NCBI RefSeq assembly: GCF_022760925.1
Contig: NZ_JAKTNT010000007.1
Coordinates: forward strand, 1 to 64,000
Source of the DNA: Thermus hydrothermalis
GTDB taxonomy: Bacteria; Deinococcota; Deinococci; Deinococcales; Thermaceae
DNA length: 64,000 nucleotides
Direction of reading: 5' to 3'
The stretch's first letter is position 1. Each line of letters starts with the position of its first letter. A program made the translations under genes and the position numbers. Of the stretch, positions 1 through 64,000 are shown piece after piece. A model generated the notes under the pieces. It was not told the DNA's origin. It made no database searches and worked only from the letters and a program-made list of their open reading frames with translations.

Positions 1-677
1 GGGGTGGGGATGGGGGTTAGGGGAGGGGGTGCGGGCGTGGGCTCGGGGGGAGGCGGGGTGGTTTCCTCGGCCAGGAAGTCCTCCTCCGCCAAAAGCGTTT
101 CGGGAAGGGGCTCTTCCTCGGCGAGGAGGGCGGCGAGCTCCTCCACCGGGGTGGTTTCCGCCGGCCCCGCCGGGGAGGGCTCCTCGGCCAGGAGGGCTTC
201 CAATTCCTCGTCCAGGGGGCTTGGCGTAGGGGGTTCTAGGGCCTCCTCCGGGAGGGGGGCCAGGTCCTCTTCGGGAACCGGGGGCGGGGGCTCCTCTGCC
301 AGAAGGACCTCGTCCTCCAGGTCTAGCTCCAGGTCCATCTCCTCCAGGACCGGCTCCAAGTCTAGGGCCTCCTCTTCCAACTCTTCCAACTGCACCGTGG
401 GGGTTTTGGGGGGCTCGGGGAGGAGCTCCGAGAGGTCCACCCCCTCCTTCCCCAGGGCCTCCTGGGCCCGCCTTAGGTCTTCCTCCGGCAAGACGGGGGG
501 CGGCTCCTCCGGCATGGGGGGCAGGTCCACCTCTCCCGCCATCACCTTGGCCAAAAAGGCCAGGATATCCCGCTCCACGATGGTGCCCTCGGGGCCCGTG
601 CCTTGAAGGCGGCGCCAGTCAATGCCGTTTTCCTCGGCGAGCCGCCTTGCCAGGGGCGTGATCTTGGGTTCTTCCAT
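1..677 (-). CDS. E3-binding-domain protein with acidic Pro-rich tail (partial)
   Basis: The gene reads leftward from ATG at 677 and is still open at the window edge, giving 225 visible residues. Residues about 4-42 match a peripheral subunit-binding (E3-binding) domain of 2-oxoacid dehydrogenase E2 subunits, with the typical TPLARRLAEENGID start and a GTGPEGTIVERDI segment. No lipoyl domain precedes it. The rest is an acidic, Pro-rich linker with degenerate repeats of the type EELxALLAEE. In E2 proteins this domain docks E1 or E3, so a docking or scaffold role is an inference. The 3' end lies outside the window, so a catalytic domain beyond the linker cannot be excluded. Confidence 0.75.
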   Translation of the reverse strand, partial: MEEPKITPLARRLAEENGIDWRRLQGTGPEGTIVERDILAFLAKVMAGEVDLPPMPEEPPPVLPEEDLRRAQEALGKEGVDLSELLPEPPKTPTVQLEELEEEALDLEPVLEEMDLELDLEDEVLLAEEPPPPVPEEDLAPLPEEALEPPTPSPLDEELEALLAEEPSPAGPAETTPVEELAALLAEEEPLPETLLAEEDFLAEETTPPPPEPTPAPPPLTPIPT

Positions 678-685
678 CTTGGCCC

Positions 686-692
686 TATGATA
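686..692. promoter_or_regulatory. Overlapping divergent -10 elements
   Basis: TATGAT on plus (686-691) ends exactly 6 nt before the GTG of the M29 aminopeptidase, implying a leaderless mRNA. Shifted by one base on minus, TATCAT (692-687) lies 9 nt before the ATG of the E3-binding-domain gene. One near-palindromic heptamer could serve both directions. No good -35 is visible. Confidence 0.55.
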
Positions 693-697
693 GCAGG

Positions 698-1768
698 GTG
701 GAGGCGCGTTTTGCCGAGCTTTTGGCCGGGTACTGCCTCGAGGCGGGCCCCGGCGAGACCGTCCTGGTGGAGGCGGAAACCCCGGCCCTTCCCCTCATCC
801 CCCACCTGAAGCGGGCCCTCCTCGCCCGGGGGGCCTACCCCCTTTTCCGCCTGGCCTACCCCGGGGAGGAGCGGGACTTCCTCCTCCATGGGGGAGCGTG
901 GCTGGAGAGGATCCCCGAGGCCGAATGGGCCCTCTACGAGAAGGCGGACAAGTTCTTGCGGGTCCTTTCGGCGGAAAACCCCCTGGAGGGGGCCGGCTTG
1001 GACCCCGAGCTTGCTTTGCGCCAAAGGCGGGCCTGGCGGCCCTTGCAGGAGATGCGCCTGAGGAAGCGCTGGACCCTCACCCTCTACCCCACCGTGGGCT
1101 ACGCCGTGGGGGCGGGGATGGGCACGGAGGCGTTTAGGGCTTACCTGGAAAGGGCGCTTTTCCTGGACCAGGAGGACCCCATCGCCGCCTGGAAAGCCCT
1201 TTCCCGCTTCCAGGAGGCCCTCATCCGGAGGCTTTCCCAGGGGAAAGAGCTCCGCATCCTGGCCCCGGGCACGGACCTTACCCTTTCCGTGGCGGGGAGG
1301 GTGTGGGTGAACTCCGACGGGAAGCGGAACATGCCCTCGGGGGAGGTCTTCACGGGCCCGGTGGAGGATAGCGCCCAAGGGGAGGTGCGCTTCAACCTCC
1401 CCGCTTTCGTGGGGGGCAGGCGGGTGGAAGGGGTCTACCTCCGCTTTGAGGAGGGGCGGGTGGTGGAGGCCCGGGCGGCGGTGGGGGAGGACTACCTGCT
1501 CCGCGCCCTGGACACGGACGAGGGGGCCAGGCGGCTTGGGGAGGTGGGGATCGGCACCAACTTCGGCCTCACCCGGCCCACGGGCCTCATCCTCTTGGAC
1601 GAGAAGATGGGGGGCACGGTCCACCTGGCCTTGGGCCAAAGCTACCCGGAAACGGGCGGGAAGAACCAAAGCGCCCTCCACTGGGACCTGGTGCTTTCCC
1701 TGAAGGAAGGCAAACTCCTTCTGGACGGCAAGCCTCTTCTTTCCGAAGGCCGCTTCCTGGAGGGCTAG
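698..1768 (+). CDS. M29-family aminopeptidase (thermophilic aminopeptidase T type)
   Basis: Predicted metallo-aminopeptidase removing N-terminal residues from peptides in the cytoplasm. The 356-residue protein keeps all six ligands expected of the M29 two-metal site: Glu216 (in PSGEVF), Glu282 (GEVGIG), His309, Tyr316, His328 and Asp330 (ALHWD). It is shorter than AmpT/AmpS proteins (about 410 residues), mainly in the N-terminal half. The start is GTG at 698, chosen because a -10 hexamer ends 6 nt upstream and the frame opens with normal coding sequence there. It stands alone, divergent from the E3-binding-domain gene and convergent with an ABC exporter. Confidence 0.85.
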   Translation: MEARFAELLAGYCLEAGPGETVLVEAETPALPLIPHLKRALLARGAYPLFRLAYPGEERDFLLHGGAWLERIPEAEWALYEKADKFLRVLSAENPLEGAGLDPELALRQRRAWRPLQEMRLRKRWTLTLYPTVGYAVGAGMGTEAFRAYLERALFLDQEDPIAAWKALSRFQEALIRRLSQGKELRILAPGTDLTLSVAGRVWVNSDGKRNMPSGEVFTGPVEDSAQGEVRFNLPAFVGGRRVEGVYLRFEEGRVVEARAAVGEDYLLRALDTDEGARRLGEVGIGTNFGLTRPTGLILLDEKMGGTVHLALGQSYPETGGKNQSALHWDLVLSLKEGKLLLDGKPLLSEGRFLEG

Positions 1769-2535
1769 AGGTCCTTGCGTTCAAAGATGAGGGCCGCCAG
1801 GAAGGCGAAGCCCAGGGTGTAGATGAAAAGGAGGGAAAGCCCAAGCCCCGCCGCCTCGGGCCTTAGGTGGAGGTCCAGGTAGGTGGTGAGGAGGAAGGGC
1901 GTTAGGGCGGGAAAGGCCACGAGGAGGCGCATGAGGAGGAGGGTGGCCACCGCCGCCAGGGCGCTTGCGGTGGTGGAGAGGAAAAGCGTCCCGTAGAGAA
2001 GGGCCAAAGCGGCGAGGGGCACGAGCACCGCCCCCGCCAGGAGGTGCGCCCTTAGGAGCTCCGCTAGGGCTTTCCCTGGGGCCAGGAGCCCCACCCCGGC
2101 GAAGCCCCCTTCCCCGAGGCCCGTGCCGCCGAAGAAGGGGCCAAGCCCGTGGGGCAGGCCGGCGAGGAGGCTTCCCAGGAAACTGGCCCCAAGGAGCACG
2201 AAAGGGTAAAGGAGCGTGGCGAAAAGCTTGCTCAAGAGGAGGAGGCTTCGGGGAAGGGGTCTTAGGAGGAGGGTCTTTAGGGTGCCTTGGGCCACCTCGC
2301 TCCCCAAGGACTCGCTCGCCGCCATGACCACCAGGAAAGGGAAGAGGAACTCCATCCCGGCGAGGAGGCTTAGGGACACCACCTGCCACCCCGAGGCCAG
2401 GACGAGGCCGTAGACCTCCTTGAGCCCGGGGGCCAGGGCCCAGAGGAAGGGGAGGAGGAAGGCGAAGAGGAGCCCCAGGGCCACGGAGCGCAAGCGGAAG
2501 AGCTTATAGAGTTCAAAGAAGAAGAGCCTAAGCAT
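1765..2535 (-). CDS. ABC-2 type transporter permease
   Basis: A 256-residue membrane protein with about six hydrophobic segments, the first within the opening 40 residues (FFELYKLFRLRS). This is the ABC-2 layout. It overlaps the end of the upstream ATPase gene by 8 nt, so the two form one exporter operon. The substrate cannot be read from sequence; related exporters move drugs, lipids, polysaccharide or antibiotics. The 3' end overlaps the convergent aminopeptidase stop by 4 nt. Confidence 0.85.
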   Translation of the reverse strand: MLRLFFFELYKLFRLRSVALGLLFAFLLPFLWALAPGLKEVYGLVLASGWQVVSLSLLAGMEFLFPFLVVMAASESLGSEVAQGTLKTLLLRPLPRSLLLLSKLFATLLYPFVLLGASFLGSLLAGLPHGLGPFFGGTGLGEGGFAGVGLLAPGKALAELLRAHLLAGAVLVPLAALALLYGTLFLSTTASALAAVATLLLMRLLVAFPALTPFLLTTYLDLHLRPEAAGLGLSLLFIYTLGFAFLAALIFERKDL

Positions 2536-3406
2536 GCTTCACCCTCTCCTGGTAGTAGGTGAGGAGGTCAAACCGCTCGGGGTGAAGGGCCTTCACCCGG
2601 TAGCCCTCTTGGAGGAGGGCCTTTAACGCCGCTTCCGGGTTCCCCTCAAAGAGGATGGCCCCTCCCTGGAGCCGGGCCTGGGCCACCTGGGGGAGGGTTT
2701 TGAGGAGGGCCAGGGCCCCTTCCGGGGGGTGGGCCTCGAGGCGGTACACTTCCCGCCCGGAAAGCGCCACCTCGTCCAAAAGCCTTCCCCCGCCCAGGAT
2801 CCCCACCTTGTGGGCGTACTGGCTCACCTCCTGCAGGTGGTGGGTGGAAAGGAGGACCGCCACCCCTTCCCGGGAGAGCTCCCTTAAGAGCCCATGGACC
2901 AGCTCCACCCCCTCGGGGTCCAGGCCGCTCGTGGGCTCGTCCAGGACCAGGACCTTGGGCCGGTGGAGGATGGCCGCCGCCAGGCCCAGGCGCTGCCGCT
3001 GCCCTAGGGAGTAGCTCCCCACCTTCTGGTCCGCCACTGCCAGGAGCTTTAGACGGGCCAGCACCTCGCCGATGCGGCTTTCCTCCTTAACCCCGGCCAA
3101 GTAGGCCTGCAAGCGGAGGTTTTCCCGCCCCGTGAGGTAGGGGTAGAAGGCCGCCGGGGCCTCCACCACTGCTCCCAGGTAGCGCCTGGCCGAGGGGTTC
3201 TTGTGCACGTCCTCCCCCAGGAGGAACGTCTGGCCTTCCGTGGGGAAGGCCAGGCCCGTCACCAGGCGGATCAAGGTGGTCTTGCCCGAGCCGTTGGGGC
3301 CCGCCAGGGCGTAGACCTCCCCCGGGGCCACCTTCAGGCTCACCCCTTGCAGCACGGGTTTGCGGCCGTAGCGCTTGCCCACGCCCTCTAGCCTCAGGGC
3401 TTCCAT
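2528..3406 (-). CDS. ABC transporter ATP-binding protein
   Basis: A 292-residue nucleotide-binding subunit energising the ABC-2 permease encoded next to it. Visible motifs are Walker A GPNGSGKT at 36-43, the signature YSLGQRQRLG near residue 132, Walker B LVLDEP followed by a TSGLDPEG D-loop, and a STHH switch. The start is taken as ATG 3406 rather than further upstream because a TAGTAT -10 ends 7 nt before it and the usual MEALRLEGVGKRYG beginning follows. The C-terminal 80 residues are a variable accessory region. Confidence 0.9.
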   Translation of the reverse strand: MEALRLEGVGKRYGRKPVLQGVSLKVAPGEVYALAGPNGSGKTTLIRLVTGLAFPTEGQTFLLGEDVHKNPSARRYLGAVVEAPAAFYPYLTGRENLRLQAYLAGVKEESRIGEVLARLKLLAVADQKVGSYSLGQRQRLGLAAAILHRPKVLVLDEPTSGLDPEGVELVHGLLRELSREGVAVLLSTHHLQEVSQYAHKVGILGGGRLLDEVALSGREVYRLEAHPPEGALALLKTLPQVAQARLQGGAILFEGNPEAALKALLQEGYRVKALHPERFDLLTYYQERVKHA

Positions 3407-3412
3407 GGGTGC

Positions 3413-3418
3413 TATACT
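3413..3418 (+). promoter_or_regulatory. -10 element of the SRP RNA gene, overlapping the ABC operon -10
   Basis: TATACT on plus ends 6 nt before the first base of the SRP RNA. Its complement shifted by one base reads TAGTAT on minus (3419-3414), 7 nt before the ABC ATPase ATG. The two outward promoters therefore share the same bases. Confidence 0.6.
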
Positions 3419-3424
3419 ACCCAA

Positions 3425-3524
3425 GCCCCCGGTCCAGCGCGGCGGACCGGGCGTGAACCGGGTCAGGTCCGGAAGGAAGCAGCCCTAAGCGCCACGGTCC
3501 GGGTGCCGCTGGGTAGCCGGGGGC
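3425..3524 (+). ncRNA. ffs: Signal recognition particle RNA, small bacterial (4.5S) type
   Basis: The RNA of the signal recognition particle, which binds Ffh and targets nascent membrane proteins. The universal core GGTCAGGTCCGGAAGGAAGC lies at 3461-3480 and is followed by AGCC. The ends pair perfectly (GCCCCCGG at 3425 with CCGGGGGC ending at 3524), giving a hairpin of about 100 nt with no Alu domain. It is transcribed divergently from the ABC exporter. Ends are inferred from pairing and may be off by a few bases. Confidence 0.95.
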
Positions 3525-3527
3525 AAT

Positions 3528-3551
3528 TTATCCACAGGGTTATCCACAGGG
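3528..3551 (+). repeat. Tandem 12-bp repeat, two perfect DnaA boxes
   Basis: TTATCCACAGGG occurs twice head-to-tail (3528-3539 and 3540-3551). Each copy begins with TTATCCACA, the consensus DnaA box. The pair sits 3 bp after the SRP RNA, between it and the CoA-transferase terminator, with no replication genes nearby. Confidence 0.7.
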
Positions 3552-3583
3552 CTTCTGCGCCCTTGGCCAGAGGTTTTCGCGAA

Positions 3584-3608
3584 AAAGCGCCCTCCAGAAG
3601 GGCGCTTT
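3584..3608 (-). terminator. Intrinsic terminator of the CoA-transferase gene
   Basis: A perfect 10-bp stem (3584-3593 with 3599-3608) closes a 5-nt loop. On the minus strand the stem runs into five T residues. It lies directly after the CoA-transferase stop. It may also stop plus-strand readthrough from the SRP RNA, though the T run on that side is shorter. Confidence 0.75.
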
Positions 3609-3611
3609 CCC

Positions 3612-4814
3612 TTACACCCCGGGTTTTGGGGCCAACCGGGCGATGCCCTTTTCCACAAGGCGGCGCACCTCCTCTGGGGTGAAGCCCGCCTCCAGGAGGA
3701 CGGCCTCCGTGTGCTCCCCAAGAAGGGGCGGGGGCGAAGGGGGGCTTGCGGGGGTGCGGGAGAGGAAGCGCAAGGGGTTGGCCAGGGTGGGGAGGGCTCC
3801 CAAAAGGGGGTGTTCCAGGGTCCAGACCGCTCCCCGCGCCTCCGCCTGGGGGTCCTGGAAGGCCTCCGAAAGGTCGTTCACCGGGGCGGCGGGGACGCCC
3901 GCTTCCTGGAGGCGCTTAAGCCAGTGGGCCCTGGGCTTGGTCTTGAGGACCTGGGTGATGGCCTCCACCACCTCTTCCCGGTGCGTTACCCGCTCGGGGT
4001 TGGTGGGGAAGCGCTCCTGGAGCTCGGGAAGCCCCAGGACCTGGCAGAGCCTCCCAAACTGCTCGTCGTTTCCCACGGCCAAGACGAGCCAACCGTCCTC
4101 CGCGGGGAAGGCCCCGTAGGGGACGATCTGGGCGTGGGCGTTGCCGAGCCTTTTGGGGGGTTTTCCCGTGAGGAGGTAGCTTTGGCCCAGGTTGGCCAGG
4201 GCGAAGAGCCCCACGTCAAAGAGGGAGAGGTCTATGTGCTGGCCCAGGCCGCTCCGTTCCCTTTCCCATAGGGCGGCGAGCACCGCTATGGCCCCCATCA
4301 TTCCCGTCATCACGTCAATCCAGGCCACCCCCACCTTCATGGGGGGGCCTTGGGGCTCCCCGGTCACGGACATGATGCCGGTGTAGCCCTGGAGGGCGGC
4401 GTCGTAACCGGGTTCCTTGGCCCGGGGGCCGGTTTGACCGAAGCCGGTGAGGGAGAGGTAGACGAGGCGGGGGTTTAGGGCGCTTAGGCGGGCGTAATCC
4501 AGGCCGTAGCGAGCGAGGTCCCCCGTCTTGAAGTTTTCCACCAGCACGTCGGCTTCCCTGGCCAGGCGCCGCACCGCTTCCTGGCCTTCCGGGTGCTTGA
4601 GGTCCAGGGCCACGCTCCTTTTGCCCCGGTTCACCGAGAGGAAGTAGGCGCTTTCCCCCTGGCGGAAGGGAGGGCCCCAGCCTCGGGTTTCATCCCCCCA
4701 GGGGGGTTCCACCTTGATGACCTCCGCCCCCAGGTCCGCCAGGATCATGGTGCAAAGGGGCCCCGCAAGCACGCGGGAAAGGTCCAGGACCTTGATGCCG
4801 GAAAGGGGTCCCAT
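3612..4814 (-). CDS. Class III CoA-transferase (CaiB/BaiF family)
   Basis: A 400-residue acyl-CoA transferase that moves CoA between carboxylic acids via an aspartyl thioester. The family opening LSGIKVLDLSRVLAGP is at residues 4-19, and the catalytic aspartate is expected at Asp138 in PGYDAALQG. DVMTGMMGA and GQHIDLSLFD are further family motifs. The length is normal. The gene is monocistronic, with TAGGAT (4826-4821) 6 nt before its ATG and an intrinsic terminator after it. The acid substrate is not identifiable. Confidence 0.88.
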   Translation of the reverse strand: MGPLSGIKVLDLSRVLAGPLCTMILADLGAEVIKVEPPWGDETRGWGPPFRQGESAYFLSVNRGKRSVALDLKHPEGQEAVRRLAREADVLVENFKTGDLARYGLDYARLSALNPRLVYLSLTGFGQTGPRAKEPGYDAALQGYTGIMSVTGEPQGPPMKVGVAWIDVMTGMMGAIAVLAALWERERSGLGQHIDLSLFDVGLFALANLGQSYLLTGKPPKRLGNAHAQIVPYGAFPAEDGWLVLAVGNDEQFGRLCQVLGLPELQERFPTNPERVTHREEVVEAITQVLKTKPRAHWLKRLQEAGVPAAPVNDLSEAFQDPQAEARGAVWTLEHPLLGALPTLANPLRFLSRTPASPPSPPPLLGEHTEAVLLEAGFTPEEVRRLVEKGIARLAPKPGV

Positions 4815-4820
4815 GGGGGC

Positions 4821-4838
4821 ATCCTAACCCTTTATAGT
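4821..4838. promoter_or_regulatory. Divergent leaderless -10 pair (CoA-transferase / ABC permease)
   Basis: On minus, TAGGAT (4826-4821) is 6 nt before the CoA-transferase ATG at 4814. On plus, TATAGT (4833-4838) is 6 nt before the permease GTG at 4845. The geometry is identical in both directions and neither start has room for a Shine-Dalgarno site. Confidence 0.6.
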
Positions 4839-4844
4839 GGGGGC

Positions 4845-5630
4845 GTGGGCCGCTTCCTCAAGCACCTTTTCGTCTTCGCCGTCCTCCTTTTCATCGCTCT
4901 TCCTTTCCTCTGGATGGCTTACGCCGCCTTCATGCCCAAGGAGGCGGTGTACTCGGGAGAGCTTTTCTCCCGGATTGGTTTCAGCCTGGAAAACGTTGGG
5001 GGGCTTGCCAGGGAGGGCTTTTGGAACCGGCTTTTCTTTTCCTTGGGCCTTTCCTCGGGCGTGGTGGCCCTGCAGCTCTTTACCGCCCTTCTGGCCGCTT
5101 ACGCCCTGAGGGCGGGGCTTGGGCTTCTGCCCTTTTACCTCTTCCTCATGGCGGTGCCGGCGGAGCTCCTTTTGGTGCCGCTTTACGGCATTCTAAAGGG
5201 GTTTGGCCTTCTGGACACCTTCTGGGCCCTGGTCTTGCCCTTCGCCGCTAGCCCTTTCGTCATCTACCTGGTCTACCAGGCCATGCGGGGGGTGCCGGAG
5301 GAGCTTCTGGAGGCGGCCAGGCTGGACGGGGCGGGGCACAGGGTGCTCCTTTTCCGCATCCTTTTCCCCTTGGTCCGGCCCACCTTGGTGGCGGCGGGGG
5401 TGCTCTCCTTCGCCGCCCACTGGAACCTGGTGCTCTACCCCAGGGTGGTGGTTTCGGACCCGAGGTTTTGGACGCTCCAGACCTGGCTTACCGACCTCCA
5501 GCGCAAGTACCCCACGGACTGGGGCCTGCTCTCGGCGGCGGCCCTTTTTAGCGTCTTGCCCATCGCCCTTCTGTACCTTCTCTTTGAACGGCGGGTGGTG
5601 GCCACCTTTGAGGAGGGGCTCAAGGGCTAG
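4845..5630 (+). CDS. Sugar-type ABC transporter permease (MalG-like), orphan
   Basis: A 261-residue inner-membrane permease with about six TM segments. The EAA loop (PEELLEAARLDGAGHRVLLF) near residues 149-168 contacts the transporter ATPase. It resembles MalG/UgpE subunits of carbohydrate importers. GTG at 4845 is chosen because it opens directly into the first TM segment and a TATAGT -10 ends 6 nt upstream; the longer reading frame runs antisense through the CoA-transferase. No binding protein, partner permease or ATPase is adjacent. A MalF-like half lies at 49735-50571. Confidence 0.85.
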   Translation: MGRFLKHLFVFAVLLFIALPFLWMAYAAFMPKEAVYSGELFSRIGFSLENVGGLAREGFWNRLFFSLGLSSGVVALQLFTALLAAYALRAGLGLLPFYLFLMAVPAELLLVPLYGILKGFGLLDTFWALVLPFAASPFVIYLVYQAMRGVPEELLEAARLDGAGHRVLLFRILFPLVRPTLVAAGVLSFAAHWNLVLYPRVVVSDPRFWTLQTWLTDLQRKYPTDWGLLSAAALFSVLPIALLYLLFERRVVATFEEGLKG

Positions 5631-5633
5631 CGC

Positions 5634-6881
5634 CTATTGCCCTTTTCCGGAAAACCGCTCCCGAAGGGCCCTGAGCCGCTCCCGTACCCGTTCTTCCCAG
5701 CCTTCCCCCGTGGCCTCAAAGAGGCGGAGGCCCTCGAGGGCCTCCGGCAGGTAGCGCTGGGCGAAGCTTCCCTCCTTGTCCTCGTGGTAGTAGGCGTAGC
5801 CCCGGCCGTGGCCCTGGGTTCGGGCCAGGGCGGTGGGGGCGTTGCGCAGGTTTAGGGGCACGGGGGCCTCGGGATGGGCCTGGGCCGCCTCCTCTGCCCT
5901 TTGCCAGGCGGTGTAGAGGCTATTGGACTTGGGGGCCAGGGCCAGGTAGACCGTGGCCTCCACCAAGGCGAGCTCCCCTTCCGGGCTCCCCAAGGCCTCG
6001 TAGGCCTCCAGGGCCGCCACCGCCAGGCGGAGGGCGAGGGGGTCCGCCAGGCCCACGTCCTCCGCTGCCACCCGGATGAGGCGGCGGGCCACGTACCGGG
6101 GGTCGGCCCCGCCCTTGAGAAGCCTTGCCAGGTAGTAGAGGGCGGCGTCCACGTGGCAACCCCTAAGGCTCTTGTGCAGGGCGGAGATGAGGTCGTAAAA
6201 CCGGTCCCCTTTGCGGTCCATGGCGAAGCGCTCCGCTCCCAGGGCTTCCCGCACGCTTTCCTGGCTCACCTCGCCGAAGGCGGCGGCGAGCTCTAGGGTG
6301 TTCAGGGCGAAACGGGCGTCCCCCCCTGCCGCCTGGGCGAGGAGCCTTAGGGCCTCTTCCTCGTAAGGGATGCCGGGGAGGCCCCGGGGGTCCTCGAGGG
6401 CCCGCTTTAGGAGGACGAGGAGGTCTTCTTCGGAGAGGGGGCGCACGGGAAGGAGGCGGAGGCGGGAGCGCAGGGCGGGGGTAAGGAGGAAGGCGGGGTT
6501 TTCCGCCGTGGCCCCGATGAGGGTGAGGAGGCCGGACTCCAGGTGGGGGAGGAGGGCGTCCTGCTGGGCCTTGTTGAAGCGGTGGATTTCGTCTAGGAAG
6601 AGCACGAGCCCCCCAGCCTCCCGCGCCTTTTCCAGGGCCTGCCGCACCTCCTTAAGCCCTGCCTCCACGGCGGAGAGCCAGAGGAAAGGCTTGCCCACAC
6701 CCTCTGCCAAGAGGCGGGCCAGGGTGGTCTTGCCCGTGCCTGGGGGGCCGAAGAGGACCATGGAGCTCAGGTGCTTGGCCTCCAGCATCCGCCTAAGGAG
6801 GCCCCTTTCCCCCGTGAGGTGGGGCTGGCCCAGGATCTCGTCCAAGTTTCTCGGCCGCAAGCGCTCCGCCAAGGGTTCCAC
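5634..6881 (-). CDS. rarA: Replication-associated recombination protein A (AAA+ ATPase)
   Basis: A 415-residue RarA/MgsA/WRNIP1-family ATPase that acts at stalled replication forks. Walker A GPPGTGKT is at 45-52, Walker [10 protein letters not shown] near 93-101, sensor 1 IGATAENP follows, and the C-terminal half carries the clamp-loader-like tetramerisation region. GTG at 6881 is the start because it begins the usual [17 protein letters not shown] opening and TAGCAT (6893-6888) ends 6 nt before it. It is monocistronic and convergent with the ABC permease, with a 3-nt gap. Confidence 0.93.
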
Positions 6882-6933
6882 CCTCTCATGCTAAGGCGGG
6901 CGTAAGGGGGAGCGTGGTAGCCTTGGAGGGAGC

Positions 6934-7617
6934 ATGCGCTGGCTCTTTTTGCTCCCTTGGCTTCTCTTCCTCCTGGGCCTTTTGCCCCTGGCGCAGGGGG
7001 AAGCCTTAGGCCAGGTGGAAAGGGGGCTTGCCCTTTTCGTGGTGGGCCTCCTCCTGGCAGCGGCAGCGAGCCTTTACTCCCGCTTCCCTGTGGGCTTTCG
7101 GGTGCAGTTCGCCCTGGTGCTGGGGCTTGGCCTTTTGGCCTCGGCCTTCGCCTTGGAGAGCGCCTGGGCCTTCACCGGGCGGGAGGGCTTCCTTTACACC
7201 GCCCTGGCCGGGTCTTTGGGGGTGGCCGCTTTGGGGGCGGCCTTCTTTCTAGGAACGGGGCGGGAGGCTCCCCTTCTTCCCGCCTTGGAAGGGGTGGGGA
7301 CGCGGGAGGACCTTTTGCGCCTGGCCGGGGCCCTGGAGGGGCTAGCCCTAAGGCGGGAGCTGGTCTTGGTCTACTTTTCCGCCCCCTTGCCCCCGGAGCG
7401 CCTGGTAAGGGAGCTTCGCCGGGGGGACCTCGCCTTCCGTCTGGAAGGGGGGTATCTCCTGGTCCTCCAGGGAAGCCGCCCGGAGGACGCCGCCGGACTT
7501 CTAAAGCGCCTTAAGGAGCGCTTTCCCTTGGCCGCCTACGCCGTGGAGCGCTGGCGGGGAGGGAGCTTGGAGCGGGTTTTGGCCCGCCTCGAGGCGGAAA
7601 GCCTCCTGCAAACCTAG
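6934..7617 (+). CDS. Membrane protein with degenerate GGDEF-like C-terminus
   Basis: A 227-residue protein. Residues 1-105 form about four TM helices. Residues 120-225 look like a shortened diguanylate-cyclase fold: RRGDLAFRLEGGYLLVLQG at 162-180 lines up with the usual segment ending in GGDEF, but the active-site residues are replaced (EGGYL) and the first half of the domain is missing. It cannot be expected to make c-di-GMP; a sensing or scaffolding role is inference. An SD-like GGAGGG precedes the ATG. The domain call rests on eye alignment only. Confidence 0.55.
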   Translation: MRWLFLLPWLLFLLGLLPLAQGEALGQVERGLALFVVGLLLAAAASLYSRFPVGFRVQFALVLGLGLLASAFALESAWAFTGREGFLYTALAGSLGVAALGAAFFLGTGREAPLLPALEGVGTREDLLRLAGALEGLALRRELVLVYFSAPLPPERLVRELRRGDLAFRLEGGYLLVLQGSRPEDAAGLLKRLKERFPLAAYAVERWRGGSLERVLARLEAESLLQT

Positions 7618-7656
7618 CGGTGTAGCCCTCTCCCGCTTACACCGCCTTCGGGTGTA
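7617..7656 (+). promoter_or_regulatory. Two mutually exclusive hairpins before a 24-codon ORF
   Basis: GCGGTGTA (7617-7624) pairs perfectly with TACACCGC (7638-7645). The same middle arm, TACACC (7638-7643), can instead pair with GGTGTA (7651-7656). This is a three-arm switch of the kind found in attenuators. It starts on the last base of the upstream stop codon. The first hairpin may simply be a weak terminator, since no T run follows it. Confidence 0.4.
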
Positions 7657-7725
7657 CGGGTTTTGCCTTTAGCGCAAGTCCTCTGGCCTGGCGGCGGGCT
7701 ACCCTTGAGGCTAAGGAGGTAAGCC

Positions 7726-7800
7726 ATGGAGCAGGCCAAGGAGATTAGCCAAGCGTGGCAGGAGGCGTTGGAAACCTACGGGGAGCGGGACGAGGAGTAA
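7726..7800 (+). CDS. 24-residue small protein
   Basis: A short ORF encoding a hydrophilic, mostly helical peptide beginning MEQAKEISQAWQEALE and ending in an acidic ERDEE. It has a strong Shine-Dalgarno (AAGGAGGT, 7713-7720) five bases before ATG and its own intrinsic terminator 4 bp after the stop, so it looks like a complete transcription and translation unit. I do not recognise it. It could be a leader peptide, though no gene follows on this strand because typA is convergent. Confidence 0.55.
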   Translation: MEQAKEISQAWQEALETYGERDEE

Positions 7801-7804
7801 GCTC

Positions 7805-7826
7805 GGGGGGCTAAGGCCCCCCTTTT
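7805..7826 (+). terminator. Intrinsic terminator after the 24-codon ORF
   Basis: GGGGGGC (7805-7811) pairs with GCCCCCC (7816-7822) around a 4-nt loop and is followed by TTTT (7823-7826). The T run points to plus-strand termination. The last T overlaps the end of typA on the other strand. Confidence 0.7.
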
Positions 7827-9589
7827 CACTTCCCCACCAGGCGCTTGCGCTTGGCGGGGTCTAAAACTTGTTTCCGCAGGCGGAGGCTTTTGGGCGTGAC
7901 CTCCAGGAGCTCGTCCTCGGCCAAGAACTCCAGGGCCTCCTCCAAAGAGAGCTTCCTGGGCGGGATGAGGCGGATGTTCTCGTCGGACCCGGCCGCCCGG
8001 ATGTTGGTGAGCTTCTTGGCGGTGGTGACGTTCACCGCGAGGTCGTTCTCCCGCACGTGCTCCCCCACGATCATGCCCACGTAGACCTCGGTGCCGGGCT
8101 CAATGAAAAACCGCACCCTTTCCTGCAGGCGGTGGAGGCTATACAGGGTGGCCACCCCGGCCTCCATGGCCACGGCGCTCCCCGTGGTGCGGGTGGGGAT
8201 GGGGCCGGCTTCGGGCCCGTAGCCGTGGAAGGTGTGGCTCAGGACCCCTTCCCCCCCGGTGAGGGAAAGGAACAGGCTACGGAAGCCAAAGAGGGCCCGG
8301 GCGGGGAGGAGGAACTCCGCCCGCACCCTTTCTCCCCCCTCCATGTGCACCATCTCCGCCCGCCTGGTCCCCAGGGCCTCCATGACCGCTCCGAAGCGCT
8401 CCTTGGGGGCTTCCACCACCAGAAGCTCGTAGGGCTCGAGGCCGTCCTTGAGGAGGACCCGGGGCTGGCCCACGCTGAACTCGTAGCCTTCCCGGCGCAT
8501 GGTTTCCAAGAGGATAGCCAGGTGGAGTTCCCCCCGGCCCCGTAGCTCAAACACCTCGGGGGCCACCTCCAAGACCTGCAGGGCCACGTTGGTGCGGAGC
8601 TCCCGCTCCAGGCGCTCCTTGAGCTTCTGCCCCGTGACGTACTTCCCCTCCCTTCCGGCGAAGGGGGAGGTGTTGGCGGTGAGGGTGAGGGCCACGGTGG
8701 GCTCGTCCACCGCCAAGCGGGGTAGGGGCTCGGGGGCCTCGAGGCTCGCCAGGGTGTCCCCGATCTCCGCCCCTTCCACCCCCGCCAGGGCCACGATGTC
8801 CCCGGGAAGGCTTTCCTCCACCTCCACCCGCTCCAGGCCCTGGTGGGTGTAGACCGCCGCCACCTTGGCCAGGACCTGGCCCCCTTCCTTCAGGATGGCC
8901 ACCGTTTCCCCCTGGCGCACCCGGCCCCGGGCCACCTTGCCCACCGCCACCCGGCCCAGGTAAGGCGAGTGGTCCAGGTTGGCCACCAGGAGCTGGAAAG
9001 GGCCTTCCGTCCAGCGGGGCGGGGGGACGTGGTCCAAGATGGTCTGGAAAAGCTCCGCCAGGTCCTCCCGGGGCTCTTCCCGCCAGGCCCTTCCCTCGCG
9101 GCCGATGGCGTAGAGGTAGGGGAAGTCCAGTTGTTCCTCGGAGGCGCCCAGCTCCACCATGAGGTCAAAGGTGAGGTTCAAGACCTCGTCGGGGCGGGCC
9201 TCCTTCTTGTCCACCTTGTTGAGGACCACGATGGGCTTGAGGCCGGCCTCGAGGGCCTTCCTCAGGACGAAGCGCGTCTGGGGCATGGGGCCCTCGGCGG
9301 CGTCCACCAAGAGGAGTACCCCGTCCACCAGGGAAAGGGCCCGCTCCACCTCCCCGCCGAAGTCCGCATGCCCCGGGGTGTCCACGATGTTCACCTTCAC
9401 CCCGCCCCAGGCCACGGCGGTGTTCTTGGCCAGGATGGTGATCCCCCGCTCCCTTTCCAGGTCAAAGGAGTCCAGGATCCTTTCCCCCTCCTCCTTCTTC
9501 AGGGCCTTGGCTTGGCGGAGCATGGCGTCCACCAAGGTGGTTTTGCCGTGGTCCACGTGGGCAATGATGGCAATGTTTCTAATCTCCAT
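7826..9589 (-). CDS. typA: Ribosome-associated GTPase TypA/BipA
   Basis: A 587-residue translational GTPase of the EF-G family that binds the ribosome and aids stress adaptation and subunit assembly. G1 (HVDHGKTT) lies near residues 11-18, followed by RERGITI, DTPGHADFGGE and NKVD. The C-terminal half carries EF-G-like domains III and V plus the BipA-specific end. ATG 9589 is preferred over an upstream GTG because the conserved MEIRNIAIIAHV opening starts there. A TAGAGT hexamer (9615-9610) lies 20 nt upstream. Confidence 0.95.
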   Translation of the reverse strand: MEIRNIAIIAHVDHGKTTLVDAMLRQAKALKKEEGERILDSFDLERERGITILAKNTAVAWGGVKVNIVDTPGHADFGGEVERALSLVDGVLLLVDAAEGPMPQTRFVLRKALEAGLKPIVVLNKVDKKEARPDEVLNLTFDLMVELGASEEQLDFPYLYAIGREGRAWREEPREDLAELFQTILDHVPPPRWTEGPFQLLVANLDHSPYLGRVAVGKVARGRVRQGETVAILKEGGQVLAKVAAVYTHQGLERVEVEESLPGDIVALAGVEGAEIGDTLASLEAPEPLPRLAVDEPTVALTLTANTSPFAGREGKYVTGQKLKERLERELRTNVALQVLEVAPEVFELRGRGELHLAILLETMRREGYEFSVGQPRVLLKDGLEPYELLVVEAPKERFGAVMEALGTRRAEMVHMEGGERVRAEFLLPARALFGFRSLFLSLTGGEGVLSHTFHGYGPEAGPIPTRTTGSAVAMEAGVATLYSLHRLQERVRFFIEPGTEVYVGMIVGEHVRENDLAVNVTTAKKLTNIRAAGSDENIRLIPPRKLSLEEALEFLAEDELLEVTPKSLRLRKQVLDPAKRKRLVGK

Positions 9590-9629
9590 GGGCGCACCCA
9601 ATCCCCCCACTCTACCACGGGAAGGCGCT

Positions 9630-9635
9630 TAGGAT
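9630..9635 (+). promoter_or_regulatory. -10 element, leaderless DUF1028 operon
   Basis: TAGGAT ends 6 nt before the ATG at 9642. No ribosome binding site fits between them. Confidence 0.55.
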
Positions 9636-9641
9636 AAGGGC

Positions 9642-11552
<1,911 letters not shown>

Positions 11553-11590
11553 GCCCGGGGCCACAAAAGGCGGGGGAAAAGGGGGGCACC

Positions 11591-12199
11591 ATGGAGCGCA
11601 AGATGGTGGAGATTGAAGAAACCGGGCTTTCCTTTGAAACCGAACTAGACCTAGAGCGCCTCAAAGGCTTGGCGGCGGACTGGCTCCAGGCCATCGGCGA
11701 AGACCCCAACCGGGAAGGGCTTTTGAAGACCCCGGAGCGGGTGGCCAAGGCCTGGGCCTTCCTCACCCGGGGCTACCGCCAGGACCTAAAGGAGGTGGTC
11801 AACGGGGCCGTCTTTCAGGCGGAGGGAAGCGAGATGGTGGTGGTGAAGGGGATAGAGTTCTACTCCCTCTGCGAGCACCACCTCCTTCCCTTCTTCGGCC
11901 AGGTGCACATCGGCTACATCCCCAACGGCAAGATCCTGGGCCTTTCCAAGTTCGCCCGCATCGTGGACCTCTTCGCCCGCCGCCTCCAGGTGCAGGAGCG
12001 CCTGGCGGTCCAGATCGCCGAGGCCATCCAGGAGGTCCTCGAGCCCCAGGGGGTAGGGGTGGTGGTGGAGGGGGTCCACCTCTGCATGATGATGCGGGGG
12101 GTGGAGAAACAGCACTCCCGCACCGTCACGAGCGCCATGCTCGGCGTCTTTCGGGAAAGCCAGAAGACGCGGGAGGAGTTTTTGAGCCATCTGCGCTAG
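11591..12199 (+). CDS. folE: GTP cyclohydrolase I (EC 3.5.4.16)
   Basis: A 202-residue enzyme converting GTP to 7,8-dihydroneopterin triphosphate, the first step of folate and pterin synthesis. The zinc ligands and active-site motif [16 protein letters not shown] lie around residues 93-108, with a second zinc-site region near [15 protein letters not shown] at about 163-177. ATG 11591 is preferred over an earlier in-frame ATG because the homologous N-terminus starts there. It lies 38 nt after the carbonic-anhydrase-like gene, probably in the same operon. Confidence 0.95.
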
Positions 12200-12203
12200 G
12201 GGT

Positions 12204-12428
12204 CTAGCGTCGCCAGAACTGGCCTAGGAGGTGGAGGAGGAGGGTGAGGAGAAGGGAAAGCAGGAGGGCCGAGGTGATGGGGATGTATACCCTTAGGCCC
12301 TCCCGCTCTATGCGGATATCCCCCGGCAGGTGGCCGAACCAGGCGAAGAGCTTGGGAAAGTAGAGGAGAAGAAGCCCTAAGAGGAGGAGGAAGAGCCCCA
12401 GGTAAACGAGCGCCTTACCCAGTTCCAT
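12204..12428 (-). CDS. DUF2905 family small membrane protein
   Basis: A 74-residue protein with two TM helices (residues 5-22 and 52-70) around a polar loop containing GHLPGDIRIEREGLRVYIPI, the DUF2905 signature. The function is unknown. ATG 12428 overlaps the glucokinase end by 14 nt, so it is the last cistron of that operon. Confidence 0.8.
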   Translation of the reverse strand: MELGKALVYLGLFLLLLGLLLLYFPKLFAWFGHLPGDIRIEREGLRVYIPITSALLLSLLLTLLLHLLGQFWRR

Positions 12429-13323
12429 CCCGCACCTCCAGGTAAGCGGTGAGGGCGGCCCCGAGGAGGCCGGCCTCACCCCCGAGCTTGGCCTTGCGCA
12501 AGGGGGGCACCTCCCAGCCCGCCAGGTAGTGGCGGTAGGCGGATTCCAGGGCCTCCCAGTAGCCTTCCGGAGCGTTCAGGGCAAGCCCTCCGCCCACCAC
12601 CACCGCACCCGGGTCAAAGGCCTTGACCAGGCTGGCCAGGCCCAGGCCCACGTAACGGGCCGCCTGGAGGAGGATGCGCCGCGCTTTGGGGTCGCCTTCT
12701 TGGAAGAGGGCGAAGAGCTCCTGGTTGCTGAGGGGGCGGTGGTAGGCGTAGCCGGCTTCCCGCTCCAGGGCCCGCCCGGCGGCCAGGGCCTCCAGGCACC
12801 CTTCTAGCCCGCAGCCGCACACCGGCCCCCCCGGGAGCAGGGTGATGTGGCCGAGCTCCCCCCCTTGGCCCCTTTCCCCCCTTAGGACCTTTCCCCCGAG
12901 GACCACCCCGCCCCCGATGCCGGTGGAGACCGTGAGGTAGAGGGAGCTCCTTTCCCCCTTGGCCGCCCCCAGGTGGTGCTCGGCGAGGGCGGCGGCGTTG
13001 GCGTCGTTTTCCAGGTGGACGGGCTTGCCCGTGGCCTCTTTTAGGAGGTCGCGGATGGGGAAGTCCACGAGGCCGGGGATGTTGGGGGTAAAGCGGATCA
13101 CCCCCTTGCGGAAGTCCAGAGGCCCCGGGGTGCCGAGGCCAATGGCCACCCCTTCCGCTCCCGCCTCCACTTCCGCTTGCCTGGCCGCCTCCGCCAGGGC
13201 CCGCACCACCGCCATCCCCCCTTCCTTGGGGGTGGGGAGGATGACCTTGGATAGGAGCTTTTCCCCGTCAAACACCCCGGCGGCGATCTTGGTGCCGCCC
13301 AGGTCCAGGCCCACCACCCTCAT
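12415..13323 (-). CDS. glcK: ROK-family glucokinase
   Basis: A 302-residue sugar kinase predicted to phosphorylate glucose with ATP. ATP-binding DLGGTKIA is at 6-13, the sugar-site ENDANAAALAEH near 105-116, and the ROK zinc motif CGCGLEGCLEA near 171-181. Its operon is M20 peptidase, DUF2007-like protein, this kinase, DUF2905; it overlaps the preceding cistron by 4 nt. Specificity is from family resemblance; other ROK hexokinases remain possible. Confidence 0.85.
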   Translation of the reverse strand: MRVVGLDLGGTKIAAGVFDGEKLLSKVILPTPKEGGMAVVRALAEAARQAEVEAGAEGVAIGLGTPGPLDFRKGVIRFTPNIPGLVDFPIRDLLKEATGKPVHLENDANAAALAEHHLGAAKGERSSLYLTVSTGIGGGVVLGGKVLRGERGQGGELGHITLLPGGPVCGCGLEGCLEALAAGRALEREAGYAYHRPLSNQELFALFQEGDPKARRILLQAARYVGLGLASLVKAFDPGAVVVGGGLALNAPEGYWEALESAYRHYLAGWEVPPLRKAKLGGEAGLLGAALTAYLEVRDGTG

Positions 13324-13556
13324 GGCGCCTCCTCCGCCAGGATGGCCTCGGCCTCGCCCAAAAGGGCCTCGGGCACCCAGAGGGCCACGTCCCCCATGTA
13401 GGTGCCCAAGGCGGCCTCGGGGAGGCCGGAGAAGGGGGTTTCCAGGAGGACGGGGATGCCCCGGGCCTCGAGGCGGGCCTTTAGCCCTTCCGCCACCGGG
13501 CGGGGGGCGGAAAGGAGCTTGGCGTAAGGGGTTCCGGCTACCGTGCGGCGTTCCAT
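13320..13556 (-). CDS. DUF2007-like small protein
   Basis: A 78-residue protein with the beta-alpha-beta look of the putative signal-transducing DUF2007 family: an AEGLKARLEARGIPVLLE helix-strand and a closing ALWVPEALLGEAEAILAEE. Ligand and role are unknown. It overlaps the M20 gene by 19 nt and glcK by 4 nt, so it is translated as part of that operon. Confidence 0.55.
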   Translation of the reverse strand: MERRTVAGTPYAKLLSAPRPVAEGLKARLEARGIPVLLETPFSGLPEAALGTYMGDVALWVPEALLGEAEAILAEEAP

Positions 13557-14611
13557 AGGGTCTCCACTAGGCGGGCGTAGGTCTGGCCGGCGGCCTCCAC
13601 TTGGGAAAGGAGGATGTGCTCCTTGGGGGTGTGGGCCAGGCTGGGGTCCCCCGGGCCCAGGCCCAGGACCGGGGCCCTGGCGCCCAGGTAAGGGGCGTCG
13701 GTGGTGAAGGGCCAGAGGCCCGCCCGTTCCTGGCCCAGGGCCCTTAGGGCGGCCTGGAGGAGGGGGTGGTCCTCCGGCAGGCGGTAGGGGGGCCAGAGGG
13801 CGGGGATGGCCATCCGCACCTCCCCCGAGGCCCGCTCCTCCTCGGGGATGTAAAGGGAAGCGCTTCCCAAGGTCTTCAGGCGTTCCAAAAGCCCCTCTAG
13901 GTCCGCCTCGGGCTCGTAGCGCACGTCCAGGTAAAGCCGCACCACCCCGGGGGTCTGGTTGGTGGCCCCGGGGTAGGTGTCCACCCGGGTGGGGGTGAGC
14001 TTGAGGCTTTGGGGCAAGGGGAGCTCCTTGAGGGCGAGGAGGTACTCCCCAAGGTCGTAAAGGGGGTTTTCCCCGGAGGCCAGGGCGGCGTGGGCCTCCT
14101 CCCCCTCAAAATCCGCCCAGACCTCGGCCCGGCCCCGGTGCCCCCGCATGAGCCTCCCCCCGGAGGGCTCCCCCAGGATGAAGGCCAAGGGGCTAAGCCG
14201 CTGGGCGGCGTAGCGGCTTCCTAAGCCGCCCACCTCCTCCTGCACCACGGCGAGAAAGCGCACCCGCCCCTTCAAGGGCCCTTGGGAAAGGGCCTCCAAG
14301 GCCAGGAGCATGGCTACCAGGGCGCCTTTCATGTCCACGGCCCCCCGCCCGTAGAGCCTTTCCCCCACCACCGCCCCCTGGGGGTAGGGCCAGTGGGCCG
14401 GGTCGCCCACGGGCACCACGTCCATGTGCCCGGTGAGGACCACCTCGGGCCCCTCCTCCCCCAAAAGGGCCTCCACGTTCCCCGCCTCGTCCAGGGTGGC
14501 GGGAAGGCCTAGGGCCTTCAGGGCTTCCAGGAGAAGCCCCGCCACCTCCTCCTCCTTCCCTGGGAGGCTTTCCGCCTGGACGAGGCGGGAGAGGAGCTTC
14601 ACCCAGTCCAC
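13538..14611 (-). CDS. M20-family metallohydrolase (ArgE/DapE-like)
   Basis: A 357-residue zinc amidohydrolase. Motifs are GHMDVVPVGD near 61-70, GRGAVDMKG near 89-97, the catalytic base pair QEEVGG near 129-134, a ligand Glu in GEPSGG, and a closing AHTPKE His. A lid domain sits in the middle. The substrate is likely an N-acyl amino acid or peptide. It differs clearly from my recollection of T. thermophilus LysK, so I do not assign lysine biosynthesis. The start is GTG 14611, with TAGGAT (14623-14618) 6 nt before it. Confidence 0.82.
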   Translation of the reverse strand: MDWVKLLSRLVQAESLPGKEEEVAGLLLEALKALGLPATLDEAGNVEALLGEEGPEVVLTGHMDVVPVGDPAHWPYPQGAVVGERLYGRGAVDMKGALVAMLLALEALSQGPLKGRVRFLAVVQEEVGGLGSRYAAQRLSPLAFILGEPSGGRLMRGHRGRAEVWADFEGEEAHAALASGENPLYDLGEYLLALKELPLPQSLKLTPTRVDTYPGATNQTPGVVRLYLDVRYEPEADLEGLLERLKTLGSASLYIPEEERASGEVRMAIPALWPPYRLPEDHPLLQAALRALGQERAGLWPFTTDAPYLGARAPVLGLGPGDPSLAHTPKEHILLSQVEAAGQTYARLVETLWNAAR

Positions 14612-14615
14612 GCCC

Positions 14616-15332
14616 CTATCCTACACCCCGGGAAAGCCCCGCCTGGTAAAGGGCGATGGCCAGGGCCACGGAGGCGTTTAAGGACTCCGCCTCGGGCCGG
14701 ATGGGGATGCGGAAGAGCTCGTCGCAACTCTCCCGCACGAGCCGCCGCATCCCTTCCCCTTCGGAGCCCACCACCAAGGCCAGGGGCCTGCGGAAGTCCA
14801 GGTCCTTGGGCGTCTTCTCCCCCCGCACGTCCAGCCCGTAGACCCAAAGCCCCCGTTCCTTGAGCTCTTTCAGGGTGCGGGGAAGGTTTTTCACCTTGAC
14901 CACGGGAAGCTTAAGGGCGGCCCCGGCGCTCGCCTTGAGGGCCAGGGGGGAAAGGGGGGCGGCCCGCCTTTCCTCGGAAACCACCCCGTGGGCCCCCAGG
15001 GCCAGGGCGCTCCGGATCATGGCCCCGTAGTTCCTGGGGTCGGTGATCCCATCCAGAACCGCCAAGAGGGGAGGCTCGCCGCGGGCCTCGGCCAGGCGGA
15101 AGGCGTCCTCCAGGGTGGCGTACTGGGGCGCCTCCACCTCCGCCGCCAGGCCCTGGTGGTGGGTGGTGCGGAGGAGGGTGTCCAGCTCAATCCGGGGGAC
15201 GAGCTCCAAGGGGGCCCCGAGCCGCTCCAACTCCCGTATAAGCCAGGCCTCCACGCCCTTCGCCACCAAGACCCGGCGGGCGCGGCCTTCCCGGATGGCC
15301 TCGAGGACCGGGTTCCTCCCGTAGATCCACAT
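14616..15332 (-). CDS. rlmB: SpoU/TrmH-family RNA 2'-O-methyltransferase (RlmB-like)
   Basis: A 238-residue SPOUT methyltransferase predicted to methylate a ribose 2'-OH of 23S rRNA, RlmB-type. An N-terminal substrate-binding domain starts IYGRNPVLEAIREG. The knotted catalytic domain shows motif I (DGITDPRNYGAMIRSA), motif II (LVVGSEGEGM) and motif III (IPIRPEAESLNASVA). A leaderless start is likely: TAGACT (15344-15339) ends 6 nt before ATG 15332. The exact rRNA site is inferred from the family. Confidence 0.85.
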   Translation of the reverse strand: MWIYGRNPVLEAIREGRARRVLVAKGVEAWLIRELERLGAPLELVPRIELDTLLRTTHHQGLAAEVEAPQYATLEDAFRLAEARGEPPLLAVLDGITDPRNYGAMIRSALALGAHGVVSEERRAAPLSPLALKASAGAALKLPVVKVKNLPRTLKELKERGLWVYGLDVRGEKTPKDLDFRRPLALVVGSEGEGMRRLVRESCDELFRIPIRPEAESLNASVALAIALYQAGLSRGVG

Positions 15333-15338
15333 GGTCCG

Positions 15339-15355
15339 AGTCTACGCCGTATGAT
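15339..15355. promoter_or_regulatory. Divergent -10 elements, rlmB / uspA
   Basis: On minus, TAGACT (15344-15339) is placed for a leaderless rlmB mRNA. On plus, TATGAT (15350-15355) serves uspA, whose mRNA would carry a short leader with the Shine-Dalgarno GGAAGGAGG before ATG 15374. One intergenic gap thus holds both styles of start. Confidence 0.5.
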
Positions 15356-15373
15356 GAGGGGGAAGGAGGCCTT

Positions 15374-15808
15374 ATGTACAAGACCATCCTTATGCCCACG
15401 GACGGAAGCCCCTGTAGCTTCCAGGCCCTGGAGCATGGCCTTTCCTTGGCCAAGGCCTTGGGGGCCAAGGTCCACTTCCTCTACGTGCTGGAAAACCCCG
15501 CCCAGGCCATCTGGATCGCCCCCGAGAGCGTCCCCTATGGCCTTGAGCTTTTGGAGGACCTGAAGAAGGCGGGGGAGGAGGCCATCCGGAAGGCCTTGGA
15601 CCTCGCCCGGGAAAAGGGGGTGGAGGCCACGGGGGAGGTGAAGGAGGGCACCCCTATCCCCACCATCGTGGAGGCGGCCAAGGGCTTTGACCTTCTCGTC
15701 ATGGGCACCCACGGGCGCACGGGGCTGGACAAGCTCCTTCTGGGCTCGGTGACGGAGGGGGTGCTCCACCGGGTTTCCGTGCCGGTTCTGGTGGTGCGTT
15801 GCCGCTAG
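15374..15808 (+). CDS. Universal stress protein UspA family
   Basis: A 144-residue cytoplasmic nucleotide-binding fold protein. It shows MYKTILMPTDGSP at the start and the ATP-binding pattern GTHGRTGLDKLLLGSVTE (G-2x-G-9x-G-S/T) near residues 113-130. Family members bind ATP and respond to stress. It heads an operon with a LOG-type protein, a VOC protein and a HAD phosphatase, with zero to four bases between cistrons. Confidence 0.9.
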   Translation: MYKTILMPTDGSPCSFQALEHGLSLAKALGAKVHFLYVLENPAQAIWIAPESVPYGLELLEDLKKAGEEAIRKALDLAREKGVEATGEVKEGTPIPTIVEAAKGFDLLVMGTHGRTGLDKLLLGSVTEGVLHRVSVPVLVVRCR

Positions 15809-16324
15809 ATGCGCCTCCTGTCCGTCTTCGTTTCCTCGAGGCTATCCCCCCAGGACCCCCTGTACCCTAGGCTCGTCCGCTATGGGGAGGTGTTGGCCGA
15901 GGAGGGGTTTGGCCTGGCCTGCGGGGGCTACGGAGGGGGCATGGAGGCCCTGGCCCGGGGGGTGAAGGCCAAGGGGGGAGTGGTGGTGGGGGTCACGGCC
16001 CCCGCCCTCTTTCCCGAGCGGCGGGGCCCCAACGCCCACGTGGACCTGGAGCTCCCCGCGGCTAGCCTTCCTGAGCGCATCGGCCGGCTTTTGGACCTGG
16101 GGGCGGGGTACCTGGCCCTGCCCGGCGGGGTGGGCACCCTGGCGGAGCTTGTCCTCGCCTGGAACCTCCTCTACCTCCGGCGGGGCCTGGGCCGGCCCTT
16201 GGCGGTGGACCCCTACTGGCTTGGCCTCCTCAAGGCCCACGGGGAGATCGCCCCGGAGGACCTCGCCCTCCTCCAGGTGGTGGCGGACGAGGAGAACCTG
16301 CGCCGCTTTCTAAGAAGCCTATGA
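15809..16324 (+). CDS. LOG-family protein (TIGR00730-like)
   Basis: A 171-residue Rossmann-like protein. The LOG motif PGGVGTLAE sits near 109-117 and the phosphate-binding loop GGYGGGMEA near 38-46. LOG proteins split nucleoside 5'-monophosphates to base and ribose-5-phosphate, and many are annotated as lysine decarboxylases in error. It starts on the base after the uspA stop. Confidence 0.75.
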
Positions 16325-16683
16325 TGGAAACCCTGGTGGTCCACGTGCCCGACCTCGGCCAGGGGGTGAGCTTCTACCAGGCCCTGGGCCTGGCCCTGGA
16401 GGAGCTCGTGCCCCATGAGGCCCTTTTGGTCCCGAAGGAAGGCCCCCTCCTCCTCCTAAGGCCGGGGGCGGGCGGGGTGGAGCGGGGCCCAAGCCGGCCG
16501 AGACCCGAGGGGCAGGGCTTCGCCCGGCTCCGCCTGGAGGAGGGGCGGCTCACCTTCCTGGTGGAAAGCCTTGCCCACGAGCGGCTTCGCCTCGCCAAGT
16601 ACGGCCTGGCCTACCGGGAGGCGGGGGACCACCTCCTCCTCTTTGACCCCGGGGAGAACCCGGTGGTGGTGCGGGAGGGCTGA
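16321..16683 (+). CDS. VOC/glyoxalase-superfamily protein
   Basis: A 120-residue protein with the paired beta-alpha-beta modules of the vicinal oxygen chelate fold: [23 protein letters not shown] in module one and [16 protein letters not shown] ending module two. The first module's metal-ligand pattern is weak, so enzyme activity is uncertain. It is coupled to its neighbours by 4-nt and 1-nt overlaps. Confidence 0.7.
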
Positions 16684-17429
16684 TGCGGCTTTGGCTTTTG
16701 GACCTGGACGACACCCTCCTGGTGGACCATGGGGTGAGCCGGGAGGTGCTGGAGGCCTTGGGGGAGGAGGTGGGGGTAAAGGGCCTTTACGGGGCGGTGA
16801 GGGCGCGGGCCGAGGCCCTTTTCCGGGAGGCCCCCTTTTACCCGTGGGCGGAACGGATCGGCCACTCGGCCCTCGAGGCCCTTTGGGCCCGCTACACCAC
16901 CCCGGGCCTCGAGGACCTGGCCGCCTGGGCCTGGCCCTTTCGCGAGCGGGTCTTCCGGGAGGCCTTGGCCGCCTTGGAAGGGCCTTTGGAAAGGGCCCGG
17001 GAGCTCGCCGAGGCCTTTTACGAGAGGCGGCGCCAATACCCCCTTTTCCCGGAGGTGCCGGCGTTTTTGGAGGCCCTTAGGGCGAGGGGGGCCACCCTGG
17101 TCCTCCTCACCAACGGGGTGCCCGACCTGCAACGGGAAAAGCTCGTGGGTTCGGGGCTCAAGGGGGCCTTTGACCTCACCCTGGTTTCCGGGGAGGTGGG
17201 CTTGGGCAAGCCCGACCCTAGGCTTTTCCGCATGGCCCTCTGCGCCTTCGGGGCCCCTCCGGAGGAGGCGGTGATGGTGGGGGATAACCCGGAAAGGGAC
17301 GTCCAAGGGGCCTTGGCGGCGGGGATCCGTGCCGTCTTCGTGGACCGGGGCCACCGCCCGCCCGACCCCCGCTACCCCGCCCACCTGGAGGTGAAGGACC
17401 TCAAGGAAGCCCTGGCCCTCCTTTCGTGA
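16683..17429 (+). CDS. HAD-superfamily hydrolase
   Basis: A 248-residue phosphatase-like protein. Motif I DLDDTLL starts near residue 6 with the nucleophile Asp followed by Asp, motif II is LLTNG, motif III is the Lys in LGKPDPRLF, and motif IV is VGDNPERD. The helical cap C1 lies between motifs I and II. The family dephosphorylates small metabolites; the substrate is not readable. The start overlaps the previous stop as TGATG. Confidence 0.85.
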   Translation: MRLWLLDLDDTLLVDHGVSREVLEALGEEVGVKGLYGAVRARAEALFREAPFYPWAERIGHSALEALWARYTTPGLEDLAAWAWPFRERVFREALAALEGPLERARELAEAFYERRRQYPLFPEVPAFLEALRARGATLVLLTNGVPDLQREKLVGSGLKGAFDLTLVSGEVGLGKPDPRLFRMALCAFGAPPEEAVMVGDNPERDVQGALAAGIRAVFVDRGHRPPDPRYPAHLEVKDLKEALALLS

Positions 17430-17461
17430 GGCGCTTCACAGGGGCTTTGGGGGCTTTCCGG

Positions 17462-17467
17462 TAGACT
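17462..17467 (+). promoter_or_regulatory. -10 element of a leaderless membrane-protein gene
   Basis: TAGACT ends 6 nt before ATG 17474. It is the same hexamer and spacing as upstream of rlmB and of the SWIM gene. Confidence 0.5.
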
Positions 17468-17473
17468 CCCCCC

Positions 17474-17863
17474 ATGCACGAGGTGCTCCTTTTCCTCCAT
17501 AGCTGGGTCCGCTGGTTCGTCCTCCTCTTTGGCCTTTGGGCGCTCTTCCGGCCCGAGCCTCGCCCGGCCGGCTTCTTCGCCCACGCCCTCACCCTGCAGG
17601 TGGTCCTGGGGGTGCTTCTGGCCTTCGCAAGCCCCCTTTTCCAAGGGGCCTTGGCCAACCTGGGGGCGGTGATGGCCACGGGGGGTGAGCCCCGCTACTT
17701 CGTGGCGGAGCACTGGGTGGGGGGGCTTGTGGCCTTGGGGCTAGCCCACGCCGGCCTCGCCCAGGCCCGTAAGGGAAGGCCGAGGGCTCGGCTCCTCTTC
17801 GCCTTGGCCCTTTTGGCGCTCCTCCTTTCCATCCCCTGGTTCCGGCCCCTCCTCCGGTTCTAG
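17474..17863 (+). CDS. Four-helix membrane protein, possibly heme-binding
   Basis: A 129-residue protein with four TM helices. Histidines fall in or near helices (His2 and His9 in the first, another in AEHWVGG and one in LAHAGLA), the pattern seen in small b-type cytochrome-like proteins; heme binding is speculation. It has its own -10 hexamer. Its last 123 bases lie antisense to the 3' part of the Memo gene, an unusually large convergent overlap. Confidence 0.6.
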   Translation: MHEVLLFLHSWVRWFVLLFGLWALFRPEPRPAGFFAHALTLQVVLGVLLAFASPLFQGALANLGAVMATGGEPRYFVAEHWVGGLVALGLAHAGLAQARKGRPRARLLFALALLALLLSIPWFRPLLRF

Positions 17864-18643
17864 GTAGGCCAGGGCGGCGTAGCCCACCACCCGCTCCCGC
17901 CCGCCCCCCGCCTCGGCGCTGGTGGCGTAGGCGAGGAGCCTGGGCCTCCACCCCCACCCCCGGGCCAGGTGGGTGAGGGTGGCCCAGGGGAGCCGGCCGC
18001 AGGCCTCCGCCCGGGCCAGGCCTTCTGCGTCCAGGGCCAGGGCCTTTTCCAGGGTCCTTCCGTCCAGGGCCCGGGCCACGGGGTCGGGGTGGTAGTGGGA
18101 GAGGTCGCTGCTCGCCACCAGGAGGTCTTGGGGGCCCAGGTGGGGGCGGAGGGCCTCCGCCACTTCCTTGGGGTCCACCTCCCCGAAGAGGAGGGGGAGG
18201 ATGGGGGTTTGGGGGAGGAGGCGCTGGAGGAAGGGGAGGAGGACCTCGAGGCTATGCTCCTCTAGAAAGGGCGCCTCGTACGCCAAGAAGGGCTTGCCCA
18301 GGGCGAGAAGCCCCTCTACCCCTTCCCGGTCCACCGCCACCTCCCCCAAAGGGGTGGCCCAGGCCCGGTGGGGGAAAAGGGCCACGCCCAGGAAGGGCAC
18401 GAAGTGGCTCGGCCCGAGGAGGAACACCCGCCCCGCCCTTCCCCGCCAGGCGGCGAGGGCCCGGAAGCTTTCCGCCATCACCCGCCCCGCATACCGGTAG
18501 CCCGCATGGGGGGAGAGCACCCCCCGGGCCCGGGGCTCCGGCGGGGTGCGGGCCTGGGCCAGGAGGCCCTCCACCTCCCGCGCCAGGGCCTCCTTCTCCC
18601 CGGGGTAGAAGTACCCCGCCACCGCCGGCTTCCTCAGGCCCAT
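17741..18643 (-). CDS. amrB: Memo-family protein (AmmeMemoRadiSam protein B)
   Basis: A 300-residue Memo-like protein. It opens RKPAVAGYFYPGEKEAL and has the metal-site histidines in SPHAGYRYAG, GPSHFVPF and SSDLSHYHPD. The fold is related to extradiol dioxygenases; the bacterial role is unsettled. ATG 18643 is chosen as the first start before the conserved opening. It overlaps amrS by 10 nt. The last 40 residues (a Glu/Gly/Pro-rich tail) are read antisense to the neighbouring membrane-protein gene and look unlike Memo sequence. Confidence 0.85.
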   Translation of the reverse strand: MGLRKPAVAGYFYPGEKEALAREVEGLLAQARTPPEPRARGVLSPHAGYRYAGRVMAESFRALAAWRGRAGRVFLLGPSHFVPFLGVALFPHRAWATPLGEVAVDREGVEGLLALGKPFLAYEAPFLEEHSLEVLLPFLQRLLPQTPILPLLFGEVDPKEVAEALRPHLGPQDLLVASSDLSHYHPDPVARALDGRTLEKALALDAEGLARAEACGRLPWATLTHLARGWGWRPRLLAYATSAEAGGGRERVVGYAALAYLEPEEGPEPGDGKEERQKGQGEEEPSPRPSLTGLGEAGVG

Positions 18644-19680
18644 ACCCCGGGGATCCTTCTCCCGCACCCCGGGCAGACGCCAGGGGTTTCCCAAAGGGCC
18701 TCCACCCGGAAGCCCCGCCGCCGGAGGAGAAGCCGGCCGCAGTCCGGGCAGTGGGTGGAGCTCCTTTCCTCGTCCAGGACGTTGCCCACGTAGACGAACC
18801 TTAGCCCCTCCTCCTTGGCGATGGCGTGGGCCCGCACCAGGGTGGCGTGCCGGGTGGGCCTCAGGTGGGGCATGCGGTAGTCGGGGTGGGCGGCGGTGAG
18901 GTGCCAGGGGATATCGGGGGAAAGCCCCTTTAGGAAGCGGGCCATGGCCCGGAGTTCTTCCTCGCCATCGTTGTACCCTTCCAGAAGCAGGGTGGTGACC
19001 TCCACCCAGACGCCGAGGCCCACGAGGTACTCCAGGCTTTCCAGGACGGGCTTGAGCCGGGCCCCGCAGATCTCCCGGTAGAACTTCTCCGTGAAGCCCT
19101 TGAGGTCCACGTTGGCGGCGTCCAGGTAGGGCCGCATGTAGTCCCAGGCCTCCTTGGTTTCAAAGCCGCTCGTGACGAAGACGTTCTTCATGCCCCGGGC
19201 CTTGGCCAGGCGGGCGGTATCGTGGGCGTACTCCACGAAGACCGCGGGCTCGTTGTAGGTGTAGGCGAGAAGCCGCACCCCTAAGGCCTCCGCCTCGGCC
19301 ACGAGCCTCTCTGGGGGCCAGTCCTCCCCCACGAAGCGGTCCAGGACGCCTTCCGGGCTCACCTGGAACTCCCGGAACTGGGAGATCTGCCAGTTCTGGC
19401 AGAAGGCGCAGAAGAAGTTGCACCCCACCGTGCCCACGGAGAGGATGGCCTCCCCGGGGTGGAAGTGGTAGAGGGGCTTCTTCTCCACCGGGTCCAGGTG
19501 GACCGCGGCGGCCTTGCCGTAGGTGACGAGGAAAAGCTTCCCCTTCAGGTTGCGCCGCACCCCGCACTTGCCCGCACCTCCTTCGGGGATGGCGCAGTAG
19601 TGGGCGCAGGCCCGGCACTGCACGTACCCCTTGGGCAAGGGACGCTGTAGGTCCGCTTCCCGTAGCGTGGCCACCGTCAT
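18634..19680 (-). CDS. amrS: AmmeMemoRadiSam radical SAM enzyme
   Basis: A 348-residue radical SAM protein. The [4Fe-4S] cluster cysteines are Cys87, Cys91 and Cys94 in CNFFCAFCQN. An N-terminal Cys set (CRACAHYC, then KCGVRRN) and a C-terminal CPDC...CPGC zinc-ribbon-like pair suggest extra metal sites. It is related to pyruvate formate-lyase activases; the reaction is unknown. Memo follows as the next cistron, but the third partner, AMMECR1, is not in the window. TATTCT (19705-19700) is a candidate -10. Confidence 0.9.
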   Translation of the reverse strand: MTVATLREADLQRPLPKGYVQCRACAHYCAIPEGGAGKCGVRRNLKGKLFLVTYGKAAAVHLDPVEKKPLYHFHPGEAILSVGTVGCNFFCAFCQNWQISQFREFQVSPEGVLDRFVGEDWPPERLVAEAEALGVRLLAYTYNEPAVFVEYAHDTARLAKARGMKNVFVTSGFETKEAWDYMRPYLDAANVDLKGFTEKFYREICGARLKPVLESLEYLVGLGVWVEVTTLLLEGYNDGEEELRAMARFLKGLSPDIPWHLTAAHPDYRMPHLRPTRHATLVRAHAIAKEEGLRFVYVGNVLDEERSSTHCPDCGRLLLRRRGFRVEALWETPGVCPGCGRRIPGVWA

Positions 19681-19713
19681 TTCATAGGCTTCTCATCCCA
19701 GAATAGCACGCCC

Positions 19714-19719
19714 TAGACT
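19714..19719 (+). promoter_or_regulatory. -10 element of the leaderless SWIM gene
   Basis: TAGACT ends 6 nt before GTG 19726, directly supporting that start. Confidence 0.55.
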
Positions 19720-19725
19720 GGAAGG

Positions 19726-21144
19726 GTGCGGCCCTTCCCCCCAGAAGCCGAGGAGGACTTCGCCCCCTTCTTCCCGGAGGAGGTCCTGGCCCGGGGCCTG
19801 GCCTATGCCCGGGAGGGGCGGGTAAGGCGGGTTTTCCGGGTGGGGGAGAGGCTTTTGGGCGAGGTGCAGGGCTCGGCCCCCGCGCCCTACCGGGTGGAGG
19901 TGGGGCCGGGCCTTTCCGGCCGGTGCGGCTGCCCCTATCCGGGCTTTCCCTGCAAGCACGCCGCCGCCCTCCTTTACGCCTACCTGGAGAGGCGGCCCCA
20001 GGACCTCGAGGCCCGCCTGGAGGCCCTTTCCCCCGAGGAGGCGAAGCGGCTTCTCCTCCGCCTTTCCCGGGTGCCGGAGGTGGCCTTTCTCCTAAAGGAG
20101 ATCCTTGCCCCCGAGGAGGCCTTCCGGGAGGGCATCCGGCGGTTGCGCCAGGCCTTCCGCCTGGGGGGAGGGGAGGAGGAGGCGAAGGCCCTCCTCCTGC
20201 GGCTGGAGGGGGCGGGGAGGGAGGAGGTGGAGGCCTTGCTAAAAGTTCTCCTCGAGGCCCCCTTTGACCCCGAGCCCTACCTGAAAGAGGCCCTCAAGCG
20301 CTACGGGGCCCTCTCGCCCAGGCCTTCCTTCCTCCTTGGGCTTTACCTCCGCCACCCCTCGGAGGCCCTGGGGGAAGCCTTCTTGCAGGCGGCGGAGGGC
20401 ATTCCCGAGGAGGCGCTTTCCCTCCTAAAGGGGCAGGACCCTACTGGACGCAAGCGGGCCCTAAAGGCCGAGCTCCTCTTCCGCTTGGGCCGGGAGGAAG
20501 AGGCGCTTCAGGTCCTCAAGGAGGGGCTAGAAGGGGTGGAGGACTACCTCCTCCTGGTGGGGCGCCTTCTCCGCCTAGGCCGCCTGGAGGAAGCCCTCTT
20601 CTACGCCGAGGAGGCCCGGGACTGGTTCGGTAAGGACCCCAGGCTCCTTCCCCTTTTGGACCTCCTGGTGGCCCACCTTGGCCGGGCTGAGGACCACAGG
20701 GCGCGCTTTGCCCTAAGGCCGAACCTGGAGGACTACCTGGCCCTAAAGGCCAAGTTGGGAAAGGCCTTCGCCGAGGAGAGGCCCGCCCTCCTCCGCCAGG
20801 TGCGCGACCCGGCCCTTCTCGCCCAGATCTACCTCCTGGAGGAGGACTGGAAGGCCCTGGACCGCCTTCTCAAGCGGGCCTCCCCGGAGGACTACCCCGC
20901 CCTGGCCGAAGCCCTTTCCCCTCGCCTCCCCGAGGAGGCCCTGCGGCTTTACCGGGAGGCGGCCTTCCGCCTGGCGGAGGCGGGGGGACGGGCCCGCTAC
21001 CTCGAGGCGGCGGCGCTATTGCAAAGGGCTTCCCGCCTAGACCCCAAACAGGCCCAGGAGATGGCCCGGGCCCTGGTCCAGGCTTACCCCCGGCGCCGCG
21101 CCCTGCGGGAGGCGCTTAGGCCCCTTCTCGGGGAAGCCTCATAA
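19726..21144 (+). CDS. SWIM zinc-finger protein with helical repeat tail
   Basis: A 472-residue protein. The SWIM finger is Cys67-x-Cys69-x6-Cys76-x-His78 (CGCPYPGFPCKH). After it come some 380 residues of Leu/Glu/Ala-rich helices with TPR-like pairing (for example LLVGRLLRLGRLEEALFYAE). SWIM domains bind nucleic acid or protein; bacterial standalone versions are uncharacterised. It begins a plus-strand unit with an acyltransferase and a hydrolase. Confidence 0.8.
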   Translation: MRPFPPEAEEDFAPFFPEEVLARGLAYAREGRVRRVFRVGERLLGEVQGSAPAPYRVEVGPGLSGRCGCPYPGFPCKHAAALLYAYLERRPQDLEARLEALSPEEAKRLLLRLSRVPEVAFLLKEILAPEEAFREGIRRLRQAFRLGGGEEEAKALLLRLEGAGREEVEALLKVLLEAPFDPEPYLKEALKRYGALSPRPSFLLGLYLRHPSEALGEAFLQAAEGIPEEALSLLKGQDPTGRKRALKAELLFRLGREEEALQVLKEGLEGVEDYLLLVGRLLRLGRLEEALFYAEEARDWFGKDPRLLPLLDLLVAHLGRAEDHRARFALRPNLEDYLALKAKLGKAFAEERPALLRQVRDPALLAQIYLLEEDWKALDRLLKRASPEDYPALAEALSPRLPEEALRLYREAAFRLAEAGGRARYLEAAALLQRASRLDPKQAQEMARALVQAYPRRRALREALRPLLGEAS

Positions 21145-21164
21145 GCCTGGGGAAAAATGGGGGG

Positions 21165-22181
21165 GTGGAGCGCTTTCCCTGGGTGGAGGTCTTCCGGGGG
21201 CTCGCCATCTTGGAGGTGGTGCTCCACCACCTCACGGGCCGTTTTCTCCGGGAGCTTATCCCGGGAAGCCCGGAGTGGCTCTTCCTGGCGGCGGTAAACC
21301 GCACCCTGCACTTCGCCGTGCCCGCCTTCCTCCTCATGACCGCCCTGGTCCTGGGGGCGGGGATGCTGCGGGAGTTCCGCCTGGGCCGCTACCTTTCCAA
21401 CCGCGCCCTGCGCCTTCTCTGGCCTTACCTCCTCTGGAGCGGGATTTACCTCCTCTTCCGTTACTGGGACCATGGGGTTTTCCAACCGGAGCGGCTTCCC
21501 CACCAGCTCCTTTGGGGCAAGGCCTACTTCCACCTTTACTTTCTGGCCGTAGCCCTCCAGCTCACCCTCCTCCTCCCCCTCTTTCTTCCCCTTCTCAGGC
21601 GGCGCCCGCCAGGGGCGTTCTTTCTCCTGTTGGCCGTGGGCCTGACCCTCCTCGTCTATTTCCTGAACCGGTACTACCGCTTTCTGCCTTACCCCGGGAG
21701 CTTCGTCCTCTGGTATACGCCGGCCATCGCCCTGGGGCTTTACCTGGCGGCACACCTAGACCGCCTTCCCCGCGCCTTGCGCCTCTGGCCCCTTTACCTC
21801 CTCCTGGCGGGGGTGGGGCTTGGGGGCTACCTGCCCTTGGCCTTGGAGGCCTTGCAGGGCTTGCCCGTAAACACCTTTCGCTACCAAGCCTTCCACTGGG
21901 CCTACACCACGGGGATGGCCTTTCTCCTCCTCGCCCTAGCCCACCGCCTGGCCCAGGGGTCCCTCCGGGCCCCCCTGGCCTTCTTGGGCCGGTACTCCCT
22001 GCAGATCTACCTACTCCATCCCATGGTGGTGCGCCTTTTGGAGAAGTACCCGGATTTCCCTGAGCCCTTAGGCCTAAAGCCCGCTTTTCTCATCTATTTC
22101 CTCTTGGCCCTGGCCCTACCCCTCTTCTTGGCCCGTTTTCTCGCCCGCTTGCGGGTTTCCCCCTTGGTGTTTGGGCGATGA
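21165..22181 (+). CDS. Acyltransferase family 3 membrane protein
   Basis: A 338-residue protein with about ten TM helices. It starts FPWVEVFRGLAILEVVLHHLTG, with the early Arg and the His of the OafA/NodX-type acyltransferase fold. Such enzymes O-acylate surface glycans from the membrane. GTG 21165 follows a G run; AAAAAT (21153-21158) lies 6 nt upstream and could be a weak -10. It overlaps the following hydrolase by 4 nt. Confidence 0.82.
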   Translation: MERFPWVEVFRGLAILEVVLHHLTGRFLRELIPGSPEWLFLAAVNRTLHFAVPAFLLMTALVLGAGMLREFRLGRYLSNRALRLLWPYLLWSGIYLLFRYWDHGVFQPERLPHQLLWGKAYFHLYFLAVALQLTLLLPLFLPLLRRRPPGAFFLLLAVGLTLLVYFLNRYYRFLPYPGSFVLWYTPAIALGLYLAAHLDRLPRALRLWPLYLLLAGVGLGGYLPLALEALQGLPVNTFRYQAFHWAYTTGMAFLLLALAHRLAQGSLRAPLAFLGRYSLQIYLLHPMVVRLLEKYPDFPEPLGLKPAFLIYFLLALALPLFLARFLARLRVSPLVFGR

Positions 22182-23086
22182 GGGTTCTCTGGTTTTTCCT
22201 TGCCCTGGCCCTTCTCGGGCTTTGGGGGGCTTTAGGGCCCCCTGGGGTTTCCTTTCGCCTCGAGGACCAAGGCCTCCGTTACGCCCGGGAAGGGGTTTCC
22301 CTTTATGCCCACCTCTGCCGTCCTTCGGGGAAGGCCGAGGCGGCGGTCCTCCTGGTGCCCGGGGGCTTTGGCCCCCCCACGGAGGCCATGGGGGAGCGGT
22401 GCCGGCGCTATGCGGAAAAGGGTTTCTTGGCCGTGGTACCCCACCTGAGGGGCCGGGGGAAAAGCGGGGGCGGGATTACGGGCTGCCTGGAGGAGGCGGA
22501 GGACCTTGCCCACCTGGCCCGCCTCCTGCCCCGGCTCGGGGTGAGGCGGCACGCCTACGCCGGCTACTCCCTGGGGGCCTGCGTGGCTCTAAAGGCTGCC
22601 GCCTGGGAAGGCGCTTCCAGGGGGGTGGCTTTTGTCATCGGCCCCGTGGACTTCGCCGAGCAGGTGGCCCTCCTGCGCCGAAGCCGCCCAGAAGCCCTTA
22701 AGCGGTGGCGGGAGGTCTTTGGGGGCCTGCCCGAGGACTGCCCTGCCTGCTACGCCCGGCAAAGCCCCTTGCCGGAGGCGGCCCGCCTCCAAGCCCCCCT
22801 CCTCGTCCTCCATGCGGGCAACGACCCCCTTATCCCCCCCACCCAGGCCTGCTCGCTCCGGGACGTGCGGGAGGCCTCGGGCCGCCGGGTCTTCCAGGTG
22901 GCCCTGACCCGGGAGGGGACGCCTTGGACGGGCCCCCTCACCAAGGGGCGGGCCTGTCTTAGGCCCACGGGGTTTGGGCCCTTAGGGGAGGATCACCTGG
23001 TCCTTTTCCCCGACCTCCACCACGCCGTGGTGCCGGCCATGGAGGCTTTGGTGGAGCGCTTTTTATCGGGTTGGCTAAAGCCTTGA
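22178..23086 (+). CDS. Secreted or membrane-anchored alpha/beta hydrolase
   Basis: A 302-residue protein. Residues 1-20 form a hydrophobic signal or anchor, followed by an alpha/beta hydrolase core with the nucleophile elbow GYSLGA near 128-133. A late Asp in AGNDPLIPP and the His in DLHHAVVPA complete a likely triad. It resembles dienelactone-hydrolase-like esterases. Cys pairs in the central part could form disulfides outside the membrane. Being coupled to the acyltransferase suggests work on the same surface glycan or lipid, which is inference. Confidence 0.75.
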   Translation: MRVLWFFLALALLGLWGALGPPGVSFRLEDQGLRYAREGVSLYAHLCRPSGKAEAAVLLVPGGFGPPTEAMGERCRRYAEKGFLAVVPHLRGRGKSGGGITGCLEEAEDLAHLARLLPRLGVRRHAYAGYSLGACVALKAAAWEGASRGVAFVIGPVDFAEQVALLRRSRPEALKRWREVFGGLPEDCPACYARQSPLPEAARLQAPLLVLHAGNDPLIPPTQACSLRDVREASGRRVFQVALTREGTPWTGPLTKGRACLRPTGFGPLGEDHLVLFPDLHHAVVPAMEALVERFLSGWLKP

Positions 23087-23111
23087 CACGCCCCGGGCTT
23101 TGCCGCATAGT
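23083..23111 (+). promoter_or_regulatory. Promoter of the tRNA-Ser pair
   Basis: A consensus -35 TTGACA (23083-23088) and a -10 CATAGT (23106-23111) are separated by 17 bp. Initiation near 23118 would give a short 5' leader before the first tRNA. The -35 overlaps the stop codon of the hydrolase gene. Confidence 0.75.
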
Positions 23112-23131
23112 AAGGCTTGCGGCCATACCTT

Positions 23132-23222
23132 GGAGGGTTGGCCGAGCGGTTGAAGGCGGCGGTCTTGAAAACCGCTGTGGGCCTTGCGCCCACCGGGGGT
23201 TCGAATCCCTCACCCTCCGCCA
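23132..23222 (+). tRNA. tRNA-Ser (anticodon TGA)
   Basis: A class II tRNA of 91 nt with encoded CCA. Acceptor stem GGAGGGT pairs with ACCCTCC, the anticodon TGA is at 23166-23168 in loop CTTGAAA, a long variable arm follows, and the T loop is GGTTCGAATCC. It reads UCA and other UCN codons. Confidence 0.97.
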
Positions 23223-23229
23223 AGGGCAT

Positions 23230-23325
<96 letters not shown>

Positions 23326-23326
23326 T

Positions 23327-23348
23327 GGCCCGGCCTCGAGGCCGGGCC
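23327..23348 (+). terminator. Hairpin after the tRNA operon
   Basis: A perfect 22-bp palindrome (GGCCCGGCCT centred on CG) forms a very stable hairpin 4 bp after the second tRNA. Only two T residues follow, so termination efficiency is uncertain. The sfsA start is 8 nt further on. Confidence 0.6.
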
Positions 23349-23355
23349 TTGGTGT

Positions 23356-24027
23356 ATGGTGCTTCCCCTTCCTCCCCTTAAGCCCTGCCGCTTCCTAAGG
23401 CGGAAAAACCGCTTCCTGGTGGAGGCGGACGTGGGGCCTTTGCACCTCGCCAACTCCGGGCGCATGGCGGAGCTTCTCCTTCCCCTGACGCCCTGCTACT
23501 ACCACCCGAGGCCCACCCCCAAGACCCTGGGCCGGATGGTCCTGGTGGAGTCCCAAGGGGTTCTGGTGGGGGTGGATGCAAGCCTGGCGGGCCGCCTCCT
23601 GGAGGCCCTTTTGCGAGAAGGCCACCTGGGCCCCGTGGAGGCGCTTCGGCGGGAGGTCCCTTTGGCCGGGGAGAGGCTGGATTTCTTCGCCCTCTTTGGG
23701 GGACGGGAAGCCTATTTGGAGGCGAAAAACTGCAACCGGGTGGAGAAGGGCCTGGCCCTCTTTCCCGACGCCCCCACCGCCCGGGGAGCGCGGCACCTAA
23801 GGCTTCTCGCCGCCTTGGCCCGGGAGGGGAAGGGGGCTTATGCCTTCTGGTTCGTGCAACACCCCCTGGCGGAGGCCTTCGCCTTGGACCCGAACGATGG
23901 GGCCCTCCACCAGGCGGCCCGGGAGGCCCTGAAGGCGGGGGTCGTCCTCCGGGCCTACCGGGTGCGGCCCACCTTGGCGGCCTTGGAGGTGGAGGAGGAA
24001 CTCCCTTGGGTTTGGCTAGCCCCCTAG
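23356..24027 (+). CDS. sfsA: SfsA-family protein
   Basis: A 223-residue protein of the SfsA family, predicted nucleic-acid-binding and nuclease-like. The N-terminal OB-like part has RFLRRKNRFLVEADVG and HLANSGRM. The C-terminal part has ERLDFFALFG, YLEAKNCNRV, then LFPDAPTARGARHL. The segment usually written EVKSVTL is here EAKNCNRV, keeping the acidic residue and Lys. ATG 23356 is chosen as the first start after the tRNA terminator. Confidence 0.82.
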   Translation: MVLPLPPLKPCRFLRRKNRFLVEADVGPLHLANSGRMAELLLPLTPCYYHPRPTPKTLGRMVLVESQGVLVGVDASLAGRLLEALLREGHLGPVEALRREVPLAGERLDFFALFGGREAYLEAKNCNRVEKGLALFPDAPTARGARHLRLLAALAREGKGAYAFWFVQHPLAEAFALDPNDGALHQAAREALKAGVVLRAYRVRPTLAALEVEEELPWVWLAP

Positions 24028-24762
24028 GAGGATCTGGAAGGCCACCATGAGGGCCGCCGCCACCGTGAGGACCGTGGCCACCCCCTCGGCCTCCGCCTCC
24101 TTGAGGGCGTCGGGAAGGATTTCCGCCACCGCCATCCAGATCATGGCCCCGGCGGCGAAACCAAGGCCCACGGGGAGGACCGGCCGGAAGGCCTCCACCA
24201 GGAGGAAGGCGGGCACGGCCATGAGGGGCTGGGGCAGGCTGGAGAAGACGCTCCAGAAGGCGGCCCCCAGGACGCTCACGCCCCGGGGAATGAGCACCAG
24301 GCTGATGGCGAGCCCCTCGGGGATGTTGTGGATGGCGATGGCCAAGGTAATGAAGACCCCCAGGGCCTCCCCGCCCCCGAAGGCCACCCCCACCCCCACC
24401 CCCTCGGCGAAGGAGTGGAGGGTCATGATGCCCACGATCATGAGGGCCTTGCGGGCGTCCAGGCCCTTGAGGTCCCCGAAGCTCACCTCCCGGCCTTGCA
24501 GGTAGCGGTGGGATAGCTGGATGAAAAGAAGCCCCAAGGCTATGCCCAAAAGGGTGCGGCCCAGGCTGTAGCCCACCCCCTCGTAGATGAGGCCGAAGCT
24601 CGCCGCCAGCATGAGCCCGGCGGCGGCGGCGTTGGCCAGGCCCAGGTGGCGCCGGAGGATGTGTTTCGTAAACAGGAAGGGCAAGGCACCCAGGCCTGTG
24701 GCGACGGCGGTGAGGAAGGCGTAGAGGAAAACGCTCCAGGGGGAAATGGGTAAAGCCTCCAT
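24016..24762 (-). CDS. ZIP-family divalent metal transporter
   Basis: A 248-residue inner-membrane protein with about eight TM helices. Transport-site motifs HSFAEGVGVG (TM4) and HNIPEGLAIS (TM5) are intact. ZIP proteins bring Zn2+ or other divalent metals into the cytoplasm. It follows the esterase gene by 12 nt. The 3' end overlaps the convergent sfsA end by 12 nt. Metal identity is inferred only. Confidence 0.9.
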   Translation of the reverse strand: MEALPISPWSVFLYAFLTAVATGLGALPFLFTKHILRRHLGLANAAAAGLMLAASFGLIYEGVGYSLGRTLLGIALGLLFIQLSHRYLQGREVSFGDLKGLDARKALMIVGIMTLHSFAEGVGVGVAFGGGEALGVFITLAIAIHNIPEGLAISLVLIPRGVSVLGAAFWSVFSSLPQPLMAVPAFLLVEAFRPVLPVGLGFAAGAMIWMAVAEILPDALKEAEAEGVATVLTVAAALMVAFQILLGG

Positions 24763-24774
24763 ACCGCCTCTACT

Positions 24775-25467
24775 TTACTGCAAGCGATTACTAATAGCAA
24801 TAAGCCAGTCCCGCACTGCCTCCGCCACCTCCTGCTGGTTCCGGTCCAGGAGGAGGTCGTGCCCGCTTTCCGGGAAGACCTGGTAGGCCTTCTCCCGGCT
24901 TCCCAAAAGCGCATGGTAGCGGCGCACCCCCCGCACCACCCGGTCCCGCCCCGCCTCCACCACCAAGGCGGGGGCCTTGACCCGGGGGAGGACCTCTGGG
25001 GTTTGGCGCATGAGGTGGAGGAGTTCCCCCACCGCCCGGGTGGGGAAGTAGGGGTAGTTGGGGTTTTGCTTCCTGAGCGCTGGGTCTTCAATGGAGTTGG
25101 GCCCAGGAAAGCGGGGGATGAGCCAGGCGAGGTAAGGGGCCAGGGGCGCCAGGGGGTTTTTCAGGGAGAAGGCGGGGGCCAGGGCCACCAGGGCCCCCGT
25201 GGGGTGGGCCGCCGCCAGGTGGGCGGCGAGGAGGCCTCCCATGGAAAGCCCCACCACTCCCCGGGGCTCGGGGAGGGCCAGGTAGGCTTCCTCTGCGGCG
25301 GCCAGCCAGTCCTGCCAGCGGACCCTTAAGAGGTCCTCGGGGCGGGTGCCGTGGCCGGGCAGGGCGGGCTGGGCCACGGCGAAGCCCGCCTCCCGCAACA
25401 CCCCGGGTAAGGGCCCCAGGGTGAGCACGGGATGGGAGGTGAAGCCGTGCAGGAGAAGGAGGTGCAT
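24775..25467 (-). CDS. Alpha/beta hydrolase, carboxylesterase-like
   Basis: A 230-residue esterase or lipase. HGFTSHP forms the oxyanion region, the nucleophile Ser is in GLSMGG near 77-82, the acid is Asp in EAGRDRVV, and the base is His in ESGHDLLLD. It looks like the Est30/YvaK type of monoacylglycerol or carboxylesterases. ATG 25467 is preferred because TATTCT (25478-25473) ends 5 nt before it and the HLLLLHGF opening follows; the longer frame is antisense to the PATAN gene. Confidence 0.85.
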   Translation of the reverse strand: MHLLLLHGFTSHPVLTLGPLPGVLREAGFAVAQPALPGHGTRPEDLLRVRWQDWLAAAEEAYLALPEPRGVVGLSMGGLLAAHLAAAHPTGALVALAPAFSLKNPLAPLAPYLAWLIPRFPGPNSIEDPALRKQNPNYPYFPTRAVGELLHLMRQTPEVLPRVKAPALVVEAGRDRVVRGVRRYHALLGSREKAYQVFPESGHDLLLDRNQQEVAEAVRDWLIAISNRLQ

Positions 25468-25522
25468 ACTCCAGAATACCCCGCCTGGACGCCCCCAAGG
25501 CGGCATGGTAAAACGGGGGAGA

Positions 25523-26305
25523 ATGCTTGAGGGTAACCTTGCGGAGTTCCCCTTTCCTTCCCTGGTGGGCGCCCTGATGAGCGCTGGGCGCACGGGGAGG
25601 CTTCTCGTACGCTCCCCGCACCTCGAGGGGGAGGTCTACCTGCAGGGCGGCCAGGTGGTCCACGCCCGGGTCCAGGCGGGGGAGCGGGCCTTGGAAGGGG
25701 AGGAGGCCTTGGACCTCCTGGTGGGGCTTAGGCGGGCCCCTTTCCGCTTTGAGCCGGAAACCCTTCCCCCCCACACCACCCTCCTTGGGGGGCTTGCCGT
25801 GCCCGCCCGGCTGGCGGAGGCCCAGGCGGTGTGGCAGTCCCTAAACCTCCCTTCGGACTGGGGGTATGTCCTGCGCCTGCCGAGCCAGGGAGGAACGGCG
25901 GAACTTACCCCGGAGGCCTTAAGGGTCCTGGCCCAGGTGGAGGGGAAGCGCATCGCCGAGGTCCTGGCGGCCCCTGGGGTCTTGCGCCTCGCCCGCATCC
26001 TCCATACCCTCCTCGGGATGGGGGCCTTGGAGGCGGTGCCCGTGGTGGAGGTGGCCCCAGAGCACCTCTTGGTCCTGCCCATCTACGGCCCGGGGCACGG
26101 GATCGCCTACGTGGACGAGGCCCTTTATGCGGCGTGGGCCCGCGCCATCCGCCATGCTTTCCGCTTGCGGGTCACCCCGCCTGGGACCACCATGGAGGTG
26201 CGGCCTAGGCCCAACATCCCTGGGCGGCTTGGGCTTTTGGAGGAGGACCTGAGGCGCCTGCGCCTCAGGCGTGGGGATAAGGTGGAAGCGGTGCCGGAGG
26301 TGTAG
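25523..26305 (+). CDS. PATAN (DUF4388) domain protein
   Basis: A 260-residue protein. The N-terminal ~100 residues match a PATAN/DUF4388 domain: GNLAEFPFPSLVGALMSAGRTGRL, then a GEVYLQGGQVVHARV strand pair. Such domains occur in bacterial signalling proteins, often near gliding or pilus control genes. Residues 110-165 resemble a winged helix, and the rest is unassigned. ATG 25523 has a purine-rich GGGGGA upstream; ATG 25505 in the same frame is an alternative. It leads into the symporter gene 3 nt later. Confidence 0.72.
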   Translation: MLEGNLAEFPFPSLVGALMSAGRTGRLLVRSPHLEGEVYLQGGQVVHARVQAGERALEGEEALDLLVGLRRAPFRFEPETLPPHTTLLGGLAVPARLAEAQAVWQSLNLPSDWGYVLRLPSQGGTAELTPEALRVLAQVEGKRIAEVLAAPGVLRLARILHTLLGMGALEAVPVVEVAPEHLLVLPIYGPGHGIAYVDEALYAAWARAIRHAFRLRVTPPGTTMEVRPRPNIPGRLGLLEEDLRRLRLRRGDKVEAVPEV

Positions 26306-26308
26306 CCT

Positions 26309-27664
26309 ATGGATATCCTGACCCTAAACGAGTATCTCAACCGCATCGTATACGGCTTCCCCATGAAGCTGGTCTTCCTGCTCGTGGGGGCTTATCTGGT
26401 TATTTTCCAGATCCGTTGGTTTAGCGCCCCCTTCCGGATGATGCGGGTCTCCTTCAGCGAGACCTTCGGGGCCATCCGGGAAAGGGCCTACGGCTTCGGC
26501 GGCCAGATCACCCCCTTCCAGGCCACCATGGTGGCCCTTTCCGCCACGCTGGGGACCGGGCACCTTCTGGGGATGCTGGCGGCGGTTTTGGTGGGGGGTC
26601 CGGGGGCGGTCTTCTGGATGTGGGTGGGCTACTTCTTCGGCACGGGGACCAAGTTCGCCGAGGCTACCTTGGCGGTCCACTACCGCCGCCGCTTCGCCGA
26701 CGGCTCCGTGTCCGGCGGTCCCATGTACTACCTTTCCCGGGGCTTGCCCCGCCTCCGTTTTTTAGGCTTTCTCTTCGCCCTTTTCGCCGCCGTGGCCGCC
26801 TTTGGCATCGGCAACCTGGCCCAGGCGGGGGCGGTGGGAGGGGCCTTGGTTTCCTTGGGGGTGCCCCCGGCCTTGGTGGGGCTTGGCCTCGCCCTTCTGG
26901 TGGGGGTGGTGCTAGGGGGAGGGGTGGCGCGGGTGGCCCGCTTCGCCCAGGTGGTGGTGCCCCTGAAGCTCCTCCTCTTTTTGGTGGCGGTTCTGCCCCT
27001 TCTCGTCCTGTACGGCAGGGGTATCCCCGAGGCCTTGGCCCTGGTGTTCCAGGCGGCTTTTACCCCGGAGGCCGCTTTTGGAGGGGCGGCGGGGTATAGC
27101 CTCTACGCCGCCATCAACGCTGGCTTGGGCCGGGGCATCTTCGCCAACGAGGCGGGGCTGGGCTCGGCGGCTATCGCCCACGCCCAGGCCCAGGTGGACC
27201 ACCCCGTGCGCCAGGGCTTCTGGGGGGTGACGGAGATGTTCGTGAGCTTTCTGGTCACGAGCCTCACCGCCCTCACCTTCATCGCCTCGGGGCTTTGGCG
27301 CCAAGGGGGAAGCGCCGCCGAGGCCGCCCAGGCCCTCTTCCAGGCCCATCCCCTGGGAGGGGTGATCCTGGCCGCCACCGTGGCCCTTTTCGCCCTTGGG
27401 ACCATGGTCTCCTGGGGGTTTTACGGGGAAGAGGCGGCGGCCTACCTCTTCGGGGAGGGGGTGCGCTGGCCCTACCGCTTGACCTTCGCCGTCTTGGCCT
27501 TCGTGGGGCCCTTGGGGGGCCTCGAGGCCTTCTTGGCCATCTCCGACACCCTCAACGGCCTCATGGCCATCCCCAACCTCCTGGGGCTCGTCCTCCTGGG
27601 TCCCGTGGTGGGCCGCCTGGTCTACGGCTTCTTCCGCGGGGAGCCTTGGGTGCCGCCCCGCTAG
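26309..27664 (+). CDS. AGCS-family sodium:alanine symporter
   Basis: A 451-residue inner-membrane protein with about eleven TM helices. Family landmarks are PFQATMVALSATLGTGHLLG near 69-88, GPGAVFWMW, GGPMYYLSRGL and FANEAGLGSAAIAHA. It imports alanine or glycine with Na+. It probably shares a transcript with the PATAN protein. In many members the second landmark reads SxxxGTGN; here TGH replaces TGN. Confidence 0.88.
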   Translation: MDILTLNEYLNRIVYGFPMKLVFLLVGAYLVIFQIRWFSAPFRMMRVSFSETFGAIRERAYGFGGQITPFQATMVALSATLGTGHLLGMLAAVLVGGPGAVFWMWVGYFFGTGTKFAEATLAVHYRRRFADGSVSGGPMYYLSRGLPRLRFLGFLFALFAAVAAFGIGNLAQAGAVGGALVSLGVPPALVGLGLALLVGVVLGGGVARVARFAQVVVPLKLLLFLVAVLPLLVLYGRGIPEALALVFQAAFTPEAAFGGAAGYSLYAAINAGLGRGIFANEAGLGSAAIAHAQAQVDHPVRQGFWGVTEMFVSFLVTSLTALTFIASGLWRQGGSAAEAAQALFQAHPLGGVILAATVALFALGTMVSWGFYGEEAAAYLFGEGVRWPYRLTFAVLAFVGPLGGLEAFLAISDTLNGLMAIPNLLGLVLLGPVVGRLVYGFFRGEPWVPPR

Positions 27665-28059
27665 CGGAAAAGTTCCCGGATGGCCTTTTCCAACTCCTCC
27701 CCTGCCTTGCGGTCCAGGGTGAGCTTCACCTTGAGGGCCACGCGCAAGGCCTCCTCCTCCAGGGCCTCCCGGCTTTCGCAGGCCTGAAGCCGGGCGGTAA
27801 GGGGCTCGGCCCGGGGGCCTAGGCGGGCTTTGAGGAGGCCCACAAGTTTGGCGCAAAGCTCCTTGGGGCCCTCCACGGGCAGGATGAGCCCCCGCTTGAG
27901 GAGGCTTGCCAGGATGGCGTAGGCCTTTTCCCCTAAGCCGCTATCCCGCACCACCTCCTCCTCCGTGCGCCGGCCGTCGCAGAGGGTGTAGACCCGCCAC
28001 TCCTCGGGGGTGGGCTTCCACTCGGCCTCGGGAGGGCTGGGGTTGCGGCGGAAGACCAT
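27661..28059 (-). CDS. Unknown protein with winged-helix-like N-terminus
   Basis: A 132-residue protein I do not recognise. Residues 17-58 (EEWRVYTLCDGRRTEEEVVR, then GEKAYAILASLLKRGLI) look like the small winged helix often found beside PATAN domains. Residues 65-132 are charged helices with two Cys. It ends tail-to-tail with the symporter (4-nt overlap) and follows a run of small membrane ORFs. Confidence 0.6.
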   Translation of the reverse strand: MVFRRNPSPPEAEWKPTPEEWRVYTLCDGRRTEEEVVRDSGLGEKAYAILASLLKRGLILPVEGPKELCAKLVGLLKARLGPRAEPLTARLQACESREALEEEALRVALKVKLTLDRKAGEELEKAIRELFR

Positions 28060-28061
28060 GG

Positions 28062-28208
28062 CTACAAGGAGGCCACGATGGCGTCCACCAGGCGCAGGAC
28101 CAGGTAGACGAAGACCGCCCCCAAGAGGAGGACCAAGGAGAGGAGAAGGAGGAGGAGGCTGGAGGGCTCCCTAGGTGAGGAGGAGGATGGCGAGGTAGGC
28201 CAGGGCAA
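28062..28208 (-). CDS. Possible small membrane protein (48 residues)
   Basis: In frame with a stop at 28062-28064 lies an open segment encoding one strong TM helix ending in YLVLRLVDAIVASL. The best start available is TTG at 28208, which would overlap the upstream 57-residue gene and puts a Ser/Pro-rich stretch first. A start at an internal TTG is also possible. There is no clear ribosome binding site. It is listed because the stretch is otherwise gene-free and the helix is convincing. Confidence 0.35.
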   Translation of the reverse strand: MPWPTSPSSSSPREPSSLLLLLLSLVLLLGAVFVYLVLRLVDAIVASL

Positions 28209-28344
28209 AGAAGGCGATGAGGAAGAGCATCTGCCCACTCCGTTCCCCCATCACCCCGCCGGGGATGGCCCGCTTGAGCCGGAGGCCGTAAAGGACGTTG
28301 TAAACCATGAGGAGAAGCCCGAGGAGGAGCAGGATTTTTTCCAT
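28171..28344 (-). CDS. Small two-helix membrane protein (57 residues)
   Basis: A 57-residue ORF with two TM helices (MEKILLLLGLLLMVYNVLYG and MLFLIAFFALAYLAILLLT) joined by a basic GLRLKRAIPGG loop. TAGAAT (28356-28351) ends exactly 6 nt before its ATG, matching the leaderless pattern, which supports it as a real gene. It is unrecognised. The -10 overlaps the upstream gene's stop codon. Confidence 0.6.
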   Translation of the reverse strand: MEKILLLLGLLLMVYNVLYGLRLKRAIPGGVMGERSGQMLFLIAFFALAYLAILLLT

Positions 28345-28353
28345 ATTCCCATT

Positions 28354-28632
28354 CTACCCCTTCCACTCCCGGATGGGCACGAGTTCGCCCCCCTCCACCT
28401 GCTTCCGCACGGGGCGGTAGCGGCGGTCAAACCAGATCTCCAAGACCGCCCGGTCCAGGCTTTGGGGAGCCACGATCTCCTTGCGCACGTAGTAGCCCCC
28501 TTCCGTGGGGCTAATCTCCATGCTCTTGGAGAGCCTAAGCTCCACCACCTCCCCGCTTTTCGTGCGCACCCGCACCCGGAAGGCCAAGGGGCCCTCCGGC
28601 TTCACGTGGGGGTCTTGGCGGAAGGGCCACAT
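28354..28632 (-). CDS. Conserved-looking protein of unknown function (92 residues)
   Basis: A 92-residue soluble protein beginning MWPFRQDPHVKPEG, mostly beta strands (FRVRVRTKSGEVVELRLSKS; VLEIWFDRRYRPVRKQ). I cannot name a family. The ATG overlaps the YbaK stop as TGATG, so it is translationally coupled to the deacylase gene. A GTG one codon earlier is an alternative start. Confidence 0.65.
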   Translation of the reverse strand: MWPFRQDPHVKPEGPLAFRVRVRTKSGEVVELRLSKSMEISPTEGGYYVRKEIVAPQSLDRAVLEIWFDRRYRPVRKQVEGGELVPIREWKG

Positions 28633-29102
28633 CACGCCTCCTTGAGGTCGGCCACCCTCGCCCCCGTGAGGGCGAGGAGCTCCTTGGGCGTGGCCCGGAA
28701 GAGGGCCCTGGGCGTGCCTGCCGCCGCCCAGACTTCTTCGTGGACCAGGAGATCCTGGTCCAAAAAGGCGGGCAGGGGGGTGGCGTGGCCCAAGGGAGGC
28801 ACGCCCCCGATGGCGAAGCCGGTGAGGGCGCGCACCTCCTCGGGGGTGGCCCGGCGCAAGGAGTCCTCCACCAGGGCTTCGGCCTTCTTCAGGTCCAGGC
28901 GGTTTTTCCCGCTCATCAGGAAGAGGTAAGCCCCCTTTTCCCCCACGAAGACCAGGCTCTTCACGATCTGCCCCACCCCGGCCCCCACCGCCTCCGCCGC
29001 CTCCTGGGCGGTGCGGGTGGAGACTTCCAGCTCCACCACCTTCAGGTGGCCAAAACCCTTGGCCTCTAGGGCTTCCTGCACCCGGAGGGCGGAAGGGCTC
29101 AT
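28632..29102 (-). CDS. YbaK/EbsC-family aminoacyl-tRNA deacylase
   Basis: A 156-residue protein related to the ProRS editing domain. It hydrolyses mischarged aminoacyl-tRNA, typically Cys-tRNA-Pro or Ala-tRNA-Pro. Landmarks are the Lys in QIVKSLVFVG, GKNRLDLKKAE and the GGVPPLGHATPLP loop near residues 99-111. It overlaps the M20 gene by 4 nt. Which mischarged tRNA it edits cannot be told. Confidence 0.85.
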   Translation of the reverse strand: MSPSALRVQEALEAKGFGHLKVVELEVSTRTAQEAAEAVGAGVGQIVKSLVFVGEKGAYLFLMSGKNRLDLKKAEALVEDSLRRATPEEVRALTGFAIGGVPPLGHATPLPAFLDQDLLVHEEVWAAAGTPRALFRATPKELLALTGARVADLKEA

Positions 29103-30214
29103 AGGGCGTAGAGGAGCTCGGCCAAAAGGGCGGCGCGCCTGGGGATTTCCGAGACCACCACGTACTCCGTCCGTTGGTGGGCGTCCCCGCCGAAAAGCCC
29201 CAGGCCGTCCAGGGTGGGGACCCCCAGGGCGGCGGTGAAGTTGCCGTCGGACCCCCCGCCCACCCGGCCCGGCTCCAGGCGGAGCCCCAGGGCCTCCCCG
29301 ATGGCCTTGGCCTTGGCGAAGAGGGCGAGGCTGGCCTCGGTGGGCTCCATGGGGGGGCGGTTCAGGCCCCCCGAGACCTCTAGCCGGGCCCCGGGGAGGG
29401 CGGGGGTGAGGTTTTTAAGGGCCTCTTCCACCCGCCTTACCTCCTCGAGGGTCCAGGCCCTGAGATCCAACTCCACCCAGGCCTCCTCCGCCACCACGTT
29501 GCTCACCGTTCCTCCCCGCACCACGTTGGGGCCTAGGGTGGTGCCCTTCTCCCGGTCCTCCAGGGCCGCCACCCGGAGGATCTGGTGGGCGAGTTCCAGG
29601 ATGGCGTTCACCCCCTTTTCCGGCTCCACCCCTTGGTGGGCGGCCTTGCCCCGGGCCTTTAGGCGGTAAAGCCCCACCCCTTTGCGGGCCACCTTCAGGT
29701 CCCCCGTGGCCGTAGGGGGCTCGAGGACCAAGGCGGCCCTGGCCTTCTTGGCCGCCGCCTCAATGAGGGGGCGGCTTTCCTTGGAGCCCGTTTCCTCGTC
29801 GGGGGTGAAGAGGATTTCCAGGGCGGGGAGCCGCCTTCCCGTGGCCTCGGCGTGGCGGAGGGCGTAGAGGAGGGCGATGATCCCCCCCTTCATGTCGTAG
29901 ACCCCAGGGCCCACCGCCTTGTCCTTTTCCAGGCGGAAGGGTTCGGGGAAGCTCCCCTTGGGGTGGACGGTATCGTAGTGGCAAAGCACCAGGACAGGCG
30001 CCCCTTCCCCCTCCCGCCGCAGGAGGAGGACGGGCCCTGCCGGGGTGTCCTTGCGGGAAAGCCGCCCCTCCAGGGGCCCGAAGGCCTCTTCCAGGAAGGC
30101 GGCGGCCGCCTCCAGGCCCGCCCGGTCCCCCGAGGGGGACTCCCGGCGCACGAAGGCCTCGAGGTCCTTGAGAAACTCGGGGAGCTTGGCTTGCATCCAG
30201 GCCAGGGTTTCCAT
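29099..30214 (-). CDS. M20-family peptidase, carboxypeptidase G2-like
   Basis: A 371-residue zinc hydrolase. It shows CHYDTVHPKG, PGVYDMKGG, the catalytic TPDEETGS, ligand Glu in VLEPPTATG and a final His in GDAHQRTEYV. The set resembles glutamate carboxypeptidases that cleave C-terminal Glu from folates or peptides. ATG 30214 is chosen because CATAAT (30226-30221) ends 6 nt upstream and the METLAWMQAKLPEFL opening suits the family; the longer frame is antisense. Confidence 0.84.
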   Translation of the reverse strand: METLAWMQAKLPEFLKDLEAFVRRESPSGDRAGLEAAAAFLEEAFGPLEGRLSRKDTPAGPVLLLRREGEGAPVLVLCHYDTVHPKGSFPEPFRLEKDKAVGPGVYDMKGGIIALLYALRHAEATGRRLPALEILFTPDEETGSKESRPLIEAAAKKARAALVLEPPTATGDLKVARKGVGLYRLKARGKAAHQGVEPEKGVNAILELAHQILRVAALEDREKGTTLGPNVVRGGTVSNVVAEEAWVELDLRAWTLEEVRRVEEALKNLTPALPGARLEVSGGLNRPPMEPTEASLALFAKAKAIGEALGLRLEPGRVGGGSDGNFTAALGVPTLDGLGLFGGDAHQRTEYVVVSEIPRRAALLAELLYAL

Positions 30215-30255
30215 ACCCCCATTATGCCCTGGTGATGGAAGGGAGGATGTCCCCA

Positions 30256-30837
30256 CTAGAAGGGCAGGGTGAGGGTGAAGCCGGCGGCGAAGCCTTCCCC
30301 CTCGGGCCTTAGGGCGAGGAGGAGGTCGGCGCGGAAGATGCCGTCCTGGCGGTTGCCCACCCGGGGCATCCCCCTGGGGGCGTAGGGGGGCTGGGCGTAG
30401 ACCTGGCGCTGCACCTCCTCGGGGAAGAAGAGCTGGGTGGCGAAGGCCCTGCCCCCCGCCTCCACCCTTAGGTGCAGGTGGGGGGTGCGGCTTGGGTACC
30501 AACCGGGAAAGAGGGTGAGGAAGGCCACCTCCCCCTTTTCGTCCGTGGCCTGCCACCCGCGGCAGAAGGTGCCGGGGGCGTCCACCCCGGAGTAGCGGCC
30601 CAGGGCGTCCGTGTGCCAGAGGTCCACCCGGGCCCCCGGCAGGGGGCGGCAGGCGGCGCTTTGCACCCTTAGGGTGAGGCGCAGGGGAAGCCCGGGAAGC
30701 CCCTCCCGCAGGTCCTGCCTCCGGGGCACCTCCCGGAGGTAATAGGGGCCTTCCGTGAGGGCGGGGGTGGGGCGGCAAGCCCCCTGGGCCCGGGCCAAGG
30801 GGAGGAGGAAAAGGCCCAAAACCGCACGCCTTTGCAT
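30256..30837 (-). CDS. Secreted intradiol ring-cleavage dioxygenase-like protein
   Basis: A 193-residue protein. Residues 1-19 form a signal peptide ending ARAQG. The core keeps the non-heme Fe(III) ligands of intradiol dioxygenases: Tyr in LGRYSG, Tyr in PGWYPS and the two His in PHLHLRV. EGPYYLREVPRR opens the family domain. Characterised relatives open catechol-type rings; extracytoplasmic forms are poorly understood. It is coupled to the YceI gene (ATG overlaps its stop), so both products likely act outside the membrane. Confidence 0.8.
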   Translation of the reverse strand: MQRRAVLGLFLLPLARAQGACRPTPALTEGPYYLREVPRRQDLREGLPGLPLRLTLRVQSAACRPLPGARVDLWHTDALGRYSGVDAPGTFCRGWQATDEKGEVAFLTLFPGWYPSRTPHLHLRVEAGGRAFATQLFFPEEVQRQVYAQPPYAPRGMPRVGNRQDGIFRADLLLALRPEGEGFAAGFTLTLPF

Positions 30838-31397
30838 CACCGCCTCCTTAGGAGGAGGTCCACCTCTAGCCGGATCCGGTTCTCCACGCTAAGGACGATG
30901 GGCACCCGGGGCTGGGTGAGGCGGAACTTTTCAAAGGGGAACTCCGTTTTCAAAAAGACCCGCACCTCCTGGCCCCGAAACTCCGCCTCCCCCTCCCAGA
31001 CCACCTCCGCCGTCACGTCCCGGAGGGTCAGGTCCCCCACCACCTGGATGGGGACCTTGCCGCTTTGGGGCAGGGGGTTGGGAAGGCCCTTCACCTCCTT
31101 GGGGCGGAAGGTGGCGGTGGGGAAGCGGCTCGTCTCCAGGGTGTTTTGCCTTAGGTAGTTGTCCCGGCGGGACTGGTCGCTTTTAAGCTCCCTCAGGTCC
31201 ACCACGAACTCCCCGCTAATCCGCCCTCCCTGGAGGACCACCCGCCCCTCCACCGCCTTGGTGGTGCCCACGGCGTCGGCAATGCCCACCTGCAAAAGCT
31301 CCTCCCTCACCCGGTAGCGGGCCTCCCCCGAGGCCACCTCAAAGGTCTGGGCCAGGGCCGGTAGGAGAAGGGCCAAGCTCCACGCAAGCCACCGCAT
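30837..31397 (-). CDS. YceI-family periplasmic lipocalin-like protein
   Basis: A 186-residue protein. It begins with a signal peptide (MRWLAWSLALLLPALAQ) and shows YceI features: FVVDLRELKSDQSRRDNYLR near residues 73-92, then FPTATFRP and a VGDLTLRDVTAEV strand pair. YceI proteins bind isoprenoid-type amphiphiles. T. thermophilus TT1927b is the structural model of the family. The ATG is 15 nt after a TATAGC hexamer and has an AAGGGGGTGA ribosome site, so it is not leaderless. Confidence 0.88.
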   Translation of the reverse strand: MRWLAWSLALLLPALAQTFEVASGEARYRVREELLQVGIADAVGTTKAVEGRVVLQGGRISGEFVVDLRELKSDQSRRDNYLRQNTLETSRFPTATFRPKEVKGLPNPLPQSGKVPIQVVGDLTLRDVTAEVVWEGEAEFRGQEVRVFLKTEFPFEKFRLTQPRVPIVLSVENRIRLEVDLLLRRR

Positions 31398-31465
31398 CCC
31401 GTTCACCCCCTTGCTATAAAAAGCGTAGCTAGGGAGGGTTAGACCCAGGTTAGAGGGAAGGGGCG

Positions 31466-31471
31466 TAAACT
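31466..31471 (+). promoter_or_regulatory. -10 element of the HAD/CMD/hem operon
   Basis: TAAACT ends 6 nt before ATG 31478. The divergent YceI promoter lies in the same 80-bp gap. Confidence 0.55.
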
Positions 31472-31477
31472 TGAGCC

Positions 31478-32137
31478 ATGACCCGGGCCGTGCTCTTTGA
31501 CGTGGGCAACACCTTGATCCTGGCAAGCCCCCGGTTTTGGCTCCTGCCCTTTTTGGAGGAGCGGGGCCTAAAGCCGAGGAAAGACCCCAAGGAGGCGGCC
31601 CTGGCCGCTTTCCGCTTTTACGAGGAAAACCACCTAAAGGCCAAGGACCTCCCCACGGCCCTGGCCCTGTGGCGGGAGTTCCATAAGCGGCTCTTTGTGG
31701 GCATGGGCCTCGAGGCCGAGGCGGAGGCCCTTTCCCAGGAACTGGTGGAAAACTGGAAGAACCCCCGTTTCTGGCCCATCACCCCCGGGGCCCAAGAGGT
31801 CCTCAGGGCCCTAAGGGAGCGGGGGTATTCCCTGGCGGTGGTGTCCAACTGGGACGCCACCTTGCCCGAGATCCTGGAGGTGGTGGGGCTTAGGCCCTAC
31901 TTCCACCACCTGGCGGTGAGCGCCCTCTCCGGGGTGGCCAAGCCCGACCCCAGGCTTTTCCAGGAGGCCTTGGAGGCCCTGGGCGTGGCCCCGGAGGAGG
32001 CGGTGCATGTGGGGGACTCGGAGGCGGACCTCCTGGGGGCGGAGGCCGCCCGGGTGAGGCCCCTCCTCTTTGACCCCCTGGGCCAAAACCCGAAGGCCCT
32101 CCACCCCTTGGAGAGGGTGCTAGACTTCCTGCCATGA
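31478..32137 (+). CDS. HAD-superfamily hydrolase
   Basis: A 219-residue phosphatase-like protein. Motif I is DVGNT, in which the second Asp of the usual DxD is Gly, as in the HDHD3-like branch. Motif II is VVSNWD, motif III the Lys in VAKPDPRLF, motif IV VGDSEADL. The helical cap sits between motifs I and II. Loss of the general acid/base Asp may slow or change catalysis. It leads an operon that continues to CMD, hemD, hemA and hemX. Confidence 0.8.
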   Translation: MTRAVLFDVGNTLILASPRFWLLPFLEERGLKPRKDPKEAALAAFRFYEENHLKAKDLPTALALWREFHKRLFVGMGLEAEAEALSQELVENWKNPRFWPITPGAQEVLRALRERGYSLAVVSNWDATLPEILEVVGLRPYFHHLAVSALSGVAKPDPRLFQEALEALGVAPEEAVHVGDSEADLLGAEAARVRPLLFDPLGQNPKALHPLERVLDFLP

Positions 32138-32499
32138 GCGTGCGGGCGGCCATCTGGGGGGAGAAGCAAGAGGCCATAGAGGAGAGCCTCAAGGCGGTGG
32201 ACGAGGACCTTTTCCGCTACATCCGCGACTTCGCCTACGAGGAGGTCCTGGCCCGCCCGGGGCTGGACCTGAAGACGCGGGAGCTCCTCGCCATCACCGC
32301 CCTCATCGCCCTGGGAAGCCCCAAGGAGCTCGCCACCCACCTGGAAGGGGCCCTTAGGGTGGGGGCCACGGAACGGGAGGTGCGGGAGGCCATCCTCCAG
32401 TCGGCCCTTTTCCTGGGCTTTCCCCGGGCTCTGGCGGCCATGCGGCTTTTCCAAAAGGTGTTGAAGGGCCGTGGTGCTCCTCACGAGGGGGAAGGATAG
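32134..32499 (+). CDS. Carboxymuconolactone decarboxylase family protein
   Basis: A 121-residue all-helical protein of the CMD/AhpD superfamily: FRYIRDFAYEEVLARPGLDL, TRELLAITALIALG, and EREVREAILQSALFLG. The AhpD CxxC redox pair is absent, so it is a CMD-type rather than a peroxidase-type member. Its substrate here is unknown. It overlaps hemD by 29 nt. Confidence 0.8.
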   Translation: MSVRAAIWGEKQEAIEESLKAVDEDLFRYIRDFAYEEVLARPGLDLKTRELLAITALIALGSPKELATHLEGALRVGATEREVREAILQSALFLGFPRALAAMRLFQKVLKGRGAPHEGEG

Positions 32500-33145
32500 G
32501 GCGCTTTTGGAGAGGCTTGCCGCCTTGGGGGTAAGGGCGGCGGAGGTGGCCCTTTTGGAACAGGTGGACCTCCCGGGCCTCGCCCGCCTTCCCGAGGCCC
32601 TCGGGGAGGGGTTTGACTGGGTGGCCGTGACCTCCAAGGAGGGGGCGAGGCGCCTCCTTGGGGCCTGGGAGCGGGCGGGAAGGCCCCCCCTTAGGGTGGC
32701 GGCGGTGGGGGAGGGGACGGGGGAGGTCCTGCGGCAAGGGGGGCTTCCCCCCACCTTCCTCCCGGAAAGGGCCACGGCCAAGGACCTAGCCCGGGCTTTT
32801 CCGGAGGCCAAGCGGGTCCTCTTCGTGGCCGGGGACCTGGCGGGGGAGGGGTTGGAGCGGGGGCTTAGGGCGCGGGGGGTGGAGGTGGTGCGCCTCGAGG
32901 TCTACGCCACCCGGGAGAGGGAGCTTTCCCAAAGGGAGCGCCGCCTCTTGGAGGAGGCGGAGGTGGCGGCCTTCTTTAGCCCAAGCGGGGTGCGGGCCTA
33001 CGCCCGCTGGACCTCGAGGCGGCCCAAGGCGGCCTGCATCGGCCCTTCCACGGCGGAGGCGGCGAGGGGGCTTGGCTTTCCCGTGTACGAAGCCCCCCGC
33101 CCGGGGCTGGAGGGGCTATGGGAGGCTATCCTAGAGGCCCTTTGA
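32471..33145 (+). CDS. hemD: Uroporphyrinogen-III synthase
   Basis: A 224-residue two-domain protein predicted to cyclise hydroxymethylbilane to uroporphyrinogen III. Family traces are FDWVAVTSKEGARRL, RVAAVGEGTGEVLR, the Tyr in EVYATRERELS and the AFFSPSGVRAY loop with IGPSTAEAA. HemD sequences diverge strongly, but these segments plus the adjacent hemA make the call firm. The start is GTG 32471 inside the CMD gene. Confidence 0.85.
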   Translation: MVLLTRGKDRALLERLAALGVRAAEVALLEQVDLPGLARLPEALGEGFDWVAVTSKEGARRLLGAWERAGRPPLRVAAVGEGTGEVLRQGGLPPTFLPERATAKDLARAFPEAKRVLFVAGDLAGEGLERGLRARGVEVVRLEVYATRERELSQRERRLLEEAEVAAFFSPSGVRAYARWTSRRPKAACIGPSTAEAARGLGFPVYEAPRPGLEGLWEAILEAL

Positions 33146-33178
33146 GGGACAGGTGTCCCTACCCGGCTTGGGTATACT
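33145..33178 (+). promoter_or_regulatory. Palindromic operator candidate plus -10 before hemA
   Basis: AGGGACA (33145-33151) and TGTCCCT (33154-33160) form a perfect 7-bp inverted repeat with a 2-bp centre. A good -10, TATACT, follows at 33173-33178, so the palindrome covers the expected -35. hemA therefore seems to have its own regulated promoter besides readthrough from hemD. Confidence 0.5.
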
Positions 33179-33189
33179 GGCGGAAGGCT

Positions 33190-34305
33190 ATGGCCCTACC
33201 CCTCTACCTGGTGGGCCTTTCCCACAAGACCGCCCCTGTGGAGGTGCGGGAAAGGGCGGCTTTGGACCCGGCCGTGGCCCTTCCCGCCGCCCTCCGGCGC
33301 CTGGGCAAGGCGGTGGTCCTTTCCACCTGCAACCGCACGGAGATCTACGGGGTGGGCACCCCCGAGGAGGCCAGGGCCCTCCTTCGGGAACGGGGCGTGG
33401 AACCCCGGTACCTGTACCTTCGGGAGGGGACGGAGGCCCTGCGCCACCTCTTCCGCGTGGCGGCGGGGCTAGACTCCTTGGTGGTGGGGGAGGCGCAGAT
33501 CCTCGGCCAGGTGCGGGAAGCCCTTTTCCTGGCCAGGGCGCACAAGGCCACGGAAAGCCTTTTGGAAAAGGCTTTCCAGTCCGCCATCGCCCTGGGCAAG
33601 CGGGCCCGGAGCGAAACCGCCATCGGGGCTGGGGCGGTAAGCGTGGCCTACGCCGCCTTGGACCTGGCCCAGGCCGTCTATGGCGACCTCACGGGGCTTG
33701 CCGTGGCGGTTTTGGGGGCGGGGGAGATGGCGGAGCTTTTCCTCACCCACCTCCGCGCCCACGGGGTGGGGCGGGTTTTGGTGGTGAACCGCACGGCGGA
33801 GAGGGCCAGGGCCTTGGCGGAGCGCTTGGGCGGGGAGGCCTTTGCCCTGGAAGCCCTGCCCCAGGTCCTGGCGGAGGCGGACCTGGTGGTGGCCTCGGCG
33901 GCCGCCCCCCACTACCTGGTGCGCCCCGAGGACCTGCCCCGGCGGGCTAAGCCCCTTTTTCTCATTGACATCGCCCTTCCCCGGAACATTGACCCCCGGG
34001 TGGGACGGCTTCCCCACGCCTACCTCTACAATCTGGATGACCTGGAACGGGTGGTGGAGAAAAACCTTAAGGCCCGCCTGGGCGAGGTGCCCAAGGTGGA
34101 GGCCCTGATAGAGAAGGCCCTGGGGGACTACCTGGAGTGGTACGCCGGCCACCGGGTGCGGGAGGCCATCCGGGCCCTGGAGGAGAGGCTTCTTAGGGAG
34201 GTGGCCCGGGAACTCCCCCACGCCGACCCCCTCACCTGGCACAAGGAGGCGGGCCGCCGGGCCCACCCTTTGATCCTGGCCCTCAAGGCCCAGGCCCGGC
34301 CATGA
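33190..34305 (+). CDS. hemA: Glutamyl-tRNA reductase
   Basis: A 371-residue enzyme reducing Glu-tRNA(Glu) to glutamate-1-semialdehyde with NADPH, the first committed step of C5-pathway tetrapyrrole synthesis. The catalytic Cys47 lies in LSTCNRTEIYG, with VGLSHKTAPVEVRE at 8-21, VVGEAQILGQV near 98, and a GAGEMAELF nucleotide loop. The C-terminal dimerisation helix ends the protein. ATG 33190 fits the conserved N-terminus and lies 11 nt after a -10. It continues into hemX with a 4-nt overlap. Confidence 0.95.
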   Translation: MALPLYLVGLSHKTAPVEVRERAALDPAVALPAALRRLGKAVVLSTCNRTEIYGVGTPEEARALLRERGVEPRYLYLREGTEALRHLFRVAAGLDSLVVGEAQILGQVREALFLARAHKATESLLEKAFQSAIALGKRARSETAIGAGAVSVAYAALDLAQAVYGDLTGLAVAVLGAGEMAELFLTHLRAHGVGRVLVVNRTAERARALAERLGGEAFALEALPQVLAEADLVVASAAAPHYLVRPEDLPRRAKPLFLIDIALPRNIDPRVGRLPHAYLYNLDDLERVVEKNLKARLGEVPKVEALIEKALGDYLEWYAGHRVREAIRALEERLLREVARELPHADPLTWHKEAGRRAHPLILALKAQARP

Positions 34306-35054
34306 CCTCGGCGAGCGCCCTGGCCTTTCTGGGGGTGGCCTTCTTGGCCCTGGGGTGGTTTTGGCCTCGAGGGCTTGGCCTTGGAGCCTGGCTCTACCTA
34401 GGGGCCGCCTTGGCGGATGCGTTGTCCAAGGGGGTTTTCTCCGGGCCGGCCCAGCCCGCCCTGGTCCTTGGGGGCCTGCTGGCCCTGCGGGGCGAGGCCC
34501 TCGCCCTCCGCCCTAGGCTTTCCCCCTTGCGCCGCTACCTCCTCGCCCTCTCCTTGGTCCTGGGCCTTTTCGCCCTCAAGGCCCTGCCCCATCCCAGAGG
34601 GGAGCTTCCCCTTTTCCTCACCCTCCTCCACGCCGGGGCTTTTTTGGTGGCCTACTTGGCCTTGGCCGTGGGGGTGGGGGCGGGGGTTATGTGTGCGCTT
34701 CAGGACCTGCGCCTGCGGGCCCACCCGGAGAAGGCCTTGGGGGCTCCACCCCTTTGGAGCCTAAGGCGGCTTGAGCGGGGGTATTTGCGGGTGGGTTACT
34801 GGGCGGCCACCTTGGGCCTGGGAAGCGGCATGGCCTGGGCCTTTAGCTACTTCGGAAGCCCTTTGAGCTTGGACCCCAAGGAGCTTTCCGCATTTTGGGG
34901 GTGGTTCCTATTTACCATTTACTTTCTTCTGGAAGACCGGCTTCGGGGCCGGATTCGGGCCGCGCTTCTCCTCCTCGCCTACGCCCTCTTCCTCTTCGCC
35001 TTCCTGGGGGCGCCCTTCCTGGGGTCCCGGCACCCCTCGAGGCTTCCCCTTTAA
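34302..35054 (+). CDS. HemX/CcsA-like membrane protein
   Basis: A 250-residue protein with about eight TM helices resembling HemX and the CcsA/ResC cytochrome-c-assembly fold. LHAGAFLVAYLALAVGVGAG and the AFWGWFLFTIYF region, where the family often has a WWD-like motif, support this. HemX next to hemA modulates glutamyl-tRNA reductase levels in Bacillus; the same role here is inferred from gene order. Confidence 0.75.
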   Translation: MTSASALAFLGVAFLALGWFWPRGLGLGAWLYLGAALADALSKGVFSGPAQPALVLGGLLALRGEALALRPRLSPLRRYLLALSLVLGLFALKALPHPRGELPLFLTLLHAGAFLVAYLALAVGVGAGVMCALQDLRLRAHPEKALGAPPLWSLRRLERGYLRVGYWAATLGLGSGMAWAFSYFGSPLSLDPKELSAFWGWFLFTIYFLLEDRLRGRIRAALLLLAYALFLFAFLGAPFLGSRHPSRLPL

Positions 35055-35070
35055 ATATAGAAACCAACAC

Positions 35071-35098
35071 TTGACAATCTATAAATCAATGGTTTACT
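35071..35098 (+). promoter_or_regulatory. Strong promoter of the small-protein operon
   Basis: A perfect -35 TTGACA (35071-35076) and TTTACT (35093-35098) are spaced 16 bp apart, inside an AT-rich island (about 35051-35106) that stands out from the GC-rich surroundings. AAACCA (35061-35066) and TGGTTT (35090-35095) form an inverted repeat around the core promoter, a possible operator. An AGGAGGT ribosome site follows at 35108-35114. Confidence 0.7.
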
Positions 35099-35118
35099 CT
35101 TTTAAACAGGAGGTGGCC

Positions 35119-35307
35119 ATGGGGCTTGGGCACTGGGACCGGGAGGCCCTCCTGGAGCGGTACCGGGAGCGCCTTTGGGAGGCGGAGCGGGAGAGGCGTC
35201 TCCTTCCCCTGCGCCGCCCCTGGCGGGTACGGCTTGCCCAGGCCCTGTGGCGCCTGGCCCAGGCCTTGGCGCCCGAGGAGCGGTGGGAGGTGGCCCGTGG
35301 AGGCTAA
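35119..35307 (+). CDS. Small charged protein (62 residues), first gene of unknown operon
   Basis: A 62-residue protein. An Arg/Glu-rich helix (residues 6-26) is followed by PWRVRLAQALWRLAQALA, an amphipathic helix with three Trp/Arg faces suited to membrane-surface binding. No family is recognised. It has a strong SD four bases before ATG and lies behind the strongest-looking promoter in the window. It overlaps the next ORF by 11 nt. Confidence 0.65.
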   Translation: MGLGHWDREALLERYRERLWEAERERRLLPLRRPWRVRLAQALWRLAQALAPEERWEVARGG

Positions 35308-35614
35308 GGGACCCCTTCTGGAGACGCTACGGGCAGGCGCCGCTACCCCGGAGGAGGCCTTGGGGGGATGGGGCGTGGAGCTCCCGGTGGGCAACCTGGA
35401 GGCAAGCCTTCCCGTGCGGGGGGGTGCACGCCGGCTTTGGGTGGGGCTAGGCCACGCTAAGCTCCCTTTCCTCCCTGGCTCCAGGAAGGCGGTGGTGGCC
35501 CAAGCCCAAGGGGGCCACGTGGCCTGGGGAGGGAATGGGCTTGGGGACGGCTGGGCCCGCCTGGAGGCCTGGGTGCGGCTTGGCAATCGGGAGCTTTGCC
35601 CGAAGGAGGCGTGA
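35297..35614 (+). CDS. Unknown protein (105 residues) with an SHOCT-like start
   Basis: Starting at GTG 35297, inside the previous gene, this frame encodes 105 residues. Residues 6-21 (LLETLRAGAATPEEAL) echo the SHOCT-like helical hairpin of the next gene. The rest is Gly/Trp-rich beta sequence. The frame is open further upstream but only antisense-like sequence lies there. The stop overlaps the following ATG by one base, so translation is coupled. Confidence 0.6.
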   Translation: MEAKGPLLETLRAGAATPEEALGGWGVELPVGNLEASLPVRGGARRLWVGLGHAKLPFLPGSRKAVVAQAQGGHVAWGGNGLGDGWARLEAWVRLGNRELCPKEA

Positions 35615-35982
35615 TGGAAGAGAAGCGGAAGGTCCTGGAGATGGTGAAGGCGGGGGAGATCGGAGTGGAGGAGGCCCTGGCCCTTCTAGAAGCCCTGGGG
35701 GGTGGGCCCAAGGCCTCCTCCCCGGCCCGGCTTTTGCGGGTGCGGGTGGACGGCCACGACGAGGGGAAGCCGGTGAAGGTGCACGTTAACCTCCCCCTAG
35801 CCTTGGCGGAGCTCTTGGAGAAGCTCCTCCCCGAGGAGGCCCAGCTCACCCTGGGGCGCCAGGGGGTAAACCTGAAGGAACTCCTGGCGGCCTTGGGCCA
35901 AGGGGTGCCGGAGGGGAAGCTGGTGGAGATAGAGGCGGAGGAGGAAGGCAAGCCCGTGCGCATCCTGGTGGAGGTGGTTTGA
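35614..35982 (+). CDS. SHOCT-like domain protein (122 residues)
   Basis: A 122-residue protein. The N-terminal ~25 residues (KVLEMVKAGEIGVEEALALL) match the SHOCT-like helical hairpin found at the head of YvlB/LiaX-type envelope-stress proteins. The remainder alternates strands and a Leu-rich helix with no adhesin-like beta helix. A GAAGGAGG ribosome site precedes ATG 35614. Its role is unknown; a protein-protein adaptor is the natural inference. Confidence 0.7.
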   Translation: MEEKRKVLEMVKAGEIGVEEALALLEALGGGPKASSPARLLRVRVDGHDEGKPVKVHVNLPLALAELLEKLLPEEAQLTLGRQGVNLKELLAALGQGVPEGKLVEIEAEEEGKPVRILVEVV

Positions 35983-36245
35983 AGGCGTCCTTTGCCCTTC
36001 GTCCTCGCTTTCTCTACCTGTGGGTGTGGGTGGGAAAGGTTCCATTGGGGCTCCTCCTTCCCCTTTGCCTCCTGGAAGGGCTCTTCTTGGGGCTCCTTTG
36101 GGTGGAGAAGAGGCGGGCCCTCCGGGGCCAGCCCCCTCGGGTTTCCCTTCCCCCTAGGGCGGTCTTTGCCTTGCGGGCGCTTCCGCCCGTGGTCTTCTTG
36201 GAGGTGGAGGCGGAGGGGGTGAAGGTAAAGGTGGGACTATGGTGA
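35979..36245 (+). CDS. Small membrane protein (88 residues)
   Basis: An 88-residue protein with a basic start (MKASFALRPRF when TTG is read as Met), one long TM region over residues 12-42, then a cytoplasmic RRALRGQPPRV loop and a beta-rich end. Unrecognised. The TTG start overlaps the preceding stop by 4 nt and the end overlaps the DUF2089 gene by 7 nt, so all five cistrons are tightly coupled. Confidence 0.55.
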   Translation: MKASFALRPRFLYLWVWVGKVPLGLLLPLCLLEGLFLGLLWVEKRRALRGQPPRVSLPPRAVFALRALPPVVFLEVEAEGVKVKVGLW

Positions 36246-36622
36246 TGCGACCGCTTCCCGTGCGTTGCCCGGTTTGCGAAAGCCCGTTGGCGGCGAAGGT
36301 CCTTTTCTGCCCCGCCTGCGCCACGGAGGTCTCCGGGCGCTTCGCCCTAAACGAGTTCGCCCTCCTTTCCAAGGAACACCTGGACTTCCTGCGGCTTTTC
36401 GTGAAGGCCCGGGGGAACCTCAAGGAAGTGGAGCGCCTCCTCGGGGTTTCCTACCCCACGGTGCGGGCCCGGTTGGACGCTTTGCTTCGGGCTTTGGGCT
36501 ACGAGGACGAGGCGGAGCCGGAGGGGGCGGAGGCGGCGCGCCTGGAGGTCCTGGAGGCCTTGCGCAAGGGGGAGATCAGCGTGGAGGAGGCGGTGGCGCG
36601 CTTGCGGGGAGGGAAAAGCTGA
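36239..36622 (+). CDS. DUF2089-family zinc-ribbon / HTH protein
   Basis: A 127-residue protein. A zinc ribbon (CPVC at 10-13 and CPAC at 24-27) is followed by a helix-turn-helix (KEVERLLGVSYPTVRARLDALL) and, at the C-terminus, an SHOCT-like hairpin ([19 protein letters not shown]) matching the one two genes upstream. DUF2089 proteins look like DNA-binding regulators, so this is the likely regulator of its own operon. An internal ATG at 36245 is an alternative start. The last 47 bases overlap the kinase gene on the other strand. Confidence 0.78.
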   Translation: MVMRPLPVRCPVCESPLAAKVLFCPACATEVSGRFALNEFALLSKEHLDFLRLFVKARGNLKEVERLLGVSYPTVRARLDALLRALGYEDEAEPEGAEAARLEVLEALRKGEISVEEAVARLRGGKS

Positions 36623-37982
36623 AGGCCGTTCCTTTGCCCACCTCGCTTTCCACCCAGATCTCTCCCCCGTGGGCCTCGAGGATGGCCTTCACGATGGAAA
36701 GCCCAAGCCCCGAGCCCCCCCGTTCCCGGTCCCGGGCCTTGTCCACCCGGTAGAAGCGCTCAAAGAGGTGGGGGAGGTGCTCCTCGGGGATGCCTTCCCC
36801 GTCGTCCTCCACCCGCACCACCACCTTGTCCTCGAGGTCAAAGGCCCTTAGCCACACGTGCCGGGCCCCGGCCTTGAGGCTATTGGACACCAGGTTGGCC
36901 AGGACCTGGTGGAGCCTATCCGGGTCCCCCCGCACGTACACCTCCGGGGGGGCCTCCACCAGGATCTCCCCCTCAAAGCTCCGCTTGAACTCCTCCCGCA
37001 CCTCCTCCAGGAGGTCTAGGACGCGCACGGGGACGGGCTCTATGCGCCAGCTTCCGCTTTGGGAAAGCTCCAGGAGGTCGGAAACCAGCTTTCCCATGCG
37101 CTCGGCCTCCCGCTTCACGGTCTCCAGGCTTTCCCGCTGGACCTCGTTGAGGGGGGTGCGGCGGAGGAGGTAGCCCACGTGGCCCAGGATGGCGGTGATG
37201 GGGGTCCTAAGCTCGTGGGAGGCGTCTTGGAGGAAGCGGGTCTGGGCCAAAAAGGCCTTCTGCATGCGGGAAAGCATCCCGTTTAGGGCCTTGACCAAGG
37301 CCGCCACCTCGTCCTCCCCTTCGGGCTCGGGCAGGGGCTCGGGGCGCTCGGGCATGGCCTCCGCCTTTTTGGCCACCCACTCCAGGGGGGAAAGGGCCCG
37401 GGCCACCAGGCTTCGCGCCAGCAGGACGCTAAGGAGGAGCACCAAAAGGGCGGTGCCGGCGTAGATGCGGGTGAACTGGGTGAGGGTGGCCTCTATCTCC
37501 TCCGTGGGCCGCCCCACCAGGAGGAGGCCCTTCCACACCGTGCCGGCCACGTTCACCTCCACCCGGCGGGCGTAGACGAGAAGGGGAAGGGGCCTCCCTT
37601 CCCGGGGTAGCTCCACCCGGGCCCAGACCTCGCCCCGGGCCAGGAGGAGGCGGTAGTCCTCCTCCTTCAGGAGGAGGCGCCCGCTTCCCAAGGCGGGGCT
37701 TTTCTGGAGGCTAATCCCCCCTTCCCGGGCCAGGAGGGCGGGGTCTTCCTCGGGTAGGAGCTGGAGTTCAGCGTAAAGGCCAGCGGGAAGGCCCGCCTCC
37801 AGGAGGGGCTGCCCCCCCAGGTTGAGGAGGCGCACCACCTGGTTGCTGGCCTCCAAAAGCTCCGCCCGGAGGCTACGGTAGAGGAAGCTCCGCAAGACCC
37901 CTTCCAGGGCTAGCCCCAGGACCAGAAGGGTGACGAAGAGGAGGCCCGCCGTGAGGAGGGTGATGCGGGTGCGCAGGGTCAT
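36576..37982 (-). CDS. Two-component sensor histidine kinase
   Basis: A 468-residue membrane kinase. TM1 is at residues 8-28, followed by an extracytoplasmic domain of about 145 residues, TM2 near 176-196, HAMP, and then HisKA with the phospho-acceptor His in [18 protein letters not shown]. The ATPase domain has N, G1 ([22 protein letters not shown]) and G2 ([13 protein letters not shown]) boxes. Autophosphorylation should feed the response regulator encoded 9 nt upstream. The sensed signal is unknown. Its 3' end overlaps the convergent DUF2089 gene. Confidence 0.93.
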
Positions 37983-37991
37983 GGAGGAGGG

Positions 37992-38666
37992 CTAGTCCTC
38001 CCTCAGGACGTACCCCACGCCCCGCACCGTGTGGATGAGGCGGCGCTCCCCCCCGGCCTCCAGCTTCTTGCGCAGGTAGCCGATGTACACGTCCACCACG
38101 TTGCTTCCCCCTTGGTAGCCTGGCCAGACCTTTTCCTCAATCTCGTAGCGGCTAAAGACCTTGCCCGGGTTCTTGGCGAGGAGCTCTAAAAGCTCAAACT
38201 CCTTGTTGGAAAGCTCTATGCGCCGTCCTGCCCGGAAGACCTCCCGCCCCTCCACGTTGATGATGAGGTCCGCCACCCGGATCTCCCCGGTGATGGCCGG
38301 GCTTACCCGGCGCAGGTGGGCCCGCACCCGGGCGAGGAGCTCCTCAATGGAGAAAGGCTTCACCAGGTAGTCGTCCGCCCCGGCGTCCAGGCCCTCCACC
38401 TTGTCCTCCACCCGGTCCTTGGCGGTGAGGATGAGGATGGGCACGTTGGAGGTCTTGCGGATGCGCTTGGCCACCTCAATCCCGTCCATCACGGGAAGCA
38501 TCAGGTCCAGGATCACCAGGTTGGGGTTCACCTCGCGGAAGCGGGAAAGGCCGGTGATGCCGTCGTGGGCCACCTCTGTGCGGTAGCCCTCCGCCTGGAG
38601 CTCTAGCTCTATGAAGCGGGCGATGTCCTTCTCGTCCTCCACGATGAGGATCAAAGGGGGTTCCAT
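37992..38666 (-). CDS. OmpR-family response regulator
   Basis: A 224-residue regulator. The receiver domain (residues 5-118) has EDEKD, phospho-acceptor Asp in [13 protein letters not shown], conserved Thr/Ser and Lys in KPFSIEEL. The winged-helix DNA-binding domain (128-224) ends [14 protein letters not shown] 38666 is preferred because TATCCT (38679-38674) ends 7 nt before it; the GTG at 38684 would overlap a palindrome. Confidence 0.94.
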
Positions 38667-38683
38667 ACCCCCCAGGATACTCA

Positions 38684-38699
38684 CTTTCTCATGAGAAAG
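38684..38699. promoter_or_regulatory. Perfect 16-bp palindrome between hlyIII and the response regulator
   Basis: CTTTCTCATGAGAAAG sits between the hemolysin III stop and the response-regulator -10. Its position just upstream of the -10 suits an operator, perhaps for autoregulation. It is short of GC and lacks a T run, so a terminator is less likely. Confidence 0.5.
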
Positions 38700-39314
38700 C
38701 TAGGTGTAGAGGCTGAGGACCGCCAGGTACATGAAGAGGCTTCCCAAAAGCACGAGGAGGTGCCAAAGCCCGTGGAAGCCCATCGCGTGTGGCCAGGGGT
38801 TGGGGCGCTTAAGCCCGTAGACCAAGGCCCCCAGGGTGTAGAAAGCCCCCGCCAGGGCCATGAGGGCGAAGGTGGAAAGGGGTAGGGCCAAACGGGGAAG
38901 GAAAAAGACGGAAAGCCACCCCAGGCCCAGGTAGGCCAGGGTATAAAGCCAACGGGGGGCCCTGAGGAAGAAGAGGCGGAAGGCCACGCCCAAAAGGGCA
39001 AGCCCCCAGACCAGGCCCAGGGCCCATCCGGCGCCCTCCCGCAGGCCTTCCAGGAGGAAAGGGGTGTAGCTCCCGGCGATGAAGAGGAAGATGGCGGCGT
39101 GGTCCAGCCGCCTTAGCCAGGCGAGGGCCCTTTCCCCCGTCTTTAGGGCATGGTAGAGGGCGCTGGCCCCGAACATCAGGGCCATGGTGAGGCCGAAGAG
39201 GAGGACGCCGCCCCAGGCTTCTTTGGGGGCCAAAAGGAGGAGAAAAAGGCTACCCAGAAGGGCTAAGGGCACTCCTACGGCGTGGCTTAGGGCGTTGAAG
39301 GGCTCGCGGACCAT
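38700..39314 (-). CDS. Hemolysin III / PAQR-family membrane protein
   Basis: A 204-residue protein with seven TM helices. The conserved zinc-site residues of the PAQR superfamily are visible: Ser/His in SALYHAL, Asp/His in RRLDHAAIFLFIAGSYTPF, and two His in GFHGLWHLLV. Relatives act as membrane hydrolases or are called hemolysin III; activity here is unknown. ATG 39314 is used; the TTG two codons earlier is possible. It lies 8 nt after ppsA. Confidence 0.88.
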   Translation of the reverse strand: MVREPFNALSHAVGVPLALLGSLFLLLLAPKEAWGGVLLFGLTMALMFGASALYHALKTGERALAWLRRLDHAAIFLFIAGSYTPFLLEGLREGAGWALGLVWGLALLGVAFRLFFLRAPRWLYTLAYLGLGWLSVFFLPRLALPLSTFALMALAGAFYTLGALVYGLKRPNPWPHAMGFHGLWHLLVLLGSLFMYLAVLSLYT

Positions 39315-39322
39315 GCCCAAGC

Positions 39323-41716
39323 TTACCCCAAGCCCAGGCTCCTTTCCACCTCGGCTACCTTCCGCACCGTGCGCAAAAGGGCGTCGGGGTTGAGGCTAAG
39401 GGCGTCAATCCCCCGTTCCACCAGGAAGGCGGCGAACTCGGGGTAGTCGGAAGGGGCCTGGCCGCAGATGCTTACCGTCTTGCCCCGGGCGTGGGCTTTT
39501 TCTATGAGGAGGGCGCAGAGGGCCTTCACCGTTTCCCGCCGCTCGTCAAAGAGGTGGGCCACCCGCTCGGAGTCCCGGTCCAGGCCCAGGGCCAGTTGCG
39601 TGAGGTCGTTGCTGCCGATGGAGAAGCCATCAAAGAGCTCGGCGAAGGCCTCGGCCTCGAGGACGTTGGAGGGGATCTCCGCCATGACGTAGACCCTAAG
39701 CCCCTCCTCCCCCCGCCTTAAGCCCCCTTCCGCCATGGCCTCCAACACCTTGGCCCCCTCTTCCGGGGTGCGGCAGAAGGGCACCATGACGTGGAGGTTT
39801 TTCAGGCCCATCTCCTCCCGTACCCGCTTCACGGCGGCCACCTCTAAAAGGAAGCCCTCCTTGTAATCCGGGTGGTAGTAGCGGCTCGCCCCGCGCCAGC
39901 CCAGCATGGGGTTCTCCTCCTTGGGCTCAAAGAGGTGCCCCCCCACCAGGCGGGCGTACTCGTTGGTCTTGAAGTCGGAAAAGCGCAGGACCACGGGCCT
40001 CGGGTGGAAGGCGGCGGCGATGAGGCCGATGCCCTGGGCTAGGCGGTCCACGAAGTAGGCCCGCTTGTCGCCATAGGCCTCGGTGAGGGCTTCCACCTCC
40101 CGCTGGATGTTGGGGGGCAGGGTGTGGAAGCGGGTGAGGGCCAGGGGGTGGATGCGCACGTGGCTGGCGAAGATGAACTCCATCCGGGCAAGCCCCACGC
40201 CGTCCGTGGGAAGGAGGCTCGCTTTCAGGGCCTCCTCCGGCGTGCCCACGTTGACCAGGATCTGGGTGCGGGTGCGGGGCAGGCTTTCTGGGTGGGTCTC
40301 CTCCACCGCAAAGGGCAAGGCCCCCCGGTAGACCCGGCCCACCTCCCCCTCGGCGCAGGAGACGGTGACCTCCTCCCCCTCGGGGATGGCCCGCGTGGCC
40401 CCCACCGCCCCCACCACCGCCGGCACCCCCAGTTCCCGGGCCACGATGGCGGCGTGGGAGGTGCGCCCGCCCCGTTCCGTGACGATGGCCGCCGCCTTCT
40501 TCATGATGGGCTCCCAGTCGGGGTTGGTGGTTTCCGTGACCAGAACCTCGCCCTCCTGGAAGCGGTCCATCTCCTTAGGGTCTTTGAGGATGCGGGCCCG
40601 CCCTGCGGCGATGGCCTCCCCCACCGCCAGGCCCTCCACCAGCACCTCTCCCCGGGCCAAAAGCCTATAGACCTTAAGCACGGGGCTTTTTTGCGAGTGC
40701 ACGGTTTCGGGCCGGGCCTGGAGGATGAAAAGCTCCCCCGTGGGCCCGTCCTTGGCCCACTCAATGTCCATGGGGGTGGGGGCGCCCCGCTTCCTGGAGT
40801 AGTGGTCCTCAATCTTCAAGGACCAGTCGGCAAGCACCAGGGCCTCCTCGTCCCTTAGGGCGAACTGCTGGCGCAGGTAAGGGGGGGTGGGGCGGTTTTT
40901 CAGCCGGCCTTCCTTGGGGTCAAAGACCAGGGTGAGCTCCTTGGCCCCCAGGCGCTTGTACACGAGGGCCTTGTACCCCGCCTTTAGGGCCTCCTTGTGC
41001 ACGTAGTACCCGTCCGGCACCACCCGCCCCTGGACGAGGTTCTCCCCAAGGCCATAGATGGCGGTGAGGTAGACGAAGCCCCGGTGGCCCGTGTCCGGGT
41101 CCAGGGTGAAGATGACCCCGCTGGCGGCGCTATCCGCCCGCACCATGCGCTGCACCCCCACGGAAAGGGCCACCTTCAGGTGGTCAAAGCCCATGTGGGC
41201 CCGGTAGCTGATGGCCCGGGCGGTGAAGAGGCTGGCCATGGCCCGCTTCACGTGGAGGAGGAGCTCCTCTTCCCCTTGGACGTAAAGGTAGCTTTCCTGC
41301 TGTCCGGCGAAGCTCGCCGTGGGCAGGTCCTCGGCCGTGGCGCTGGAGCGCACGGCCACAGGGATCTCCTCCTCCCCCGCCTCCTCAGAAAGCCGGCGGT
41401 AGGCGGAGAGGATCTCCTCCTTCAGGTCCTTGGGGTACTCCCCTTTAAGGATCAGGTTCCGCAGGCGGCGGCTTGCCCCTTGGAGGGCCCTGGGGTCTTC
41501 CACATCCAGGCCCATTAGCTCCTGGGCGATGGCCTCCTTTAGGCCGTTATGCTCCAGAAAGTACCAGTAGGCCTCGCTGGTGGTGGCGAAGCCCCCGGGC
41601 ACCCTGACGCCCAAGGGGGCAAGTTCCCGGATCATCTCCCCCAAGGAGGCGTTCTTGCCGCCCACCAAGGGGACGTCCTCCAGGCCCACCTCGTGGAAAA
41701 ACCGCACCCACCTCAT
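39323..41716 (-). CDS. ppsA: Phosphoenolpyruvate synthase (EC 2.7.9.2)
   Basis: A 797-residue enzyme making PEP from pyruvate, ATP and water for gluconeogenesis. The N-terminal ATP-grasp domain (VGGKNASLGEM, PVAVRSSATAEDLPTASFAGQ) is followed by the swivelling phospho-His domain with TERGGRTSHAAIVARELG, and a C-terminal TIM barrel with GSNDLTQLALGLDRDS and catalytic CGQAPSDYP. Full length. It overlaps moxR by 4 nt and is followed by hemolysin III. Confidence 0.95.
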   Translation of the reverse strand: MRWVRFFHEVGLEDVPLVGGKNASLGEMIRELAPLGVRVPGGFATTSEAYWYFLEHNGLKEAIAQELMGLDVEDPRALQGASRRLRNLILKGEYPKDLKEEILSAYRRLSEEAGEEEIPVAVRSSATAEDLPTASFAGQQESYLYVQGEEELLLHVKRAMASLFTARAISYRAHMGFDHLKVALSVGVQRMVRADSAASGVIFTLDPDTGHRGFVYLTAIYGLGENLVQGRVVPDGYYVHKEALKAGYKALVYKRLGAKELTLVFDPKEGRLKNRPTPPYLRQQFALRDEEALVLADWSLKIEDHYSRKRGAPTPMDIEWAKDGPTGELFILQARPETVHSQKSPVLKVYRLLARGEVLVEGLAVGEAIAAGRARILKDPKEMDRFQEGEVLVTETTNPDWEPIMKKAAAIVTERGGRTSHAAIVARELGVPAVVGAVGATRAIPEGEEVTVSCAEGEVGRVYRGALPFAVEETHPESLPRTRTQILVNVGTPEEALKASLLPTDGVGLARMEFIFASHVRIHPLALTRFHTLPPNIQREVEALTEAYGDKRAYFVDRLAQGIGLIAAAFHPRPVVLRFSDFKTNEYARLVGGHLFEPKEENPMLGWRGASRYYHPDYKEGFLLEVAAVKRVREEMGLKNLHVMVPFCRTPEEGAKVLEAMAEGGLRRGEEGLRVYVMAEIPSNVLEAEAFAELFDGFSIGSNDLTQLALGLDRDSERVAHLFDERRETVKALCALLIEKAHARGKTVSICGQAPSDYPEFAAFLVERGIDALSLNPDALLRTVRKVAEVERSLGLG

Positions 41717-42606
41717 GGCACCCCTCCTTTCCTCAACACCTCTTTCAGCACCCCTTCGGCGCTTTCCCCCTCGTAAAGGGCCTCCTCCGTGAGGAAAAGG
41801 CGATGGGGAAGGGCGAGGAAGGCGGCGTCTTTGAGCTCTTTCCAGTCCACCAGGGGCTTGCCCCTCAGGTAGGCCAGGGCCTTGGCCAGGGCGAGCCAGG
41901 CCTTGGCCCCCCGGGGGGAAAGCCCCATGCGGAGCCGCCTGTCCTCCTGGGTGAGGAAGGCCACGTGGGTGATGGTGGAAAGGGCCTCCTTGGCCACCCG
42001 CACCTCCTGGGCCTCCCGTTGCGCCTGGAGGAAGTCCACGCCCTGGGGCTCGGGGAGCTTGGGCTCTTCCGTGAGGATCCTAAGCCACACCTCCCGCCTT
42101 GGGGGGCGGAAGGGGATTTTGGCGGTGAAGCGGTCCAGCTGGGCCTCGGGGAGGGGGTAGGTGCCCTCCAGCTCCAGGGGGTTTTGCGTGGCGATGACGA
42201 AGAAGGGCTCGGGCAAGGGGTAGCGCACCCCGCCTGCGGTGATGTGGCGCTCCTGCATGGCCTCGAGGAGGGCCGACTGCACCTTGGGCGGGGCCCGGTT
42301 GATCTCGTCCGCCAGCACCACCTGGGCGAAGATAGGGCCCTTGACGAAGGCAAACTTCCCCTCCCGGAAAACCTCGCTCCCCGTGAGGTCCTGGGGGAGG
42401 AGGTCGGGGGTGAACTGGATGCGCTTGTAGGACAGGCCGCTTCCCCGAGCAAAGCTTTCCGCCAAAAGGGTCTTGCCCAGGCCCGGGACCCCTTCCAGAA
42501 GGGCGTGCCCGCGGGCGAGGAGGGTGGCCAGGAGGGCCTCAACGGCCTCTTCCTGGCCGAAGAGGGTCTCGTTCAGGGCTTCCTGGAGGCGCTTTAGGGC
42601 CTCCAC
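41713..42606 (-). CDS. MoxR-family AAA+ ATPase
   Basis: A 297-residue ATPase. Walker A is EGVPGLGKT near 38-46, Walker B VLADEINRAPPKVQSALLEAM near 96-116, sensor 1 VIATQNPLELEGTYPLPEAQ, with a C-terminal lid. MoxR proteins act as chaperones that insert cofactors or assemble VWA-domain partners, usually encoded beside them. No VWA gene is present here. It starts one base before the EF-G-2 stop ends, in the same operon. Confidence 0.9.
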   Translation of the reverse strand: MEALKRLQEALNETLFGQEEAVEALLATLLARGHALLEGVPGLGKTLLAESFARGSGLSYKRIQFTPDLLPQDLTGSEVFREGKFAFVKGPIFAQVVLADEINRAPPKVQSALLEAMQERHITAGGVRYPLPEPFFVIATQNPLELEGTYPLPEAQLDRFTAKIPFRPPRREVWLRILTEEPKLPEPQGVDFLQAQREAQEVRVAKEALSTITHVAFLTQEDRRLRMGLSPRGAKAWLALAKALAYLRGKPLVDWKELKDAAFLALPHRLFLTEEALYEGESAEGVLKEVLRKGGVP

Positions 42607-44586
42607 CTACCCCTCCTGGGCCCGGCGCTCCTGGACGATCTTCTGCGCCAGGTGCGGGGGCACCTCGGCGTAGTGGCTGAACTCCAGGGTGTAGGCCCCA
42701 GCCCCCCCGGTGAGGCTCGGGAGGGTCTTGTAGTACTCCAGCACCTCGGCCAAAGGCACCTCGGCCCGCACGACGCTCAAGGCGCCTTCCTGCTCCATGC
42801 CCAGGATGCGGCCCCGGCGGGCCTGGAGGTCGGAAAGGATGTCCCCCACCCGTTCCTGTGGGGCTAGGACCTTGATCTGGTAGATGGGCTCCAGGAGGAC
42901 TGGGTTTGCCTCGGCCATGACCTTCTTGAAGGCCATGCTGGCGGCGATCTGGAAGGCCAGGTCGGAGGAGTCCACCTCGTGGTAGGAGCCGTTGTAGACG
43001 ATGGCCTTGAAGCCCATCACCGGGTAGCCCGCCAGGACCCCCTTCTTGGCGGCCTCGAGGATGCCCTCCTCAATGGCCTCCTGGTACTTGCTGGGGATGA
43101 CCCCTCCCGTGATGCGCCACTCAAAGCTGTACTCGGGGGCAGGCTCGAGCCTGAGCCACACATCCCCGTACTGGCCGTGCCCCCCGGTCTGCTTCTTGTA
43201 CTTACCCTGCCCCTCCGCCACCTTGCGGATGGTTTCCCGGTAGGGCACCTTGGGCACGGAGAACTCCACCTCCACCCCGTAGTCGGCGAGGCGCTCCTTG
43301 GCGGTGGTGAGGTGAAGCTCCCCATGCCCCCAAAGGAGGAACTCCCCGGTTTCCTCCTGCCTTTCCACCTTGAGGCTAGGGTCCTCCTCCAAGAGCTTCC
43401 TCAAAGCCTCCCCCAACTTGGCCTCGTCCGTACGCCCCTTGGGGTAGAGGGCCACGGGCACGTTGGGCTCGGGAAGGCGGGCGAAGGGCACGGCCTCGCT
43501 TTCCGGCCTCTCCCCTTGCCAGAGGATCATCCCCCGGTGGAGGGTTTCCGCCTTGGGCAGGCCCAGGATGTAGCCCGCCACCGCCTCCTCCACCTCCAAA
43601 AGGTCCTTGCCCATGGGGACGTAGAGGTGGGGAAGGCGCACCGTCCCCGCCTCGCTTTGCAGGGTGTCCCCGGGCTTGAGCCGCCCCCGATACAGGCGCA
43701 CGTAGGCCACCTGGCCCATGAAGGGGTCCACCTGCACCTTGAAGACCTTGGCCAAGGGGGAGCCTTCCCCGAAGCGCTCCTCGGGGGAGGGGAGGGCTTC
43801 CAGGATCAGGTCCAGAAGGGGCAGGACGCCGATGCCCGTCTCCCCCGAGGCCAGGGCCACGGGGTAGAGGAGCCCCCGGCGCACCGCCTCGTGGAAGGCC
43901 TTTTCCAAGGCTTCCCCCGTGACCTCTTCTCCCTCCAGGTATTTCTCCAAGAGGCCCTCGTCCGTTTCCACGATGGCCTCCAGCACCTCCTGGCGGTAGC
44001 GCTCCGCCCGCTCCCTTTCCCCTTCGGGCAGGGGCACCTCCACCTCCTTGCCCCCTTCTAGGCGGTAGGCCTTGCCGTGGAAGACGTCAATGAGCCCCAC
44101 CCAGCGCCCCCCTTCATAAAGGGGGAGGTCAATGGGGAGGATGGGTCCCAAGGTGGCCCGGAGGTCGTCCAAGAGGGCGTAGTAGTCCCCGCCCTTGTCC
44201 AGCTTGGTCACCACCACCATCCGGGGGAGGCCCAGCCTTTCCGCCACGGTCCAGGCCCTCTCCGTGCCCACCTGGACCCCGCTTTCCGCGGACACCGCCA
44301 CCAAGGCGGCGTCCGCCGCCTCCAAGGCTCCCCGGATCTCCCCCACGAAGTCCCCGTAGCCGGGGGCGTCCAGGAGGAAGATGCGGTGCTCCTTGTAGCG
44401 CAAGGGAGCCACCCCGGTGCGCACCGTGGTGCGGTGGAGCTTGGCCTCGGGGGTGTAGTCCGTGGTGGTGGTGCCCTCCTCCACCCGGCCCATCCGCTCC
44501 TTGGCGCCCGTGTGGTAGAGGAGCGCTTCCGTTAGGGTGGTCTTGCCGCTACCTGCGTGGCCCACCAGGGCTAGGGTACGGATCAT
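42607..44586 (-). CDS. Elongation factor G-like GTPase (EF-G-2)
   Basis: A 659-residue translational GTPase paralog. G1 is GHAGSGKTTL at 8-17, G3 DAPGYGDFVGE and G4 TKLD, followed by EF-G domains II-V. It matches my memory of T. thermophilus EF-G-2 in length and sequence. The second G1 residues differ from canonical EF-G (AHIDAGKTT). Its role in translocation is not established. ATG 44586 has an AAGGAGGAACC ribosome site and follows TATACT (44615-44610). Confidence 0.9.
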   Translation of the reverse strand: MIRTLALVGHAGSGKTTLTEALLYHTGAKERMGRVEEGTTTTDYTPEAKLHRTTVRTGVAPLRYKEHRIFLLDAPGYGDFVGEIRGALEAADAALVAVSAESGVQVGTERAWTVAERLGLPRMVVVTKLDKGGDYYALLDDLRATLGPILPIDLPLYEGGRWVGLIDVFHGKAYRLEGGKEVEVPLPEGERERAERYRQEVLEAIVETDEGLLEKYLEGEEVTGEALEKAFHEAVRRGLLYPVALASGETGIGVLPLLDLILEALPSPEERFGEGSPLAKVFKVQVDPFMGQVAYVRLYRGRLKPGDTLQSEAGTVRLPHLYVPMGKDLLEVEEAVAGYILGLPKAETLHRGMILWQGERPESEAVPFARLPEPNVPVALYPKGRTDEAKLGEALRKLLEEDPSLKVERQEETGEFLLWGHGELHLTTAKERLADYGVEVEFSVPKVPYRETIRKVAEGQGKYKKQTGGHGQYGDVWLRLEPAPEYSFEWRITGGVIPSKYQEAIEEGILEAAKKGVLAGYPVMGFKAIVYNGSYHEVDSSDLAFQIAASMAFKKVMAEANPVLLEPIYQIKVLAPQERVGDILSDLQARRGRILGMEQEGALSVVRAEVPLAEVLEYYKTLPSLTGGAGAYTLEFSHYAEVPPHLAQKIVQERRAQEG

Positions 44587-44608
44587 GGTTCCTCCTTCTT
44601 GGTGCCCA

Positions 44609-44615
44609 TAGTATA
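44609..44615. promoter_or_regulatory. Overlapping divergent -10 elements, EF-G-2 / JAMM
   Basis: TAGTAT on plus (44609-44614) and TATACT on minus (44615-44610) share five bases. Both downstream genes here have Shine-Dalgarno sites 15 or more nt further on, so these would be leadered transcripts. Confidence 0.5.
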
Positions 44616-44633
44616 GGGCCAAGGAGGGGGCGA

Positions 44634-45017
44634 TTGTCCCAAATCCTTTACGTGCCGAAAAAGCTCCTGGAGGAAACCCGGGCCCACCTCCAAAGGGAGG
44701 CCCCTCGGGAAGGGGTGGGGTTGTGGGCGGGGCGGAGGGAGGTGGAAAGGGTTATCCCCCTCCCCAACGCCCACCCCAACCCCCTCACGGGCTACCTGGC
44801 GGAGCCCTTGGCCCTCCTAAAGGCGCTCAAGGCCTTGGAGCAGGAGGGGCTTTCCCTCCTCGCCATCTACCACTCCCACCCCGCTGGCCCCGCCTTGCCT
44901 AGCCCCACGGACATCCGGGAGGCCCGCTGGCGCGTGCCCTACGTCATCTTCGGTATGGATGGGGTACGGGCCTTCCTCCTCCCCGAGGGGGAGGAGGTGG
45001 CTTTGGCGGTCCTATAA
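44634..45017 (+). CDS. JAMM/MPN-domain metalloprotease
   Basis: A 127-residue protein with a full JAMM zinc site: Glu26, His80, His82, Ser90 and Asp93 (YHSHPAGPALPSPTD). Such proteases cleave isopeptide or peptide bonds after ubiquitin-like proteins. Thermus uses the ubiquitin-like sulfur carrier TtuB, which also forms protein conjugates, so deconjugation or maturation of a TtuB-like protein is plausible. TTG 44634 starts the gene after an AAGGAGGGGG site. It is 8 nt from alaS, which has its own -10. Confidence 0.85.
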   Translation: MSQILYVPKKLLEETRAHLQREAPREGVGLWAGRREVERVIPLPNAHPNPLTGYLAEPLALLKALKALEQEGLSLLAIYHSHPAGPALPSPTDIREARWRVPYVIFGMDGVRAFLLPEGEEVALAVL

Positions 45018-45018
45018 T
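45013..45018 (+). promoter_or_regulatory. Consensus -10 of leaderless alaS
   Basis: A perfect TATAAT ends 7 nt before the alaS ATG at 45026. It overlaps the stop codon of the JAMM gene. Confidence 0.65.
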
Positions 45019-45025
45019 CAGAGGC

Positions 45026-47674
<2,649 letters not shown>

Positions 47675-47678
47675 CCCC

Positions 47679-48365
47679 ATGGGAACCCTATGGGGCCTTC
47701 TAGCGGCCGCCCTCTCCTGGGGCCTTTTCGCCCTCACCTTCGCCCGCTACCGGAGGCGGCCTGCATTGCACAACGCCCTCTATTCCCTGGGGCTTTTCCT
47801 CTTCGCCCTGGCGGTGACGGCGGAGCTTTGGGCGCGGCTTGCGGGGGCCTGGGACCCCGTCCTCTACCGCCTTTGGTACCTGGCCGGGGCCATGCACGGG
47901 GTGACCTTCCTGGGCCTAGGGAGCCTGGCCCTCCTTAACCCCAGGGCGGCCCGGGGGCTTCTCCTCCTCCTAAGCCCCTTCATCCTTTACGGGCTTTACC
48001 TGGTGGCCTCGGCCCCCCTGGACCTCACCGCCCTTCCCACCCCCTACGCCCCCTCGGGGAAAGCCTTTCCCGAGCCGAGCCTCACCTCCCCCAGGCTTTG
48101 GACCATCCCCTTTAACCTCCTGGGTACCCTCCTCATGGCCGGGGTGGCCCTCTATACCACCCTTCTCTTCTGGCGGCAGAACCCCTTGCGGGCTCAGGGC
48201 ACGGCCCTCATCTTCGGGGCCGCCTTGGTGCTCGCCTCCACCAGCACCTTGAACCGGCTCGGGGTGGTGGGCCTCGAGGAGCTGGGGCGGGCCGTGGGGG
48301 TAGCCCTCCTCTACCTGGGGGTGGTCCTGGCGGACCGGAGCGTCTATGCGGGTGGGCGCGCTTGA
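47679..48365 (+). CDS. Seven-TM membrane protein of unknown function
   Basis: A 228-residue protein with about seven TM helices (roughly 5-22, 33-52, 63-85, 92-112, 144-165, 177-193, 203-220). There are polar Arg/His at the second helix boundary and a Pro-rich loop near 118-140. I do not recognise a family; the layout resembles 7TM sensor domains but no signalling domain is attached. It overlaps ruvX by 20 nt. Confidence 0.65.
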
Positions 48366-48753
48366 CGTGGGGGAGGCCCGCATCGGCCTGGCGGTGGGGG
48401 AGGAGGGAAGCCCCTTCGCCTTCGGCCGGGGGTACTTGGTGCGGAAAGGCCTCGAGGCGGACGTGGAGGCCCTTTTGGACTTCGTGCGGCGGGAAGGGTT
48501 GGCCAAACTGGTGGTGGGCCTCCCCTTGCGCACCGACCTGAAGGAAAGCGCCCAGGCCCAAAGGGTCCTTCCCCTGGTGGAGGCCCTAAGGGCCCGCGGG
48601 GTGGCGGTGGAGCTCGTGGACGAGCGCTTCACCACCAAGCTCGCCCAAAGGCGGCTCGCCCACGCCCCCAAGCGGGTGCGGCGGGAGAAGGGGAAGCTGG
48701 ACGAGCTGGCGGCGGTGGTGTTGCTGGAGGACTACCTTGCCCGAAGGCTCTAG
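48346..48753 (+). CDS. ruvX: RuvX/YqgF-type RNase H-fold nuclease
   Basis: A 135-residue putative Holliday junction resolvase, also linked to pre-16S rRNA 5' processing. The RNase H acidic residues lie in [11 protein letters not shown] (Asp7), [15 protein letters not shown] and the late [15 protein letters not shown]. Normal length. It overlaps the 7-TM gene and mltG on either side, so it belongs to this operon. Confidence 0.9.
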
Positions 48754-49750
48754 GAAGTGGCTTTGGCGGGGGGTTTTGGCCCTCTTCCTCACCTTCGCCC
48801 TCCTCCTCGCCTACGCCCTTTGGCTTTTGGGGCCCACGGGGAAGGAGGCCTTGGTGCGCATCCCCCGGGGGGCCAAGGGGGCGGAGGTGGCGAGGATCTT
48901 GGAGGAGGCGGGGCTTTTGCGCTCGGGGTATCTTTTCTCTGCTTACCTGCGCTTTTCCGGCCGGGAAAGGCGGCTCGTGCCGGGGGTTTACCGCCTCGAG
49001 GGGGAAGGGGCCTTCCGCCTCGCCCGCGCCCTCACCGGGGGGGAAAGGCCCTTGACCCTCACCCTCACCTTCCCCGAGGGGGAAAGGGCCAAGGACTATG
49101 CGGCCCGGCTCTCCCAGGCGGGCCTGGACGGGGAAGGCTTCCTGGGCCTCGTGGAAAACCCCGGAAGCCTAAAGCCCCCGTACGTGGAGGGAAGGACCTT
49201 GGAGGGCTTCCTCTTTCCCGCCACCTACACCTTTGACCTCCTGGCCACCCCGGAGGAGGTGGTGCGGGCCATGCTCCGCCGCTTTGAAGCGGAGCTCACC
49301 CCGCCCGTGCGGGCCCTCTTGGCCGAGCGGGGGCTTTCCATCCACGCCTGGGTGACCCTGGCCTCCATCGTGCAGGCGGAGGCGGGAAGCGAGGCGGAGA
49401 TGCCCTACATCGCCGGCGTCTTCCTGAACCGCCTGGAAAGGGGGATGCCCCTCCAGGCGGACCCCACCGTGGCCTACGCCCTGGGCAAGCGCCTGCCCGA
49501 GCTTTCCCGGAGGGCGGGGGACTTCGCCGTGGACTCCCCTTACAACACCTACCGCTACGCTGGCCTTCCCCCTGGCCCCATCGGCAACCCCGGACGGGCG
49601 GCCCTCCTCGCCGTCCTAAACCCCATCCGCCAGGACCCCAAGGGCCGGCCCTACTTCTACTTCTTCCACGCCCAAGGGAAGCTGTACCTGAACGCCGACT
49701 TTGCCGCCCACCTCCAAGACCTCGCCCGCTACCGCTACTCCTCCCCGTAG
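48737..49750 (+). CDS. mltG: Endolytic murein transglycosylase MltG
   Basis: A 337-residue membrane-anchored YceG/MltG enzyme that cuts nascent peptidoglycan strands. An N-terminal TM helix (12-31) precedes a LysM-like [15 protein letters not shown] segment. The catalytic domain has [11 protein letters not shown], the conserved Glu in [27 protein letters not shown] and [21 protein letters not shown] 48737 overlaps ruvX by 17 nt. The end overlaps the convergent ABC permease by 16 nt. Confidence 0.92.
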
Positions 49751-50571
49751 CGGAGGAGCTTTAGCTGGGCGTAGGCGAAAAGCAGGGTGAGGAGGAGGAT
49801 GACCACGGTGACGGCGGCGGCGTAGCCTAAGCGGAAGTTCTCAAAGCCCGCCTCGTAGAGGTAGTACCCCAGGACCCGGGTGGCCCCGTAGGGCCCGCCC
49901 CGGGTGAGGAGGAAGACGGCGGCGTAGGATTGGAGGGAGAGGATGGTGCCCACCACGACCAAAAAGGCCACCGCCGGCCGCATGAGGGGGAGGATTACAT
50001 AGCGGAAGGCCTCCCAAGGCCCCGCCCCGTCCACGTAGGCGGCCTCCAGGAGGGTTTTGGGGATGGCCTTGAGCCTTGCCGAGGCCACCAGGACCCCGTA
50101 GCCCAGGTGCCGCCAGAGGGTGAAGAGGACCACCATGGCCAAGGCCCAGAACCCCTCCCGGTCCCACGGGGGGATGGGGAGGAACTGGGCCAAGGCCCCG
50201 TACTCCGGGGTGAAGAGGGTGTACCAGGAGAGGGTGGCCCCGCCCAGGGTGACGAGCCCGGGGAGGAAGAGGAGGCTTTTGGCGAAGCGCTCGTAAGGCG
50301 CCCCTTCCAGGGCCACGGCAAGCCCTAGGGAAAGCCCCACGAAAAGGGGAAGGGCCAGGAGCATGAACTTGAGCGTCACCCAGAGGCTTCCCCAGAAGGC
50401 GGGGTCTAGGAGGAGGTCCCTATAGTTTTTGAGCCCCACGGGCTTGGGCTCGGAAAGGCCCGACCACTCCCAGGTGGAAAAACGGATTACATCCAAAAAT
50501 GGGTAGAGGACGAAGACCCCCAGGGTGAGGAGGGCGGGAAGGGAAAAGAGGACTAAGGGCAGGCGGCGCAC
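49735..50571 (-). CDS. Sugar-type ABC transporter permease (MalF-like), orphan
   Basis: A 278-residue permease with six TM helices. Its EAA loop (PKTLLEAAYVDGAGPWEAFR) near residues 186-205 contacts the ATPase. RRLPLVLFSLPALLTLGVFVLYPF is the typical UgpA/MalF opening. There is no adjacent MalG-like half, binding protein or ATPase; the only other permease half in the window is at 4845-5630. It lies 1 nt after the small beta-rich exported protein, so the two share a transcript. Confidence 0.87.
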   Translation of the reverse strand: MRRLPLVLFSLPALLTLGVFVLYPFLDVIRFSTWEWSGLSEPKPVGLKNYRDLLLDPAFWGSLWVTLKFMLLALPLFVGLSLGLAVALEGAPYERFAKSLLFLPGLVTLGGATLSWYTLFTPEYGALAQFLPIPPWDREGFWALAMVVLFTLWRHLGYGVLVASARLKAIPKTLLEAAYVDGAGPWEAFRYVILPLMRPAVAFLVVVGTILSLQSYAAVFLLTRGGPYGATRVLGYYLYEAGFENFRLGYAAAVTVVILLLTLLFAYAQLKLLRYGEE

Positions 50572-50572
50572 G

Positions 50573-51067
50573 CTAGAAGAGGTAGAGGAGGCTTAGGCGG
50601 AAGGGAAAGCGGTCCGAGGTGGCGGCCTCGAGGGCGATGGGCTCCAGGTAGAGCCTGAGCCCTAGCCCCCAGGCCAGGTGGAGCCCGCTACCCGTCTGGT
50701 ACCCAAGGCCCAAGGTGCCGGAAAGGGCTCCTCCCGGAAGCTCCAGGCTCGCCACCGGCCCCACGTGGGCCCCCAAGGGGTAGCGCAGGTCAAGCCCGAG
50801 ACCCAAGGAGGTGTAGAAGTCTCCCAGCACAAGCCCGGGGAAAAGGTTGGCCTTAAGGAGGGCGTAGACCTCGGGGCTTGGCGAAAGGAGGGCCTCGGCG
50901 TCTAGCCCGGTGTCAATCCCCAAGGGGTTAAAGGGGAGGAGAAGGCTTCCTTGCAGGTAGGCTCCCTTGTCCGGGGCGTAGCCCACGCCCAGGGTGTTTT
51001 CCGGGTAGGCCGGGGCCTGGGCCAGGGCCAGGCCCAGGAGGAAGAGGAAAGCCAGGGCGCGCTTCAT
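50573..51067 (-). CDS. Exported beta-barrel-like protein (164 residues)
   Basis: A signal peptide (MKRALAFLFLLGLALAQA) is followed by repeated 9-11 residue amphipathic strands with Gly/Leu alternation and a final strand ending in Phe (LSLLYLF), the classic outer-membrane barrel terminus. About eight strands can be counted. I do not recognise a specific family. TAGGAT (51082-51077) lies 9 nt before its ATG. Co-transcription with the sugar permease hints at an outer-membrane partner, but this is speculative. Confidence 0.6.
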   Translation of the reverse strand: MKRALAFLFLLGLALAQAPAYPENTLGVGYAPDKGAYLQGSLLLPFNPLGIDTGLDAEALLSPSPEVYALLKANLFPGLVLGDFYTSLGLGLDLRYPLGAHVGPVASLELPGGALSGTLGLGYQTGSGLHLAWGLGLRLYLEPIALEAATSDRFPFRLSLLYLF

Positions 51068-51087
51068 ATCCCCCCCATCCTACCAGG

Positions 51088-51093
51088 TAGCAT
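51088..51093 (+). promoter_or_regulatory. -10 element of the leaderless P-loop gene
   Basis: TAGCAT ends 6 nt before ATG 51100. A minus-strand TAGGAT (51082-51077) for the divergent operon is 5 bp away. Confidence 0.55.
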
Positions 51094-51099
51094 GGGCCC

Positions 51100-51819
51100 A
51101 TGCAGGCGGCCTTTTCCCTGGACCCCTTAGAGGGACTCCTTCCCGCTAAAGAGGTGCCCCTTCTGGTTCTGGTGGGCCTCACGGGGGTGGGGAAGAGCAC
51201 CCTGGTGGAGGCCCTGGGCCTCCCCCGGCTTCCCGACCGCCGGGAGCTCGTGGACCGGTATGTCCTCCCCCGCTACGGGGCGAAGCCCCCTGTTCCCCGA
51301 GAGGAGCGCTTCCGCTACACCCGGCTTTTCCGGGAGGAGTTTCCGGGCGGGGTAGCGGAGGTCTTGGCCCGGGGGTACGTGGAGGCCAGGGGCCTTCTCC
51401 TCTTTGACGGCCTCAGGGGGGAGAAGGAGGTGGCCTTCGCCCTCATGCACCTGCCCCGGGCCCACTTCGTGGTCCTCCACGCTCGGGAGGCCACCCGCCT
51501 CAAGCGCCTCCTTTCCCGCCAGGACGCCTTTGACCGGGTGGACCTGAAGCCGGAGGAATGGGCGGACCTCCAGGCCCTGGCCGAGGGGGTGCTCGCCCGG
51601 GAGGAGCTGGAGGAGGCCTTGGCCCTTGCCCCCTTGGAGGAGGTCCTCGCCAAGCTCAAGATCGTGGCGGAGGAGAAGAAAAACTATGACCCCGAAGGCC
51701 CCTTGCGCCTCTTAAAGGGGCAACCCCGGGCCCTCATCCTGGATACGGAAAGGCTCACCCCGGAGGAGGAGGTGGCGAGGGTCTTGGGCTTCCTACGGGA
51801 GAAGGGGCTTCTAGAATAG
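51100..51819 (+). CDS. P-loop NTPase of unknown function
   Basis: A 239-residue protein. Walker A is LVGLTGVGKST near residues 24-34, and LLLFDGLRGEKE near 98-109 is a likely Walker B. RHREAT-like basic residues and KRLLSRQD near 130-145 suit a kinase-type lid. A C-terminal helical region follows. It looks like a small-molecule or protein kinase of the nucleoside-kinase class, but I cannot name the family. It is followed after 5 nt by the enolase-superfamily gene, which also has its own -10. Confidence 0.65.
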   Translation: MQAAFSLDPLEGLLPAKEVPLLVLVGLTGVGKSTLVEALGLPRLPDRRELVDRYVLPRYGAKPPVPREERFRYTRLFREEFPGGVAEVLARGYVEARGLLLFDGLRGEKEVAFALMHLPRAHFVVLHAREATRLKRLLSRQDAFDRVDLKPEEWADLQALAEGVLAREELEEALALAPLEEVLAKLKIVAEEKKNYDPEGPLRLLKGQPRALILDTERLTPEEEVARVLGFLREKGLLE

Positions 51820-51824
51820 CGGGT

Positions 51825-52901
51825 ATGGCGACCCTAAAGGACTTCCGCCTCATCCCTTTCCGTATCCCCCTAAAGTCCCCCTTGCGCTGGGGGAAGGCCT
51901 CGGAGCTAGCCGTCTTGGAGCACGCCCTTTTGGAGGTGGAGCTCTCCGATGGCTCCGTGGGCCGGGCGGAGGTGGCCATCCGGCCCACCATCTACGGGGA
52001 GACCTTAGGAAGCGTGGAGGCGGGGCTTCGCTACCTCTGGCCCCGGCTTAAGGGCCTCGAGGCGGACGACCAGGAGGCCATCCGCAGGGTTCTGGAGGCT
52101 TTCCCCTTCAACTTCGGCCTCAAGGGGGCCCTGGACACCGCCATCTGGGAGGCCTGGGCCCGGAGCGAGGGGGAGGAGCTTTACCAGGTCCTCAAGCCCG
52201 CCAAGCACCGGGTGCGGGTGGCCTACATCCTGGGCCTGGGTGGGGAGGAGGAGGTCTTGGCGGACGCCCGCTTGGCCTACGGGGCGGGGGTTAGGGTCTT
52301 CAAGGTAAAGGTGGGGCGGGACCTGGAGGGGGACACGAGGCGTATCGCCTGCCTCCAGGAGGCCTTCCCGGACGTGGACCTCTACGCCGACGCCAACGAG
52401 GCCCTTTCCCCCAAGGACGCCGAGCGCTACCTGGAGGCCTGGAAGGCCCTGGGCCTCCGCTACGTGGAGGAGCCCTTGCCCATAGAGGAGGTGGAGGCGC
52501 GGAGGCGCCTTAGGGAAAAGAAAATCCTCCCCCTCATCGCCGACGACTCGGCCATGACCCCTCAGGACTTAAAGCGGGAACTCATCCTGGACACCTTTGA
52601 CGTCCTGAACCTAAAGCCCGCCCGCACCGGCATCACCTGGACCCTGGAGATGCTCGCCCTGGCCCGGGAAAAGGGCAAGAAGGCCATGGTGGGGAGCCAA
52701 GCCCAAAGCTCCTTTGGCGCCTACCAGTCCGCCCTCCTCGCCTTCCAGCAGGGGGTGACGGAGCCTTCGGAGCTCGCCTTCCACCTCAAGGCGGAAGGGG
52801 GCTTCTTCCCCTTCCCCGCCCTCCGGGAGGGGTGGCTTTACTGGGAGGACCTGGTGGAGGGCCGCTTTGACGAGGCGGCTTTTGCCCAGTACGCCTTCTA
52901 G
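51825..52901 (+). CDS. Enolase-superfamily enzyme (mandelate racemase / muconate lactonising type)
   Basis: A 358-residue enzyme that abstracts an alpha-proton from a carboxylate substrate. The lid is residues 1-115. Barrel motifs are the KxK pair in RVFKVKVG, first metal Asp in LYADANEA, second Glu in RYVEEPLP, third Asp in IADDSAM, and a Lys in LNLKPARTG. This is the muconate cycloisomerase / dipeptide epimerase subgroup pattern. It differs from my recollection of the Thermus N-acylamino acid racemase. The substrate is undecided. TAGAAT (51812-51817) ends 7 nt before ATG. Confidence 0.8.
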   Translation: MATLKDFRLIPFRIPLKSPLRWGKASELAVLEHALLEVELSDGSVGRAEVAIRPTIYGETLGSVEAGLRYLWPRLKGLEADDQEAIRRVLEAFPFNFGLKGALDTAIWEAWARSEGEELYQVLKPAKHRVRVAYILGLGGEEEVLADARLAYGAGVRVFKVKVGRDLEGDTRRIACLQEAFPDVDLYADANEALSPKDAERYLEAWKALGLRYVEEPLPIEEVEARRRLREKKILPLIADDSAMTPQDLKRELILDTFDVLNLKPARTGITWTLEMLALAREKGKKAMVGSQAQSSFGAYQSALLAFQQGVTEPSELAFHLKAEGGFFPFPALREGWLYWEDLVEGRFDEAAFAQYAF

Positions 52902-52909
52902 AAGGAGAG

Positions 52910-52939
52910 GGGGCTAGGTTCTCCCGCGAACCTAGCCCC
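52910..52939. terminator. Bidirectional terminator between enolase-type gene and lipoprotein
   Basis: GGGGCTAGGTT (52910-52920) pairs perfectly with AACCTAGCCCC (52929-52939) around an 8-nt loop. The T run is short (TTT on plus, none clear on minus). It separates the GC-rich operon from the AT-richer lipoprotein region. Confidence 0.65.
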
Positions 52940-52960
52940 TTTAGGGTCTAAAGGAGGGTT

Positions 52961-54619
52961 CTAGTTAACCTGTAAGGAGAGGGTGTGGGTGTAGGTGTTC
53001 CCGCCAGCGTCCTCCACGATGAGGTCTATGTAGTAGCGTCCAGGAGCTTGGGGGGTCCAGGTGGCAGAAAGGTTCCATTGGGTAGCGGATACTTTTTGGA
53101 CTTGCAGTGGGACGGGTTGCAAATTGATGAGGAGCTTAACTCCTTGCAGAGAGGTTTCGTCCTCTGCGTGTCCACTCAAGGTTAAGAGGGTGTTTGCCTG
53201 GAAGGGACCGGGGCCATCTGGCCCGATGTAACCATAGGGAGGTGCGAGGTCTAAGGAAATTCCCACATTCGCGCTTCCCCCTCCGGAGCCCCCACTGCCC
53301 GGCTCAGGGTAAAGGAACCACTGCAGGTCTTGGGGAAGGCTCCCGCTGAAGGGCTGGCCATCGTAGAGAAGGTCTGTATTGTTGGAGGTTATTTTCATTA
53401 TATTCCACCCTTTGACCCAAGCAATGTTGAAGTTGTAGGTAGAGTTGCTAGTTGTGCAAACGCCCTGGGCGGAGAAATCCCGATCAGCGTAGAGGAAGAA
53501 GGCTCGCGTGTTGCCCGGCTGGTAGAAGTTAAGGTTGTTGGCTAAAACCAGGTCACTTCCGCTCGCCAGTTTAAAGTCCACTAGGAGCACATTCACAGTT
53601 TCCGGAGCATTACTCCAGGAGCAGCTCATCCCTTCAAACTGGATGGGTCCAAAAGCTTCTTGGTTAAGGTATGCTCCTGGGGGAAGTTGAACCTGAAAAG
53701 AGCTGTCAGGGTTAAGCTGCCCCCAGATTCCTAGGTCGGTGGACCTTTGAGGTCCACCCAGGGCCCTTATCGGAACAGGCTGGCTTAGGTAGCCCGGTTG
53801 CAGATTGGCTACGTTGCCTTGAATTTGCCGTCCATCGTTGTTGGGCAGGGATGTCGGCAGAACGGCTATCTGGATTTCCTCGGTGAAAGTTTGGAGCTGA
53901 CGGTTGGGGCCAAGGGCTTGAAGGGTTACCCGCGCGCCGACTTCGGTCCCACCACTTCCTGGTTTTGCCCGTAACAGCACAGCGGTTTTGAGATCAGGAT
54001 CAGTTAGGACCTCAGCGTTCCCAATAGCTTGGTAGGTGACGTTTTCTAGATCTCCCTGAGGGAATGCGCTCGCTATTCCTGCCGGTGTCTCTACCCCAAG
54101 GTTGATGCGGATGGATTCATTCTCTTTAAGGGAAACTGGTCCTAGGGAAGTATCGGGGTAGAGGTAGACCTTCCTGACGATGGCTCTTGGCCGAAGAGAC
54201 AGGGTTGTGTCTCCTTGAATTGGGCGGGTATCCCTAACCCAGGCCACCTCTGTGTCATTGGCCTTTACGCTCAGCTCAAAGCTATAGGTCTGGGATGTTT
54301 GAAGTTGGAGGGTGGTTGAAGGGCTAGAAGGGGTTAGGGTGCGGCGATCTACTACCTGGTTTCCTTGGTAAACGATGAGCTCGGCGGAAAGGTCCCAGAA
54401 TCCCCCGGGGACACCTTGGGTAGAAACCTTGCTAGGCCCTAGGGGTAAACCAGGAGAAGGAGGTGTTCCGGGCGCTAGGTCTTGGGGAAAGGCTACGCTT
54501 ACCGTTACGTTGGATGTAGGTCCAGAGGAGCGTGGAGGAGAGCTGCTTGGGGTTTGCGTACCGCCACACCCAGCTATAAGCATCGCTAAAAAGCTCAGAA
54601 CCAGGATGCTTTTCCTCAT
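52961..54619 (-). CDS. AT-richer lipoprotein with Ig-like C-terminus
   Basis: A 552-residue exported protein. The lipobox LIAGC puts the lipidated Cys at residue 18. A Ser/Pro/Thr linker follows, then long beta-rich sequence, and the last ~90 residues look like a bacterial Ig-like domain ending APGRYYIDLIVEDAGGNTYT. Codon use is strikingly different from the neighbours: many A/T third positions and frequent Asn, Ser, Thr and Gln. This suggests transfer or relaxed selection. ATG 54619 has GGGAGGTG upstream. I recognise no family. Confidence 0.75.
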   Translation of the reverse strand: MRKSILVLSFLAMLIAGCGGTQTPSSSPPRSSGPTSNVTVSVAFPQDLAPGTPPSPGLPLGPSKVSTQGVPGGFWDLSAELIVYQGNQVVDRRTLTPSSPSTTLQLQTSQTYSFELSVKANDTEVAWVRDTRPIQGDTTLSLRPRAIVRKVYLYPDTSLGPVSLKENESIRINLGVETPAGIASAFPQGDLENVTYQAIGNAEVLTDPDLKTAVLLRAKPGSGGTEVGARVTLQALGPNRQLQTFTEEIQIAVLPTSLPNNDGRQIQGNVANLQPGYLSQPVPIRALGGPQRSTDLGIWGQLNPDSSFQVQLPPGAYLNQEAFGPIQFEGMSCSWSNAPETVNVLLVDFKLASGSDLVLANNLNFYQPGNTRAFFLYADRDFSAQGVCTTSNSTYNFNIAWVKGWNIMKITSNNTDLLYDGQPFSGSLPQDLQWFLYPEPGSGGSGGGSANVGISLDLAPPYGYIGPDGPGPFQANTLLTLSGHAEDETSLQGVKLLINLQPVPLQVQKVSATQWNLSATWTPQAPGRYYIDLIVEDAGGNTYTHTLSLQVN

Positions 54620-54725
54620 AAAACACCTCCCCCCCATATCGGGGTAGAGGCATTTTACAATGCTGATTAGGCTCCCTGCAAGCAAAAGAGAGCGTCCAAG
54701 AAAGATCTACCAAACAAAAACATAC
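54620..54725. other. AT-rich intergenic region upstream of the lipoprotein
   Basis: This 106-bp gap is among the largest in the window. On minus it offers TGTAAA near 54660 as a weak -10, and CCCC/GGGG arms (54632-54644) that could form a small hairpin just before the ribosome site. I see no gene in it. Confidence 0.4.
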
Positions 54726-55361
54726 CTATTCCAGACGCAACAACGGCAGGCTCTCGTTAAAGGTCCAAATGACTGCCTTGGCCCCCGCCTCCAGGAGGCT
54801 TTCCGCCCCGTGCCCCGTGAGGAGGGCGTAGGTGGGGATGCCGGCCCCCACGGCGCTCCGCACCCCGGAAGGGGAGTCCTCAAAGGCCAGAGCCTCCTCC
54901 GGGGCCACCCCCAGTTGCTCCAGGGCTACCCGGTAGGGAAGGGGGTCGGGCTTCCCCCGGCCCACCTCCTCCGCCAGGACGAGGAGGGGGGGCTCCAAGG
55001 AAAGGGCCTGGAGCACGTGGCGGGCGTTTTCCTTGGGGGCGTTGGTGACCACCCCCCAAAGGAGCCCCTTGGCCTCCGCTTCTTGAAGGAGCTCGTAAAG
55101 CCCCGGGGTGGGCTTAAGCCCCTGGGCGAGCTCCCGAAAGCGGGCCTCCTTGGCCTCTATGAGGCGAGCGGCTTCCTCGCCCTCTAGCCCCAAGAGGTCC
55201 CGCACGATCTCCGGGTTTAGCCGGCCGGAGATGCGCCTTTGGTAAAAGTCCCGGTCAACGGCGAGCCCAAAGGGTTTTAGGACCTCCCGCCAGGCGAGGA
55301 GGTGCAAGGGGTCGGTGTCCGCCAGGGTTCCGTCTAGGTCAAAGAGGAGGGCCTTAAGCAT
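54726..55361 (-). CDS. HAD hydrolase, beta-phosphoglucomutase-like
   Basis: A 211-residue protein. Motif I is DLDGTLADTDPLH with both Asp, motif II VVTNAPKEN, motif III Lys in VGRGKPDPLPY, motif IV EDSPSGVRSA. The small helical cap is of the PGM/phosphatase type. Substrates could be sugar phosphates. It overlaps the end of the MFS gene by 8 nt, so transporter and phosphatase may handle one sugar. Confidence 0.85.
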   Translation of the reverse strand: MLKALLFDLDGTLADTDPLHLLAWREVLKPFGLAVDRDFYQRRISGRLNPEIVRDLLGLEGEEAARLIEAKEARFRELAQGLKPTPGLYELLQEAEAKGLLWGVVTNAPKENARHVLQALSLEPPLLVLAEEVGRGKPDPLPYRVALEQLGVAPEEALAFEDSPSGVRSAVGAGIPTYALLTGHGAESLLEAGAKAVIWTFNESLPLLRLE

Positions 55362-56403
55362 GGGCTTCCCTCCGCTCTAGCTCCCGTAGAAGCAGGAAAA
55401 TCCCCGCCGCCAGGGCCAAAAGCCCCACGGGAATCCCCCCATGGGGCAGGAGGGCGAAGAGGGCGGGGATCAGGGTGCTCCCCGTGGCCCCGGCGTACAT
55501 GAGCCCCCCCAGGGCCCTGTGGCCGAAGCGGGCCTGGACCAGGGCGAAGAGGGTGGAAAAGAGGGGCCCGAGGAGGAAACCCGCCAAGGGGAAGAGGAGG
55601 GCGGTGGGGGGCAGGAAGTTTAGGCAAAGGAGCCCCATCACCCCGGCTAAAAGGGCCTTTAGGGCGAAGAGGGGCCTTGCCGCCACCCGCCTTGCCAGGA
55701 CGAGCCTTCCTAGGGCTAGGAAAAGCCAGTAGAGGGAGAGGAGCACGCCCCCTAAGGCGGTGGGGTGGCCCAGGGCCTCGAGCCAGACCCGGTTCCAGGT
55801 GGCCAAGGCCCCTTCTAGCCCGGTGTAGAGGGCCACCAGGAGCAGAAAAGGCCATAGCCGCCCCGCCTCGCCCCGGGGCGCATGGGCCACCGCCGGCGCT
55901 CCCCAGACGAGGAAGGCGGCCAAAAGGGCCAAAAGCCCCGCCAGGGCGAGGAAGAGACCATAGGGCAGGAAGGTGAGGGCGAAGGGGGTAGTCACCGCCC
56001 CCAGGCCAAAGGCCACGTTCACCCGGTTTAGAAGCTCCACCCGCCTCCTTGGGTCCAGCTCCCCCACGAGGCTATTCCCGTGCACGTTCATGGTGCCTTC
56101 CCCGAGGCCTAAGAGAAAGGCCAGGGCCACCACCCAGGGGAAGCTAGGGGCCAAGGCTAGGCCCAGGAAGCCTAGCCCCACCAGGAAAAGCGCCCCCGGA
56201 AAAAGGGGGTGGCGCCTTTCCCCTTGGGCCAGGCGTACCCCGAGGAGGAGGCCCAGGAGGAGGACGGTGAAGAAGAAGGAAACCTCCTCCCCCACCCCGT
56301 ACCGGGCCCGCCAAAGGGGGAGGGCCGCCCCCGGGAGGGCCACGATGACCCCCACGAGGAAAAGGGCGAGAAACGAGCCCCAGAAAAAGCGCACGTCCGC
56401 CAT
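55354..56403 (-). CDS. MFS transporter
   Basis: A 349-residue inner-membrane protein with about eleven to twelve TM helices. It shows the short-loop RLAQGERRHP after TM2 and the GEGTMNVHGNSLVGEL segment, reminiscent of sugar-type MFS proteins of the FucP/YfkF class. ATG 56403 is chosen at the start of the hydrophobic region. The substrate is unknown. It is transcribed divergently from ygfZ across a 30-bp gap with an inverted repeat. Confidence 0.8.
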   Translation of the reverse strand: MADVRFFWGSFLALFLVGVIVALPGAALPLWRARYGVGEEVSFFFTVLLLGLLLGVRLAQGERRHPLFPGALFLVGLGFLGLALAPSFPWVVALAFLLGLGEGTMNVHGNSLVGELDPRRRVELLNRVNVAFGLGAVTTPFALTFLPYGLFLALAGLLALLAAFLVWGAPAVAHAPRGEAGRLWPFLLLVALYTGLEGALATWNRVWLEALGHPTALGGVLLSLYWLFLALGRLVLARRVAARPLFALKALLAGVMGLLCLNFLPPTALLFPLAGFLLGPLFSTLFALVQARFGHRALGGLMYAGATGSTLIPALFALLPHGGIPVGLLALAAGIFLLLRELERREAHA

Positions 56404-56415
56404 TCTCCCCCTTCC

Positions 56416-56429
56416 TGACCCTTTGGTCA
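56416..56429. promoter_or_regulatory. TGACC-N4-GGTCA operator candidate
   Basis: A perfect 5-bp inverted repeat with 4-bp centre lies in the short gap between the divergent MFS and ygfZ genes. TGACC/GGTCA half-sites are of the type recognised by TetR-family regulators of acyl-CoA metabolism in Thermus, as I recall. Chance occurrence is possible at this length. Confidence 0.4.
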
Positions 56430-56441
56430 ATAATGGGAGGC

Positions 56442-57218
56442 ATGGAGGCCCTGTTGGCCAAGGCTCTTGCGGGGGAAGGCTTCTTCGCCTTTCCCGGCGT
56501 CCTCCTGGTGCGGGGGCCCGATGCCCTTTCCTTCCTCCAGGGGCAGTGCACCCGGGACCTGAGGCGCCTTTCGGCCCCTATGGGGGCCTTATTCCTCAAC
56601 CACAAGGGCCAGATAGAGGAGGCGGCCACGGTTTTCCCCCACAAGGAGGGCTTCCTCCTCGCCCCTTGGGGCACCCTCGAGGGCCTTCGGAATAGGCTTA
56701 AGCGCTACATCGTCTTTGACCAGGTGGAACTCCAGGCGCTTCCCCTTTTCCGCCTGGTCTATGCGGACGGGCGGGAGGAGCTAGGGGAGACCTCCGAGGG
56801 GGCGTGGCCTGGGGAGCTTTACCCCCTTTACACCCTCCTCAAAGGCCTTCCCCTCCTCTCCGACATCCGGGGGGAGCTTCCCCAAAGCGTGGGCCTCCTC
56901 TCCCTGGTGGACTACGGCAAGGGGTGCTACGTGGGCCAGGAGATCATGGCCCGCACCGAGGGCAAGGCGGCGCCCTACCGCTTGGTGGGCCTGAGGGTGG
57001 TGGAAAGGGGGGAGGCCCCGGCGGAGCTTTTCTGGGAGGGCAAGCGGGTGGGGGAGGCGAAGCGCCTCGAGGCCACCCCCTTTGGCCCCTTGGGCCTAGG
57101 GGTGGTGCGGCCGGAGGTGCCCTTTGGAGCGGTGGTGGAAGGGGGCGGTGGGCGGTACCGCCTTTCCTCCCTTCCCTTTGAGGAGGCGGCGTGGAGCGGG
57201 CAGAGCTCATCGGCGTAG
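56442..57218 (+). CDS. ygfZ: YgfZ/GcvT-like folate-binding protein
   Basis: A 258-residue protein related to the glycine-cleavage T-protein. The family hallmark KGCYVGQE lies near residues 159-166, with [13 protein letters not shown] near 30 and the folate-type domain before it. YgfZ supports maturation of certain Fe-S enzymes. ATG 56442 is used; an ATG three codons earlier is equally possible. It overlaps cinA by 28 nt, starting the long plus-strand operon. Confidence 0.85.
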
Positions 57219-58375
57219 GCACGGAACTCATCTACGGGGAAACCCTGGACACCAACACGGCGGAGATCGCCCGAAGCCTCAAGCCCTACGCCCTCAAGGT
57301 GGAAAGGACCCTGCGGGTGGTGGACGAGCCCGAGCCCCTGGCCCAGGAGGTGCGGGCGGCCTGGGAGCGGGCGCGGCTCGTGGTCCTCTCGGGGGGGCTT
57401 GGCCCCACCCCGGACGACGTGACCCGGGAGGCGGTGGCCCTGGCCCTGGGGGAGCCCTTGGAGCTGGACGAGGCCGTGCTGGCAGAGATTAAGGCCCTTT
57501 TCCGCGCCCGGGGGCGGGATATGCCCCCGGCCAACCGCAAGCAGGCCCTGAAGATCCCCTCGGCCACCTGGCTTAAAAACCCCGTGGGCACCGCCCCGGG
57601 CTGGTGGGTGCGCAAGGGGGGCAAGGACCTCGTCCTCCTCCCGGGGCCTCCCCCCGAGTGGCGGCCCATGTGGCGGGAGGTGCTCCCGAGGCTTGCCCTT
57701 CCCCCAAGGCCCTACGCCGAACGGGTCTTCAAGACCTGGGGCATCGGGGAGTCGGACATCGTGGAGCGGCTTGGGGAACTTTTCGTCCGGGGCGAGGAGG
57801 TGGAGGTGGGCACCTACCCCAAGCTCCACGGGGTGGAGGTGGTGGTCCGGGGCCGGGAGGACCGGGTGGCGGAGCTTGCGGAAAGGATCAAGAAGAAGCT
57901 TTTGCGGGAGATCTGGGGCGAAGGGGACCTGACCCTGGCCGAGGCGGTGAAAAGGCGCATGGAGCTGGAGGGGGCCACCCTGGCCACCATGGAAAGCCTC
58001 ACGGGGGGGCTGCTCGGGGCGGAGATCACCCGGGTTCCCGGGGCGAGCCGCTTCTACCTGGGGGGCGTGGTATCCTATTCCGTAGGGGCCAAGGCCCGCT
58101 TCGGTGTGCCTGAGGAGCTTTTGGCCAAGACGGTTTCCGCCGAAACGGCCAAGGCCATGGCGGAGGCCGCAAGGTCCCTTTTTGGCGCCACCTATGCCCT
58201 GGCCACCACGGGGGTGGCGGGGCCTGACCCCTTGGAGGGCGAGCCCGTGGGCACGGTCTACGTGGCCCTGGCGGGGCCCAAGGGGACGGAGGCCAGGCGC
58301 TACCGCTTTCCCGGGGACCGGGAGGCGGTGCGGCTTCGGAGCGTCTACGCCGCCTTGGCCCTTTTGGTGACATGA
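57191..58375 (+). CDS. cinA: CinA-like protein (NMN deamidase / pyrophosphatase type)
   Basis: A 394-residue two-domain protein. The N-terminal COG1058 domain resembles molybdopterin-binding folds ([35 protein letters not shown]). The C-terminal CinA domain has [16 protein letters not shown] and [10 protein letters not shown] and in other bacteria deamidates nicotinamide mononucleotide. The T. thermophilus protein has been studied for both ADP-ribose pyrophosphatase and deamidase activity. The start is GTG 57191. cinA is a competence-linked gene often before recA, as here. Confidence 0.92.
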
Positions 58376-58965
58376 GGCTCTTCTACGCAGTTTTTCTCCC
58401 TGAGGACGTGCGGCGGGCCCTGGTGGAGGCCCAGGAAAAGGTGTCCCGCTATAAGGGCTGGAAGGAGGTGGCGCCCCACCAGCTCCACCTCACCCTGCTC
58501 TTCCTGGGCGAGAGGCCGGAAGGGGACCTCGAGGACCTCCTTGCCCTGGGCCACCGCCTGGGGCGCCTCCATGCCCCTTTCCCCGCCCGCATCCGGGGCA
58601 CGGGCTACTTCCCCAACGAGGGCACCCCCAGGGTCTGGTTCGCCAAGGCGGAGGGGGAAGGGTTTTCCCTCCTGGCGGGGGCCTTGAGGGAAGGGGTGTC
58701 GGAGCTTTTGGGGGAGGAGGCCCTAAGGGCGGGAGGGGATAAGCCCTTCAAGCCCCACATCACCCTGGCCCGGCGCAAGGCCCCCGCCCCACGGGTACCC
58801 CCCGTGGTCTTCGGCTTGGAGTGGCCGGTAACGGAGTTCGCCCTGGTGCGCTCCGAGCTTCGGCCCAAGGGGCCCGTGTACACTATTCTGGAGAAATTCC
58901 CTTTAAGAGGTGAACATGGACGAGAACAAGAGGAAAGCGCTGGAGAACGCCCTAAAGACCATTGA
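58372..58965 (+). CDS. thpR: RNA 2',3'-cyclic phosphodiesterase (2'-5' RNA ligase family)
   Basis: A 197-residue 2H-phosphoesterase. The two HxTx catalytic motifs are HLTL (residues 42-45) and HITL (near 130-133), symmetric about the active cleft. It opens 2',3'-cyclic phosphates on RNA and can ligate tRNA halves in vitro. The start overlaps cinA by 4 nt. Its last 50 bases overlap recA, so recA translation begins within it. Confidence 0.9.
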
Positions 58966-59938
58966 GAAGGAGTTCGGCAAGGGGGCGGTGATGCGGCTTG
59001 GGGAGATGCCCAAGCTCCAGGTGGACGTGATCCCCACGGGCTCCTTGGGCCTGGACCTGGCCTTGGGCATCGGGGGTATTCCCCGGGGCCGGGTGGTGGA
59101 GATCTACGGCCCCGAGTCCGGGGGCAAGACCACCCTGGCCCTCACCATCATCGCCCAGGCGCAGAAGCAAGGGGGTATCGCCGCCTTCGTGGACGCCGAG
59201 CACGCCCTGGACCCCCTCTACGCCGCAAGGCTTGGGGTCAAGGTGGAAGACCTCCTGGTTTCCCAGCCGGACACGGGGGAGCAGGCGCTGGAGATCGTGG
59301 AGCTTTTGGCCCGCTCCGGGGCGGTGGACGTCATCGTGGTGGACTCCGTGGCCGCCTTGGTGCCCAAGGCGGAGATTGAGGGGGACATGGGGGACGCCCA
59401 CGTGGGCCTCCAGGCCCGGCTCATGAGCCAGGCCCTGCGCAAGCTCACCGCGGTCCTCTCCAAGAGCAACACCGCCGCCATCTTCATCAACCAGGTGCGG
59501 GAGAAGGTGGGGGTGATGTACGGCAACCCCGAGACCACCCCGGGGGGGCGGGCCCTCAAGTTCTACGCCAGCGTGCGCCTGGATGTGCGCAAAAGCGGCC
59601 AGCCCATCAAGGTGGGGAGCGAGGCGGTGGGCATCAAGGTCAAGGTCAAGGTGGTGAAGAACAAGCTGGCCCCCCCCTTCCGCGAGGCGGAGCTGGAGAT
59701 CTACTTCGGCAAGGGCTTTGACCCGGTGATGGACCTGGTGAACGTGGCCGTGGCTGCTGGGGTCATTGAGAAGGCGGGGAGCTGGTTCTCCTACGGCGAG
59801 CACCGCCTGGGCCAGGGCAAGGAGAAGGCGGCGGACTTCCTCAAGGAGCGGCCTGAACTCTTAGAGGAGATCCGGGCCAAGGTCCTGGAGCGGGCCGACC
59901 AGGTGGTCCTCGCCGCCAGCGAAGAGGGGGAGGAATGA
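58916..59938 (+). CDS. recA: Recombinase RecA
   Basis: A 340-residue strand-exchange protein. Walker [10 protein letters not shown] near 64-72, catalytic Glu in [10 protein letters not shown], Walker [14 protein letters not shown]1 with [18 protein letters not shown], and L2 with [22 protein letters not shown]. Length and sequence are almost those of T. thermophilus RecA. ATG 58916 lies just after an AAGAGGTG ribosome site inside thpR; GTG 58910 is a less likely start. The cinA-thpR-recA order supports a DNA uptake and repair operon. Confidence 0.98.
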
Positions 59939-61659
59939 GCCTTCTGGACCTGGTCCTTTTGGCCCTGGTCCTCCTTCTCTTGGCGGCCCTTTTCCTAAGG
60001 CGTAAGGGCGAGGACCGCACGGGGGAGGAGGCGAAGCGCCTCCTCGAGGCCGCCAAGGAGGAGGCGAAGGCGGCCCTGGAGGCCGCCCGGAAGGAGGCCA
60101 AGGAGATCCTGGAAACGGCCCGGCACGAGGCCAAGGCCCTAAGGGAGGAGGCGGAGGCCCGGGCCAAGGCCCTCAGGGGGGAGCTGGAGGCCGAGCTCAA
60201 GCGGCGGGCGGAGGCGGCGGAGGCCGAGGCCAAGGCCCGCCTGGCCCAGCTGGAGGAGCGCCTCAAGGCCGAGCGGGAAGAGCTAAGGGCGGAAAGGGAT
60301 CGGCTTAGGGGCCTTCAGGAGGAGCTAAAGGCGGAAAGGGAGCGCCTGAAGGAGGAAAGGGAGGAGCTTCGCCGGGAGGCGGAAAGGCTTTCCAAGCGGG
60401 GCGAGGCCCTGGACGCCCGGGCCCTAAAGCTGGACGCCCTGGAGGAGGCCCTTGCCCAGAAGGAGGAGGCCCTGAAGGCGCGGGAGGCGGGGCTTCTGGA
60501 GCGGGAAAGGGAGATAGAAAAGAAGCTTTACGAGGTGGCGGGCCTCTCCCCGGAGGAGGCGCGCAGGCTCATCCTGGAAAAGCTAGACCAGGAGCTGGAG
60601 GAGGAGAAGGCCCAAAGGGTGCGGGCGGCCCTGGAGAAGGTCCGCCTCGAGGCCCGGCGGGAGGCGCAGAAAATCCTGGCCCAGGCCATCCAACGCCAGG
60701 CCTCGGAAACCGCCGCCCAGCTCGCCGTTTCCGTGGTCCCCATCCCCTCGGACGCCATGAAGGGGCGCATCATCGGCCGGGAGGGGCGGAACATCCGCAC
60801 CTTTGAGGCCCTCACGGGGGTGGACCTGATCATTGACGACACCCCCGAGGCGGTCCTCCTCTCCTCCTTCAACCCCATCCGCCGGGAGATCGCCCGCATG
60901 GCCCTGGAGGAGCTCTTAAAAGACGGCCGCATCCACCCAAGCCGCATTGAGGAGGTGGTGGAGAAGGCCAAGCAGGAGATGAAGACCTTCATCTACGAGA
61001 GGGGAGAGGAGGCGGCCTTGGAGGCCGGGGTGGTGGGGCTAAAGCCCGGCCTCATCCAGCTTTTGGGCCGGCTCCACTTCCGCTCCAGCTACGGCCAAAA
61101 CGTCCTCAAGCACTCCGTGCAGGTGGCCCACCTGGCGGGGATTATGGCGGCGGAGCTGGGCCTGGACGCCGCCTTGGCCAAGCGGGCTGGGCTCCTTCAC
61201 GACATCGGCAAGAGCGTGGACCGGGAGGTGGAGGGGAGCCACGTGGAGATCGGCATCGCCTTGGCCCGGCGCTTCGGGGAGCCCAAGGAGGTCATTGACG
61301 GCATCGCCCACCACCACGACCCCGAGAACGCCGAGACGGTCTACGCCGTCTTGGTGGCCGCCGCCGACGCCCTTTCCGCCGCCCGTCCTGGGGCCAGGCG
61401 GGAGAGCCTGGAGGAGTACCTCCAGCGCCTCGAGGCCCTGGAACGCATCGCCCTCTCCTTCCCCGGGGTGGAAACCGCCTTCGCCGTCCAGGCGGGGAGG
61501 GAGGTGCGGGTGATCGTCAAGCCGGACAAGATTACCGACGCCAAGGCGGTGCTCCTGGCCCGGGAGATCGCAAGCCGCATTGAGCGGGAGATGAACTACC
61601 CGGGGCAGGTCCAGGTGACGGTGGTGCGGGAAAGCCGGGCGGTGGAGTACGCCCGATAG
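59935..61659 (+). CDS. rny: Ribonuclease Y
   Basis: A 574-residue membrane-anchored endoribonuclease that starts bulk mRNA decay. One TM helix at 3-22, a long coiled coil (about 28-230, rich in [16 protein letters not shown]-type heptads), a KH domain with [19 protein letters not shown], and an HD domain with [15 protein letters not shown] metal residues and AHHHDPEN. Normal length. It overlaps recA by 4 nt. Confidence 0.96.
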
Positions 61660-61661
61660 GC

Positions 61662-61667
61662 TAAAAT
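61662..61667 (+). promoter_or_regulatory. -10 element before mreB
   Basis: TAAAAT ends 8 nt before ATG 61676, allowing mreB to be transcribed apart from rny. Confidence 0.45.
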
Positions 61668-61675
61668 GGGGCGAT

Positions 61676-62707
61676 ATGCTTCGGGGCGAGGACATCGGGA
61701 TTGACCTGGGGACGGCCAGCGTCCTCATCTACGTGCGGGGGAAGGGGATCGTCCTCCGCGAGCCCTCGGTGATCGCCGTGGTGCAGGGGAAGCGGGAGGT
61801 GAAGGCGGTGGGGGCCGAGGCCTACCGGATGCTGGGGCGCACCCCCGGCAACATCGTGGCCGTGCGCCCCTTAAAGGACGGGGTCATCGCCGACTACGCC
61901 CTCACCGAGCGCATGCTCCTCCTCTTCCTGCAGAAGGTGCTCTCCCCCTTAAGCCGCTTCTTCAAGCCCCGGGTGATGGTGGGGGTGCCCTCCGGGGTCA
62001 CGGACGTGGAGCGGCGGGCCGTGGTCCAGGCGGTTTCCGCCCTGGCCCAGAAGGTCTACCTCATTGAGGAGCCCTTGGCCGCCGCCATCGGGGCCGGCAT
62101 CAACGTGGCCGAACCCACGGGGAGCATGGTGGTGGACATCGGGGGCGGCTCCACGGACATCGCCGTCATCTCCTTAGGGGGCATCGTCCGCTCGGAAAGC
62201 CTCCGCATCGCCGGGAACGAGATGGACCAGGCCATCATCCGCTACGTCCGGCAGAAGTACAGCCTCCTCATCGGGGAGCGCACCGCCGAGGAGCTCAAGA
62301 TCCAGCTGGGCCGGGCCAAGCTCCTGCCGGGGGAGGAGAAGGAGGTGGCGGAGGTCCGGGGGCGGGACCTCGTCACCGGCCTTCCCCGCACGGCGGAGAT
62401 CCCGGCGGAGGACGTGGCCGAGGCCCTCAAGGAGCCCTTGGAGAAGATTTTCCAGGGGGTGAAGGGCGTGTTGGAAACCACCCCGCCCGAACTGGCCTCC
62501 GACATCTACGAACGGGGCATCCTCCTCACCGGGGGTGGGGCGCTTCTCAAGAACCTGGACGTGGCCTTGCAGGAGGCCACCGGGGTGCCCGTGGTGGTGG
62601 CGGAAAACCCCATTGAGGCCGTGGCCCTGGGCACGGGCAAGGCCTTGGAGATGCTCCACGTCCTCGAGGACACCATCCTCTCCTCCGACGATGTCCTAAG
62701 GAGGTGA
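61676..62707 (+). CDS. mreB: Rod-shape actin homolog MreB
   Basis: A 343-residue actin-family ATPase that forms membrane-bound filaments and guides wall synthesis. Phosphate 1 loop is IGIDLGTASVLIY at 7-19, connector 1 includes LIEEPLAAAIGAG, phosphate 2 is MVVDIGGGSTDIAV near 150-163, and the adenosine motif is GILLTGGGALLKNL. mreC and mreD are not next to it; fabZ follows by 3 nt. Confidence 0.95.
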   Translation: MLRGEDIGIDLGTASVLIYVRGKGIVLREPSVIAVVQGKREVKAVGAEAYRMLGRTPGNIVAVRPLKDGVIADYALTERMLLLFLQKVLSPLSRFFKPRVMVGVPSGVTDVERRAVVQAVSALAQKVYLIEEPLAAAIGAGINVAEPTGSMVVDIGGGSTDIAVISLGGIVRSESLRIAGNEMDQAIIRYVRQKYSLLIGERTAEELKIQLGRAKLLPGEEKEVAEVRGRDLVTGLPRTAEIPAEDVAEALKEPLEKIFQGVKGVLETTPPELASDIYERGILLTGGGALLKNLDVALQEATGVPVVVAENPIEAVALGTGKALEMLHVLEDTILSSDDVLRR

Positions 62708-62710
62708 GGC

Positions 62711-63136
62711 TTGGACATCCAGGAGATCCTGAAACTCCTCCCCCACCGCTACCCCTTCCTCCTCGTTGACCGGGTACTCCAAGCCGACGAGAAGGGCTTC
62801 CGCGCCCTGAAGAACGTGACCTTCAACGAGCCCCACTTCCAGGGGCACTTCCCCGGCTACCCCATCATGCCGGGGGTGCTTATCCTCGAGGCCATGGCCC
62901 AGGCGGCGGTGGGGACCATCGCCAAGCAGCCCGGCTTCAAGCCGGGGGGGCTCGTCTTCCTGGTGGGGGTGGAGGAGGCCCGGTTTAAAAAGCCCGTGGT
63001 GCCGGGGGACACCCTCATCCTGGAAGGGGAACTCCTCCTCTTCCGCCGCGGCCTCGGCAAGGTGGCGGTGAAGGCTTTGGTGGAGGGGGAGGAGCGGGCG
63101 AGCGCCACCCTCAGCTTCGCCGTGCGGGAGGGGTGA
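62711..63136 (+). CDS. fabZ: 3-hydroxyacyl-[ACP] dehydratase FabZ
   Basis: A 141-residue hot-dog-fold enzyme of fatty acid elongation. It shows ILKLLPHRYPFLLVDRVL near 5-22 and the active helix HFPGYPIMPGVLILEAMAQ near 46-64 with the catalytic His and Glu. The start is TTG 62711, directly after a GGAGGTGAGG site and 3 nt after mreB. It overlaps the next gene's start. Confidence 0.95.
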   Translation: MDIQEILKLLPHRYPFLLVDRVLQADEKGFRALKNVTFNEPHFQGHFPGYPIMPGVLILEAMAQAAVGTIAKQPGFKPGGLVFLVGVEEARFKKPVVPGDTLILEGELLLFRRGLGKVAVKALVEGEERASATLSFAVREG

Positions 63137-63771
63137 TGGACCTTTCCGCCTACCTGAAACGGGCCCGGGGCGGGCGGGTGGTGCGCACGGGCTTTCTGGA
63201 GCCCGAGGACCAAGCCCTCTTGGAGGAAAAGGCCCGGGCGGAAGGGTTGAAGGTTTCCTTCTTTGGGGGCTTCCCCTTGGCCGAGCGCAAGGTGGCCATC
63301 CTCTACCCCGAGGAGGTCCCGAGCGTCCAGGACCCCGTGGAGGTCTACCTCCTGGAGAAGGAGCCCCCGGACCTGGGAGAGGCCCTGGGGGACGTGGAGG
63401 CCTGGGAGGAGGGCTATGTGGTGGCCCTCCTTCCCGAGGGGAAAAAGGCCCTTCTGGAGGCGGGCTATACCCTCCACCCCGCCCCCGAGGCCGCCTTCAA
63501 GGCCAGCAAGGGGGTGCGCACCCTGGTGGTGCCCTCCCTAAGGGTGGACGCCCTCGGGGCCAAGGGCTTCGGCGTTTCCCGGAGCTACTTCGTGCAGGGG
63601 GTGAAGGCGGGGAAGGTGCGCCTGAGGGGAAGGCCCGCTTCCCCCAAGGACGAGGTGCGGCCTGGGGATACCCTCCTGGCCGAGGGGTTGGGAAGCCTCC
63701 GGCTCCTCGAGGTCCTGGGCGCCACCCGAAGGGGCAACTACAAGGTGCGGGTGGAGGTGGAGCGGGGCTAA
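63136..63771 (+). CDS. S4-domain RNA-binding protein (YlmH-like)
   Basis: A 211-residue protein. Residues 1-130 match the YlmH N-terminal domains (EDQALLEEKARAEGLKVSFFGGFPLAERKVAIL). Residues 135-205 form an S4 domain (VPSLRVDALGAKGFGVSRSYFVQGVKAGKVRL). YlmH relatives bind tRNA/ribosome complexes and occur near cell-division genes. The start overlaps the fabZ stop as TGATG. A GTG one codon earlier is possible. Confidence 0.85.
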   Translation: MDLSAYLKRARGGRVVRTGFLEPEDQALLEEKARAEGLKVSFFGGFPLAERKVAILYPEEVPSVQDPVEVYLLEKEPPDLGEALGDVEAWEEGYVVALLPEGKKALLEAGYTLHPAPEAAFKASKGVRTLVVPSLRVDALGAKGFGVSRSYFVQGVKAGKVRLRGRPASPKDEVRPGDTLLAEGLGSLRLLEVLGATRRGNYKVRVEVERG

Positions 63772-63859
63772 ATGTGCGCCCCCCCACTTGCCGTGAAAAC
63801 CCAAGGAGTAGTAGTATTCCCGCCGTAGGCCCCAAGATATGGGGGATGTGGGAGGCATT
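63772..63859 (+). promoter_or_regulatory. Intergenic region before nrdJ, weak promoter candidate
   Basis: TTGCCG (63788-63793) and TAGTAT (63812-63817) are spaced 18 bp, a possible promoter. A GGGAGG ribosome site lies shortly before ATG 63860. I see no convincing NrdR boxes and the region is too short for a cobalamin riboswitch. Confidence 0.4.
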
Positions 63860-64000
63860 ATGGAGCCCTATTTCTTTGACGAGCACGCCCAAGCCATTGC
63901 CAAGCGGCAGTATCTCCAGCCCGAAGACGGGGACATCCTGGGCATGTTCCGCCGGGTGGCCCGGGAAATGGCCAAGGTGGAGCGCCCGGAGGCGCGGGCC
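63860..64000 (+). CDS. nrdJ: Ribonucleotide reductase, B12-dependent (partial, N-terminus)
   Basis: The first 47 residues run off the right edge. The opening MEPYFFDEHAQAIAKRQYL, then PEDGDILGMFRRVAREMAK, matches the N-terminus of adenosylcobalamin-dependent (class II) reductases in Thermus as I know it. It would reduce ribonucleotides to deoxyribonucleotides. The catalytic core is outside the window, so class assignment rests on the N-terminus alone. Confidence 0.8.
   Translation, partial: MEPYFFDEHAQAIAKRQYLQPEDGDILGMFRRVAREMAKVERPEARA

Follow-up and report, generated by a model that had tools for sequence, protein, structure and literature searches.

A reduced DUF2089–Toastrack operon of Thermus hydrothermalis with a conserved candidate operator and a new family of small proteins

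The stretch of Thermus hydrothermalis DNA analyzed here (64,000 nucleotides from the start of contig NZ_JAKTNT010000007.1, referred to hereafter as the window) carries five overlapping cistrons on the + strand (P1–P5; 62, 105, 122, 88, and 127 codons), spanning 35119–36622 and driven by an AT-rich promoter within an otherwise GC-rich genome. Successive reading frames share overlaps of 1–11 nt, confirming the tight coupling described in a first-pass annotation made from the sequence. The candidate operator, promoter, and genes are as follows.

35055–35063, + strand: candidate operator half-site 1 (ATATAGAAA), 5′ of the −35 element; aligned as AAATRKAAA in 88 promoters, with an autocorrelation peak at 22 bp
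35071–35076, + strand: −35 element TTGACA, from the sequence and alignment with relatives
35077–35085, + strand: candidate operator half-site 2 (ATCTATAAA), in the spacer; repeats half-site 1 in direct orientation with a 22-bp period
35091–35098, − strand: inverted candidate operator half-site 3 (GGTTTACT), with consensus GGTTTAYA; shares bases with the −10 element and is conserved at positions +20 to +27, counted from the start of the −35 element
35095–35100, + strand: −10 element TACTCT after an 18-bp spacer, from alignment (TATAAT in relatives)
35108–35113, + strand: Shine–Dalgarno sequence AGGAGG of P1, from the sequence
35119–35307, + strand: P1, 62 residues; first gene behind the operator, of an unnamed family of ~60 residues
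35297–35614, + strand: P2, 105 residues, GTG start; SHOCT-like and Toastrack remnant with its middle deleted
35614–35982, + strand: P3, 122 residues; SHOCT-like hairpin (residues 2–32) and an unnamed ββ-ααα-ββ domain (residues 38–122)
35979–36245, + strand: P4, 88 residues, TTG start; ββ-α-α-ββ with one hydrophobic 20-residue helix
36239–36622, + strand: P5, 127 residues; DUF2089 protein with zinc ribbon (10–41), HTH (43–89), and SHOCT-like tail (101–122)

The operon is preceded by a gene resembling hemA (so named on sequence grounds) and one resembling cytochrome-c-assembly genes; on its downstream side, in convergent orientation, are a histidine kinase (36576–37982) and an OmpR-type response regulator (37992–38684). 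The 3′ ends of P5 and the kinase overlap on opposite strands by 47 bp (36576–36622), and in two Thermus genomes that have lost the operon (G025 and G032) just the last ~60 residues of P5 are kept, this overlapped end included. Comparison of Thermus species shows purifying selection on four of the five genes (dN/dS 0.05–0.23); measured against the sister species G029, the individual values are 0.14 for P1, 0.21 for P3, 0.23 for P4, and 0.05 for P5, with P2 evolving neutrally at 0.99.

The arrangement extends well past this strain, and so passes the gene-order check named in the first-pass annotation: the order operator–P1–P2(–P2)–P3–P4–(MFS)–P5 is kept throughout the Deinococcota, some genomes adding another P2 or an MFS gene. 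Bacillota and Chloroflexota carry the order P5–Toastrack–P3–P4, or parts of that set. Other Thermus species have variously lost P1, P2, P1–P4, or nearly the whole operon.

P5 is a DUF2089 protein, with an HTH core matching PF09862 (E 4.9e-24, 84 bits against a cut-off of 33.4) and an N-terminal zinc ribbon matching PF22747 (E 2.8e-11, above cut-off), matches that support its initial reading as a zinc-ribbon/HTH regulator. The C-terminal tail resembles the SHOCT-like hairpin PF22746 at E 0.003 (17.5 bits, below the Pfam cut-off of 27). The protein is 100% identical to P5 of Thermus brockianus YIM 77927, the nearest named genome, and DUF2089 is present in 105 of the 111 genomes of the phylum; the zinc cysteines are not kept throughout, having been lost in many f5 relatives. 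Our literature search found neither a DUF2089 protein with a known target nor experimental papers on the P1–P5 operon in Thermus.

The N-terminus of P3 forms a SHOCT-like hairpin (PF22746, E 2.4e-9), a family matched by all 41 of 41 P3 relatives; when the whole genome is ranked against PF22746, P3 (1.3e-9) and P5 (0.003) are the best two proteins, the next standing at 0.2. Sharing of this hairpin made the P3, P4, and P5 profiles of the first iterative search drift, and they were replaced by domain-limited ones. Of 50 Thermaceae genomes, 45 have relatives of P3, which are also found in Bacillota and Chloroflexota; those of P4 are found across the phylum and in Bacillota. The P3 hairpin scores 16.5 bits against the LiaX model (E 0.0027), where 350 are needed, and past the hairpin no Pfam or PDB relative of P3 was found. 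The predicted structure of P3 has two strands, three helices, and two strands (pLDDT 69), and in that of P4 (pLDDT 80) the hydrophobic helix of 20 residues and a short one are framed by two strands on either side, such that the models of P4 and the P3 C-domain share an order of elements. Profile comparison of the two was not significant (E 0.04–0.14), so a common origin, as hinted at by the models, is only a suspicion. Foldseek and VIA-align searches for solved folds gave nothing convincing (best Z 4.8 for P3 and 3.4 for P4). In Thermus sp. JCM 17653 (L190:416–913) a deletion joins P3 in frame to P4, so that the matching part of P4 takes the place of the last part of the P3 domain.

P2 is best described as an internally deleted SHOCT–Toastrack protein. 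Most other genomes of the phylum encode at this position a protein of 215–330 residues whose SHOCT-like N-terminal part is followed by a long β-rich region; the Bacillota counterparts are Toastrack proteins (DUF4097, Pfam) that match the Deinococcota profile with E-values down to 3e-17. The 105-residue P2 of the window retains ~21 N-terminal residues and the last ~80, aligning to positions 147–240 of the 247-position profile of its relatives (E 1.6e-11), and Pfam no longer recognizes its hairpin. The Toastrack protein is intact in other Thermus, Meiothermus, and f2–f5 genomes and not intact here; among sister species, G046 has a broken P2 and G043 has none. Being shortened, neutrally evolving, and broken or missing in sisters, P2 carries its hairpin as a fossil, and any complex formed here must do without this decaying Toastrack partner. 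That P2 acts as an independent functional protein is ruled out by its dN/dS and partial profile coverage. The first-pass annotation had placed a shared hairpin motif in P2, P3, and P5; the likeness survives profile searches, the second check named there, clearly in P3 and weakly at the P5 C-terminus, whereas a functional hairpin in P2 has to be given up.

P1 belongs to a new, unnamed family of ~60-residue proteins found in 54 operons of the phylum; comparison of P1 with Pfam returned no family. In most members the most amphipathic stretch falls at a conserved C-terminal segment, often as a cationic amphipathic helix, but the copy in the window does not exceed shuffled sequences in this respect, which leaves the early description of P1 as a membrane-surface peptide weak. 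Searching by protein alone yielded 22 P1 paralogs, two of which have strong operator sites (38 and 45 bits), indicating that most paralogs are outside operator control. One paralog stands ahead of an ABC transporter gene lacking an operator (G109, L268), a pairing that recurs in other genomes with an operator. A P1-like small gene immediately precedes DUF2089 in Caldilineae (Chloroflexota, L250:3191–3469), and P1 may therefore predate the Deinococcota.

Alignment of 88 promoters reveals that conserved bases extend well beyond the −35 and −10 elements, giving the consensus AAATRKAAA-N7-TTGACA-AAATRTAAA followed by GGTTTAYA over the −10 element. This conservation spans five families of the phylum; the autocorrelation reaches 0.55 at a lag of 22 (0.24–0.40 at other lags), and half-sites 2 and 3 form near-perfect palindromes in relatives. 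The AT-rich promoter that had been recognized at the outset is real, but neither its near-consensus character nor its register stands: a strict sigma-70 scan detected no promoter, which argues against near-consensus elements, and a −10 element TTTACT after a 16-bp spacer is ruled out by alignment to relatives having TATAAT (the aligned element being TACTCT at 18 bp).

The sequence of this region is nearly unique in each genome. The window has one match to the 30-base pattern, against 0 expected from shuffled sequence, and there the operator fits the consensus pattern with zero mismatch, and TTGACANNNTRTAAA has a single occurrence in the genome with up to 1 mismatch. At two mismatches or fewer, the pattern has 95 matches in 74 of 111 genomes (5 for a reversed control pattern), mostly one per genome and located at the P1–P5 operon. 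Position weight matrices, with each family held out of training in turn, place the operon site at the top of ~10–13 thousand positions for 78 of the 85 loci, a count that masking of the −35 and −10 hexamers lowers to 68; the operator of the window scores 70 bits, the next place in the window −5.6. This is a conserved 45-bp candidate operator, nearly unique per genome and new here. The same operator was not seen outside the Deinococcota, where Bacillota and Chloroflexota relatives show other AT-rich repeats: DUF2089 operons of these phyla (L249–L252 and others) have TTAAG-type repeats near TTGACA, possibly operators of a different specificity.

Sites beyond the operon fall ahead of a small set of genes. 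Eight precede P1 paralogs (L163, L165–L168, L170, L171, and L173), one of these, in G097, being followed by P1 plus an ABC-2 transporter; ABC-2 transporter genes also follow sites in G063 and G064 (the ABC-2 sites occurring in g13 and g24 genomes), and an MFS gene does so in G053. The orthologue of the operator-bearing ABC transporter in the Thermus genome studied here has no site. These sites look regulon-like, and they are new here; the recurrence of exporters would be consistent with a response to membrane-active compounds. In two f5 genera (L172 and L176) an ammonium transporter gene is preceded by a weak operator-like site (two mismatches), and MFS genes repeatedly adjoin either a stand-alone operator or DUF2089/SHOCT genes, within the Deinococcota as well as in other phyla (L251, L261, L082, L069, and L179). 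One Meiothermus-group locus (L171, G020:C237) has the operator and P1, with P2–P5 not detected in an assembly that is fragmented and 92% complete.

We propose that the P1–P5 operon is a reduced membrane-stress module of the DUF2089–Toastrack class, akin to the PSP and Lia systems, in which P5 autoregulates at the operator (a probability of roughly 0.6). Self-regulation, raised already by the first-pass annotation, is plausible because the conserved operator lies in the operon's own promoter. P5 would be a one-component regulator (zinc ribbon, HTH, and SHOCT-like tail) that sits on the two direct half-sites, 22 bp apart and flanking the −35 element, and on the inverted half-site at the −10 element, thereby repressing its own promoter. 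P3 and P4 (elsewhere also the SHOCT–Toastrack P2) would form an assembly at the membrane surface, whose SHOCT-like hairpin could engage the P5 tail; a membrane disturbance would then remove P5 from the operator or reset it there, and expression of the operon would rise, accompanied in relatives with more sites by that of further P1 peptides and ABC or MFS exporters. We infer each of four elements of this scheme: P5 as the binder, repression rather than activation, pairing of the hairpins, and membrane damage as the signal. A wider proposal, tentative yet with a serious chance of being right, is that a membrane-stress regulon extends across the Deinococcota with DUF2089 proteins as its DNA-binding regulators. 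Marked by half-sites of the form TRTAAANC (a direct pair at 22 bp plus an inverted one), it would control the new P1 family and exporters, and the regulators would be held or released by SHOCT-like hairpins that they share with their operon partners, not by phosphorylation.

Direct repeats are often bound by OmpR-family regulators, and one alternative is that the adjoining OmpR-type two-component system binds the operator and activates the operon while P5 acts elsewhere. The kinase is the convergent neighbor of the operon in Thermus and f4 genomes, and in other organisms Lia-type Toastrack systems work through two-component systems (PMC11237479). Against this stand the natural deletions. One Thermus genome (G039) has lost P1–P4 and kept the operator together with a complete P5, and three others (G025, G032, and G048) have lost the operator and have P5 only in truncated form; the neighboring kinase is intact in all four (at 83–86% identity in the three operator-less genomes) and is therefore not tied to the operator. 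Meiothermus and f5 genomes, moreover, keep the operator–operon pair with the kinase elsewhere, the constant partner of the operator being P5. The joint loss of operator and P5 in the three genomes could reflect single contiguous deletions; even so, the pattern of losses favors P5 over the two-component system as the binder, and retention of the kinase in operator-less genomes makes ownership of the operator by that system quite unlikely.

An activating or architectural P5, in a stress-related operon whose AT-rich repeats serve partly as an UP element of a strong constitutive promoter, is an unlikely reading as well. The position of half-site 1 is that of an UP element, and the poor −10 element of this strain (TACTCT) and its 18-bp spacer are as in activated promoters, but half-sites 2 and 3, located in the spacer and over the −10 element respectively, are outside any UP element, and the conservation is sequence-specific (T-R-T-A-A-A), has the 22-bp period, and is nearly unique per genome. 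We consider it highly improbable that decay has left this species with an operon of little function: the neutrality of P2 and the gene losses in other Thermus species would suit such decay, yet the other four genes are under the constraint described above and the operator matches its consensus pattern perfectly.

Returning to P5 as autoregulator, the module has published counterparts. Ravi et al (2024, mSystems, PMC11237479) describe a four-gene DUF2089–Toastrack context, for which their text proposes lia-like signaling from membrane to transcription on the basis of gene neighborhoods. The present operon likewise unites DUF2089, SHOCT-like, and Toastrack genes with a proposed PSP-like membrane role; it differs from the context in that text in that P5 is last rather than first, P1 is added as the first gene, the Toastrack protein is a decaying remnant, and an operator is defined. 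Deinococcota and Thermus are not named in the main text of that paper. Since P2–P5 match this published set, the original suggestion of an undescribed system is not supported: the operon is a real, conserved, reduced variant of a published kind, and its new features are the operator, the family of P1, and the additional sites found outside the operon.

The full-length P2 relatives resemble LiaX and YvlB (liaXYZ, yvlABCD) in their SHOCT-like N-terminus and Toastrack C-domain; proteins of these two kinds serve in envelope stress elsewhere, YvlB being known to interact with PspA and LiaH (PMC9239133) and LiaX to tune LiaFSR output against membrane peptides (PMC10269926); unlike those systems, the regulator is DUF2089 and P3 bears another C-terminal domain. 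The presumed task and the partner domains recall the PspABC phage shock protein system, although neither PspA nor PspC lies in or near the operon; the genome has one PspA, on another contig, and PspC is absent from the whole genome, so that the Lia-type PspC partner is missing. A DUF2089-annotated gene beside a small membrane protein is also reported in the leaderless bacteriocin clusters of enterocin DD14 and thucin A (PMC7332713, PMC9484092), which share with the P1–P5 operon the adjacency of DUF2089 and small-protein genes but differ in their bacteriocin context and, in the text of those reports, describe neither P3 nor the operator.

The nearly unique 45-bp operator makes the DUF2089 proposal directly testable by a binding assay and offers a handle for regulon mapping in Meiothermus and Trueperaceae. 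If true, our reading would show how membrane trouble may be sensed in thermophiles that lack PspC, and would assign the new small-protein family P1 to the membrane response.
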